Assembly: GCA_945869735.1 (NCBI GenBank)
Contig: CAMBPQ010000022.1
Coordinates: 1-43,864 of the forward strand
DNA length: 43,864 nucleotides
From: Planctomicrobium piriforme
Lineage (GTDB): Bacteria > Planctomycetota > Planctomycetia > Pirellulales > UBA1268
Reading direction: 5' to 3'
Below the pieces are notes generated by a model, which was not told the origin of the DNA, did not search any database, and saw only the letters and a program-made list of their open reading frames with translations. Shown here piece after piece: positions 1 through 43,864 of this stretch. A program made the position numbers and the translations under genes. How positions within the stretch are numbered: the stretch's first letter is position 1; each line of letters begins with the position of its first letter.

Positions 1-278
1 CCCGTGGGGTCGCGGGCGAAACGGTGCCGGATTGGTTCACCGGGGGTGACATGCTCGCCGCCGGGGGATTTTGCTACAGGATGCTCGGGTGGCCGACTGG
101 GGAATTGCTCGTGAGTCGCAAAGATTCCCCGGCGTCTGCGCGTGCCACCCCCGGCTCCTCACGATCAAGAATCGGTTCGATCATCCGTGCAGTTTGCCTC
201 CCGTCAGGAAGCCCCAAGCGCGAATGCGGGGTATCCGGGTCGCATCGAGACGGTGCCGGATTGGTTCGCCCGTGGACG
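1..278 (+). repeat. Dispersed repeat family A, copy 1 (one unit plus start of a second)
   Basis: This stretch holds one roughly 229-nt unit and the first part of a second. The same 18 nt (acggtgccggattggttc) occur at 21-38 and 250-267. Positions 50-84 match 6871-6905 perfectly (35 nt) in reverse complement. The unit also carries the hairpin-like core aagccccaagcgcga...gcgggg near 209-228, which recurs in other gaps of the window. No credible gene lies here. Function is unknown: it could be a non-autonomous mobile element or a REP-like extragenic repeat. Confidence 0.75.
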
Positions 279-322
279 CTCAAAGGCCTGGTGGCTCCCG
301 CTCCACAAAACCCGTCCAGACC

Positions 323-533
323 ACAGATGTGATCGCCCTGCGCGGCGGCCGTTTACCGCTCTGCCCATGAAAACCCCGGATGGACCGTTTTCTCAAAGTT
401 CAAGTGGCTCTTGAAGAGTGCATCCGCAAGGACCGTCGATGCCCTCTGGTCGCTCGGTGGTGAACTGCTCGACAAGTTCACCGAGGACGAGTGCCGCAAC
501 TGTTTCAGGCACTGCGGACACCGCTGCACGTAA
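323..533 (+). pseudogene. IS630-type transposase, C-terminal remnant
   Basis: From 372 to the TAA at 531-533 the forward frame gives 53 residues that read like the end of an IS630-family DDE transposase. They begin N-P, contain SKFKWLLKSASARTVDALW, and end DKFTEDECRNCFRHCGHRCT. Just upstream, in a shifted frame, RGGRLPLCP resembles the conserved stretch before the last catalytic acid. The frame change near 365, and the replacement of the usual N-P-I-E by N-P-G-W, removes the catalytic glutamate. The rest of the transposase is absent, so this is a dead fragment. It sits next to family A repeat copy 1. Family assignment rests on motif memory only. Confidence 0.7.
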
Positions 534-545
534 CCCGAATGCGCT

Positions 546-869
546 CTAGTTATTACTGAAATCGTGCTGCTTGCCGCTCTTCATGCCGAGCGGATTCTTG
601 ACGAACCGCTGGCGGCACGCGTCGCAGAGATCAAACCGCAGCGAACGCGTCGCCTCGTCAACAAGATCCGACGCATCGCCGCCATCGAGTCGCTCGAGCA
701 GATCCTGCATGTCTTCCAGGTGGTCCGCATCGGCCGCGAGCTCATCGGCATCCTGGCATCCACACTCCTGATCTTCGACGGCGGGAAATACCTCGATCTT
801 GACGACATGACGCACGTCGTTGCCGAGGTCGATCGGCCGCTTGCAGACGTCGCACGAGTAATGGAGCAT
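546..869 (-). CDS. Small cysteine-rich, zinc-ribbon-like protein
   Basis: 107 residues if translation starts at MLHYSCDVC. That ATG has GGAG seven nt upstream, so I prefer it to the longer in-frame start at 1049, whose extra 60 residues look non-coding. Three cysteine pairs stand out: C6-x-x-C9, C36-x-C38 and C82-x-x-C85. The first and last resemble the knuckles of a zinc ribbon. The middle (about 40-75) is rich in Asp, Glu and Leu and probably helical. No enzyme motif, signal peptide or membrane segment is visible. It is likely a cytoplasmic metal-binding protein of unknown role. It lies divergently from the HNH nuclease gene at 1077. Confidence 0.75.
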   Translation of the reverse strand: MLHYSCDVCKRPIDLGNDVRHVVKIEVFPAVEDQECGCQDADELAADADHLEDMQDLLERLDGGDASDLVDEATRSLRFDLCDACRQRFVKNPLGMKSGKQHDFSNN

Positions 870-1076
870 CGATTTCTCCGGATGGTGTGAGAGGGCGTTG
901 AAGTGTCGGCGGCCAGAAAGACCGTCACCTTGGGGGCGAGGCTCCTTCAACGCTCTTGAGTGTGACCGCAACCAGCGGCCAAGGCAAGCCGCCGACACGC
1001 CGCACGGATGAGTTATTTGGCGCGGTTTCGGTGGCGTTGGTAGACTCAAGCGAACGGGTGGAGTGACTACTCTCTC

Positions 1077-1733
1077 ATGACATCGATTGCCCTCACACTG
1101 CCTTCCCAGCGCCAGCCCACGTCGCTGGGCTTGAGCGTTCTCGTTCTCAACCGCTCATTTGTAGCGGTTCACATCACGAACGTCCGTCGGGCCATCACGC
1201 TGCTCTTCCGTCAGTTGGCCGAGGTGGTCCACATCGAGGAGGGGCAGTTTGCTGCCTACAACCTCGATTCGTGGCGTCAGCTCTCCGCCCTGCAGGCCGA
1301 CTTCCGCAGCCCCGATCAGGATTGGATCCGCGCTGTGGGATACGAACTCCAGGCGCCCCGGGTCATCCGGCTGATTTCTTGCGACCGCGGTCCCCGCCAG
1401 GGTCTGCGGTTTAACCGCCGTAACGTCTTCGCCCGCGACGGCAACCTGTGCCAATACTGCGGAAAGAACTTCCCGACGAGCGAACTCTCGCTCGATCACG
1501 TGGTGCCCCGCAGCCGGGGCGGCATCACGAGTTGGGAGAACATCGTCTGCGCCTGCGTGGCCTGCAACGTCCGCAAGGGAGGCCGCACGCCCCACGAGGC
1601 CCGGATGAACCTCATCTGTCAGCCCGTGAAGCCGAAGCGGAGCCCGCTGCTCTCGATCAAGATGGGCAACCCGAAGTACGCGAGTTGGAAGAGTTTTGTC
1701 GACAATGCCTATTGGCTCGCCGACCTCCGCTAA
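1077..1733 (+). CDS. HNH endonuclease family protein
   Basis: 218 residues. The C-terminal half holds a classical HNH module with a structural zinc site: C125-x-x-C128, then the catalytic-type D140-H141 in DHVVPRSRGG, N155 in ENIV, and C160-x-x-C163 followed by NVRKGG. The N-terminal about 110 residues (VLVLNRSFVAVHITNVRRAITLL) match the fold that precedes HNH in a widespread family of stand-alone bacterial HNH proteins of unclear biological role. All predicted metal and catalytic residues are present, so it should be an active nuclease. The start has only a weak upstream purine stretch. No restriction or phage genes are nearby, so a link to defence is not supported. Confidence 0.88.
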   Translation: MTSIALTLPSQRQPTSLGLSVLVLNRSFVAVHITNVRRAITLLFRQLAEVVHIEEGQFAAYNLDSWRQLSALQADFRSPDQDWIRAVGYELQAPRVIRLISCDRGPRQGLRFNRRNVFARDGNLCQYCGKNFPTSELSLDHVVPRSRGGITSWENIVCACVACNVRKGGRTPHEARMNLICQPVKPKRSPLLSIKMGNPKYASWKSFVDNAYWLADLR

Positions 1734-1743
1734 GTCGCCCGTC

Positions 1744-2016
1744 TCAGCAGAGCGGGTCTTTCTTCTCGGTGATCACTGGGAGTTGCGGCGACATTTCAGC
1801 GTTGAGTGCCGTAAAGTCCTTCCATTCCGCGGGGAGGTTGTCTTCGTGGAAGATCGCCTCAACCGGGCATTCGGGCACGCAGGCCTCGCAGTCGATGCAC
1901 TCATCGGGATGGATGTAGAGCATCTTGTCGCCCTCGTAGAAACACTCCACGGGGCAGACGACCACGCAGTCGGTGTACTTGCAGGCGAAACAGGGCTCGG
2001 CAACGACGTGGGTCAT
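1744..2016 (-). CDS. fdxA: 7Fe-8S bacterial ferredoxin, FdxA type
   Basis: 90-residue soluble electron carrier. The cysteine pattern matches the Azotobacter FdI type offset by one: C9, C17 and C50 for the [3Fe-4S] cluster; C21, C40, C43 and C46 for the [4Fe-4S] cluster; C12 and C25 extra. The motifs [31 protein letters not shown] and the tail ITEKKDPL are diagnostic of FdxA. It is a little shorter at the C-terminus than the Azotobacter protein. An AAGGAG ribosome site lies six nt before the ATG. It is transcribed alone, convergent with the HNH gene (10-nt gap). Its redox partner cannot be told from context. Confidence 0.95.
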
Positions 2017-2193
2017 GATCGACTCCTTATACGATGATTCAACCCGGGCGATCCACGCGGAGCCCGGAAGCGAGTCGCCTCGCCAACATCTCGGACTGGC
2101 CGCGACTGCGCGGAATGGTAGGCGGAGCGGGAAATCGTGTCAACGAGCGGCCTAGCCCGATTTCACGGGCTTCCACACCTCCGTCCACTGCCG

Positions 2194-2223
2194 TTGGTGG
2201 CCCGTGCGGAACCGCCTTATGAT
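2194..2223 (+). promoter_or_regulatory. Candidate sigma-70-type promoter of the ECF-like sigma gene
   Basis: TTGGTG (2194-2199) and TATGAT (2218-2223) are separated by 18 nt and sit about 100 nt before the GTG at 2326. This is the best promoter-like pair in the 309-nt divergent gap between fdxA and the sigma gene. It is called by eye only, without scoring. Confidence 0.3.
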
Positions 2224-2325
2224 GGGTGTAGGATCGGCCAACCGCGGGAAAAAATTGAGCCGGTGACGCTGCCGCGGCTTTCACCGGATCGTGCGGCGTT
2301 TCGATTCGCCAGGAGGCCTGCCACG

Positions 2326-2931
2326 GTGTCGATCCCGCCTCAGCCAGCCGATGACGCGACGGCTCTTTCGGCCGAAGATCGCCGGTTGCTCGACGCCTGT
2401 ATTGCAGGCGGCGACGGCGCCTGGGAGGCGTTCATAAACCGCTTCGTCGGACTGTTCGCGTTTATCGCTTTCCGGACAGCCCGCCAACGTGGCCTGGCCC
2501 TGTCACCGGCCGACCGCGACGACATCGTGGGGGAGATCCTCTTGGAATGCCTCCGCGGCGACGCAGCCCTGATGCGCGGGTTCGCAGGCCGGGCAAGTCT
2601 CGCGACGTATCTCACCGTGATCGCTCGCCGGGTGACGGTCAGGGCGTTGCTGCGGAATACGACTCGCACCGCCTCGCAGGCCGCTGCGTCGGTCGATCCT
2701 GCCCACGGCCCCGATGAGGCCGCGCGGATCGCCGACCGCGAACACGTGGAGTCGCTCCTTTCCAGTCTCGAGGGCGACGAAGCGAGGCTCATCCGGCTCC
2801 ATCACCTCGAGCAGCGGAGCTATGGCGAGATCAGTCATCTCACCGGCATGCCACTCGGCTCAATCGGTCCGGCTCTATCGCGGGCCCGCGAAAAGATGCG
2901 GCAGTTCGATCAGCCTTCGCAGGCCGGCTGA
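2326..2931 (+). CDS. RNA polymerase sigma factor, ECF-like
   Basis: 201 residues from a GTG start preceded by a perfect AGGAGG nine nt upstream. That site decides the start over an upstream in-frame GTG at 2137. An N-terminal tail of about 20 residues leads into a region-2 helix set (WEAFINRFVGLFAFIAFRTARQ, then DDIVGEILLECLRG). The C-terminus is a region-4 helix-turn-helix (LIRLHHLEQRSYGEISHLTG...GSIGPALSRAREKM). The sequence between is short, with no region 3, which is the two-domain ECF layout. No anti-sigma gene is adjacent: the downstream gene is convergent. The regulon is unknown, and planctomycete genomes usually carry many such factors. Confidence 0.88.
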   Translation: MSIPPQPADDATALSAEDRRLLDACIAGGDGAWEAFINRFVGLFAFIAFRTARQRGLALSPADRDDIVGEILLECLRGDAALMRGFAGRASLATYLTVIARRVTVRALLRNTTRTASQAAASVDPAHGPDEAARIADREHVESLLSSLEGDEARLIRLHHLEQRSYGEISHLTGMPLGSIGPALSRAREKMRQFDQPSQAG

Positions 2932-2947
2932 GCGCGGCCAGTCACTG

Positions 2948-3868
2948 CTAAGGAGCTGCTGGTGGGCCGATCACGACCGACGGGTCAGCGAGGTCGATCG
3001 GCTCGTAGCCCGGATAGGCGGGCATCTGCCAGAGTTGTCCCGGATCTCCGCTCGCGGTATTGGTGGTAATCGATGACAGTTCGATCTTGAAGTCGACACC
3101 CGACGCAGGCCACGACACCTCCACGAGATGCGGCAGGGCAGCGCCCGACCGTGGATCGGCGCGATGCCGGCTGGTCCGCACGCTCGCCAGCCGCTCACCC
3201 GATGCCATGAACAGATGCTGCTCGCTCACCAGCCCGGTGGTGCCGTCGAGGATCGTCGACTTCAGAATCTCGCCCTCGGGCGAATCGATCGTGCTGCGAA
3301 CCTCGATCCTGCCGTCGGGGAGCGGAAACGGTCCCTGATGCCGGTCTTCCGGCCTGAAGTTCACGAGTCCGAGTATCTCGGGCATCCAGTCGGCACGGAT
3401 CGGCAGCAGCCGGCGGGCGGCCGACTGGCCATAGTTCTCGTGACGGCAGAAGGCGACGATCGGCGGCTTGTGCTGCCGCAACCAGAGCCAGAAGAGGTCG
3501 TCGTTGCTGCCGATGTCGAGCTCGGGCCCCGTGATCGCCGTCTGGGCCTGCAGGCGGAACCGGCGCGGCGGCTCGCAGGCCACGCGGGCCGAGAGCCGCG
3601 GCACGCCCGGCACCACGAGCACCGCCTGCGTGGCCACGTAGCTCCTGACCCGCTGCGTGTTGTCGTGAACGACGGCGATGATCTGATCGAGTGACGGCTG
3701 CGCCGGGAGCGTCCGGGGCAGTGGCATCGTGCCCACCTGATAGCCGCGAAGCACCTGCGGGCACGAGGCACCGCTCGACGCGACCGAGGCGACCAGTAGC
3801 ACAAGCGCGGCGCCGCGCGTGATGGCGGTCGGCCGTGAGCCGGTGGCGGTGCGATGGCTCGGCATCAT
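2948..3868 (-). CDS. Predicted lipoprotein, possibly LolA-like beta fold
   Basis: 306 residues from the ATG that overlaps the upstream stop in ATGA (3865-3868). That coupling sets the start; longer in-frame options run into the upstream gene. The N-terminus has arginines, a hydrophobic core (AALVLLVASVASSGAS) and a lipobox cysteine at 36, so it should be an exported lipoprotein. The mature part has beta-rich stretches (VRSYVATQAVLVVPGVPRLSA, ELDIGSNDDLFWLW) that resemble planctomycete proteins with a LolA/DUF4292-type concave sheet, but I cannot confirm the fold. Role unknown. It is the second gene of a two-gene operon. Confidence 0.75.
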   Translation of the reverse strand: MMPSHRTATGSRPTAITRGAALVLLVASVASSGASCPQVLRGYQVGTMPLPRTLPAQPSLDQIIAVVHDNTQRVRSYVATQAVLVVPGVPRLSARVACEPPRRFRLQAQTAITGPELDIGSNDDLFWLWLRQHKPPIVAFCRHENYGQSAARRLLPIRADWMPEILGLVNFRPEDRHQGPFPLPDGRIEVRSTIDSPEGEILKSTILDGTTGLVSEQHLFMASGERLASVRTSRHRADPRSGAALPHLVEVSWPASGVDFKIELSSITTNTASGDPGQLWQMPAYPGYEPIDLADPSVVIGPPAAP

Positions 3869-4350
3869 GCCGCACCTCCCGACCAGAGCAGCGAGACGAG
3901 CCGTCCTTCGACCCCATCGGCGGCGACTTCCGCCCGCCCGACGGTCCGCACGCGATACTCGCGACCCCGCTTGCGGCACGAAAGCACGAGTACGTCGGCC
4001 TCAGGCGATTCACGGCGATCGTCCACGATTCGCAGCATCCGCCGACGCATCAGTTCCAGCGCAAGCAGGTAGCGGAGGGGATCATCTCCGCCTTCTTCGA
4101 GACTCTCAAACGCGTCGAGTAGCACGTCGACGGGGGCCAGCGTCGGCCCGGCCTCACCCGCGGTCGAATGCCGCGACCGCCACCAGGCGATCGCGTCGGG
4201 AGGCGGGCCGTCCCAGGCCTCGGCCGCGACGTCGAGCCGATCGAGAACACCGCTGCTGCGGACGAGTGCGGAGTAAAACTCCTCACCGGCTGCGAACGTC
4301 CGGCCCGTGCGCGCACACGCCGCCTGCGGTCTGTGAAGTTTGAGGTCCAT
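3865..4350 (-). CDS. Conserved hypothetical protein, coupled to the lipoprotein
   Basis: 161 residues. The N-terminus contains a Cys/Thr-Gly-Arg motif (ACARTGRTFAAGEEFYSALV) that looks like a small ligand- or metal-binding turn. The middle is helical and acidic (DVLLDAFESLEEGGDDPLRYLLALELMRRRMLRIVDDR), and the C-terminus is a short beta hairpin region with a CRKRGREYRV motif. No signal peptide or membrane segment is visible, so it is probably cytoplasmic. Its stop overlaps the lipoprotein start by 4 nt, so the two are likely co-translated. I do not recognise a named family. Confidence 0.72.
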   Translation of the reverse strand: MDLKLHRPQAACARTGRTFAAGEEFYSALVRSSGVLDRLDVAAEAWDGPPPDAIAWWRSRHSTAGEAGPTLAPVDVLLDAFESLEEGGDDPLRYLLALELMRRRMLRIVDDRRESPEADVLVLSCRKRGREYRVRTVGRAEVAADGVEGRLVSLLWSGGAA

Positions 4351-4399
4351 AGCGTGTCTTCAGCCCGGGTTCGCGGGGCGGGACCATAGAGGCAGTCCG

Positions 4400-4529
4400 C
4401 CCCCGCCACAAGCACGGCCGGGGCGACGCCATGCAGGCTCGAGCACGTTCGAGATAGCTGGAGCGATGTCGTGGCAAGCTGGGAAACGTAGGCGATGGGG
4501 TCGGCGATCCACCAAAAGCCGGATGCGCT
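4400..4529 (+). repeat. Dispersed repeat family B, copy 1 (diverged)
   Basis: This fills the 179-nt gap between the HAD gene stop and the gene starting at 4350. Around 4455-4512, agctggagcgatgtcgtggc followed by gtaggcgatggggtcggcga aligns with 14017-14066 and with the reverse complement of 34477-34535. It is the most diverged of the three copies and lacks the 34-nt conserved core seen in the other two. Confidence 0.5.
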
Positions 4530-5423
4530 CTACGCAAGGCTGGCGAGGATCATGTCGGCGACGTCGGCGATTCCGCGGCCATCGTTCGTTCCCACCACCG
4601 CGTCGGCCACCTGCATGACCTCGGGCCGCGCGTTGCCCATGGCGATACCCATGCCGGCGGCCCGGATCATCGGGATGTCATTCACGTCGTCGCCGACGGC
4701 GCAGATCTCATTTGCAGCGATGCCCCACCCGGTGGCCACGGCCGTCACGCCCGACCACTTCGTCACCCCGGCCGGGGCGATTTCGCACATCCACTCGCAG
4801 TATCGCGGACTCTTGATCGTGTGGAGCGAGAGCTGCCCGGGAAACGCCGCGTCGAGCGCGGACTCGAGCGTTGTCATCGCCTCGCGCGGCCCCATCACGA
4901 ATCCGGCGAACACGCCCTCCGGTGGCGAGCCGTGGAGATCGGGCATCACGTTGGCGAGGTCGCGGTTGTGGCCCAGGTATTCCCGCAACCCGCCGCCGAG
5001 CGCCCCCGGCTCATTGGCCGCGGCGGCGAGACTGCGGCAATAGAAGTCGAACCCGAGCGAATAGCTGTCGCTGTAAAGGATCGCCTCGTGGCCTTCCGCG
5101 ACCACCCGCGCCAGCACGCCTGGCAGCACGCCGGGGTCGAACTCGGCCCGCGCGAGCGTGGCGTGGTCAGTCGGATGCTTCACCAGGGCGCCCGAAGCCG
5201 TGACCAACGGCACGTCGATCCCAAGGCAGCGGGCGATGGGCAGCGTGTCGCGGTAGCGGCGGCCGGTGGCGAGCATCACCCGCACGCCCGCCTCGCGCAC
5301 CCGCCTCACTGCCGTTCGGGTCGCCTCGGCGACCTCGTGGCGGGAGTCAGCGACCGTGCCGTCTACGTCGAGGACAAGCAGTCGCACGGGACAGTGCGAC
5401 GCGGAAACAGCAGGAGCCTTCAT
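4530..5423 (-). CDS. HAD-superfamily phosphatase, Cof-type (IIB)
   Basis: 297 residues. Motif I is DVDGT at 19-23 (nucleophile and acid aspartates). Motif II lies in LATGRRYRD, and motifs III-IV at the end are the conserved lysine in TKWSG and GDDVNDIPM. The C2 cap between them is full length, as in Cof/YidA phosphatases acting on sugar phosphates or phosphorylated cofactors. Substrate cannot be predicted. I chose the ATG at 5423 because an extended -10 (TGGTATCAT) lies just upstream and no Shine-Dalgarno is visible. The gene is divergent from the Rieske gene, about 31 nt apart. Confidence 0.9.
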   Translation of the reverse strand: MKAPAVSASHCPVRLLVLDVDGTVADSRHEVAEATRTAVRRVREAGVRVMLATGRRYRDTLPIARCLGIDVPLVTASGALVKHPTDHATLARAEFDPGVLPGVLARVVAEGHEAILYSDSYSLGFDFYCRSLAAAANEPGALGGGLREYLGHNRDLANVMPDLHGSPPEGVFAGFVMGPREAMTTLESALDAAFPGQLSLHTIKSPRYCEWMCEIAPAGVTKWSGVTAVATGWGIAANEICAVGDDVNDIPMIRAAGMGIAMGNARPEVMQVADAVVGTNDGRGIADVADMILASLA

Positions 5424-5430
5424 GCACAGT

Positions 5431-5439
5431 ATGATACCA
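5431..5439 (-). promoter_or_regulatory. Candidate extended -10 promoter of the HAD gene
   Basis: On the minus strand TGGTATCAT reads as an extended -10 (TGnTATnAT). Its last base is seven nt before the ATG at 5423, so a start site at normal distance would fall at or next to the start codon, giving a leaderless transcript. No matching -35 at proper spacing was found. Called by eye. Confidence 0.35.
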
Positions 5440-5454
5440 GCGGAGACATCAATC

Positions 5455-5823
5455 ATGACGCCCGCGGCCGACGACGCTTCCACGATTCCCTTCACGCCGG
5501 TAGCCCGCGCGAACGACATCCCGGCACACGAAGGCCGCACGTTTGAGGTTGCAGGTAGGCTCGTGGCCGTGTTCTTCGACGGGCACGGCTACCACGCGAT
5601 GGACGATCTCTGCCCCCACATGGGTGCATCGCTCGGCTCCGGCCCGTTCGTCGACGGTGCCGTCACCTGCCCGTGGCACGCCTGGCGGTTTCGGGCCTGC
5701 GACGGGGCCTGGTGCGACAACGAGAAACTGAAAGTCGAGGTCTTCGAGGTTCGCCTCGTGGGCGACTCGATCGAAGTCCAGGTGCCGCCGCCGAGGCCGG
5801 TCGAGCTGCCTACGCGAGCGTGA
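5455..5823 (+). CDS. Rieske [2Fe-2S] protein, NirD-like small ferredoxin
   Basis: 122 residues, the size of stand-alone Rieske ferredoxins. The cluster ligands are C53-P-H55 and C72-P-W-H75, in CPHMGASLGSGPF and TCPWHAWRF. This is the nitrite-reductase-small-subunit and dioxygenase-ferredoxin type, not the membrane cytochrome bc1 type: there is no transmembrane anchor. The ATG at 5455 has GGAG nine nt upstream. An in-frame ATG at 5422 with AGGAG five nt upstream is a real alternative and would overlap the divergent HAD start. No oxygenase or nitrite reductase is adjacent, so its partner is unknown. Its 3' end overlaps the convergent hydrolase by 14 nt. Confidence 0.88.
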   Translation: MTPAADDASTIPFTPVARANDIPAHEGRTFEVAGRLVAVFFDGHGYHAMDDLCPHMGASLGSGPFVDGAVTCPWHAWRFRACDGAWCDNEKLKVEVFEVRLVGDSIEVQVPPPRPVELPTRA

Positions 5824-6508
5824 CCGAGTCGCCCGGCGTCAGCACCTTCGCAGCGCCGACACCCGCGGCGGCAACCTCCTTTGCCCACGCGGCGGCGTCC
5901 TGCTCGATGGGCGGCCACGTGCCGTAGTGGCTCGGCAGCGCGAGCGTGGGCTTCAGGAGCCGAATCGCCTCGATCGCATCGTCGGGCCCCATCGTGAACA
6001 GGTCGCCGATCGGCAGGATTGCGACGTCGAGGCCCTTGCCGCCGCGAACCTTGCCGATCCGCTCCATGTCGGAGAAGAGCGACGTGTCACCGGCAACGTA
6101 GATTCGCTTCCCACCCACGTCGAGCACCCAGCCGCAGGGATTCCCGCCGTAGGTCCCGTCGGGCAGGCTCGACGAATGATGTGCGAGTTCCATCTTCGCT
6201 GTCCCGCCCGGCACCGCCGTCGTTCCACCGAGGTTCATCGGCTGCACGTTCCCGACGCCCTGCTTTTCCAGCCACTGGCCAATCTCCCAGTTACAGAAGA
6301 CCTTGGCCTTCGTCCGCGTCGCGATCGTGATCAGGTCGGCCACGTGGTCGACGTGGCCGTGCGTCACGAGAATCGCGTCGCAGGCGACGTCCTTCGACTT
6401 CATGCTTGCGGTCGGGCACTCGTCGAAGAACGGGTCGACGAGCAGGACGCCGGAGCCGGTGTTGATGAGCCACGTCGCGTGGCCGGTCCAGGTGATCGTG
6501 ACGGGCAT
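5810..6508 (-). CDS. Metallo-beta-lactamase-fold hydrolase (UPF0173 type)
   Basis: 232 residues. The dinuclear metal motif HGHVDH is at 50-55, preceded by VDPFFDECPT and followed by AHHSSS, VAGDTSLF and a late histidine in LALPSHYGTW. This arrangement and length match the UPF0173/YtkL group of metal-dependent hydrolases, whose physiological substrate is unclear. No signal peptide is seen, so it is cytoplasmic. All metal ligands appear intact. The gene is monocistronic by context, with a 14-nt antisense overlap with the end of the Rieske gene. Confidence 0.9.
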   Translation of the reverse strand: MPVTITWTGHATWLINTGSGVLLVDPFFDECPTASMKSKDVACDAILVTHGHVDHVADLITIATRTKAKVFCNWEIGQWLEKQGVGNVQPMNLGGTTAVPGGTAKMELAHHSSSLPDGTYGGNPCGWVLDVGGKRIYVAGDTSLFSDMERIGKVRGGKGLDVAILPIGDLFTMGPDDAIEAIRLLKPTLALPSHYGTWPPIEQDAAAWAKEVAAAGVGAAKVLTPGDSVTLA

Positions 6509-6659
6509 GGGAAGTGTCCTCTGAGGGGCGTGCGGAAAGAACTATACACGGGGGCGCGAGGGTTTGGCCCGGAGGTTGGGTGCGGGTTCTGCAGGGCGCT
6601 TTCGGTGCAGCATGATGGTTGCGCCGGCTGCGGGACGGCATGAGGTTCCTCGCGGGCGG

Positions 6660-6985
6660 CGTGGCCCTCAAGAAGCCCTGAGCGCAAGCGATGGGAAGAC
6701 GGGTAGTGACCTTGGCGGTCGTGGGGAGCGACACGAAGTAGAGGACGCATTCCTCGCGCTCGCGCTTGGGGCTTCTTGACGGCATCCGATCGTGGAGGAG
6801 CCGGTCGGGGACACGCGCAGACGCCGGGGAATGTTTGCGACTCACGAGCGACGCCCCGTCGGCCAAACTGGCATCCTGTAGCAAAATCCCCCGGCGGCGA
6901 GCATGCCACCGCCGGCGAACCATTCCGGCACCGTCTCAATGCCGCCCGTATTCCCCGCGGTCGCGCTTGGGGCTTCCTGAGAACG
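6660..6985 (-). repeat. Dispersed repeat family A, copy 2
   Basis: The 480-nt gap 6509-6988 has no gene. Read on the minus strand it contains a full family A unit matching copy 1 (35 nt identical at 6871-6905). The unit is bracketed by two aagccccaagcgcga hairpin cores near 6964-6980 and 6757-6776, so the layout is the same as in copy 1. A further module down to about 6670 (gggcttcttgaggg) also recurs at 24371-24400. The remaining 6509-6660 shows nothing I can name. Confidence 0.75.
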
Positions 6986-6988
6986 CGT

Positions 6989-8434
6989 TTACGCCGGCCG
7001 CAGCCGCTTCATCATCAGCTTCTTGTAGTCCTCGACACCGGGCTGGCCGTAGGGATTCGTGCCGACGAGTCGGCCCTCGACGACGGTGGCGAGCATCAGC
7101 ATCTGCAGGAGTTGGCCGACCACGTGCTCGTCGACCCGCGGCAGAAGGATGTCGGCCGTCGGCCGCTTCGCCTGCGCGTAGGCCTCGTTCGTGCCGGCGA
7201 CGGCGGCGGCGAGCATCTCGGGCCAGGTTTTTCCCGCCAGGTCGTCGAGCTGGTCCTGATTGGCTGCGTAGGATCCGAGCTTCGGTAGCGAGATCGGATC
7301 ACGACGCGGTTCGCCGACCACGAGGTTTGTGATCAGCTTGTCGCGGCGGCCTTCCTGATGCTGCTGGCCACGCGAGTGAAGGTCGCGGGTCGTCACGGCC
7401 GTGAGCGGCGTTGCCCCCTTGCCGTCCTTACCGAGGCTCTCCGAGAGGAGCTGGTCGTACCATAGGCCCACGGCCTCGAGCCTGTTGCTCCAACTGGAGA
7501 GCACGCGGATCGTCGCGCCGGCCTCGACCTCGGCAAGGTGCGACACGGCCACGTACTGCAGCACTGGATTCTCCGCGACCGGCGCCTCGCGAAACCGGCG
7601 GTTCATTGCCGCGGCGCCCTCGAGCAGCCTCACGACGTCGATCCCCACGATGGAGGCCGGCAGCAGACCCACCGCCGTGAACACCGAGAACCGCCCACCG
7701 ACACCGTCCGGGATATCGAATCCGTCGGGGCAGCCGATCGCCTTCGCGAGTTCCGCGAGCCGGCCCGTCTTGCCGGTGATGGGCACGACGAGCGGCGCGA
7801 GCCGCGCGACATCACCGCCCACAGCATTGAGCAGCGTGGCGAGGAAGAGCCGCGTGGCCGCCGCGGTCTCCAGCGTGCCGCCGCTCTTGCTGACGATGAG
7901 CATGGCCCAGCGGTCGAGCAGGTCGTCGCCCCGCGGTCTGCCGGCAGGCGCGACCACATCGAGCAGCCCCTGCGCCGAGTCGTTGTCCATGTTGAAGCCC
8001 TCGAACGAGAGCCGAGGACGGCCGCCGCGCTCGCCGCGGGGGAGGTCGTTGTGGCAGGGATGGCAGCAGGCTTCGAAGAGGGCCCGTGTGCCCATGTAGG
8101 AGCCGCCGATGCCGAGCACGAAGACGCGATCAACGGCGTCGCGGATCCGCCGCGCCGTCTGCAGGATCGCGAACAGCTCGCTCTCGGGCCGCACGGTGCC
8201 GTAGGCCGCGAGGAGCCGGTCCGGTAGGTCGATGAACGCGGGATCGAGCGACTCTCCCGGCTTCGCGCCACCGCTCCGCCAGCGGTCGAGATCGGCCAGC
8301 GACTCGGCCCGCGCCGCATCAAGCCGGCCGGCAAGTCCGGCGACCGCGGCGGGCGAGACGGTACCGGCGGCAAACACGGCGGATGCGTTGTACTGGATCG
8401 GATGCTCGGACGGCTGCGGTCGGATGACGCTCAT
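6989..8434 (-). CDS. pgi: Glucose-6-phosphate isomerase
   Basis: 481 residues from the ATG at 8434 (GAGG about five nt upstream); the longer in-frame start adds 44 unlikely residues. It interconverts glucose-6-phosphate and fructose-6-phosphate in glycolysis and gluconeogenesis. Visible family features are the SIS-type phosphate-binding stretch VLGIGGSYMGTRAL, the SKSGGTLETAAATRLF loop, PDGVGGRFSVFTAVG, and the C-terminal SRGQQHQEG region with the conserved histidine. It is shorter than the E. coli enzyme but a normal size for the shorter bacterial group. It is divergent from apgM, another sugar-phosphate enzyme, with 120 nt between the starts. Confidence 0.93.
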   Translation of the reverse strand: MSVIRPQPSEHPIQYNASAVFAAGTVSPAAVAGLAGRLDAARAESLADLDRWRSGGAKPGESLDPAFIDLPDRLLAAYGTVRPESELFAILQTARRIRDAVDRVFVLGIGGSYMGTRALFEACCHPCHNDLPRGERGGRPRLSFEGFNMDNDSAQGLLDVVAPAGRPRGDDLLDRWAMLIVSKSGGTLETAAATRLFLATLLNAVGGDVARLAPLVVPITGKTGRLAELAKAIGCPDGFDIPDGVGGRFSVFTAVGLLPASIVGIDVVRLLEGAAAMNRRFREAPVAENPVLQYVAVSHLAEVEAGATIRVLSSWSNRLEAVGLWYDQLLSESLGKDGKGATPLTAVTTRDLHSRGQQHQEGRRDKLITNLVVGEPRRDPISLPKLGSYAANQDQLDDLAGKTWPEMLAAAVAGTNEAYAQAKRPTADILLPRVDEHVVGQLLQMLMLATVVEGRLVGTNPYGQPGVEDYKKLMMKRLRPA

Positions 8435-8554
8435 GGGAGCCTCGCTGAGGAGGGCTGTTTCTGGCGGGGCAAGCCACCGTGTAGATTCTGGAGGACGAAC
8501 TCTAGCCGTTCCCCGCGACGGCCGCCAAGCAAACCCCGAGCAAAACATCCCACC

Positions 8555-9760
8555 GTGAAAGAGCACGAACTCGTCCGCGAACTCGCCGAACAGAACGCCT
8601 CCAAGATCGTGATGGTCGTGGCCGACGGACTCGGCGGCCTGCCGATGCAGCTGGACGGCAAGACGGAACTGGAAACAGCCGCCACGCCAAACCTCGATCG
8701 GCTCGCAGCCCGGGGCACGTGCGGGTCGAGCGTGCCCGTGCTGCCGGGGATCACACCGGGCTCAGGCCCCGGCCACCTGGGCCTCTTCGGCTACGACCCG
8801 CTGGAGTTCAAGATCGGCCGAGGCGCGCTCGAGGCGACCGGCATCGGCTTCGAACTCGGCCCCGACGACGTCGCGGCCCGCGGCAACTTCTGCACGCTCG
8901 ACGCCGCTGGAACCATTGCCGATCGCCGCGCCGGCCGCATCCCTTCCGAGGAGAGCTTCAAGGTGGTGGAGCGGCTGCAGGCCGTGAAGATCGCCGGCGT
9001 GGAGACGTTCGTGAAGCCGGTGAAGGAGCACCGATTCGTCGTCGTGTTTCGCGGCAAGGGTCTCGACGGTCGCGTGGCCGACACCGACCCGCAGGCCGTG
9101 GGTGTGGCCCCGCTCGATCCACTGCCCGTCGACCCAGCGGCGAAGAAGACGGCCGAGGTGGCGAAGGAGTTTGTGCGGCAGGCCCGGGCGATCCTCGCCA
9201 ACGAGCCGAAGGCCAATGGCATGGTGCTCCGCGGCTTCGCGGCCAAGCCCGCCCTGCCCTCCTACGAGGAACTCTACGGCCTCCGCGCCGCGGCGATCGC
9301 CGTCTACCCGATGTACAAGGGGCTGGCCCAACTGGTCGGTATGAAACTGGTGGGTAAGGCCCAGACGCTCGACGAGCAGATCGACGAACTCGCAAAGTGC
9401 TGGAACGACTACGACTTCTTCTTCCTGCACTTCAAATACACCGACTCAACCGGCGAGGACGGCGCGTTTGACCAGAAGGTGAAACGGATCGAGGAACTCG
9501 ACCGGGTGATCCCGAGGATCGAGGCCCTGAAGCCCGACGTGCTGATCGTGACGGGCGACCACTCGACGCCGAGCAGACTCAAGAGCCACAGCTGGCATCC
9601 GGTGCCCACGCTGCTCGCCGCCGACACCTGCCGGCCCGACGGGCTGTCACGATTTTCCGAGCGAGACTGTCTCCGCGGTGGTTTCGGTATCTTCCCGGCA
9701 AAGCACCTCATGCTGCTGGCGATGGCCCACGCCCAGCGGTTCGGCAAATACGGGGCGTGA
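8555..9760 (+). CDS. apgM: Cofactor-independent phosphoglycerate mutase, archaeal/ApgM type
   Basis: 401 residues from a GTG at 8555, where coding character begins. It interconverts 3- and 2-phosphoglycerate in glycolysis without 2,3-bisphosphoglycerate. It belongs to the alkaline-phosphatase superfamily. Visible motifs are VVADGLGGLP near the start (first metal aspartate), LPGITPGSGPGHLGLFGYDP around the nucleophile serine, FHFKYTD-type HFKYTDSTGEDG, and GDHSTPSRLKSHSWHPVP for the second metal set. The length fits ApgM (about 400), not the 510-residue GpmI. An in-frame extension to 8402 is antisense to pgi and unlikely to be translated. Confidence 0.93.
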   Translation: MKEHELVRELAEQNASKIVMVVADGLGGLPMQLDGKTELETAATPNLDRLAARGTCGSSVPVLPGITPGSGPGHLGLFGYDPLEFKIGRGALEATGIGFELGPDDVAARGNFCTLDAAGTIADRRAGRIPSEESFKVVERLQAVKIAGVETFVKPVKEHRFVVVFRGKGLDGRVADTDPQAVGVAPLDPLPVDPAAKKTAEVAKEFVRQARAILANEPKANGMVLRGFAAKPALPSYEELYGLRAAAIAVYPMYKGLAQLVGMKLVGKAQTLDEQIDELAKCWNDYDFFFLHFKYTDSTGEDGAFDQKVKRIEELDRVIPRIEALKPDVLIVTGDHSTPSRLKSHSWHPVPTLLAADTCRPDGLSRFSERDCLRGGFGIFPAKHLMLLAMAHAQRFGKYGA

Positions 9761-9843
9761 ACGGCCCGGCAGACGCAAGGTTTTTGAAGTAGAGTCGGGC
9801 GAAGATCCCGCTCTGCAGCCATTTCTAGCCACATATCCACGCC

Positions 9844-10914
9844 ATGCCCCGCCCCACCGACGCCGACCTGTTTCAGACCTCGACGATGACGTTCGGCGAG
9901 CACCTGGAGGAGCTCCGCACCTGCCTGATCCGGGCGGCCGCGGGATTGGCGATCGCGATGGTGCTCGGGTTCTTCGTGGCCCGCCCTGTGGTGCACCTCA
10001 TCGAGGAGCCGCTGCGGCGGGCGCTCGGCGACTACTACTCGAAGCGGGCGCTCGAGACGGCCGCCGCCTGGCAGCCTCGCACCACCGGCGGCCCCGCCCT
10101 GCCCTACTCGCAGGAGGAGATCCGCGACGCCATCGAGACTCACGGCCTGTCGTTCGAACTCCGGGAGATCCACGCTGATCGGCTGGCCCGGTTGCTCGGC
10201 AACGAGGCAGCTGCGAACACGGCGGCGGACGGCGGCGGCAAGCCCGACTTCGACACCGACGCGCTCGTGCCGGTGCTCCTCTGGCAGCCGCTCTCCCGCG
10301 ATGCCCGCGTGAGCATCACCACGCTCTCTGCCCAGGAGGCCTTCGGCATTTATGTGAAGGCGGCGCTCCTCGTGGGCATCGTGCTGGCGAGTCCGTGGAT
10401 CTTCTACCAACTCTGGCTCTTCGTCGCCGCCGGCCTCTACCCGCACGAGAGGCGCTGGGTGTGGATGTTCCTGCCGATCAGCATCGGGCTGTTTCTCGCG
10501 GGCGTGTCCATCGCCTTCTTCTTCGTGTTCGACTTCGTGCTCGACTACCTGCTGCAGTTCAACGCCTGGCTGGGCCTCGACCCCGACCCTCGCATCAGCG
10601 AATGGCTCAGCTTCGTGCTCATCCTCCCGATCGGCTTCGGGCTGGGGTTCCAACTGCCGCTGGTGATGCTCTTCCTGGAGCGGATCGGCGTGTTTGACGC
10701 TGACACCTACGTCTCTCAATGGCGGATGGCGGTGCTGGTGATCGTGGTCGTGTCGGCCGTTCTCACGCCGGCCGACCCCTACAGCATGCTCTTCCTGGCG
10801 GCACCGCTCTGCCTGCTCTACTTTGGCGGCATCGCCCTGTGCCGTTGGTTTGGCAAGGCCGAGCGCAACGCCGCACGGCTGCGGCTGGCTCAGGCCACGA
10901 AGGCGAGCCAGTAG
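9844..10914 (+). CDS. tatC: Sec-independent (Tat) translocase subunit TatC
   Basis: Inner-membrane receptor for twin-arginine signal peptides. The hallmark HLEELR is at 20-25. Conserved FYQLWLFVAAGLYPHERR is at 187-204, and further membrane helices run to about 335. At 356 residues it is about 100 longer than E. coli TatC. The excess lies in the first periplasmic loop (about 61-160), a hydrophilic segment between helix 1 and helix 2. No tatA/B is adjacent. Tat substrates are expected in this genome; one candidate, an RRSFLG protein, is encoded at 29556. The 3' end overlaps the convergent DUF420 gene by 25 nt. Confidence 0.95.
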   Translation: MPRPTDADLFQTSTMTFGEHLEELRTCLIRAAAGLAIAMVLGFFVARPVVHLIEEPLRRALGDYYSKRALETAAAWQPRTTGGPALPYSQEEIRDAIETHGLSFELREIHADRLARLLGNEAAANTAADGGGKPDFDTDALVPVLLWQPLSRDARVSITTLSAQEAFGIYVKAALLVGIVLASPWIFYQLWLFVAAGLYPHERRWVWMFLPISIGLFLAGVSIAFFFVFDFVLDYLLQFNAWLGLDPDPRISEWLSFVLILPIGFGLGFQLPLVMLFLERIGVFDADTYVSQWRMAVLVIVVVSAVLTPADPYSMLFLAAPLCLLYFGGIALCRWFGKAERNAARLRLAQATKASQ

Positions 10915-11423
10915 AAGACCGTGCCCGTGACGGCGGTGAGCACGAGGTCGGCGGCGGCGAGTCTGGCCATCGACCGGTGCCTGGGGCCGTGCGTGCCCGG
11001 CGTTGGCGGCGACGGGAAGCGGACAATCGCCTCCCAGAAGACCCACGCCAACAGCACGAACGTCGACACCGCAAACACGAGATGGATGCCGAGCGCCACG
11101 AGCACGCCGGCCGGCCACCACGCATTGCGTTCCGCGGCCCACGGCGGGCCCCCGGCGGCGCGTGCCTTCCAGTCGCTCAAGAGCCGCACATCGATCTCGA
11201 AGACGACGATCGCGGCGAACAACACCGCCATGATGAAGAACTGCAGCCGCTTGTGGGCCAGATAGCGGCCCCGGCGGACGAGCGCGATGCTCCATGCGAG
11301 CACGGGCAGGAGGGCGATGAGCCCCACGAGCACCACATCCATCCCGATCGACGCCCGCGTGCCCAGAAATCCATCGATGCCCTGGACCGGTACGACGGCG
11401 GTCTCGGCTGTGTCGCTGTTCAA
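10890..11423 (-). CDS. DUF420 integral membrane protein
   Basis: 177 residues from a TTG at 11423 that has GAGGA about seven nt upstream; upstream in-frame sequence overlaps the tRNA gene and is not coding. At least four hydrophobic segments are visible (VVLVGLIALLPVLAWSIAL, FFIMAVLFAAIVVFEI, VLVALGIHLVFAVSTFVLLAWVF, LVLTAVTGTVFYWLAFVA). Conserved histidines occur in AHKRLQF and ALGIHLVF. The DUF420 family includes Bacillus CtaM (YozB), needed for cytochrome oxidase maturation. No oxidase genes are in this window, so a similar job here is only a suggestion. The gene is divergent from tRNA-Leu. Confidence 0.82.
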   Translation of the reverse strand: MNSDTAETAVVPVQGIDGFLGTRASIGMDVVLVGLIALLPVLAWSIALVRRGRYLAHKRLQFFIMAVLFAAIVVFEIDVRLLSDWKARAAGGPPWAAERNAWWPAGVLVALGIHLVFAVSTFVLLAWVFWEAIVRFPSPPTPGTHGPRHRSMARLAAADLVLTAVTGTVFYWLAFVA

Positions 11424-11466
11424 GGTCTCTTCCTCAGGAGGTGTGCGGACAGGTAGTGTAGACCTG

Positions 11467-11552
11467 GGCCGAGTGGCGAAACTGGCAGACGCACGGGACT
11501 TAAAATCCCGTGGAGAGCGATCTCCGTGCGGGTTCGATCCCCGCCTCGGCCA
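11467..11552 (+). tRNA. tRNA-Leu (anticodon UAA)
   Basis: An 86-nt class II tRNA. The acceptor arms GGCCGAG (11467-11473) and CTCGGCC (11545-11551) pair perfectly, with discriminator A at 11552. The anticodon stem is CGGGA/TCCCG with loop cttaaaa, anticodon TAA at 11501-11503. A long variable arm (ggagagcgatctcc) and the T arm GCGGG-TTCGATC-CCCGC follow. CCA is not encoded. It is a single copy with no tRNA neighbours. Confidence 0.97.
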
Positions 11553-11674
11553 TTCCAAGTGCATGAATCTAGGGGTGCAGAAGCCGCTCTTGCCGCCGCG
11601 TCGAGGGGCCCGCTATCACTCTGCCCCCCGCAGGCCCTCGCGACCGGCCCGGCCCTCACCCCCTCGACAACGCG

Positions 11675-11917
11675 ATGCCACTGCCACCTCACACGCAGAT
11701 TGATCCGCCGGCGGCGGTCCGCCCCGGGCAGCCCCCTGTCTGGCTGCCCTGGCTGTTGGCCCCGGCCTTCCTTCTCCTGCCGATGGCTGGCTGCGGAGCT
11801 GCCGCTGCCCTCCGTCGCCCCGCCGCGACGGCTGCGAAGACGGCCCAGGAGATTCCCACGCCCGGCCCTGTCGCTCCGATGACAACGGTCGTGACGATGG
11901 TGCAGCCCCGTCGGTGA
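11675..11917 (+). CDS. Possible small lipoprotein
   Basis: 80 residues. A proline-rich N-terminus leads into a hydrophobic segment and a lipobox (WLLAPAFLLLPMAGC), then a short Ala/Pro/Thr-rich tail. Small low-complexity lipoproteins of this type are common in planctomycetes, but there is no recognisable domain and no strong ribosome site. The open frame could be chance in GC-rich DNA. It lies downstream of the tRNA and 85 nt before the chemoreceptor gene. Confidence 0.42.
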   Translation: MPLPPHTQIDPPAAVRPGQPPVWLPWLLAPAFLLLPMAGCGAAAALRRPAATAAKTAQEIPTPGPVAPMTTVVTMVQPRR

Positions 11918-12002
11918 GTTCCACACCGTCAGGTGGCGTGGAGCCGTTCGGCGAACTAGTTTTCCTTCAGGGATTCGGTCCCGGATCCCTCGGAGAACGC
12001 GG

Positions 12003-14000
12003 ATGTCATTTCGATCCCGGATCGCCCTCGTGGCCGCCGCACTCGTGCTGGCCGCGGTCGCTGTCAGCACGCTCCTCCAGACGCTCGTAGCCCGCAGTGC
12101 CATCCTGGAGCAGACCCGGACGGGAGGCGACCGGATCGCCGGCATGCTCGCCCGAGTGGCCGCGTTCGCCGAGGACGTGCCCGGCCATGTGGAGGACGAG
12201 ATCGGCCGGCACATGATCGCCGAGGCCCGGCTGCTCGCGGCGTATGTGGCTGCCGCGGAGAAGGCCGGCATCGGCCGAGATGCGATCGTGGGGCAGCTCC
12301 GCGCGGTGGCGGCCGACACGGTCGTCGACCACTTGCTCGTCACCGATTCCGAGGGCATCGGCTCGATCGACACGGAAGTTCATGACCAACCTTTTGTCTT
12401 TCTTCCAGACGCCGCCAAGCAGCCGGAGGCCCATGTCTTCCACCGCCTGCTCACGGGCGACACGCCGAGTGTGGTGCAGAAGGCGCAGAAGCGCGACCAG
12501 GACGGCAGGGTCTTCAAATACGCGGGCGTGGGTGGTGTCGACAAGCCGCGCATCGCGGAAATCGGCATGGAGGCGACGTTCCTCGAACGACTCGACCGCA
12601 ATCTTGGCGTCAGCCGGCTCGTCAGCGAACTCGTGGGTGGCGACGTCATCGAGGTACAGATTCTCGATCAGCGGCTGGCGCCGTTGGTGACCCGCCGCCT
12701 CGATCCTGCGGGCAACGCATCCGACGCGCCGCTGGCGCTTCAGCAAGCCGACGCCGCACTCGTCCGCGACTGCATGACGTCTGGCCGACCCACGGGTCGC
12801 TTCACGGGCGAGGGCTACCGTGCCGCGGCTCCGGTGGCCCGTGCCGACGGCCGCTCGGCGGGTGCCGTGCTCGTGACCATCTCGACCCTCTCCAGCCGGA
12901 ACGTGCTCTGGTGGCAGGCGGCTGGGGCCGCGGTCTCGGCGCTGTTCGTCGGCCTGCCGGCGGTGCTGGCGGCGGTCTGGCTGGCCCGCTCGATCGCGGA
13001 GCCGGTAGGCCGCGCCCTCGCGGTCGCGGAGGCGATCGCAGCGGGCGACCTGACCCAGCGGGTGCCTCCCGGGGGGGCTCACGAGATGGGGCGGTTGCTC
13101 GGGTCGTTCCAGCGGATGACACAGTCGCTCGGCGGCCTGATTGGCCGGATCCAATCGGCGGGCGAGCGTCTGTCGAGCGTCGAGGCCGATGCCACGTCGG
13201 CTCTCGGCCGGCAGGAGCGGGCCGTCCGCGGCTTCAGCGGGTCTGCCAACGACATCTCCGCGGCGGTGACCGAGATTTCGACCACCAGCGAACAACTCCT
13301 CGACGCGACCAACGGTGTGATGGTTATCGCCCGCGAGGCTGCCCAGGTCGCCGAACAGGGCCGGGGAGGCCTCGAGAGCATGACGGCGTCGATGGAGCAC
13401 CTCGACGAGGCGATGAACGCCTTCACCCGCAAACTCGCGACGATCAGCCAACGGGCCAGCGGCATCACGTCGGTCGTGACGACGATCGCCAAAGTCGCAG
13501 ATCAAACCAACCTGCTGTCGGTCAATGCCACGATCGAGGCCGAGAAGGCGGGCGAGTCGGGGCGAGGCTTCAGGATCGTCGCCCAGGAGATCAGACGGCT
13601 TGCCGATCAGACCGCGCTCGCCACCAAGGACATCGAGCGGATGGTGCGCGACATGCAGGCCGCCGTGGCCAGCGGCACGATGGAGATGGACCGCTTCCGC
13701 AACGAAGTCAGCGGCCGGATCGGGGAGGTGGCCCAGGTGAGCGAGAAGCTGGGCCGGATCATCGAACCGGTGCAGGCCGTGACGCGGTCGCTGGAGACCG
13801 TCCACGGTGGTATGGAGTCGCAGTCGCAGGGGGCCAAGCAGATCCGCGATGCCATGGAGACACTGCGGGCCGACGCCGGGGAGTCGGCAGCATCCCAGGC
13901 CGTATTTTCGGCGTCGCTGGCCGAACTTCGACGCTCGATCGCCGAACTCAACGCCGAAGTGGCCCGGTTCCGCACCCGCCAGGAAGACCGACCGGCCTAG
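12003..14000 (+). CDS. Methyl-accepting chemotaxis protein with WspA-like signalling domain
   Basis: 665-residue transmembrane chemoreceptor. TM1 is about 6-29, a periplasmic sensor follows (about 30-300, with a Cache-like stretch VVDHLLVTDSEGIGSIDTEV near 107-126), TM2 is about 303-328, HAMP about 328-381, and the coiled-coil signalling domain 390-660. The hairpin tip near 500-525 reads QTNLLSVNATIEAEKAGESG, then RRLADQTALATKDIERMVRDMQ. These are features of the WspA-type receptors of Pseudomonas, which feed diguanylate cyclases rather than flagella. No che or wsp genes are next to it, so the output is open. A ribosome site (cggag) sits seven nt before the ATG. It is followed by repeat family B. 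Confidence 0.9.
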   Translation: MSFRSRIALVAAALVLAAVAVSTLLQTLVARSAILEQTRTGGDRIAGMLARVAAFAEDVPGHVEDEIGRHMIAEARLLAAYVAAAEKAGIGRDAIVGQLRAVAADTVVDHLLVTDSEGIGSIDTEVHDQPFVFLPDAAKQPEAHVFHRLLTGDTPSVVQKAQKRDQDGRVFKYAGVGGVDKPRIAEIGMEATFLERLDRNLGVSRLVSELVGGDVIEVQILDQRLAPLVTRRLDPAGNASDAPLALQQADAALVRDCMTSGRPTGRFTGEGYRAAAPVARADGRSAGAVLVTISTLSSRNVLWWQAAGAAVSALFVGLPAVLAAVWLARSIAEPVGRALAVAEAIAAGDLTQRVPPGGAHEMGRLLGSFQRMTQSLGGLIGRIQSAGERLSSVEADATSALGRQERAVRGFSGSANDISAAVTEISTTSEQLLDATNGVMVIAREAAQVAEQGRGGLESMTASMEHLDEAMNAFTRKLATISQRASGITSVVTTIAKVADQTNLLSVNATIEAEKAGESGRGFRIVAQEIRRLADQTALATKDIERMVRDMQAAVASGTMEMDRFRNEVSGRIGEVAQVSEKLGRIIEPVQAVTRSLETVHGGMESQSQGAKQIRDAMETLRADAGESAASQAVFSASLAELRRSIAELNAEVARFRTRQEDRPA

Positions 14001-14165
14001 AGCGCACCCGCCTCTGGTGGAGCGGCGAGATGGCACCTTGGAGGAGGTAGGCGAGGGGGTCGGCGAACGCTCGAGGAGCACCTGAGCCGCCGCGGCGATA
14101 GAGCGACGAGACTTTTGTCGCCCCCGAGCCGGCGACACACGTAAGTCGAATCCGCTCTCAGCCAA
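14001..14165 (+). repeat. Dispersed repeat family B, copy 2
   Basis: This fills the 181-nt gap between the convergent chemoreceptor and thioredoxin-like genes. Positions 14084-14117 (34 nt, beginning gagccgccgcggcgataga and ending gagacttttg) are identical in reverse complement to 34419-34452. Flanking similarity extends both ways. On either strand it has no open frame of note. It is GC-rich and self-complementary in places, so a bidirectional terminator or structured RNA is possible. Confidence 0.72.
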
Positions 14166-14181
14166 GCCGGCGGCGGAGCGG

Positions 14182-15117
14182 CTACCGGCGGGCGTCGAGC
14201 TCCCGGGAGGCCTGTCGGTTGGCCAGAAACCGCCGCAGACCGCTGACGATCCGGGTTGCCGACTGCGATCCTGACTCGGTGTGGATGGGCGTCTCGCCGT
14301 CCTCGGTGACGATCACCTCCACCCCTTCGGGAGCGAGTTCGGTGCCCCCCAGCAGGTCTTCGGTGACGCCGGAGGGAGTCGCCGCGGCCTCGTCCCGCGG
14401 GGGAACTTGGGCGACCACGAAGTTGTTGCGGGCCAGCGAATCGAACTCCGGATCCTGAATCAGGGTGGCGACCCGGGTTTTGGCCTCGGAATCGCTGGGC
14501 CGCGAGACCAGAAGCAGCATCGGTCGCCGGGAATCGCGGGCCGTTTCCACGGCCTTGTCGAGCGAGGAGAGAATCTTGCCGTCCTCGCTGTCCTGGCTCG
14601 GCTTTTCAGCCAGAACTGGGGCAGGCACGTGCTTGTCGAAGGCCGCCAACCAGGCCTCCGGGGCTTGGCCGTGATACCCCGACTGCCCCATGATCCTGGA
14701 CCCGTCTGGGGCGATCAGGACGGTGTTGGGGAACGTCCGGACGCCGTATTTGATGCACACCCGCGACCGGGCATTCCGCTCTTCCTGCGAAATACCCTGC
14801 TGGGGAAGGTCGATCATCAGCAGGACGACCCGGTTCGCGGCCCAAGCCAGGAACTGATCGGTTTCCAGCACTTTCTTTTCCAAGGTCACGCAGTGGGGGC
14901 ACCAGTCGCTGCCCGTGAAGATGGTCAGGACTGGACGGCCGGACTGCTCGGCGGCTGCCATCGCGTCCTCGTAGTCCCGCAGCCAGTGGTCGCCGGCCTG
15001 GACTGACCCCATGCCGGCGAAAATCGCGGCTATGACGGCGATCCAGCGGGCCAAGCCTCCGGTCCGCGGAGCCAGCGGCGAAAACTGAAATCTTCCCGTA
15101 GCGTTGCTCAAACTCAT
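14182..15117 (-). CDS. Secreted thioredoxin-like protein (WCPHC)
   Basis: 311 residues with a ribosome site GGAGG nine nt before the ATG. A hydrophobic export segment lies at about 24-41 (WIAVIAAIFAGMGSVQAG). A thioredoxin fold follows, with the active site W72-C73-P-H-C76 and a cis-proline region in GVRTFPNTVLI. The dipeptide P-H is the DsbA-type pair, more oxidising than thioredoxin's G-P, although the fold looks closer to thioredoxin-family folds. Residues about 160-300 form a second, cysteine-free domain that may be a degenerate thioredoxin repeat (RRPMLLLVSRPSDSEAKTRV). Probably a periplasmic disulfide enzyme; partners are not visible. Confidence 0.85.
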   Translation of the reverse strand: MSLSNATGRFQFSPLAPRTGGLARWIAVIAAIFAGMGSVQAGDHWLRDYEDAMAAAEQSGRPVLTIFTGSDWCPHCVTLEKKVLETDQFLAWAANRVVLLMIDLPQQGISQEERNARSRVCIKYGVRTFPNTVLIAPDGSRIMGQSGYHGQAPEAWLAAFDKHVPAPVLAEKPSQDSEDGKILSSLDKAVETARDSRRPMLLLVSRPSDSEAKTRVATLIQDPEFDSLARNNFVVAQVPPRDEAAATPSGVTEDLLGGTELAPEGVEVIVTEDGETPIHTESGSQSATRIVSGLRRFLANRQASRELDARR

Positions 15118-15339
15118 CGTTGTTTGCCTCCCTGCCTTCCCATACCCACTTCATCGGGCGGAAAGGATCCGACCCAAGAGGGTTCGTGGGATGAAACATG
15201 CAAAAAAGGCTAGCCGACGCGTCCAAACCTGTAAAACTCTGAGGCTTGTGCAGATTACGCACCTTGCCTGTCTTCTCTGGAATGGTGGTGAACGCTGGAC
15301 TTACGTCGCGCCGAGGGCTGCCCGAAAGCTACGGAAAAT

Positions 15340-15465
15340 ATGCGAGGCAGCTTCCCGGGCGTCTCATGCCTCCCCTCCCTCCTCACGATCGGGAGCGTGG
15401 GGGAGCGTTCCTTCCCGTCAAGAAGCCCCTCGTGCCAGCGCGGGGAATACGGGCAGCCCGCAAAA
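15340..15465 (+). repeat. Dispersed repeat family A, partial copy 3
   Basis: Within the 424-nt gap 15118-15541, cttcccgggcgtctcatgcc, then ctcctcacgatc, then cccgtcaagaagcccc and gcgcggggaatacggg follow the same order as the second half of a family A unit (compare 128-230). The rest of the gap (15118-15340) holds only the leader of the thioredoxin-like gene; I see nothing else in it. Confidence 0.6.
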
Positions 15466-15468
15466 CGG

Positions 15469-15498
15469 CGAGGCCCACCGTTGCCGGTGGGCCTCGCT
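15469..15498 (-). terminator. Strong hairpin terminator downstream of the porin
   Basis: A perfect 13-bp stem (gcgaggcccaccg / cggtgggcctcgc) with a four-base loop, 43 nt after the porin stop. On the minus strand it is followed by cgttttgc, a weak T-run; on the plus strand by tttgatt. No gene reads into it on the plus strand, so it most likely ends porin transcripts. Confidence 0.75.
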
Positions 15499-15541
15499 TT
15501 GATTCCGCTCCACTCATGCCGTCTGGCTGACGGCCGTGAAG

Positions 15542-17032
15542 TTAAAACTGCCAGATCGCGTCGCAGCCGCCGTAGAACTGGCCGTACTGGTCGCCCGACC
15601 CGTTCACAATCTTGCCGAAGGGCAAGTTGCCGCTCGGATCGTCAGGCGAGTACCAGTCGTACCGCAGTTCGGGACGAATGATCCAGTTGTTATTGGGCTT
15701 CCAGTTCAGACCCCACGTGGCCTGCCAGAAGTTACCCGCATACCCACTGCCGAACGGTCCGCCAAAGATCGCATTCCGGATCGGGTTGATCACGCGGGTA
15801 CCGTTATTGTCACGAAACCACTCGAACCGCATGCCACCCACCAGCGTGTCGCTGATGTTGTAAAACATGTACTGGTTGATGCCGTACCACTGGGCGAGCC
15901 CCGCCGCCTGCCCGACGTTCTGAGTCGCCGGGTTGGCGTTGAACTGCCAGCCCAGGTCGTTCTGGAACACGTAGGTGAGCTTGTCGGAGAGCTCGTTCAC
16001 GTACACCGTGCTGACGATCGACCGGTTCCCGATGTTGCCCTGGCCGCTGCCCGCAAACGAGCCGATCTCGTTGCCGCTCGACACGGCCGTGGTCAACGCC
16101 TGGCTGGCATCCGAGTTCTTGAACGTCACACCGCCGAGGAAGGCGGCGTTGCTGTTCGCCCCCGGATACCCCGGGTTGTTGATCCCGAAGTAGTTGATCG
16201 GGTCGCTGAAGTTATCCCAGCCGTTGGTGATACCGCCGTACACCGTCAGCTGATCGTTGGGAGTCCACGTGTCGAGGACGCCCGGGTGGGTAAACGGCTC
16301 GCCATACTGCATCGTCTAGGCGTGCGTGTAGAAGAAGTTGCCGATGGCCGGCACCACTTCATACCCGATGATCGTGTAGAAGTGCCCGAACTTGACAGCG
16401 TGGTTCGCGGCCCCGACCTCACCGTAGAGCTGCGGCATCGCCAGGCCGTAGTCCTTGCTCGAGGCCCAAGAGGGCGCACCCCCCGTACCGGCCGGATTCG
16501 GCTGGTAGAGCAGGTTGCCGTCGAGACCGCGGGCCGTGGTGTAGATGTAGTCGGTACCGTAGAGGAGGTCGACGCGACCGCCCCAGTCGGGCCCGTCTTC
16601 GGTATCCAGCAGCTTCTCATTGACGAGGTACAACTGGTTCATCTGCCCCTGCCAGGCACGATCATTGAACGTGATCGGGCCGTTGAACGGGCTGCCCCAG
16701 TTGTTGGCACCGATCCCCACGGCGGCCCAGCCGTAGGTGTTGATCCCGCGGCTTTTCAGAGCCTCGAGTTCCAGATACCGGTTCGGCCCCTCCTCGACGG
16801 ACGCTTCCTGGGCAGCTTCCTGCGGCGGGAGGCCGCGGAGCTGGTAGGCATCCTCCTCGGGCACGTTGGCCATAACCGGGTCCCGCACAGCCGGTGTTTC
16901 GGCCTGAGCGAAGTGGTTATAGAGATTTGGATCAATACGTGACGGCAACGACGTGTCGTCTGCAGAGGCTGACGAGTGGGCCAGCAGGCCGCCCGCCACC
17001 CACATAGGTAGAATAAACTTGGCGAATCGCAT
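15542..17032 (-). pseudogene. Outer-membrane beta-barrel porin (BBP2/OmpL-like) interrupted by an in-frame amber codon
   Basis: One reading frame of 496 codons plus stop encodes a planctomycete-type outer-membrane porin of the OmpL-like beta-barrel porin-2 family. It has a signal peptide (MRFAKFILPMWVAGGLLAHSSASA), a ribosome site GGGAG, a conserved GHFYTIIGYEVVPAIGNFFY stretch, and many aromatic-rich strands to the C-terminal Phe of AIWQF, as barrel proteins have. Codon 239 is TAG (16316-16318). The flanks read FFYTHA-stop-TMQYGEPFTH, where the family has tyrosine, so one base (TAC to TAG) explains the break. Both halves keep good coding character, so the change is recent, a sequencing error, or read through. 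A restart at MQYGEPF (16312) would give no exported barrel. The gene has its own 235-nt upstream gap. Confidence 0.85.
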
Positions 17033-17181
17033 GTCGAGATTACTCCCAATCGTTGGTGTGATGACCGGAACGCATCCGCTGCGTTCCGATGCGAGGGCAA
17101 AAAACGTACGCGCGATCCGCCAACCATGCGTTGGATTTTCTCCCCCGTCCCCGGCGTCCTATCGGCCGGATCGGCAGCAAG

Positions 17182-17201
17182 AAGGCCAACGCTTTGGCCT
17201 T
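17182..17201 (-). terminator. Hairpin downstream of ftsY
   Basis: A perfect 8-bp stem (aaggccaa / ttggcctt) with loop cgct, about 67 nt after the ftsY stop and before the porin start. The following minus-strand sequence (cttcttgc) is only weakly T-rich. It could end the rho-ribH-nusB-ftsY transcript. The other bases of this 235-nt gap show no gene. Confidence 0.4.
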
Positions 17202-17267
17202 GCCCGCATAATTTCAACAACCGTCAACAGGCGTTGTGAAACTGTGCCGGCTGGGAAGACGCTCCGC

Positions 17268-18305
17268 TCAGCCGGCCGCGGAGAAGGCGCCTTCGAGGAG
17301 GGCCGAGAGGAAGGCCTCCGGCTCAAAGCGATCGAGGTCATCGGCCGATTCGCCCACCCCGACGAACTTCACCGGCAGGCCAAACTGCTCGGCCACCGGC
17401 ACAATCACGCCTCCGCGGGCGGAGCCGTCGAGTTTGGTCAGCACGATCCCCGTGCAGCCGGCCGCCTCTTTGAAGCCCTTCGCCTGCGAGAGGGCGTTTT
17501 GGCCGGCGGTTGCGTCGATCACGAGCAGCGTTTCGTGCGGGGCGTCGGGGATCTGCTTGGCGATCACGCGGCGGATCTTGCCGAGCTCCTGCATCAGATT
17601 GGCCTGGGTCTGTAGTCGACCGGCCGTGTCGATGATGCAGACATCAAAGCCTTCCCCGATGGCCTTGGCCACGGCCCGGTGGGCGACGCTCGCAGGATCA
17701 CAGCCGGGCTCTCCACGGACGATCTCCACGCCAAGCCGACCGGCCCACATGCCGAGCTGCTCGACGGCGGCGGCCCGGAACGTGTCGCCCGCCCCGAGCA
17801 CGACTCGCTTGCCGTCCCGCGAAAACAGCCGCGCGAGTTTTGCGATCGAGGTCGTCTTGCCCGAGCCGTTGACGCCTGTCACGAGAATGACGGTGGGACC
17901 AGACGTCGCCGTAACGATCGACGCCGCCGCGGGCGCGAGCCGCATGAGCAGCTGGGTGCGGATCGAATCGAGGACAACCTTGGGATCGACGACGCGGGCA
18001 CGAAGCCGCTCGCGGACGTCGACGACGATCGCCTCCGCCGCCGACGGCCCCATGTCGGTCTTCACCAGGGCCGCACGGAGCTCCTCGAGAAACTCGTCGT
18101 CGACCAGCCGCCCCTCACGTTTGAAGAGGTCGCGGACGTCGGTGTTGAACACCCGGGAGGTCTTCGCGAGACCGGCGCGGAGCCGGGCGAGAAAGCCCTG
18201 TGGCGCGGGCTGGTCGGTGGCGGTCTCGACGGGCAGTGCCGCGGCCTCCGCAGCGGCCTGCGACGGCGGCGACTCCTCCTTGCGACCGAAACGAAACAGG
18301 GCCAT
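17268..18305 (-). CDS. ftsY: Signal recognition particle receptor FtsY
   Basis: 345-residue SRP GTPase that docks ribosome-nascent chains at the membrane. The N-terminal acidic A domain is short (about 1-35). The N domain follows (about 36-130), then the G domain: P-loop GVNGSGKTT at 144-152, GAGDTFRAAA at 171-180, DTAGR at 226-230, TKLDG at 290-294 and GVGESADDLDRF at 316-326. All GTPase motifs are intact. It starts with GGAG eight to nine nt upstream of the ATG and follows nusB by 24 nt, as last gene of the rho-ribH-nusB-ftsY unit. The Ffh partner is not in this window. Confidence 0.96.
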   Translation of the reverse strand: MALFRFGRKEESPPSQAAAEAAALPVETATDQPAPQGFLARLRAGLAKTSRVFNTDVRDLFKREGRLVDDEFLEELRAALVKTDMGPSAAEAIVVDVRERLRARVVDPKVVLDSIRTQLLMRLAPAAASIVTATSGPTVILVTGVNGSGKTTSIAKLARLFSRDGKRVVLGAGDTFRAAAVEQLGMWAGRLGVEIVRGEPGCDPASVAHRAVAKAIGEGFDVCIIDTAGRLQTQANLMQELGKIRRVIAKQIPDAPHETLLVIDATAGQNALSQAKGFKEAAGCTGIVLTKLDGSARGGVIVPVAEQFGLPVKFVGVGESADDLDRFEPEAFLSALLEGAFSAAG

Positions 18306-18329
18306 GCGTGATTCTCCGGGCGAGCCTCG

Positions 18330-18755
18330 TCAGCCGGCAGCCGGCCGCGGACGGCCGTCGCGGTCGGCGAGGATTCCGCCGAGGATGCCCGCTACGAACG
18401 TGGGGGAGGACTCGCCGCCATACCGACGCGCGAGTTCGATCGCCTCGTCGATGACGACCGGCCCGGGCGTGTCGGTGTGGAGCAGTTCGAACGCGGCGAT
18501 CCGCAGCACGGCCCGGTCGGTGGCCGCCATCCGCGACACCCGCCAGTTCTCACTCCGGGCGTCGATCAGGGCGTCGAGATCAGCCTGCCGCTCACGGACA
18601 CCGTCGACGATCGCGTCGGCGAAGGCGATCAGCGGGGCCGACCGCAGCCGGCCCTTGTGAAACCGATCGCGGTGGCGGGGATCGAGCGCGGCGTTGATCT
18701 CCGCCTGATAAAGCGATTGGAGTGCGACCTCGCGTGCCCGGCTGCGGCGGCTCAT
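18330..18755 (-). CDS. nusB: Transcription antitermination factor NusB
   Basis: 141 residues, all-helical RNA-binding protein that with NusE (S10) binds boxA of rRNA leaders and prevents Rho termination. MSRRSRAREVALQSLYQAEI at the N-terminus and the C-terminal VVIDEAIELARRYGGESSPTFVAGILGGI are typical. The start at 18755 lies inside an ATGA overlap with ribH and has GGGAG five nt upstream; longer frames extend into ribH. The ribH-nusB pairing is common across bacteria. Having rho in the same unit puts a terminator and an antiterminator under shared transcription. Confidence 0.94.
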   Translation of the reverse strand: MSRRSRAREVALQSLYQAEINAALDPRHRDRFHKGRLRSAPLIAFADAIVDGVRERQADLDALIDARSENWRVSRMAATDRAVLRIAAFELLHTDTPGPVVIDEAIELARRYGGESSPTFVAGILGGILADRDGRPRPAAG

Positions 18756-19273
18756 CGGCGCTCCCCCTTCGCGGCGATGACCGCGGCCAGCGACACCATC
18801 TCCAAGGCCGCCGCGGCACATTCCGCCCCCTTGTTGCCGGCGTAGCCGGCGGCCGCGTCGCCTCCCGCTCGCACCATCGCCTGAGCCAGCGTGTCGCAGG
18901 TGATGACGCCGAAGATGACGGGCAGGCCACGGTCGCGACCGACGGCTTCAATGCCAGCTGCCGCCGCGGTCGCGATGTGATGGTCGTGCGACGTCTCGCC
19001 CTTGATGATCGCACCCAGGCAGACAATCGCAGCGTAGCGTTCGGTGGCCGCGAGCCGGTCCGCCGCGAAGGACAGTTCGAACGAGCCCGGCACCCAGGCC
19101 ACGTCTACCGCCCCTGCAGGCAAGCCCGCGGCGGCGAGCCTGTGGACGGCGCCCGCGAGGAGCCGGCGTGTGATCGACTCGTTCCACCGCGCGACGGCGA
19201 TGCCGATCCGCACGCCCTCGGGCGGATGGTCTGGCAATCCCATGAACGTTCGTGGCGTATTCGTATCGGTCAT
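18752..19273 (-). CDS. ribH: 6,7-dimethyl-8-ribityllumazine synthase
   Basis: 173 residues. It condenses 5-amino-6-ribitylaminouracil with dihydroxybutanone phosphate, the penultimate riboflavin step. Signature motifs are ARWNESITRRLLAGA at 28-42, WVPGSFELSFAADRL at 60-74, and GAIIKGETSHDHHI at 87-100 with the catalytic histidine region. It is a few residues longer than usual at the N-terminus. The ATG at 19273 has no clear Shine-Dalgarno; the alternative ATG at 19243 (MGLPDHPPEG) is close to the family start. It follows rho by 19 nt and overlaps nusB by 4 nt. No other rib genes are present here. Confidence 0.95.
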   Translation of the reverse strand: MTDTNTPRTFMGLPDHPPEGVRIGIAVARWNESITRRLLAGAVHRLAAAGLPAGAVDVAWVPGSFELSFAADRLAATERYAAIVCLGAIIKGETSHDHHIATAAAAGIEAVGRDRGLPVIFGVITCDTLAQAMVRAGGDAAAGYAGNKGAECAAAALEMVSLAAVIAAKGERR

Positions 19274-19292
19274 GAAAGCGGCGGTGCGCACG

Positions 19293-20684
19293 TCACGATT
19301 TGAGGCCCATGAGAAACTCGCTGTTCGACTTCGTCTTTGACAGCCGATTGACGAGCAACTCCATCGCATCGGCCGGGTTCATCTCACTGAGCACCCGCCT
19401 GAGCACACAGACGCGGCGATACTCGTCGGGCTCCATCAGCATCTCCTCGCGACGGGTGCCCGAACGGTTGATGTCGATGGCCGGGTAGATCCGCTTATCG
19501 ACGAGCCGGCGATCGAGGACGACCTCGAGGTTGCCGGTGCCCTTGAACTCCTCGAAGATCACCTCATCCATCCGGCTGCCGGTGTCGACAAGCGCCGTGG
19601 CGATGATCGTGAGCGAGCCCCCCTGCTCCACCTTGCGGGCGCTGCCGAAAAACCGCTTCGGCCGCTGGAGCGCACCGGAATCGATGCCGCCGGAGAGGAT
19701 CTTGCCCGAGTTGGGCACCTCGGAGTTCCACGCCCGGGCAAGCCGCGTGATCGAGTCGAGGAAGATCACGACGTCGCGACCGTATTCCACGAGTCGCTTC
19801 GCCTTCTCGATCACCATATCCGCCACCTGGATGTGGCGGCTCGAGTTTTCATCGAAGGTCGAACTGATCACCTCGCACGACGGCCCCTTCACCTGTCGCT
19901 CCATGTCGGTGACCTCCTCCGGCCGCTCATCGATCAGGAGCATGAAGACATAGGCCTCGGGATAGTTAACGAGTACGGCCTTGGCCATTTTCTGGAGGAG
20001 GATCGTCTTGCCCGCGCGGGGCGGGCTGACGATCAGGCCGCGTTGGCCGAAACCGATCGGCACGACGAGGTCCACGACCCGCATCGCGACCTCGTCGGGC
20101 GTCGTCTCCATCACGATCCGCTCGTCCGGATGCAGCGGTGTGAGTTCATCGAAAAATACGCGCGTGGTCAGCTTCGCCGGGTCTTCACCGTTGATCGCCT
20201 CCACCCGCAGCAGGGCGAAGTAGCGCTCGCTCTCCTTCGGCGGGCGGATCTGCCCGGCCACGCTCATCCCGTTGCGGAGGCCGAAGCGACGGATCTGGCT
20301 CGGTGAGACGTAGATGTCGTCGGGACACGACAGATAGTGGGCGTCGGCACTCCGCAGGAATCCGAAGCCGTCGGGCAGGATCTCGAGCGTGCCCTCGCCG
20401 AACATGAGGCCGTTGAGCTTGATCCGTTCCTTGAGGATTCGAAACACGAGATCCTGCCGTTTTTCCCCCGACACGTCGCCGAGGTTCTCCGTTCGGGCCA
20501 GGTCAACCAGTTCCTGCATCGACAGGTTCTGGAGGCTCGTAATGAAGATGTCGCCCTTCTTGAGCGACTCGTAGTGCCCGGTCACGTCGAGGCCGTCCTT
20601 GACCTCGGCGGCGATCTCCTCGGCGAGCGAGAGTGGTTCGTTTCCGCCGTCGTTGAGCGGCGAATGGGGGGCGGGAGTCGTCAT
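19293..20684 (-). CDS. rho: Transcription termination factor Rho
   Basis: 463-residue RNA helicase that ends transcription at C-rich, unstructured RNA. The N-terminal Rho_N helix bundle (about 50-95) is followed by the cold-shock RNA-binding domain (about 95-170, [22 protein letters not shown]). The RecA-type ATPase has its P-loop PPRAGKT at 221-227 and Walker B DVVIFLD at 304-310. The Q-loop/R-loop region is [19 protein letters not shown]. All motifs are intact. It carries no long N-terminal insertion of the kind found in some high-GC bacteria. It is the first gene of rho-ribH-nusB-ftsY and has a 233-nt upstream gap with an unusual leader (see 20722-20811). Confidence 0.97.
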
Positions 20685-20721
20685 GATTCACCGGGAGTGC
20701 CGCGACGGCGCGGGGCCGCGG

Positions 20722-20811
20722 ACGAGGAGGGGAGGCCGGACTGAGCAAAGCGGAAAAAGAGCGAAGGAAAAGAAGAGCGAAGCGGGAGGGGACGAAAGAA
20801 ACTACACCACG
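20722..20811 (-). promoter_or_regulatory. Pyrimidine-rich rho leader, candidate rut site
   Basis: About 90 nt of the minus strand, 38-127 nt before the rho start, are strongly C/T-rich with few G (for example ctcttcttttccttcgctct). Rho binds C-rich, G-poor, unstructured RNA, and E. coli rho is controlled by attenuation in its own leader. A similar loop here is inferred from composition and position only. Confidence 0.5.
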
Positions 20812-20834
20812 CCCGGCGGCAGCATGCAGCCGCA

Positions 20835-20851
20835 CCACGTGAGCCACGTGG
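20835..20851. promoter_or_regulatory. Short inverted repeat in the rho leader
   Basis: ccacgtg-agc-cacgtgg, a perfect 7-bp inverted repeat between the coaE stop and the pyrimidine-rich tract. It could be an operator for a dimeric regulator or a small RNA hairpin marking the coaE 3' end. No T-run follows, so it is not a standard terminator. Confidence 0.3.
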
Positions 20852-20917
20852 AACGGTTCATCGGCCGACGGTATGAGGACCCCAGGCGGGAATCGGCCGG
20901 AAGGCAGCGAAGGGTGG

Positions 20918-21547
20918 TCAGATGCCACGCCAATCGTCACAGATCCCAGCGACTTGAGCTTCAGTATAGTCAGGATCTCCCGAGGCATCCACGCTGGTGG
21001 TTTTTCCGGCCTGCGGGGGGCGAGTGTAGTCCCGTTCCCAGGCGAGATCCCGGGCGGCCACCTCCGCCTCGGACCATCCCCGCACAGCCAGCCGTTGCCG
21101 CCTCACGGGATCTTCACACTCCACGACGACGAGCCGGTCGCAGAGGTCGGCCCACCCCGCCTGCATCAGCAGAGGCACGTCCAGAACGACGAACTGCTGC
21201 TGTTTTTCCTCGATGTGGCCGTCACGAATCACGGCGAGCCTTGCCTCAATACGCTGCCGAACCCGCGGATGGACGATGCCTTCGAGCGCCCGCAGACCTT
21301 CCTCGCCCGCCTCGCCCGGGCCGAAGACGAGTCCGGCGAGCGTCCCCCTCCGAATGCGGCCGCCGGTGTCGAGGACGTCGGCACCGAACCGCTCCACAAT
21401 CGCACGGATGACCGCGGGGTCGTCGAGCACCTCGTGGGCCAGCGCGTCGGCGTCGATGACGGTGGCACCGCGATCGGCGAACATCCGCGCCACGGTCGAT
21501 TTCCCCGCACCGATCCTGCCCACCAGCCCGATGACGACCATGGTCAT
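20918..21547 (-). CDS. coaE: Dephospho-CoA kinase
   Basis: 209 residues. It phosphorylates dephospho-CoA at the ribose 3'-OH, the last step of coenzyme A synthesis. The P-loop is GRIGAGKST at 10-18, followed by DADALAHEVL, which carries the conserved acid, then HPRVRQRIE, LDVPLLMQAG and the lid region CEDPVRRQRLAVRGWSEAE. The start at 21547 forms ATGA with the polA stop, with GGAG five nt upstream. The polA-coaE order is common in bacteria. The C-terminal about 25 residues (QAGKTTSVDASGDPDY) are a longer tail than usual. Confidence 0.94.
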   Translation of the reverse strand: MTMVVIGLVGRIGAGKSTVARMFADRGATVIDADALAHEVLDDPAVIRAIVERFGADVLDTGGRIRRGTLAGLVFGPGEAGEEGLRALEGIVHPRVRQRIEARLAVIRDGHIEEKQQQFVVLDVPLLMQAGWADLCDRLVVVECEDPVRRQRLAVRGWSEAEVAARDLAWERDYTRPPQAGKTTSVDASGDPDYTEAQVAGICDDWRGI

Positions 21548-24315
21548 TCGCACTCCGCCCACGTGTCGCCCGCCTGCACCGAGACCTCGATCGGGACCGA
21601 GAGCGTCAGCGCGGATTGCATCTCCTCCACGACCAGCCGCTCGACGTCGGCCACTTCATCGGCCGGCGCCTCGAGCAGCAGCTCGTCGTGAATCTGGAGC
21701 ACGATCGCAGCCCGCCGTCGTTCCCCGCGAAGCCGGCCATCGACCCGCAGCATCGCCAGCTTGATGAGGTCCGCCGCCGACCCCTGCACCACCGTGTTGA
21801 CGGCCTCCCGCTCGGGCAGCGTGAGAGTCATCACGCCGGCGGCGTTCCTGCGCTTGTTGCGGTCGCGAACACCCGCGATGCGCCGCCGCCGGCCGAGGAT
21901 CGTGGTCACGGAGCCGTCTTGTCGGCAGCGGTCGAGAGCGTCGTCCATAAACGCCGCAGCCCCCTCGAAGACCCGGAAGTAGCCGGCGATAAACTCCGCT
22001 GCATCGGCCTGTGGGATGCCGAGCGCCCGCGCCAACCCAAAGGCCGACTGCCCGTAGAGGATGCCGAAGTTCACCGCCTTGGCGACCCGCCGCATGGCAG
22101 GCGTGACGTTCGCGGCGTCGATCCCGTGCACGCTCGCCGCCGTCCGCGTGTGGATGTCTTCGCCGGCCGCAAATGCCGCCTTCATGGCACCATCTCCGGA
22201 AAGATGCGCCAGGACCCGCAGTTCAATCTGGGAATAATCGGCGGCGACGAACCGCCAGCCTGGCTCGCCGGGCAGGAAGGCGGCCCTGATCTGCTGTCCC
22301 TCGGCGGTCCGCGTGGGGATGTTCTGAAGGTTGGGGTCGCTGGAACTCAGCCGGCCGGTGGCGGTCACTGTCTGGTTGAACGACGTGTGAATGCGGCCGG
22401 ACGACGGGTCGACCAGCGCCGGCAGGGCGTCGACGTAGGTGCTCTTGAGCTTGGCGTACTTTCGATGCTCCAGGAGTTTTGCCGGCAGCGCATGGAGCGG
22501 GGCGAGTTGCTCGAGCACCTCCGCGTCGGTGCTCGGCCCCGTCTTGCCCCGCTTCACGACGGGCAGGCCGAGCTCGTCGAAGAGCACCGCACGCAGTTGC
22601 AGCGGCGACGCGATCGCAAAGGGCCGGCCGGCGAGCGCGTGGATCTCACGCTCGAGTTCCTCGAGCCGGATCGCATATGCGGCCGACAGGGCGGCGAGCG
22701 CCGCGGAATCGACCCGGACGCCGCGCACCTCCATGTCGGCGAGCACCGCCGCGAGCGGCATCTCGACGTTCGCGAACAGGTCGGTGAGCCCTTGGCCCTC
22801 AAGGAGCGACGGCAAGCGCTTGGCGAGTTCCTGCACAAGGCGACAGTGCGCGGCCGCCTGCCGCGGCTCGAGCGGATGGTCAATCAAGGCCGCCGCTGCG
22901 GGATCGTCGACCGCGATGCCGTGGCGGATCGCCGTCTCGGTGAGGCCGAGATTCCGCTCGCCCGCCTCGAGCAGATAGGCGGCGAGCAGCGTGTCGAACG
23001 AGGCGCCGGCCATCCGGATGCCACGCGTGCGCAGGGCCACGTCCTGCCGCTTGAGATCGTGCCCCTGCTTGGCAAGGCTGGCGTCGGCAAGCAGCCCGCG
23101 GACGTCGTCGTTCGAGGCGAGCGTTTCGGCGTCAAACCAGCCGCATGCGTCGCCGGCAGCGACCGCCACACCGACCGGCCGCGCGAGAATCGTTCCACCC
23201 GTCGGCCGTGCCACGCAGAGGGTGAGCGGCGTTGCGGCCCGCAACCGGGCGACAACTCCGGCGATCTCCTGCGGCCCGCGCGGCTCCTCGAGCGTGATCG
23301 GCCGCGGCGTTGGCCGGGCGGCGGCCTCCGGGGCCTCCATGTCGAAGAGCGTCCGCACCACCGAAGCCTTCACTCGAGCGACCGAAGCGGGCGGCCCGAC
23401 AGGCACGGTCGTGCCGCCGCCCATCCGCACCACGCGGTCGAGGAGGCTCCTGAAACCGAACGTCCGCAGCAGGTCGGTGAGCGCCGCGACATCAGGCGGA
23501 TGCAGTGCACCGGCTGGCCAGGGGATCGCGAGCGGCACAGCGCGCTCCAGCGTGATCAACTCACGGCCGGCCCGCGCGGTGTCGCCGTAGGCGGCGAGGT
23601 TTTCCTTGCGTTTGGCCCCCGCAACGGCGCCGATATTGGCGAGCAGCGTGTCGAGTGTGCCGTGTTTCTGGAGTAACTCCGACGCAATCTTCGGGCCAAT
23701 CCCCGGTACGCCCGGTACGTTATCGACGCTGTCGCCCACGAGCGACAGAAAGTCGACGACCTGACCGGGCGTGATGCCCCATTCCGCCATGAGTTCGTCG
23801 ACGCCGAGCGGTTGGTTAGTGCGCAGGTTCAGCAGCCGCACGTGCGGCCCGAGCAGCTGCCGGGCGTCTTTGTCTGACGTGGCGATCGTGCAGTCGCCAC
23901 CGGCGAAGACCGTCCGCGTGGCGAGCGTAGCCAGCACGTCATCAGCCTCGTAGCCCGGCATCTCGAGGCACGGGATGCCGAACACCTCGAGGAGCCGTCG
24001 TACGAGCGGAATCTGCGGTACCAGGTCGGCTGGCATCTCGGCCCGGTTGGCCTTGTAAGCCTCGAACATCTCGTGGCGAAAGGTGGGCCCTGGCAGGTCC
24101 ATCGCACAGAACAGGTAGTCGGGCTTCTTCTTCTCGACGATCTCGAGCAGGTCGCGGGTCAGCCCAAACACCACCGACACCGGCGTGCCATCGGGCGCTG
24201 TCATCTCGGGCAGCGCATGAAAGAGTTGATACACCCGCGACAGCGTATCGATCGCCCACACGGTCTTGCCGTGCAGGTCGGGTGTCGCCTCGGCGGCCGG
24301 TACGTCGATCATCAT
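21544..24315 (-). CDS. polA: DNA polymerase I with degenerate proofreading domain
   Basis: 923 residues, full length for Pol I. The 5'-3' flap nuclease is at about 15-300 (EADDVLATLA, SDKDARQLL, SLVGDSVDNVPGVPGIGPK), with its metal acids present. The 3'-5' exonuclease domain (about 345-510) is there by size, but all four classical carboxylates look replaced: the DTE motif reads LCVA near 366-369, the KYD aspartate reads KRQ at 422-424, and the YxxxD segment reads AAAHC near 487-491. Polymerase motifs are intact: DYSQIELR 693-700, KAVNFGILYG 746-755, HDE 876-878. It should do gap filling without proofreading, like Taq. It starts at ATG 24315 with no Shine-Dalgarno, and overlaps coaE by 4 nt. 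Confidence 0.95.
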   Translation of the reverse strand: MMIDVPAAEATPDLHGKTVWAIDTLSRVYQLFHALPEMTAPDGTPVSVVFGLTRDLLEIVEKKKPDYLFCAMDLPGPTFRHEMFEAYKANRAEMPADLVPQIPLVRRLLEVFGIPCLEMPGYEADDVLATLATRTVFAGGDCTIATSDKDARQLLGPHVRLLNLRTNQPLGVDELMAEWGITPGQVVDFLSLVGDSVDNVPGVPGIGPKIASELLQKHGTLDTLLANIGAVAGAKRKENLAAYGDTARAGRELITLERAVPLAIPWPAGALHPPDVAALTDLLRTFGFRSLLDRVVRMGGGTTVPVGPPASVARVKASVVRTLFDMEAPEAAARPTPRPITLEEPRGPQEIAGVVARLRAATPLTLCVARPTGGTILARPVGVAVAAGDACGWFDAETLASNDDVRGLLADASLAKQGHDLKRQDVALRTRGIRMAGASFDTLLAAYLLEAGERNLGLTETAIRHGIAVDDPAAAALIDHPLEPRQAAAHCRLVQELAKRLPSLLEGQGLTDLFANVEMPLAAVLADMEVRGVRVDSAALAALSAAYAIRLEELEREIHALAGRPFAIASPLQLRAVLFDELGLPVVKRGKTGPSTDAEVLEQLAPLHALPAKLLEHRKYAKLKSTYVDALPALVDPSSGRIHTSFNQTVTATGRLSSSDPNLQNIPTRTAEGQQIRAAFLPGEPGWRFVAADYSQIELRVLAHLSGDGAMKAAFAAGEDIHTRTAASVHGIDAANVTPAMRRVAKAVNFGILYGQSAFGLARALGIPQADAAEFIAGYFRVFEGAAAFMDDALDRCRQDGSVTTILGRRRRIAGVRDRNKRRNAAGVMTLTLPEREAVNTVVQGSAADLIKLAMLRVDGRLRGERRRAAIVLQIHDELLLEAPADEVADVERLVVEEMQSALTLSVPIEVSVQAGDTWAECE

Positions 24316-24324
24316 GTCGCGGCC

Positions 24325-24330
24325 AGCATA
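24325..24330 (-). promoter_or_regulatory. Candidate -10 element of polA
   Basis: TATGCT on the minus strand, nine nt before the polA ATG at 24315. A start site at usual distance would leave a leader of only a few bases. No ribosome site is visible, so a near-leaderless polA mRNA is possible. Called by eye. Confidence 0.28.
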
Positions 24331-24370
24331 CCGGCTGCCCACGAGCGCGACGTCCGATCGTGACGAGTCC

Positions 24371-24515
24371 TCAAAAAGCCCGGAGCGCGAGCGACGGGTA
24401 GACGGGGGGCGACCGTAGAACCGGTGCGGAGCGGGACGAGCTGGCGGGCGCATTCCCCGCGCTCACGCTTGGGGCTTCCTGGCGGGAGCCACAGTCTCCC
24501 GATCGTGAGGAGCCG
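24371..24515 (-). repeat. Dispersed repeat family A, partial copy 4
   Basis: The gap between polA and the diadenylate cyclase gene carries, on the minus strand, ccggctcctcacgatcggga, ccaggaagccccaagcgtga, gcgcggggaatgcg and then the distal module ending gggctttttgagg, in the order seen at 6800-6670. It lacks the first half of the unit. Confidence 0.65.
24372..24397 (-). terminator. Terminator-like end of repeat copy 4
   Basis: On the minus strand cccgtcgctcgcgctccggg is followed by ctttttga. The paired CCCG/CGGG ends plus a T-run make this a plausible intrinsic terminator for the diadenylate cyclase gene before polA. The inner stem is imperfect. Confidence 0.4.
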
Positions 24516-24516
24516 G

Positions 24517-25446
24517 TCAGTCGCCGCTCGGGGGCTCGTACTCGAAGTCCTTCCACTTCATGGCACGGCGGAAGGGCTCGATGCGGAGCATCACCTCGCC
24601 GTTTTGGAAGATGCGGACGGTGCCGCTCGTCTCACTGACCGCCACGGCCACGCTCTTCGTGCGGCGGGTGACGGCCGCCGCGGCCCAGTGGCGGGCGCCG
24701 AGGCCCTTCGAAACGGAGACGTTCTCGGCGGAGGCGTCGATATAGCGGGCCGCGGCTTCGACTGTGGCGTCGGAGCCGATCACGAAGGCACCGTCGAGCT
24801 GGGCGATCTCCTTGATGCCTTCGCGGACGCGGTGATCGGTGAGCCGACGCTCCGAGCGGCTGTAGCCGCGGACTGGATCGAACCCGGCGGAGTGGCTCGA
24901 CTGGATCACCTTCCGGGTGTCGCCGACGACGAACAGCGTGCCGACCGGCTTGCCCTCGCGGCCTTCACGGCCGATCTCGACGGCGAGATCGACGACGAGC
25001 TTGAGCGTCTCCAGTGGTACTTTCGTCTCAAGATTTCGTAGGTCCCTGCTGGTGAGCTGGCCGAGATGCTCCTCAAGACGCAGGAGGCTGACAGAGTCGA
25101 CCGTGCCGGCTTCAAAGCCGCTGTAGACGGCCACCACCTGGGCGTCGGTTCCGATGATCTCCGCAGCCACGCACTCCAGCAGCGCCTGCGCCAGACGCTC
25201 GTGCACCGGCAGGCCCGCCACGTCGAGCGTGACTTGCTGGAGCCCATGATCGGAAGCACCTGAAAGATGCGCCTCGTCGTCGGCGGCCACAAGCACCGGC
25301 CCGGAGTTCGCGAGTTGCCGCACGCGGGCCCAGTCGAGCCGCTCGTCGACGAGCAACAGGATCGCCTCCGCCGATGTTGCCTCGAACAGTCGCACGGCGA
25401 CGTCGAGTAAACGCTCGAGTTGGGGGGTGACGTCGGCCGCGGTCAT
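24517..25446 (-). CDS. Diadenylate cyclase (DAC/DisA_N domain) protein
   Basis: 309 residues. The C-terminal half (about 185-300) is a DAC domain that makes cyclic di-AMP from two ATP: D218-G-A near FVIGSDATVEAAARYI, then SVSKGLGARHW at 244-254 and VSETSGTVRIFQNGEV. The usual second motif is R-H-R or R-H-T; here it is R-H-W. The N-terminal 170 residues are a separate alpha/beta domain (AEAILLLVDERLDWARVRQLA, VVAVYSGFEAG), reminiscent of the sensor half of archaeal DacZ-type enzymes rather than DisA's DNA-binding part. No membrane segments are seen. Cyclic di-AMP usually controls osmolyte or potassium balance; the targets are not in this window. Confidence 0.85.
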   Translation of the reverse strand: MTAADVTPQLERLLDVAVRLFEATSAEAILLLVDERLDWARVRQLANSGPVLVAADDEAHLSGASDHGLQQVTLDVAGLPVHERLAQALLECVAAEIIGTDAQVVAVYSGFEAGTVDSVSLLRLEEHLGQLTSRDLRNLETKVPLETLKLVVDLAVEIGREGREGKPVGTLFVVGDTRKVIQSSHSAGFDPVRGYSRSERRLTDHRVREGIKEIAQLDGAFVIGSDATVEAAARYIDASAENVSVSKGLGARHWAAAAVTRRTKSVAVAVSETSGTVRIFQNGEVMLRIEPFRRAMKWKDFEYEPPSGD

Positions 25447-25576
25447 GAACCCGCTCCTGGCATGCCGTAAAAGCGCAGCGCGGGACGGATGGGCTGCCGG
25501 ATCGCCGGATCCTCGCACGAAAGGCCCCGCCGCCGAAGCCTACGCGGCAGGGGATCGTGGTTCAAGGACGAGGTGC

Positions 25577-27169
25577 CTATCGACGGGTCGACGTGCCGTC
25601 GCCGCGGCCCGACTCCGGCCGGTTGGCGATCATGGCGGGCTGCTTTGAAGCCTTCATCGATCCGTTGTAGGCGGCGATGCCACCCGGGAGCACCACACTC
25701 CAGGCCCGCTCTTGGTAGATGTTGAGGGCGTGGAGGGCATGACCAAGCGGGCCGATCTTCCACTCCCGCGAGGGCTCACTGGCCAAAGCCCTGCAGAGAT
25801 ATTCCGCCGCCGCGACGACCCGTGGCTCGTAGAGTCGCTCCTGATCGAGCGAAGAGACGAGCCACTCGAGGATGTGGCCGGTCGTCTGGATCTTGCGGTC
25901 GATGTCATCATCACGGTCGGCGTGATACTTGAACCACTCCGTGCTGAACGAGCCGTCGCGGTTTTGGAGTTTCGAGAGGGCGAAGTTCTGGTAGTCACGG
26001 ACATACTTGTCGGCTCTCCGGTAGGGGCCGTCGAGTTGCCCGGTGGCCCGCAGCCGTCGCTGGCAGCCGTAGGCGAGGCCGAAGAGACGGTGTGTGCCGC
26101 CACACGGCGCGCCGCGGATCGGCTGCACGATCTCCTCCTCGACGAGTCGTGGCAGCGACCAATTCTCGCCGTCGCGGCTTTTCCAAGTGGCGTCGGTCGG
26201 GAGGTAATGCGCCAGGGAAATGAGGGCGAAAGTGAGTTCCGTGTTCGGCTTGCAGGAGCGTTTCTCCTCGGCGATCAGGTCCGCGACGGTGAACGATTTG
26301 CCCTGCACCGTCAGCGGCGAGTTAGCTGCGACGCGGCACTGCGCGAGGATCGCGAGATATTGCGCGGAGTGCCCCTGCACGCCCACGCCCTTGAGGGCGA
26401 CGATTCGTTCGTCGGCCGCGGCGAGCATCACCTGGCCGCGGCACCGGCCGCCCATGTTCGACCAGCCGATCGCGCTCACGAGATCGCCGGCCGGACCGCC
26501 GACGCGGATCTGCGTGGGGATGCCAAACGCGATGAAGCCGTGCATGACTTCCCAGGGCGTGTGCTCAGCCGTGTTGAGCGGCCGTCGCTGATAGGTGCCG
26601 AGCGTCCGCGCGATCCGAGCGCGGAGATCCTCGAACCGTCGCGTGGTGGGCGGAGGGGCGCCGGTCGCCTGGAGCCGCGTGACGACGAGCGGCGGTGTCT
26701 GGCGACGGGCGGTCGGGGGCGGGGAGACCACGGCGGTCTGCGGCCGCTGAACTGCAGACCGCGGCTTCGGCTTGTAGGCCGGATTGGCGGCGTCATCGAC
26801 GACCTTGCCGGCGGCGCTCTTCAGCGACTTCCCGAAGGCGACCGCGTCGGCCAGGGTTGATTTCTTGTTCGACGACCTGGCCCGGAGAGCGGTACGCCGT
26901 GCCGCGGCCAAGCGATCAACCTCATCCTGCGACGGCGGCTGCGGCAACACGATGAAGGGGGGCGTCGGCTCTACCTTCTTCAGGAACCCTTCGAAAAGCC
27001 CACCGCGGCCCCGGGTCGGCGGCGCGGCCGACGCCTGCCAGCCACTCGCTGACGCGAGCCAAAAAGTTGCGATCAGGGTCGGCAGCACGCAAGCAAGGTG
27101 CCGCCGCCGGATACACGGGGCATACGCCGACGGGGTCAGCGCCAAAGCTGTGGCGTCTCGGTTGGGCAT
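25577..27169 (-). CDS. Secreted protein with predicted alpha/alpha-toroid domain
   Basis: About 530 residues. A basic N-region and hydrophobic core (CVLPTLIATFWLASASGWQASAAPP) make an export signal. A Pro/Ala-rich linker runs to about 180. The rest resembles planctomycete proteins with helical toroids: TPWEVMHGFIAFG, ILAQCRVAANSPLTVQGK, KLQNRDGSFSTEW and TGHILEWLVSSL. The QNxDGSFS motif recalls the repeat of terpene-cyclase/prenyltransferase-type barrels, but no catalytic DxDD or zinc ligands are evident. Function unknown; probably structural or binding. The start is uncertain: ATG 27169 or an in-frame start at 27199, and no clear ribosome site for either. Confidence 0.75.
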   Translation of the reverse strand: MPNRDATALALTPSAYAPCIRRRHLACVLPTLIATFWLASASGWQASAAPPTRGRGGLFEGFLKKVEPTPPFIVLPQPPSQDEVDRLAAARRTALRARSSNKKSTLADAVAFGKSLKSAAGKVVDDAANPAYKPKPRSAVQRPQTAVVSPPPTARRQTPPLVVTRLQATGAPPPTTRRFEDLRARIARTLGTYQRRPLNTAEHTPWEVMHGFIAFGIPTQIRVGGPAGDLVSAIGWSNMGGRCRGQVMLAAADERIVALKGVGVQGHSAQYLAILAQCRVAANSPLTVQGKSFTVADLIAEEKRSCKPNTELTFALISLAHYLPTDATWKSRDGENWSLPRLVEEEIVQPIRGAPCGGTHRLFGLAYGCQRRLRATGQLDGPYRRADKYVRDYQNFALSKLQNRDGSFSTEWFKYHADRDDDIDRKIQTTGHILEWLVSSLDQERLYEPRVVAAAEYLCRALASEPSREWKIGPLGHALHALNIYQERAWSVVLPGGIAAYNGSMKASKQPAMIANRPESGRGDGTSTRR

Positions 27170-27309
27170 CAGGTACTGCGGTCGGGGGCTGGAACACACG
27201 TCGTGAGTTGGGGGTATCGACCGCCCGACGGGGCGAAACGTTGCCGTCGCCGACGCGGGCCAGACGGTCGGGCCAGACTACCCCCGCCCCGCAGCCAACC
27301 CGGCCTGCC

Positions 27310-27366
27310 AAGCGAGCGTGAAGCCGTTGCAGAAAGCCCCGAGCGCAATCGCGGGGAATACGTCCG
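27310..27366 (+). repeat. Dispersed repeat family A core, short copy 5
   Basis: Only the hairpin core is present: agaaagccccgagcgcaatc followed by gcggggaatacg, matching the core of the longer copies at 203-232 and 6951-6980. It lies in the 214-nt gap between the toroid protein and the HEAT lipoprotein. Confidence 0.55.
27332..27360 (-). terminator. Candidate terminator after the HEAT-repeat gene
   Basis: On the minus strand ccccg...cgggg closes a hairpin followed by ctttctgc, 24 nt after the HEAT gene stop. The inner pairing is imperfect and the T-run short. The repeat core seems to double as a transcription end here. Confidence 0.42.
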
Positions 27367-27383
27367 CCACCTCACCCCGCTCA

Positions 27384-28085
27384 TCAAAACAACTTGCGAA
27401 ACTCCTCCGCGATCGACCATTCGGCCGACGATTCGGCTGGATCCGCCGCCCACTCGCGCCACTTGTTGACGTCGTCACCGAGGTCGCGACCGCTCACTTT
27501 CTTGAGCGCCGCAACGGCCCGGTATTGCACGGCTGGGTCGGAATCCTCGAGCGCCTTGGCGAGGACGGGGATCGCCTGCTCGTCCCCAAGTTGCCCCAGT
27601 TCCCGGAGGGCCCTGAGGCGGACGTCGATTTCTTGGTCGGTGCGATACCGCGTGGCCAGCAGCTCGACCGCCTCGGGGCCGCCACGATTCCGCCAGGTGG
27701 TGCAGGCGGCCATGCGCACGCGTGCATCCGGGTCCTCGAGGGCTCCCTTACAGATCGCGACGGCCGACGGGGTGTCAAACTCCGCGACCGTCTCGAGAAT
27801 CACGCACCGTACGCGTGGGTCATGCTCGTCGAGCATGCTTTTCACCTGGCCGCTCGTAAAATCGGCTTGCTCGGCATGCGTGCCCGCCTTCGCCTTCGCG
27901 GCATCGGCGGCGAGCGAATCGATCCGTTGGTCCGCGGTGGCCCCGTATTTTCTCTGTTCTTCGAGGGTCTTCTCGCTGGTCGTCAGCGTCTTCCAGGTCT
28001 TGCAGCCCGACAGCAGGATGCAGCAGGCGACCAGCGCGATCACTGCCGAGCCGCCGGCGGGGCGGCTCACGTTCCAGAGCTTCAT
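27384..28085 (-). CDS. HEAT-repeat lipoprotein
   Basis: 233 residues with GGAGG eight nt before the ATG. Signal and lipobox: VIALVACCILLSGC, lipidated Cys at 28. A short helical linker with many charges follows, then HEAT/PBS-lyase-type repeats from about 80 to 205: DPRVRCVILETVAEF, DPDARVRMAACTTW, QEIDVRLRALRELGQLGDEQAIPVLAKALEDSDPAVQYRAVAALKKVSG. Such repeats form a curved binding surface. It is probably a periplasmic scaffold anchored to a membrane. Target unknown. It is divergent from the DUF1570 gene, with a 146-nt shared upstream gap. Confidence 0.85.
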   Translation of the reverse strand: MKLWNVSRPAGGSAVIALVACCILLSGCKTWKTLTTSEKTLEEQRKYGATADQRIDSLAADAAKAKAGTHAEQADFTSGQVKSMLDEHDPRVRCVILETVAEFDTPSAVAICKGALEDPDARVRMAACTTWRNRGGPEAVELLATRYRTDQEIDVRLRALRELGQLGDEQAIPVLAKALEDSDPAVQYRAVAALKKVSGRDLGDDVNKWREWAADPAESSAEWSIAEEFRKLF

Positions 28086-28137
28086 CTCGACCGGCCTCCA
28101 GGGGGCGTGGGAGAGTAGCGGTGCCCCAGGGCGGCGG

Positions 28138-28164
28138 AAAGGTCAACCCGGACGGCTGACCTTT
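28138..28164. promoter_or_regulatory. Inverted repeat in a divergent promoter region
   Basis: aaaggtca and tgaccttt form an 8-bp inverted repeat with an 11-nt gap, placed between the divergent HEAT lipoprotein and DUF1570 genes. The layout suits a dimeric regulator binding site, but no matching second copy or regulator is present in the window. Confidence 0.3.
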
Positions 28165-28231
28165 CAATGGTGACTGAAACCTGCTCGCATCCTCGAATGG
28201 TTTGCCGGCCAAGACTCCGGATATCCCACCC

Positions 28232-29401
28232 ATGCCCCATCTACCCCGCTTTCACGTCGTGATCACGGCGGTGATCACGGTCTGGCTGGGCCACGGGCCG
28301 TCGAATGCCGATCCCGTACCCCCGCGGGAACGAATCGAGATCCAGACTGCGGCCGGTCATCGCACGGTCGATGCCACCGTGCTCGTCGAGGCGGTCGATG
28401 GTGGCCTGCTCGTGGAACTCGCCGACGAACGGTACGAACTGTTGCCGCCCGCTTCGATTGCCGGGAGGCAGCCGCTGCCGGATGCCCCCGCCGAGGAAAG
28501 TCCCCGCGACTTAGGGCAGCGCATCCTCGCGGAGTTGCCCGCCGGGTTCGACGTCCTGGTCACGAAGCACTACGTGGTCTGCTTCGACACCTCTCGGGAC
28601 TATGCCCGGTGGTGCGCGGCGCTGTTCGAGCGGCTCCACGAGGCCTTCGTCAACTTCTGGAGCAAAGCGGGGCTGGACGTGGTCGATCCACCTCGTCCGC
28701 TCGTGATCGTGATCTTCGCCGACCGGCGGCGGTACGAGGCGCACGCGAGCCGCGACCTGGGCGTGGCGGCCGACCGCGTGGTGGGCTACTACAACCTGCT
28801 CACCAACCGCGTCACCACGTTCGACCTTACCGGCACCGACGGTGTGCCGCGGCCCATCGGACGAGCATCGTCAGGCACCGCGTTCGAGATCCTGTCGAGC
28901 CCTGCGGCGGCGGGCTTGGTTGCGACCCTCGTCCACGAGGCGACCCACCAGATGGCGTTCAACTGCGGCATGCACCGCCGGCTCGCTCCCGTGCCCCTCT
29001 GGGTCAGCGAAGGAATCGCCACCTACTTCGAGACGCCCGACCTGGAAAACACCCGTGGCTGGCGTGGCATCGGCAAGGTCAACCGCCCCCGACTCGACCA
29101 CTTCCTGGCCACCCACCGGCCGGGCGACATCGCGGCGATCGTCACCGCCGACGATCGGTTCCGCGCGGTGGAGGGGCCGCTCGATGCCTATGCCGCCGCC
29201 TGGTCGCTCACGCGGCACCTCATCGAGACGAGGAAGAAAGAGTTTGTCGGCTACCTGAGGACGCAGGCGACAAAGCCGCCGCTCGCCGACGATTCGGCGG
29301 ACGATCGGCGTCGGGATTTCGAGGCGGCGTTCGGGGCTTCGCCCGAGGCGATCGAGGAGGAGGTCGTCAAGGCGATGGCGCGGCTCGCGTCGCAGCGTTG
29401 A
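28232..29401 (+). CDS. DUF1570-type secreted metalloprotease-like protein
   Basis: 389 residues from the first ATG; an upstream TTG at 28202 is less likely. An export signal covers about 8-27. A small N-terminal beta region (RIEIQTAAGHRTVDATVLVE) precedes a gluzincin-like domain with HEATH at 235-239 and a downstream glutamate at 260 in WVSEGIATYFE. These give the three zinc ligands and the catalytic Glu of an active metallopeptidase. This layout is typical of planctomycete DUF1570 proteins. Substrate unknown. It should act outside the cytoplasm. Nothing in the neighbourhood narrows the role. Confidence 0.85.
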   Translation: MPHLPRFHVVITAVITVWLGHGPSNADPVPPRERIEIQTAAGHRTVDATVLVEAVDGGLLVELADERYELLPPASIAGRQPLPDAPAEESPRDLGQRILAELPAGFDVLVTKHYVVCFDTSRDYARWCAALFERLHEAFVNFWSKAGLDVVDPPRPLVIVIFADRRRYEAHASRDLGVAADRVVGYYNLLTNRVTTFDLTGTDGVPRPIGRASSGTAFEILSSPAAAGLVATLVHEATHQMAFNCGMHRRLAPVPLWVSEGIATYFETPDLENTRGWRGIGKVNRPRLDHFLATHRPGDIAAIVTADDRFRAVEGPLDAYAAAWSLTRHLIETRKKEFVGYLRTQATKPPLADDSADDRRRDFEAAFGASPEAIEEEVVKAMARLASQR

Positions 29402-29404
29402 CAC

Positions 29405-29445
29405 GGCCCTCAAAAAGCCCCTTGGCGTAAGCCGTGGGGGCTGCG
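29405..29445 (+). repeat. Family A terminal-module fragment, copy 6
   Basis: gccctcaaaaagccccttgg and the following gtaagccgtgggggct match the ends of the distal module seen at 24371-24400 and 6672-6700. It forms an imperfect hairpin (agcccc / ggggct) just after the DUF1570 stop and may act as its transcription end. Confidence 0.45.
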
Positions 29446-29555
29446 CGAGAATCACGGAGGCCCGTATGAGACCCGTGACGAGACAGGCGGGAGTCACCGC
29501 TGCTAAGTTGTAGTGAGCCTGCTCACGGTCCTTCCCCACGACTGGAGATGATCTC

Positions 29556-30791
29556 ATGGCGTCTGGTGTTTCTCGTCGGCGGGTCAGCCGCCGCTCGTTT
29601 CTCGGCGGTGCGTTGGGCGCCGCCACACTCACGTCGCTGCCCGCCGGCGGCGTGTTCGCTGCCGGCAGTGACCTGATCCGCGTAGGCGTCGTCGGCTGTG
29701 GCGGCCGCGGCACCGGCGCGGCGCTGCAGGCTGCCGCCGCCGACCCCAGCGTCGTGGTCACGGCTCTCGGCGATCTGTTTGCCGATCATCTGGCGGCGTC
29801 TGCCGAGATCCTGGCGTCGCGACTCGGCGGTCACTTCATCTGCCCCGCAGCTCGTCGGTTCACCGGTGACGCTGCCGGATTCGACGTCATCGCATCCGAC
29901 GTCGACATGGTGATTCTGGCGACGCCGCCGCACCAGCGACCTGCGCACGTTGACGCCGCCATCCATGCCGGACGCCACGTCTACTGCGAAACACCCGCGG
30001 CAGTCGACGCGGCCGGCGCACGGTCGATCCTCGCGTTGGCCGATGAGGCACGTCGACGGGGGCTATCGTTCGCGGCCGGATTGCACTCGCGGCACGACGA
30101 GCGGCTCCGGCAGACGATCGCCGGCGTTCTGGGCGGCCGCATCGGGCAACAGGTCCACGGCGTGGCGACCGCGCGCCTTGGCCTTCCCTGGAGCCGCGGG
30201 CCGCTCCCAGGCGGGTCCCCTGCCGAGGCAGCCGACCGCAACTGGATCGCCGATCCAGCCACATCCGGCGGCAGTTTTGTCGAACACCATATCCACGCGA
30301 TCGACCGGGCGATATGGGCGTTGGGCGACGTGGCCCCGCTCGCCGCCGTGCCCGTCGACACTCCGCTCGTGCTCCCGCCGCACCCGCCCGGCGTCGCGTC
30401 GTCGGCGACAGCCGTCAGATTTGTCTTTGCCGGCGGCGTCACGCTCGACGCTGGCATCGAGCGGTGCGAAGGCACGACGACGGAGGCCGTCGAGCGGATG
30501 ATCGGAACTTGTGGTGAGGCCGACCTGCGACGCCATGCGGTGTCGGGACGACCCCTGCGGACCGAGTCGGACCGACCGCGCGACAGCCATGCGGCCTGCA
30601 TGGCCGCGCTCGTGCACGCGCTGCGGTCGGGGGTGCGGGTCGACGACCTGGCGACGCTGTGCCGAAGCACCATGGCGGCCGTGCTCGGGCGGGAGGCGGT
30701 CAAGGCCGCGAAGCCGGTGGCATGGTCCGATCTTTGGCCCGCAGCGTCTGAGTCGCTGCCGCTACGACCGCTACAACGTGACATGGCGTGA
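29556..30791 (+). CDS. Tat-exported Gfo/Idh/MocA-family oxidoreductase
   Basis: 411 residues, GGAG nine nt before the ATG. A twin-arginine signal (SRRSFLG at 11-17, then a hydrophobic run to about 36) sends the folded protein out through Tat. The NAD(P)-binding Rossmann fold starts at IRVGVVGCGGRGTG (41-54). The usual E-K-P motif, whose lysine takes part in catalysis, reads E145-T-P147. The C-terminal domain has GGSFVEHHIHAIDRAIW (238-254) with the usual histidine region. Family members oxidise or reduce sugars. The missing lysine makes classical dehydrogenase activity doubtful. It is followed by two + strand genes that do not overlap it. Confidence 0.88.
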   Translation: MASGVSRRRVSRRSFLGGALGAATLTSLPAGGVFAAGSDLIRVGVVGCGGRGTGAALQAAAADPSVVVTALGDLFADHLAASAEILASRLGGHFICPAARRFTGDAAGFDVIASDVDMVILATPPHQRPAHVDAAIHAGRHVYCETPAAVDAAGARSILALADEARRRGLSFAAGLHSRHDERLRQTIAGVLGGRIGQQVHGVATARLGLPWSRGPLPGGSPAEAADRNWIADPATSGGSFVEHHIHAIDRAIWALGDVAPLAAVPVDTPLVLPPHPPGVASSATAVRFVFAGGVTLDAGIERCEGTTTEAVERMIGTCGEADLRRHAVSGRPLRTESDRPRDSHAACMAALVHALRSGVRVDDLATLCRSTMAAVLGREAVKAAKPVAWSDLWPAASESLPLRPLQRDMA

Positions 30792-30844
30792 TCGACCGGA
30801 CGTGTCCACGTCGATAAGATCTCGTTGCGAAAGGGACATGAAGC

Positions 30845-32305
30845 ATGGCGACGAACCCCACGGTCTATCGGTTGAGCATCGCGCTCATCGTGTTCGTACT
30901 GCTGACGTTCGTGCTGACGTTCGCGACCTACTTCATGTTCAAGCAGCGGATGGACGAGCAGCTGAAGGCGGAGGTGGCGGAGAAGGCGGTGTCCGAAAAG
31001 CAGGGGGAACTGCTCGAGGCGCAGCAGGATTTGGAGAAGTTCCGCCAGGTCGTTGGTGAGCAAGAGGGAACCCCCGCTCAGACCACAGAAGACAACTTCA
31101 ACAAGCTTCTCGCCGACGAGTTTGCCGGCTTCAACGAGGATCCAAAGTCATACGCCAAACTGGTCGGATGGCTGCGGGGCCAGATGCGCACGAAGGACGA
31201 GTCCGTCCAAACCGCGGTCGGGAAGGCGAAGGACGCGGAGGCCGCTGCGACCAAGTCGAGCGCCGAGGCCGCGGAGACCGAGAAAACCGCCGCCGCCGAG
31301 GTGCAGGCCGCCAAACAGCAGCAGGACGATGCCAAGAAGGCGTTCGATGCGCAATGGGCTGGACACGAGGCCGAACAGAAAAAACTGCTCGACGGGAAGG
31401 AAACCGCCGAGCAGAAGTCGAAGCGGCTCGAGATGTTGATCTCGAAGATCGCCGACGGCGGTCAATACCTCTCGTCCACGCGGCAGAAGGACTTTGCAGC
31501 AATGAAAACCGCCGACGCCGAGGGAAAGGAAACCCCCGACCCCGCGGGCCAACTCGGCGTGATCTACGCCGAACTCCGCGACCGCGCCAAGGCGATTGAA
31601 GAGCAAAACAAGATCCTTGCCGGCCTGCGGGTCGCCGACCGAAAACTCCAGGAAAAGGTGCTCGCGTCCACGCCCAACGACGACCGGATCGACGGGCTTG
31701 ACGGCCGGATTCTCTTGGTCAACGAGACCACGCGGAGTGTGCTCGTGTCGTGCTCGTCCACCCGCGGCATCCGCCCCGGCATGGTGCTTCACGTGTTTCC
31801 GCCGGATGACTCCCGTCCCCAGCTCGGCGATCGCAAGGGTACGGTCGAAGTGACCGACATCGAGGGACCGTCGCTCGTCCGCGCCTCCATCCGCCGCGAC
31901 TCGATCCGCACGCCCATCGTGACGGGAGACGGCGTAGCCACCAGCCTCTGGACGGCAGGCGTCGCACCGGAAGTGGTCATCGTCGGATTTGTAAACCTCG
32001 ACAATGATGGTGCGGCTGACAACAAGCGGCTTGCCGAGATCGTGGAACGGGCCGGAGCTCGCGTCGCCCAGTCGGTATCGACCATGACGGCGATGGTCGT
32101 CGACGGGGGCAAGCCCCCCCCACAGTCCGGCGAACGCGAGGTGGAGGCATTCGCCGAGGAGGCGCGTCGGCAGCGGCGCAGCGTCGAGGCTGCCAAGCAG
32201 TTTGGGGTGAAGGTCGTCGGCATCGACGCCCTCCTCGACATGCTCGGCCTGACCCGCGAGTCCGTCACTGCGACCCGCCTGCCGCGGGCAGTCAGCACCC
32301 GGTAG
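30845..32305 (+). CDS. Membrane-anchored coiled-coil protein with BRCT-like C-terminus
   Basis: 486 residues. One TM helix at about 10-32, with no cleavable signal, so the rest probably faces the periplasm or, in inverted topology, the cytoplasm. Long coiled coil at about 36-275 (Ala, Glu, Lys and Gln rich, e.g. VQAAKQQQDDAKKAFDAQW). A beta-rich module follows at about 280-372 (GLDGRILLVNETTRSVLVSC). The last about 100 residues look like a BRCT-type alpha/beta fold: EVVIVGFVNLDN, AEIVERAGARVAQSVSTMTAMVV, then AAKQFGVKVVGIDALLDMLGL. BRCT domains are normally nuclear or DNA-ligase modules. Family unknown to me. The upstream purine stretch gggac is seven nt from the ATG. Confidence 0.75.
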   Translation: MATNPTVYRLSIALIVFVLLTFVLTFATYFMFKQRMDEQLKAEVAEKAVSEKQGELLEAQQDLEKFRQVVGEQEGTPAQTTEDNFNKLLADEFAGFNEDPKSYAKLVGWLRGQMRTKDESVQTAVGKAKDAEAAATKSSAEAAETEKTAAAEVQAAKQQQDDAKKAFDAQWAGHEAEQKKLLDGKETAEQKSKRLEMLISKIADGGQYLSSTRQKDFAAMKTADAEGKETPDPAGQLGVIYAELRDRAKAIEEQNKILAGLRVADRKLQEKVLASTPNDDRIDGLDGRILLVNETTRSVLVSCSSTRGIRPGMVLHVFPPDDSRPQLGDRKGTVEVTDIEGPSLVRASIRRDSIRTPIVTGDGVATSLWTAGVAPEVVIVGFVNLDNDGAADNKRLAEIVERAGARVAQSVSTMTAMVVDGGKPPPQSGEREVEAFAEEARRQRRSVEAAKQFGVKVVGIDALLDMLGLTRESVTATRLPRAVSTR

Positions 32306-32405
32306 TCCTCTGTAACCACCGGCTTCGCGGTCCTGCCCAGTTCATGGCATACTCGGACGCTTCCGGCGGAGGGTTCCGCCGATCCCGCGTTCCCGAGGCC
32401 TTGCC

Positions 32406-33977
32406 GTGCATCACATCGCTCCCCTCACCGTCGGCCGCCGGTCCCATCAGTGTTGGCTCCTCTGCCTGGCCGTCGTCGCCGCCCTCTCCGGGCCGTGGTT
32501 CATCGCGACCGCGGCTCGTGCCGCCGATCCGGCCGGCGTACCGATCTTCAACGGCACGTCGCTCGAGGGCTGGGAAGGCCGGCCCGAGTTCTGGCGGGTC
32601 GAGGATGGCGCGATCGTCGGCCAGACCACGGCCGAGAATCCGACGAACGGCAACACGTTTCTCATCTGGCGGCAGGGCCTCGTCGACGATTTCGAACTCA
32701 CGCTCACCTACCGGCTGACCGGCGGTAACAGCGGAGTTCAATACCGCAGCAAGGACTTGGGCGACTTCGTGGTGAGCGGCTACCAGGGCGATTTCGAGGC
32801 CGGGCCAACCTACTCGGGCATTGTCTACGAGGAGAAGGGCCGGGGGATTCTCGCCAATCGGGGTGAACGGATCACCATCGCCGCCGACGGGACGAAGACG
32901 GCCGGCGAGCCGATCGGCACGACGGAGAACCTCCAGAAGGTCATCAAGCCAGGCGAGTGGAACGAGCTGCGGATCGTGGCCCAGGGACCGCGCCTCCGGC
33001 ACTTCATCAACGGCCAGCTGATGTCGGAGACGGTCGACGAAGAAATAGGCAAGCGGGCGACGCAGGGTGTGCTCGCGCTGCAGTTGCATGCCGGGCCGCC
33101 GATGAAGGCGGAGTTCAAAGACATCCGCCTCGCGCGGACGAAACTGACCGACGGCTCCAAGAAGCTCGTCCTCGTGGCCGGCCGCGCGAGCCACGGCCCT
33201 GGCGAGCACGAGTTCCGCGCCGGCGCCATGCTGCTCAAGAAATGCCTCGATGCGTCGTTCCCGCAGATCGTCTCCGAGGTCTCTACGGACGGCTGGCCCA
33301 CCGACCCGACCGCGTTTGACAATGCCGATGCGATTTTCTTTTTCGCCGACGGCGGTGGCGGCCACCCGGTGATCCAGAGCAACCGGCTCGCTCAGATCGA
33401 CGCGTTGGCGAAGCGGGGCGTCGGCATCGCCTGCCTGCACTACGCCGTCGAGGTGCCGAAGGAGAAAGGTGGCCCCGAGTTTCTCAACTGGATGGGGGGC
33501 TATTTCGAGCCCCACTGGTCGGTCAACCCGGTCTGGAAACTCGCCCAGACACAACTCGCCGAGGGCCACCCCATCACCCGCGGCGTACAGCCCTTCGAGA
33601 CCCAGGACGAGTGGTATTACCACATGCGGTTTCGCGAGCCACCCGCGGGCGTGACGATGATTCTCACGGCCGTTCCGCCCGACGACACCCGGACGCGGTC
33701 CGACGGGCCCCACAGCAACAACCCGACGGTGCGGTCCGAAAAGGGAAGCCGTGAAGCCCTCGCCTGGGCCTACGAGCGGCCGGATGGTGGCCGCGGCTTC
33801 GGCTGCACCGGCGCCCACTTTCACAAGAACTGGGCCGACGAGAACTTCCGTACGCTGATGCTCAACGCGCTGGTGTGGACGACCGGCCTCGACGTGCCGA
33901 CCACTGGCGTGCATTCACCCATCACGCCAGACGACCTCGTGGCGAATCTCGATGACAAACAGCCGAAGACGAAATAG
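32406..33977 (+). CDS. DUF1080 (3-keto-disaccharide hydrolase) plus ThuA-like protein
   Basis: 523 residues from GTG 32406 (GAGG seven nt upstream). Export signal at about 15-40 ([25 protein letters not shown]). Domain 1, about 45-245, is the concanavalin-like DUF1080 fold: [56 protein letters not shown]. Domain 2, about 253-505, is ThuA-like: [69 protein letters not shown]1080 proteins include 3-keto-disaccharide hydrolases, and ThuA belongs to trehalose use through 3-keto sugars. The fusion suggests processing of oxidised glycosides outside the cytoplasm. A ferredoxin gene follows by 27 nt. Confidence 0.88.
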
Positions 33978-34004
33978 CCCCCTGCCCCACAAAAGGATTC
34001 CGTG

Positions 34005-34361
34005 ATGCCCCTGCTGACAGTCGAAGAAAAGGGTTCGTTCGAGGTTCCGGCCGGCAAGCGGCTGGTCAACGCACTTGTCGACGAGTGCGGAATCGACCAG
34101 TTGCATGCCTGCGGCGGCGTGGCCCGCTGCACAACCTGCCGAGTCGAGTTTGTGGCGGGCGAGCCGACAAGAATGACGCAGGCGGAGAAAGACGTGCTGG
34201 CCGCCAAGGGAATCACGACGCCGGGCCTGCGGCTCTCCTGCCAGATCGCCTGCGACGCCGACATGACCGTCCGCGTGATCAGCCGTCTGGAGGGCTCAGG
34301 CCGCAAGGACTGCGGACACCGCCCGGCCGACGAGATCCAGCCCCCGCCTACCTGGGCGTGA
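34005..34361 (+). CDS. [2Fe-2S] ferredoxin, adrenodoxin-like spacing
   Basis: 118 residues from ATG 34005 with AGGA seven nt upstream; a GTG immediately before is an alternative. Cluster ligands are C36-x5-C42-x2-C45 and a distant C79 (RLSCQ). The CxxxxxCxxC spacing is that of adrenodoxin-type rather than plant-type ferredoxins. The beta-grasp start reads LLTVEEKGSFEVPAGKRLVNAL. It is soluble and has no signal peptide. The 27-nt distance after the exported DUF1080-ThuA gene suggests co-transcription, but the two should sit in different compartments. Its reductase partner is not in the window. Followed by repeat family B. Confidence 0.9.
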   Translation: MPLLTVEEKGSFEVPAGKRLVNALVDECGIDQLHACGGVARCTTCRVEFVAGEPTRMTQAEKDVLAAKGITTPGLRLSCQIACDADMTVRVISRLEGSGRKDCGHRPADEIQPPPTWA

Positions 34362-34379
34362 GCCCGCGCGGAAAACGAG

Positions 34380-34540
34380 ATCACATCCCACTTTGGTGTC
34401 TCGACGGCTCAGGGGCGGCAAAAGTCTCGTCGCTCTATCGCCGCGGCGGCTCAGCGCTCCTCGAGCGTTCGACGACCCCCTTCGCCTCGTCTTCGGGTTT
34501 GCCAAGTCGTCGCTGCAGCTATTCCGGATGCGCTCTGGGC
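34380..34540 (-). repeat. Dispersed repeat family B, copy 3
   Basis: This fills the 179-nt gap between the convergent ferredoxin and EboF-like genes. Its core 34419-34452 is the perfect 34-nt reverse-complement match to 14084-14117. Outside the core it matches copy 2 and, more weakly, copy 1. It is in the opposite orientation to copy 2 relative to the window. Confidence 0.72.
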
Positions 34541-35914
34541 TCACGCCACGCCGAAGAGGCTCGTCACGATGCCGGCGATGTCGGGCATCGCAAGCGATGC
34601 GGCGGTGGTGACGTCGGGCCGTGACGCGATGAAGATCGTCTCGTGAGGGTTTGCGGGGTCGACCGCGCCGTGCGAGCCCTTCACAAGTGACGGATCGAGC
34701 GGGATCGCGATCTTCGGGAGTTGCGTGCGATCGAGGTGGAGTTCCAGCGGGTCGTAGCCGGGCTTCCGGTGGATGTCGATCGTGCGGGCAAAGGACGGGG
34801 CCTTCGCGTCGTCGAGCCAGTAGCGGTAGGTCTGCCAGCCGTCGAGCGTGCTCTCGACTACGACATCGCCGCAGCGATTCGCCGCGGCGGCCTGCGAACG
34901 CGGTACAAGGCCGGCAGTGACGAGATCGTTCCCCGTGAGAACGCGACCCACCCCTGCCCTGCCCCGAAACAGCGCCGCCACGTCAGCAACGAGGCAGGCG
35001 TCGGCCGGATCGCGGAGATACACGTGACTGATCTGGTGGTCGGCCAGCGCCCACGCTCGGCTCGCGGCATGGTCGAGCAACTCGCCATCGGCCGTGTCGC
35101 AAACGGCGAGGAGGCCCGCTTCGCGAAGGATGCGATTGGGATGGATTGCGTGGGTCACGGGCCGGATCCGGTATTCGCCCGCGACCAGCACGGTGAGGTG
35201 GTTCCGTCCAACCAGGCCGCCGAAATCCTCGACGAGTGTGCCGATCTCGGCGTCGAGTTCCCCGCAGGCAGCGAGGGCCGGCGGGCTATCGGGACCGGTG
35301 CGTTGGGCGGCGTAGTCGAGGTGCGGCAGGTAGACGCAGGCAAACTGTGGCGGTGCCCCGCGCGACGCCTCGATAAAACTCCTCGCGATCCACCGCGACG
35401 ACTCGATGCCCGCCACCGGCCCCCAGAACTTGTGCAGCGGAAACTCGCCGAGCCGCTCTCGCAGCGCGGCGTACAGCGGCTCGGGGTTGGTGTGGCACCA
35501 CATCGTCTCGGTGCCATCGGGGTTGTGTTTCGGCGCGGGGAGGCAGACGAGGTCGGCGGTGGCGTGCTTCGACTGGAGTAGGAACCACGCGGCCGTGCGG
35601 AGCTCAGGCCGGGTCTTCTTGAGCTGGTCCCAGAGTCGTGGCACTCGGTGGACCGCGTCGGGGCTGATCCACATCTCGAGGTGCTGCGTGCCGCGGTCGA
35701 AGAGCCCGTTGGCAACAATGCCGTGATCGGCGGAAAGCGTGCCCGTCGTGAGCGTGGCCTGCACCGGGCAGGTCAGAGCCGGAAACCCCGGCGCGAGCGG
35801 AATCGACCGGCCGGCGGCGGCGAGGCCGGCGAGCACCGGCATCCGCGCAAGGTCCTCGGCTCGAAGCCCGGGGATCGAGAGCAACAGCACATGCGGGGCG
35901 GGCGCCTTCGTCAT
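34541..35914 (-). CDS. Alkaline-phosphatase-superfamily protein, EboF/NPP-like
   Basis: 457 residues, cytoplasmic by lack of a signal. It resembles nucleotide pyrophosphatase/phosphodiesterases: the nucleophile loop is GFPALTCPVQATLTTG (T48), then SADHGIVANGLF, CVYLPHLDYAAQRTG and VLVAGEYRIRPVTHAIHPNRILREAGLL. The first metal aspartate of the family, usually in a D-G-L/M context, is replaced: SIPGLRAEDL. As far as I recall the EboF proteins of ebo clusters share this change and the HGIVANG motif. It is last of four minus-strand genes (12 nt after the TIM barrel), with an EboC-like prenyltransferase two genes upstream. Substrate unknown. Confidence 0.82.
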   Translation of the reverse strand: MTKAPAPHVLLLSIPGLRAEDLARMPVLAGLAAAGRSIPLAPGFPALTCPVQATLTTGTLSADHGIVANGLFDRGTQHLEMWISPDAVHRVPRLWDQLKKTRPELRTAAWFLLQSKHATADLVCLPAPKHNPDGTETMWCHTNPEPLYAALRERLGEFPLHKFWGPVAGIESSRWIARSFIEASRGAPPQFACVYLPHLDYAAQRTGPDSPPALAACGELDAEIGTLVEDFGGLVGRNHLTVLVAGEYRIRPVTHAIHPNRILREAGLLAVCDTADGELLDHAASRAWALADHQISHVYLRDPADACLVADVAALFRGRAGVGRVLTGNDLVTAGLVPRSQAAAANRCGDVVVESTLDGWQTYRYWLDDAKAPSFARTIDIHRKPGYDPLELHLDRTQLPKIAIPLDPSLVKGSHGAVDPANPHETIFIASRPDVTTAASLAMPDIAGIVTSLFGVA

Positions 35915-35926
35915 AACACGATCAAC

Positions 35927-36775
35927 CTATCCAGATTCGGTGCCAGGCACCGTTTGTTGCAGAATGGAGGCGGACTGCCGCGCAGTCTCGCGCCAGCAAT
36001 GCGACTGTCGGGGGAGTTCCACGTGGAGGCCACCACGATAGCCGACCGCGGCGAGGGCGGCGACCGCGGCTGCAAGATCGACGTCGCCCGTGCCCAGCGG
36101 CAGGTGCTCATGCCGGCAGGCGAGCATGTCGTCGACGTGGACGTTGGCGACGAGGCCTTTCCACGGCGCGAGGTGCGTCGCGAACGGTCGTTCGCCCATG
36201 CATTCCATGTGGCCGATGTCGACGGTGAGCCGCAGAGGCCCGGGGTGGCCGAGCCGGTCGAAGAGCCGCCCCGCGCGGACGAGCGTGTCGATAAACATCC
36301 CCGGCTCGGGCTCGAACGAGACGATCATGCCGCGGCGGGCCGCGTGGTCGATGATGGCGGCCAGGCCGCCACTCAGCCTGGTCCAGACCGTGTCGGCTGG
36401 GGCTGAGTCACGGACGATACCCGACCAAAGCGAGACCCCCTCCGCGTCGAGGTCGGCGGCGACGTCGATTGCCCGCCGAGTGAAGTCGACGCGGCGGGCC
36501 CGCGCGTTCGGATCCGACGAGACAAGCGTCGGTTCGTGCTTGACTGCGGCGTCGAGTAGATGCCTGGCCCCCGTTTCGACGACGCACGTCATGCCGGCGG
36601 CGGCCAGGGCCTTTCGCCAGCGGGCGACGCGGGTCGGCCGGTCGTCCGCGAAGGGATCGATCGTGTGGTGGTCGAGCGTGATCGCAAGCGACCGATAGCC
36701 GAGGTCACGGAGCACCGGGATCGCATCGAGGGGATCGACGTCGCCGACGCTGTTGGTGCTGTAGCCGAGTCGCAT
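35927..36775 (-). CDS. TIM-barrel sugar-phosphate isomerase/epimerase-like protein
   Basis: 282 residues of the xylose-isomerase-like/AP-endonuclease-2 TIM-barrel superfamily. Visible: MRLGYSTNSVGDVDPLDAIP at the start, SLAITLDHHTIDPF, GMIVSFEPEPGMF with the metal glutamate, LTVDIGHMECMGE, VANVHVDDMLACRHEHLPLGTG with metal histidine and aspartate, and a final GLHVELPRQ with glutamate. Metal ligands are therefore present, so it should be an active isomerase or epimerase. The substrate cannot be told. It lies between the EboF-like and EboC-like genes, 36 nt after the latter; it may take the place of EboE, also a TIM barrel, but it is much shorter than the EboE proteins I recall. Confidence 0.82.
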   Translation of the reverse strand: MRLGYSTNSVGDVDPLDAIPVLRDLGYRSLAITLDHHTIDPFADDRPTRVARWRKALAAAGMTCVVETGARHLLDAAVKHEPTLVSSDPNARARRVDFTRRAIDVAADLDAEGVSLWSGIVRDSAPADTVWTRLSGGLAAIIDHAARRGMIVSFEPEPGMFIDTLVRAGRLFDRLGHPGPLRLTVDIGHMECMGERPFATHLAPWKGLVANVHVDDMLACRHEHLPLGTGDVDLAAAVAALAAVGYRGGLHVELPRQSHCWRETARQSASILQQTVPGTESG

Positions 36776-36811
36776 ACCGGGAATCGGCGGGCTGCCGTGC
36801 CGCCGCGAGGG

Positions 36812-37732
36812 TCAGGTAGGGGAAACGAGCCGGCGGCCCAGCAGGAAGAAGGCCAGAAGGAGAAGCACGACGACGGCCCACGATTCGCCGCACGCCGCGA
36901 GCACGAGCACGGCGTCAAACGTGATGATCGACATGATTGCGTTGCCCACCGCGGCCCGCACACGGCCGGGCGACGGATCAGCGATCCCGACCGCGGCCCG
37001 CAGGACGACGGAGGCCGCGAGGATGCCCCAGAGCGTCAGCCAGGTGGTGGCGGGAATCCGCGTGCCGGCGAGGCCGATGCCTTCGCGGTACGGCAGCCAG
37101 ACGTAACCCGCGGCGATGGCGAGGCCGGCGAGCATCGCGACGGTCCCCGGCCCCAGTGTCGCTCCGCGGCTGCGGCCCGCTTCGTCCCGCGCGTAGAGCG
37201 TGATGCCCGCCACGTAGACCGCCATGCCCACGGGAATCAGCCATTCATGCGTGTCTGACGGTCCACCCGCGGCGGTCATTCCCAGCAGCCAGTTGAGGCC
37301 GCGACAGGCTCCCATCACGACCGGCCCCGCCGCCGTCTTCTTCGCATGTCGATCGTAGAGCCAGACGGTCGCCGTCAGAGCCGCGCCGACGAATGCCGGC
37401 CACGGCGTGTTGGCAACGACCGCCGCTCCACAGGCCGCCGCTGCGCCGATCGCCATCAGTAGATTTCCGATCGCGGCCGCGCGGCCGACCTCAATCGCCC
37501 CGCTCGGCAGCGGCCGCTCGGGCCGTTCGACGCGGTCGATCGCGAGATCGTAGACGTCGTTGAGCACCATTCCAGCAGCGTAGAAGCAGAGCGAGGCCAC
37601 CACCACGAGCCAACAGGCCGGCGGCGGCCAATCGACCGCCGTCAGCCCCGCACAGACGAGGAAGCCTGCAAGCGAATCCGCCGCGGCCGTGGCCAGATTC
37701 GGAAGCCGCACGAGCCGGAGCCAGTGCACCAT
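36812..37732 (-). CDS. UbiA-family prenyltransferase, EboC-like
   Basis: 306 residues with about eight or nine membrane helices. The first Asp-rich motif is NDVYDLAIDRVERPERP at 58-74; the second aspartate site is LYDRHAKKT followed by GPVVMGACRGLNWLLG. UbiA enzymes move isoprenyl groups to aromatic or other acceptors in the membrane. The short length and the C-R-G-L-N-W segment fit EboC of ebo clusters, which is needed for export or maturation of various secondary metabolites and pigments. It starts 2 nt after the upstream TIM-barrel stop, so co-translation is likely. Substrate unknown. Confidence 0.85.
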   Translation of the reverse strand: MVHWLRLVRLPNLATAAADSLAGFLVCAGLTAVDWPPPACWLVVVASLCFYAAGMVLNDVYDLAIDRVERPERPLPSGAIEVGRAAAIGNLLMAIGAAAACGAAVVANTPWPAFVGAALTATVWLYDRHAKKTAAGPVVMGACRGLNWLLGMTAAGGPSDTHEWLIPVGMAVYVAGITLYARDEAGRSRGATLGPGTVAMLAGLAIAAGYVWLPYREGIGLAGTRIPATTWLTLWGILAASVVLRAAVGIADPSPGRVRAAVGNAIMSIITFDAVLVLAACGESWAVVVLLLLAFFLLGRRLVSPT

Positions 37733-37734
37733 GA

Positions 37735-38601
37735 TTACGTCAACTCCACGCCAGCCGCCGCGGCGACGGCAAGCAGGTGCGACCGCGCGGCGCGGGCCGC
37801 CTCGTCGGGACGATCGCGGTAGGGATAGAGTTCGACGGTGATCCAGATGTCGGGGGTATGGAGGGCGATGGCGCGGAGCACGGCCGCGAAGTCAATCGCC
37901 CCCTCACCCGGGACGAGGTGGTGGTGGACGCGGCTCCCCGCGATGTCCTCGAAGTGGTAGTGCCGGGTGTGGGCTTTCATCCGCGGCACCCACTCGGCCG
38001 GATCCTCGCTCACGCAGTAGGCGTGGCCGATGTCGAAGTTGAGACCGAGCGAGGGATGGTTCACACGTTCTGCAAACTCGATGTACTGCCCGAACTTCTC
38101 GATCAGCAGCCCCGGCTCGGGCTCGATAAGCAGCGTCACGCCGCATTCCGCGGCGATGTCGAGCACCGGCATGATCTCGTCGTAAAAGATGTCAGTCGCC
38201 TCCGCTCGGGTCTGGCCCGGCTGCAGTTCGCCCCCTGGCTCGGTCGAGATGCACGGCGCCCCGAGCTCGGCGGCCAGCTTCAAAGCCCGCTTCGTGTGCT
38301 CACGGCGGATTGCCCGGTAGTGCGGGTCGGGATCAGTCCACCCGGGATGCCAGTAAGGCTGCCGCGGGTCGGCGATCGCGTTCATCATGAACGCGTTGAT
38401 GTTGGAGATCGCGAGGCCGCTCGTACGAAGGGCCTCGCGGATCGAGTCCTTCTGCACACCGAGCAGACCGGCCGGCCATGCATGCGGCACGTCGGCGAGA
38501 AGTTCGATGCCCGCATAGCCGAAGCCGGCGATGCGTTCGATCGCCTGTTCCACGGGCACGTCGAGGTAGGCGTTGGAACTGAAGGCGAGACGGAGTGGCA
38601 T
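37735..38601 (-). CDS. TIM-barrel sugar-phosphate isomerase/epimerase (second)
   Basis: 288 residues, same superfamily as the gene at 35927 but not a close duplicate. Motifs: MPLRLAFSSNAYLDVPVEQAIERIAGFGYAGIELLADVPH, ISTEPGGELQPGQ, VTLLIEPEPGLLIEKFGQY with a metal glutamate, LGLNFDIGHAYCVSEDP, HYHFEDIAGSRVHHHLVPGEGAIDF with the metal histidine/aspartate pair, and WITVELYPYRD with the last glutamate. All ligands are present. It is the first gene of the four-gene ebo-like cluster. Two TIM barrels in one short cluster suggest successive isomerisation or epimerisation of one carbohydrate-like metabolite, which is inference. Confidence 0.85.
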   Translation of the reverse strand: MPLRLAFSSNAYLDVPVEQAIERIAGFGYAGIELLADVPHAWPAGLLGVQKDSIREALRTSGLAISNINAFMMNAIADPRQPYWHPGWTDPDPHYRAIRREHTKRALKLAAELGAPCISTEPGGELQPGQTRAEATDIFYDEIMPVLDIAAECGVTLLIEPEPGLLIEKFGQYIEFAERVNHPSLGLNFDIGHAYCVSEDPAEWVPRMKAHTRHYHFEDIAGSRVHHHLVPGEGAIDFAAVLRAIALHTPDIWITVELYPYRDRPDEAARAARSHLLAVAAAAGVELT

Positions 38602-38650
38602 GGGTTGGTTTCCAGCGGATCGATCCGGGAAGAAGTGTAGCCTCCGCCCG

Positions 38651-38872
38651 TCACGGCCACAGGACGATGCGTTGCTCCAGCCATGCCGGCCTGACGGGCA
38701 GGCGGTCGAGCTCCGTGTAATACATCGCCGCCGGGTTCACGCCACCAGCCTCCATCCGCTCGATGTGGAGGGCCACGAAATCGAGGCGGCGAAGCATGGG
38801 CAGCATGCCACACCACACGGCGGCGAAGCCGATCACGACCATAAGAAGCCGCACGCAGGGCCGCATCGTCAT
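38651..38872 (-). CDS. Small membrane protein coupled to YeiH-type transporter
   Basis: 73 residues. One hydrophobic helix at about 7-26 ([21 protein letters not shown]), then a polar tail ([34 protein letters not shown]). The ATG lies in an ATGA overlap with the upstream transporter stop (38869-38872), which is the main reason to believe it is a gene. It might assist or regulate the transporter. The short polar tail has no known motif. The family is unknown to me. Confidence 0.6.
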
Positions 38873-40263
38873 GGCTCCACCGCCTTGCGAAACAGCCAGC
38901 CAAACGTGACGCTCGCCATGGCGAGCGTGAGCACGAGGTTCAGCAGCTGCCCGCCGACGTAGAGCACGAGCGGCCGGCCACTGGCGAGCACGGGCGTGAG
39001 CTCACGGAAGTTGGTCTGTAGCCCCATGCAGACGAAGCCCGCGCAGAACAGCCATCCCCGGAGCCGCGACGTAAAGCCCGTCGTCGTACCGTCGATCCAG
39101 AGGGCATTCACTGGAGAGAGGCTGAAGAGCCACGAGCAGACGAGTGACGCCAGAAGAAATCCAGCGATGAACCGGGGAAACCGTCGCCCGGCCTCTGCGA
39201 GGAGGGATCCCTGCCGCGGGCCCGCTTCGCGATCGACCCAGCCGGCCCAGTAAACGGCGACCGCGAACGCGATCACGCCGATCATCGAGTTTTGGATCAT
39301 CTTCACCGTGGCCGCGACCTCGCCCGCTTCCTTGCCGAGCGACTCACCCGCCGCCACCACCGCGCCCGTCGCATCGATCGTGCCCCCGAGCCACGCGCCG
39401 CCCACGATCGGGTCGAGGCCTAGCCAGTCGATGACGGGCGGCATCGCCACCATCATGATCACCGTGAAAAATAGCGACAGACCAATCGCGAGCGACAGTT
39501 CTTCCTTTTTGGCCCGGCAGGCGGCCCCCGTGGCGATGGCCGCCGAGACGCCGCATACCGACATGTCGGCCGAGATGACCATACACAGCGACTTCGAGGG
39601 GATCTTCAGGACGTGCACACCGCACCAATACGTGACGACGAGCACGATCGGCGTGACCACCCACGACGTGAGCACGCCGGGCAGACCGAGTTCGAGTAGC
39701 CGGCTGAAGAGCACCTCGGCCCCGAAGATCACGAGGCCCGTCTTGATAAAGAACTCACCCATGAGCGCCGGCCGGAGCCATGGCGCCACGCCGACGACGT
39801 TGCCGATCACAATCCCGAGCAGCAGCGCCCAGAGCGGATACTCGAGGTTGTAGAAGTGCACGAGTTTCTGCGCCGCAAGCAAATAGGCACCGCACGCGAG
39901 CCCTGCGACCGCCGCCGACCCGGGAAGTAGTTGCGCGGCCGATTGGCCACCGAGGACCGCGCCACCCACGGCGACGAGTAGCACCCATCCCATACCGAGC
40001 ACGATCGGCAACGCGATGTTTCGCCCCTGCTTATCGCGGATAGCTTCGAGCGGCGATGAATCCCAGGTCTGCGGCTTGTCGATCGTGGCCGCCAGCGGCG
40101 TCGGCCAGCCCTTCGGCCATCTCGCGCGGCTCGCCGGCTCGTCCGCCGGTCGGGCGAGCGACGTGACCGCGAGGGCCAGCAACACGATCGAAAGCCCAAT
40201 GAGCGTGGCGACAACGTCCTCGTGAAGGCGAAGGCGCTGGGCCGGGATCGCGGTAGCGTTCAA
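38869..40263 (-). CDS. YeiH/UPF0324-type putative sulfate exporter
   Basis: 464 residues, longer than E. coli YeiH (about 350) because of an N-terminal extension of about 100 residues with its own TM helix ([20 protein letters not shown]) and a hydrophilic linker. The YeiH core has about ten helices: [67 protein letters not shown]. The central repeat and GTIDATGAV stretch are characteristic of this family, proposed to export sulfate or related anions. No sulfur-metabolism genes sit next to it. A small coupled protein follows, and the ABC-2 permease ends 9 nt upstream. Confidence 0.88.
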
Positions 40264-40272
40264 AGCGTGTGC

Positions 40273-41091
40273 TCAACTGGAGGCGGAGCGGTAGGCGGCG
40301 AGCGCCCGCTGAAACACGATGCGCGACACCACGAGTGCCGCCACCGCGGCGATGACGGCGGCCGCCACGCCTATCCATGTCTGACCTGTGAATGGCTGGG
40401 CGATGACGCGTGCCGGCACGTTCACCACGAGCAGGATCGGGATCACGAACGTGCAGAGCATCCGCAGCGGGCTTCCCCAGGGACCGGAGTAGATCTCAGC
40501 GGGATACCGCGAAAAGTTTGTGATGTAGAACCAGAAATCGTAAAGGCTCTGATTGCGCCCCATGAGGATCGTCGCCGCGGCGAGCATGATCACGAAGCCG
40601 TAGAGAATCGCCACACCGCAGATGATCAGGAGCGGGTAGAGCAGCCACGCCACCGGCGGCGGCGCGTAGTCCATCCGAGGAACGGCCCACGCCAGGAGCC
40701 CCACGCCGACCAACCCGTTGGCGAGCGCCGAGAAGTCGACGCGGTGCATCGACAGCAGAAACTGGGCGTCGAGCGGCTGCACGAGCACGGCATCGAGCCC
40801 GCCGGTGCGGACCATCTCGGTCAGTTCCTCGGCGCTCGGCATGAAGAAGGCCTGCACGATCGCGTTGATGATCATCCCGGTCGCCACGAAGGCGAAGAAC
40901 GGCTCCTTCGACCAACCCGTCCCCTTGCCGATCTCGGGTGTGAACGTGAACACGAGCAGGTAAAACGCGAGGTTCATCGACATCCACCCCAGACTCGTGA
41001 CGCACTCCAGGATGAAATTGGCCCGAAACGTCATATCCCGGACTAAACACGCCCGCGCAAACGTCAGGAAAATAGCGAAATAGCGATTCAC
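40273..41091 (-). CDS. ABC-2 type permease (second subunit)
   Basis: 272 residues with six predicted TM helices. Start MNRYFAIFLTFARACLVRDMTFRANFILE, then VATGMIINAIVQAFF, VQPLDAQFLLSMHR (the cytosolic coupling region), LLYPLLIICGVAILYGFVIML and TFVIPILLVVNVPARVI. The sequence type, with an 'VQPLD' element in both permeases, matches the DUF990-like ABC-2 permease pairs. It forms an exporter with the permease at 41147 and the ATPase at 42013. Cargo unknown. It follows its partner by 55 nt. Confidence 0.85.
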   Translation of the reverse strand: MNRYFAIFLTFARACLVRDMTFRANFILECVTSLGWMSMNLAFYLLVFTFTPEIGKGTGWSKEPFFAFVATGMIINAIVQAFFMPSAEELTEMVRTGGLDAVLVQPLDAQFLLSMHRVDFSALANGLVGVGLLAWAVPRMDYAPPPVAWLLYPLLIICGVAILYGFVIMLAAATILMGRNQSLYDFWFYITNFSRYPAEIYSGPWGSPLRMLCTFVIPILLVVNVPARVIAQPFTGQTWIGVAAAVIAAVAALVVSRIVFQRALAAYRSASS

Positions 41092-41146
41092 GGCTGGGGC
41101 AACCCCTCCTGGATTCCTTGATCGCGGTCTGATTCCGTCCGCATGC

Positions 41147-42016
41147 TCATCCTCCGAAGGCGCTGTACCGCCGCGTGCCGCGCCGCCAGGCGATGCGGCA
41201 GGCCACCGCCATCACCACGACCCAGGTCGCCTCGATCGCCAGGGCCCAGACGAGCTGCGCTCCCTGCACCTTCCCGAGCCAGACGGCCGACGAGAAATAG
41301 GCGGTGTATTCGAAGGGCAGCCAGTGGACAACGTCGGCGAGGCTCACTCCTGCAATACCGGTCGGAACTCCTGCCAGCAAATCGATCGGAAACATGTGCC
41401 CCGAAAGCAGATACTGCACGAGCATGTAGCCAAACACGATGCTCGACACCTCCATAAACCAGAAGCCAAGCATGCCGAGGGTGGCCTCCATGAAGAAGCC
41501 AAGGAGAAAGGAGAGCACGAGCGACGTCAGGAAGGCGGCGATCGTGGTCGCATCTGGCACAGGGGGAAAGTAACTGCGACAGAAAAAGAAGACGCTGGCG
41601 AAGGGAAGCACCGCCACGGCGTAGTAAACGAGTTTGTGGGCGACTCGGGCGGCAAGTAGAAACGAGAGGTAGTCGACCGGCTGAACGAGGAACTTCTTGA
41701 CCGAGCCGTCGCGGACACTTCGAGCGATGCCAGTGGAGAGGCCCGGCATACTGGAGAAAGCCCGGGTCACCATCGTGAGGAGGTAATAGGCGACGATGTC
41801 ATTCCGCGAGTAGCCGCCGATGTCGGACTTGCTCGTTGCGGCGAACACGGCCGTCCAGAGGAAGACCTGCGTGACGATCGGCAGAAATCGCATCAGAGTG
41901 CCGAGGGCGAAATCGCCCCGATAGACGAGACGTTCCTCGAGGCTGATCTTCAGCATCGTCCACCAGATGCGCAGGCCCTGGAACGCCGCTGCGGGCCGCG
42001 CAATCGACTCGCTCAT
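41147..42016 (-). CDS. ABC-2 type permease (first subunit)
   Basis: 289 residues, six TM helices. An amphipathic N-terminus (WWTMLKISLEERLVYRGDFALG) precedes IVTQVFLWTAVFAATSKSDIGG, then the coupling segment RDGSVKKFLVQPVDYLSFLLA, which is like the one in its partner. The late helices (FMEATLGMLGFWFMEVSSIVFGYM) complete the fold. The start lies in an ATGA overlap with the ATPase stop (42013-42016), so subunits are made together. The two permeases are homologous halves rather than copies. It probably exports a lipid-linked or hydrophobic substrate, but this is not shown. Confidence 0.86.
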   Translation of the reverse strand: MSESIARPAAAFQGLRIWWTMLKISLEERLVYRGDFALGTLMRFLPIVTQVFLWTAVFAATSKSDIGGYSRNDIVAYYLLTMVTRAFSSMPGLSTGIARSVRDGSVKKFLVQPVDYLSFLLAARVAHKLVYYAVAVLPFASVFFFCRSYFPPVPDATTIAAFLTSLVLSFLLGFFMEATLGMLGFWFMEVSSIVFGYMLVQYLLSGHMFPIDLLAGVPTGIAGVSLADVVHWLPFEYTAYFSSAVWLGKVQGAQLVWALAIEATWVVVMAVACRIAWRRGTRRYSAFGG

Positions 42017-43062
42017 GACGCGGCCCCCGCGGACGCCGCCGCTTCGCGGGCATCCGAGCGGAACAGCTCGGCCACGATCTCCTCCAGCGGCACGTCCTCC
42101 ACAGAGACGTCGCGGATGCCGGCCGAGCCAAGAATCTCAGGAAGCACCTCGGCGATCCGGTTGCGGTCGATCCGCATGATCACCTGCGGCCCGCGGCACT
42201 CGCAGGGAAACCCAAACCGCTCGATCGTCGCCTTGTCGGGTACCTCGTCGAGTTCCAGCGTGACGATCTTGTGAGTCGTAAAGCGGTCGACGATCTCGGC
42301 GAGTGAGCCGTCGTAGAGGATGTCGCCCCGGGTGATGACCACGACCCGCTCGCAGAGGGCGGCCACGTCCTTCATGTAGTGCGTCGTCAGCACCACGGTC
42401 ATCTGCCGCCGCGACTGGACGCCGCGGAGGAAGTCGTGAATCGTGTGCTGGGCCACCACGTCGAGTCCGATCGTTGGCTCGTCGAGAAAGAGCACTTCCG
42501 GCTCGTGGAGCAACGCGGCCACGAGTTCGAGCTTCATCCGCTCGCCGAGCGACAGTTCGCGAACCGGCTGAAGGATCAGCCTCCGCACACCGAGCATGTC
42601 GACGAGTTCGTCACGAGTTCGCTCGAAGCGGGCGGGTTCGAGTCGATAGATTTCTTGATGGAGGCGAAAGCTCTCGGCAGCCGGCAGATCCCACCAGAGC
42701 TGGTTCCGCTGCCCCATGACGAGTGCGAACCGACGGCGGAAGTCGTCGGCCCGCTCCCAGGGCACGTGACCGAGCACTCGAGCTGTGCCCCGCGAGGGCG
42801 TGACGATGCCCGAGAGTAGCTTGAGGAGCGTCGTCTTGCCCGCCCCATTGGGCCCGAGGAGAGCCACGAACTCACCGCGGCCGACGGTCAGGTTGACCCC
42901 CTTCACGGCCTCCACGACCCGGCTCGTGCGGTGAAACAGCGCACGGACGCTCGCCGCCAGCCCCTCCGGCTTGTCGAAGACGCGATACTCCTTAGCGAGC
43001 CCTTCCACGCAGATCACCGGATCAGAAACCGCTGCAGCCACGCTGGGATCGGAGTTGTGCAT
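42013..43062 (-). CDS. ABC transporter ATPase subunit
   Basis: 349 residues from ATG 43062. Walker A GPNGAGKTT is at 70-78, the Q-loop near VMGQRNQLWWDL, the signature is LSLGERMK (170-177) in place of LSGGQ, Walker B VLFLDEP is at 190-196, the D-loop is GLD, and the switch histidine is in TTHYMKD. The N-terminal 50 residues (EYRVFDKPEGLAASVRALF) are an extra element also seen in DUF990-associated ATPases. The C-terminus has a regulatory beta domain. The ATG at 43086 is disfavoured because a -10-like TATACT lies between the two start codons. Confidence 0.9.
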   Translation of the reverse strand: MHNSDPSVAAAVSDPVICVEGLAKEYRVFDKPEGLAASVRALFHRTSRVVEAVKGVNLTVGRGEFVALLGPNGAGKTTLLKLLSGIVTPSRGTARVLGHVPWERADDFRRRFALVMGQRNQLWWDLPAAESFRLHQEIYRLEPARFERTRDELVDMLGVRRLILQPVRELSLGERMKLELVAALLHEPEVLFLDEPTIGLDVVAQHTIHDFLRGVQSRRQMTVVLTTHYMKDVAALCERVVVITRGDILYDGSLAEIVDRFTTHKIVTLELDEVPDKATIERFGFPCECRGPQVIMRIDRNRIAEVLPEILGSAGIRDVSVEDVPLEEIVAELFRSDAREAAASAGAAS

Positions 43063-43068
43063 GAGAAG

Positions 43069-43074
43069 AGTATA
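43069..43074 (-). promoter_or_regulatory. Candidate -10 element of the ABC operon
   Basis: TATACT on the minus strand, six nt before the ATG at 43062. A start site at normal distance falls on the A of the ATG, pointing to a leaderless mRNA. No Shine-Dalgarno is visible and no -35 at suitable spacing was found. The divergent ispF start is 51 nt away. Confidence 0.35.
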
Positions 43075-43112
43075 AGGGAAAATCATCTCGTTCCCTCGGG
43101 AGCTCGCTGAAC

Positions 43113-43592
43113 ATGTTCCGCATTGGCCTCGGTCACGACACGCATCGCCTCGGTCCCGGAGACGGGCTCGTGATCGGCGGCGTGCGCATCCCCCATGACC
43201 GTTCGGCGATCGGCCACAGCGACGCCGACGTCCTCCTCCACGCCATCACCGACGCGCTGCTCGGAGCCGCGGCGATGGGCGATATCGGTGAGATGTTTCC
43301 CGACACCGACCCCGCCAACAAGGGACGTGATTCGGCCGACATGCTGCATCGGGCCTGGGCGAAGGTGACCGTGGCCGGCTTGCGGATCGTAAACCTCGAC
43401 TGCGTGGTCTTCGCCCAGCGGCCCAAGATCCTGCCGCACCGCGCCGCCATTCGGCGACGGATCGCCGAGATCCTCCGCATCGAGGAGGAGACGGTCTGGC
43501 TTAAGGCAAAGACGGGCGAGGGCGTTGGCCCAATCGGCGAGGAACTAGCGGTCGCCGCCGAGTGCGTCGTGCTCATCGAGCGGGGCACGTGA
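43113..43592 (+). CDS. ispF: 2-C-methyl-D-erythritol 2,4-cyclodiphosphate synthase
   Basis: 159 residues, full length. Fifth enzyme of the MEP isoprenoid pathway: it cyclises CDP-methylerythritol phosphate. The N-terminal metal ligands are in GLGHDTHRL (D9, H11), the third is H43 in SDADVLLHAITDALLGA. GDIGEMFPDTDPANKGRDSADML and the C-terminal KAKTGEGVGPIGEELAV with the conserved TGEG loop are diagnostic. All active-site residues appear present. It stands alone: ispD is not fused or adjacent. The ribosome site is weak (gggag about 11 nt upstream). Confidence 0.96.
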   Translation: MFRIGLGHDTHRLGPGDGLVIGGVRIPHDRSAIGHSDADVLLHAITDALLGAAAMGDIGEMFPDTDPANKGRDSADMLHRAWAKVTVAGLRIVNLDCVVFAQRPKILPHRAAIRRRIAEILRIEEETVWLKAKTGEGVGPIGEELAVAAECVVLIERGT

Positions 43593-43631
43593 GTAGCAGG
43601 CCGCGGGCAGGAGACATCCGCGGAGGCTCGG

Positions 43632-43778
43632 TCATCGCCCAAGACGATGAACAAACTTGGCGTGCGGGATCGAGACGGAGTTTTGCGCCTCAAAGACATA
43701 ACTACAGAAAACGGGCCGGATATTCGCAACCATACCCAGGTCAACGAGCCACACTTCACCGCGGAGCGGATTGGCCAT
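43632..43778 (-). pseudogene. MazF/PemK-like toxin with internal deletion
   Basis: A 48-residue frame. The first 22 residues (MANPLRGEVWLVDLGMVANIRP) are a typical MazF N-terminus with the RNA-binding loop region. After a short odd stretch (VFCSYVF) it jumps to EAQNSVSIPHAKFVHRLGR, which is the late part of the family fold. About 35-40 central residues are missing, and the stop comes about 25 residues early. In the next frame TEPPRMS resembles the expected continuation, which suggests an added frameshift. It cannot fold as an active mRNA interferase. The ATG overlaps the antitoxin stop region by 23 nt, the usual arrangement. Confidence 0.65.
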
Positions 43779-43864
43779 CACCAGCCTCTCGTATGTCCAG
43801 GTCGAGGAACAGTTCCTCTGCTACAGCGCCGAGGGTATCGTCACCGATGTCGTCCGCTTCGCCC
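43756..43864 (-). CDS. Antitoxin of the MazF pair, C-terminal part (runs off window)
   Basis: The last 35 codons of a frame that enters from beyond the window edge: EADDIGDDTLGAVAEELFLD, then LDIREAGDGQSAPR and stop. Acidic, helical tails with EELFLxLD are typical of the small antitoxins that precede MazF-like toxins and wrap around them. The N-terminal DNA-binding part is outside the window, so intactness is unknown. If the toxin is dead, this may be an orphan antitoxin. Confidence 0.55.
   Translation of the reverse strand, partial: GEADDIGDDTLGAVAEELFLDLDIREAGDGQSAPR

Follow-up and report, generated by a model that had tools for sequence, protein, structure and literature searches.

A private in-frame TAG in a BBP2 porin gene and other scattered stops in a draft planctomycete genome

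The interrupted porin gene and its surroundings

The window, that is, the whole stretch of 43,864 nucleotides analysed here, lies within contig 22 of a draft genome of a lake-type planctomycete (G000; 3.17 Mb in 128 contigs, estimated to be 95% complete), and its sequence contains no N. It carries a porin gene of the BBP2 family (OmpL-like putative beta-barrel porin-2, PF07642), which is preceded by ftsY and followed by a thioredoxin-like gene (Table 1). No private deviations were found in these two neighbours. The porin frame begins with the ATG at 17032 and extends for 238 codons, up to the residues FFYTHA, where it meets a TAG (16318-16316) followed by ACG and by an ATG at 16312. From this ATG, the frame is open in the same phase as the 5' part to the stop at 15544-15542 (256 amino acids). 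The initial annotation had described a single amber codon in an otherwise intact porin gene, and this description was borne out, as the two parts share one phase and no further stop was found within the 496 codons.

The expression signals that had been pointed out were also visible. By eye, the start of the protein, MRFAKFILPMWVAGGLLAHSSASA, is signal-peptide-like, and GGGAG, a candidate ribosome site, is located approximately 12 nt upstream of the ATG. Downstream of the gene, the strong terminator that had been proposed corresponds to a hairpin with a folding energy of -37.9 kcal/mol (z = -4.9), yet this hairpin was absent from the list produced by a simple terminator scan. It is probably a bidirectional terminator, judging by its sequence. 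The only Rfam match near the porin gene was to a CRISPR-repeat model (20 bits, approximately half the gathering score), which we attributed to chance.

Table 1. Features of the porin locus (positions in the window) and further in-frame stops found elsewhere in the genome (positions in the contig or locus named)
Feature	Position	Strand	Basis or remark
BBP2 (PF07642) porin gene, 496 codons, broken at codon 239	15542..17032	-	reading frame, profile match, homologue alignment
In-frame TAG, codon 239, loop between predicted strands 5 and 6	16316..16318	-	sequence, alignment, structure model
Porin 5' part, 238 aa: signal-peptide-like start, low-confidence N-terminal region, predicted strands 1-5	16319..17032	-	
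Porin 3' part with its own ATG: other eleven predicted strands and C-terminal Phe	15542..16312	-	
Codon 250, Pro, second private change; Thr in nearly all relatives	16283..16285	-	alignment
Strong hairpin, 13 bp stem and 4 nt loop, then CGTTTTG; probable terminator	15468..15497	-	folding; short T runs beside the stem on both strands
ftsY (SRP54-type GTPase), upstream neighbour, intact	17268..18305	-	
Thioredoxin-like gene, downstream neighbour, intact	14182..15117	-	
In-frame TAG, sucA (2-oxoglutarate dehydrogenase E1)	G000:C10 6020-6022 (L187)	-	CAG in all checked relatives
In-frame TAG, SBP_bac_3/Lig_chan (glutamate-receptor-like channel) gene	G000:C5:25159 (L243 5159-5161)	+	
In-frame TGA near the 3' end, sulfatase-like gene	G000:C9 17379-17381 (L186)	+	

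The 5' and 3' parts of the gene matched PF07642 at profile positions 2-126 (74.9 bits) and 129-339 (124.3 bits), respectively, each above the curated cut-off of 26.2. When the gene was read through the TAG, a single match covering positions 2-339 was obtained (214.6 bits, 2.8e-63). Thus the halves and the read-through protein resemble the family end to end, and the conserved segment NFFYTHAYTMQYGEPFTHT is kept apart from codons 239 and 250, at which the gene of the window's genome differs from the family in having TAG and Pro, respectively.

When modelled, the read-through protein (pLDDT 75.5, pTM 0.77) is predicted to be a barrel of about 16 strands, and codon 239 falls in the loop that joins strands 5 and 6. 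The top matches in a fold search with this model were porins, and the nearest were general trimeric porins of Gram-negative bacteria (DcaP 6eus, Omp32 2fgq and OmpF), to which the predicted barrel could be aligned (lowest E 7e-13; best matches with a TM by target of 0.67-0.72). In contrast to this likeness in fold, sequence identity to the trimeric porins was 8-12%, and the protein of the window has an N-terminal region of approximately 80 residues with low model confidence. A sequence search of the PDB with the porin gave no match. On this model, truncation after residue 238 would remove eleven strands and the C-terminal Phe, so that no pore formation would be expected.

Codon 239 in related genomes

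The initial annotation had joined the flanks FFYTHA and TMQYGEPFTH into one conserved porin segment, with tyrosine expected at the position of the stop. Among 112 aligned homologue rows (some species occur twice, as two collections overlap), codon 239 encodes Tyr in 104 (83 TAC and 21 TAT), Phe in five and Trp in one; the remaining two rows have TAG and both originate from the window's own genome. The alignment to porin-2 family members that had been suggested as a check therefore places the stop at a nearly invariant Tyr, as the annotation had expected. The porin query matched in 60 of 60 genomes searched, and a stop inside the match was found only in the window's genome. The stop was likewise confined to this genome in a genus set of 22 genomes, 20 of which had no lesion in the porin parts present or had no orthologue. 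In these sequence comparisons, the TAG is private to the window's genome. A second private change, Thr to Pro at codon 250, lies about 33 bases from the TAG, and Thr at this codon is, like Tyr at codon 239, nearly invariant among the relatives.

When the gene was compared with the closest intact orthologue examined (94% identical), dN/dS was 0.12 in the part upstream of the stop and 0.11 in the downstream part. With the PF07642 match of each half, this agrees with the earlier statement that both halves have full coding character. The 3' part shows no drift, which means that the stop either arose very recently, or has not reached fixation, or is not real.

A lesion at the same place was found in G009, the closest relative of the window's genome by the identity of sucA and of the channel gene. 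In the porin gene of G009, a frameshifting deletion of approximately 119 bp joins codon 239 to approximately codon 278 (C68 ~2380-2410; L034 5700-5760), and neither N nor a long repeat was found at the junction. Apart from the variable base of codon 239, a stretch of 25 bases over the site is identical in more than 10 related species. Since shared stretches can mislead metagenome assembly, the coincidence of the TAG and the G009 deletion is compatible with an artefact as well as with recurrent loss, and a decision between them would need more than two events. In other relatives, what looked like a frameshift of the porin gene in G007 was in fact a scaffold gap filled with N, and the porin gene of G004 (L003) has a private Glu-to-Gly change at codon 225, in the otherwise invariant segment GYEVVPAIGNFFY near the stop site of the window.

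Translation machinery and other private stops

A tRNA search of the genome gave 45 matches, of which ARAGORN called 44 as tRNA genes, leaving the weakest (28.8 bits) uncalled. None of the 44 has a CTA anticodon, with the proviso that one may be missing from a genome that is 95% complete; the amber suppressor tRNA for which a check had been proposed was thus not found. Loss of RF1 was rejected, as RF1 is present at C85 with a PxT-type motif (416.7 bits, slightly below the equivalog cut-off of 423.25), and RF2, with an SPF motif, is present at C11. Genome-wide reassignment of TAG was rejected as well, since TAG is in ordinary use as a stop and terminates 41 of the 183 non-overlapping ORFs of at least 300 amino acids. 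Further, no significant local RNA structure was detected in the 161 nt around the stop (z -0.21 against shuffles), so that a recoding structure was also rejected. Suppression or recoding is therefore unlikely. In phages that use translation table 15, TAG is reassigned genome-wide, often together with Sup-CTA tRNAs (PMC11210395). The porin gene resembles this system in having TAG in frame within an otherwise open gene, but the window's genome differs in using TAG as an ordinary stop and in that its interruptions are few and private.

Mid-gene stops were sought in a sample of 1.24 Mb (39% of the window's genome) by scanning for stops within same-frame coding-potential regions and checking each in relatives. 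Natural gene ends (the end of ilvC, a cytochrome b gene and others) were judged by eye and left out of the count. Four private stops were found, in the porin gene, sucA, the channel-like gene and the sulfatase-like gene (Table 1). At the site in the channel-like gene, the nearest relative has CAG, and the relatives encode Gln, Gly or Ala; at the site in the sulfatase-like gene, the nearest relative has CGA (Arg), and the relatives encode Arg or Ala. No genus relative has a stop at any of the four sites. A homology scan of the window's genome against samples of three relatives yielded mostly antisense ORF matches and no additional convincing stop. The sister genomes are affected too: G018 has an in-frame TAA for Tyr in a gene for a periplasmic sugar-binding-like protein (L257 19232-19234, minus strand), and G009 has TAG in place of Gln in one gene.

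Random single changes in the codons of this genome would create a stop in 2.7% of cases, and these stops would be 61% TAG, 20% TGA and 19% TAA. The three TAG and one TGA observed, all in unrelated genes, agree with this expectation, small as the numbers are. The in-frame stops are thus neither restricted to TAG nor conserved, as one in four is TGA and none is common to relatives. Over 0.98 Mb of predicted coding sequence, the four stops amount to approximately 1.5e-4 private changes per base, a rate that, with four events, carries an uncertainty of about threefold. As far as can be read from these sequences, the porin stop is part of a background that is not specific to TAG. The stops resemble the sporadic nonsense codons of draft and metagenome-assembled genomes in being few, private and scattered over unrelated genes, in their random-type proportions, and in that sister genomes are affected too; the sole oddity of the window's case is its coincidence with the deletion in G009.

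Origin and meaning of the porin TAG

The four causes offered in the initial annotation fared differently. The tests are compatible with a recent loss, with an error of sequencing or assembly and with a mixed allele, whereas readthrough and reversible phase variation are not supported. We consider it somewhat probable that a single random base change, isolated and confined to the consensus of this genome, created the TAG. Its most likely source is noise in the consensus or the assembly, or else an allele of a minority strain, and we infer noise or a rare allele rather than a fixed loss. On this view, the draft genome would carry roughly ten private nonsense changes that arose at random. The porin TAG, as one of them, would interrupt an ordinary BBP2 porin of the 16-strand type between predicted strands 5 and 6. 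If cells carry the TAG, translation would stop after 238 residues, no barrel would be formed and the fragment would be a null product.

The main rival is a recent real loss, in which the stop is fixed and the gene is a loss-of-function allele in a genome that retains another, distant BBP2 porin in intact form (C1:134603, 43% identity). The low dN/dS in both halves is what a very young pseudogene would show, and the same gene is broken in the nearest relative by the deletion from codon 239. About ten real pseudogenes per genome are also normal in a bacterium, so the number of private stops is no proof of error; the lack of N in the window and of private deviations in ftsY and the thioredoxin-like gene likewise speaks against noise, whereas the private change close by, at codon 250, speaks for it. 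However, nearly all of the genus set is free of lesions in the porin parts present or has no orthologue, and the porin is not singled out, as sucA and others are struck as well. Because sucA is a core gene of the TCA cycle, its stop favours noise over adaptive loss, and we regard a fixed loss as possible but doubtful. That the porin was repeatedly lost in a small planctomycete clade, with the TAG of the window and the G009 frameshift as independent events at the same codon, seems improbable.

The other explanations are less likely still. If the TAG were read through or suppressed, full-length porin would be made, which would suit the fully conserved downstream frame and the prevalence of TAG among the private stops (three of four); the tRNA set without a CTA anticodon, both release factors, the ordinary use of TAG, the lack of significant structure, the absence of the stop from every relative and the one TGA make this very unlikely. 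Phase-variable or otherwise programmed on/off switching at codon 239 might be suspected from the lesion at the same place in the sister genome, and porins, as surface proteins, are often variable. However, neither a repeat tract nor an invertible element was seen around the site, and a plain substitution alone gives no switch and has no known programmed switching route, which leaves this idea with a very slight chance. We attach the least weight of all to two natural genes that each encode half a barrel. The 3' part does have an ATG two codons past the stop, but it has no signal peptide of its own, and all relatives covering the site, the G009 deletion aside, have one continuous gene, which contradicts the two separate genes in relatives that the initial annotation had named as a possible refutation of its view.

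Private in-frame stops turn up about every 300 kb in the portion of this genome that was sampled, and its sisters have them too, so that a single one is no evidence for recoding or for programmed switching. Should the coincidence with G009 be real, it would suggest that lake planctomycetes have lost a surface porin repeatedly, which would fit selection against a surface pore (e.g., a phage receptor) as a population polymorphism.
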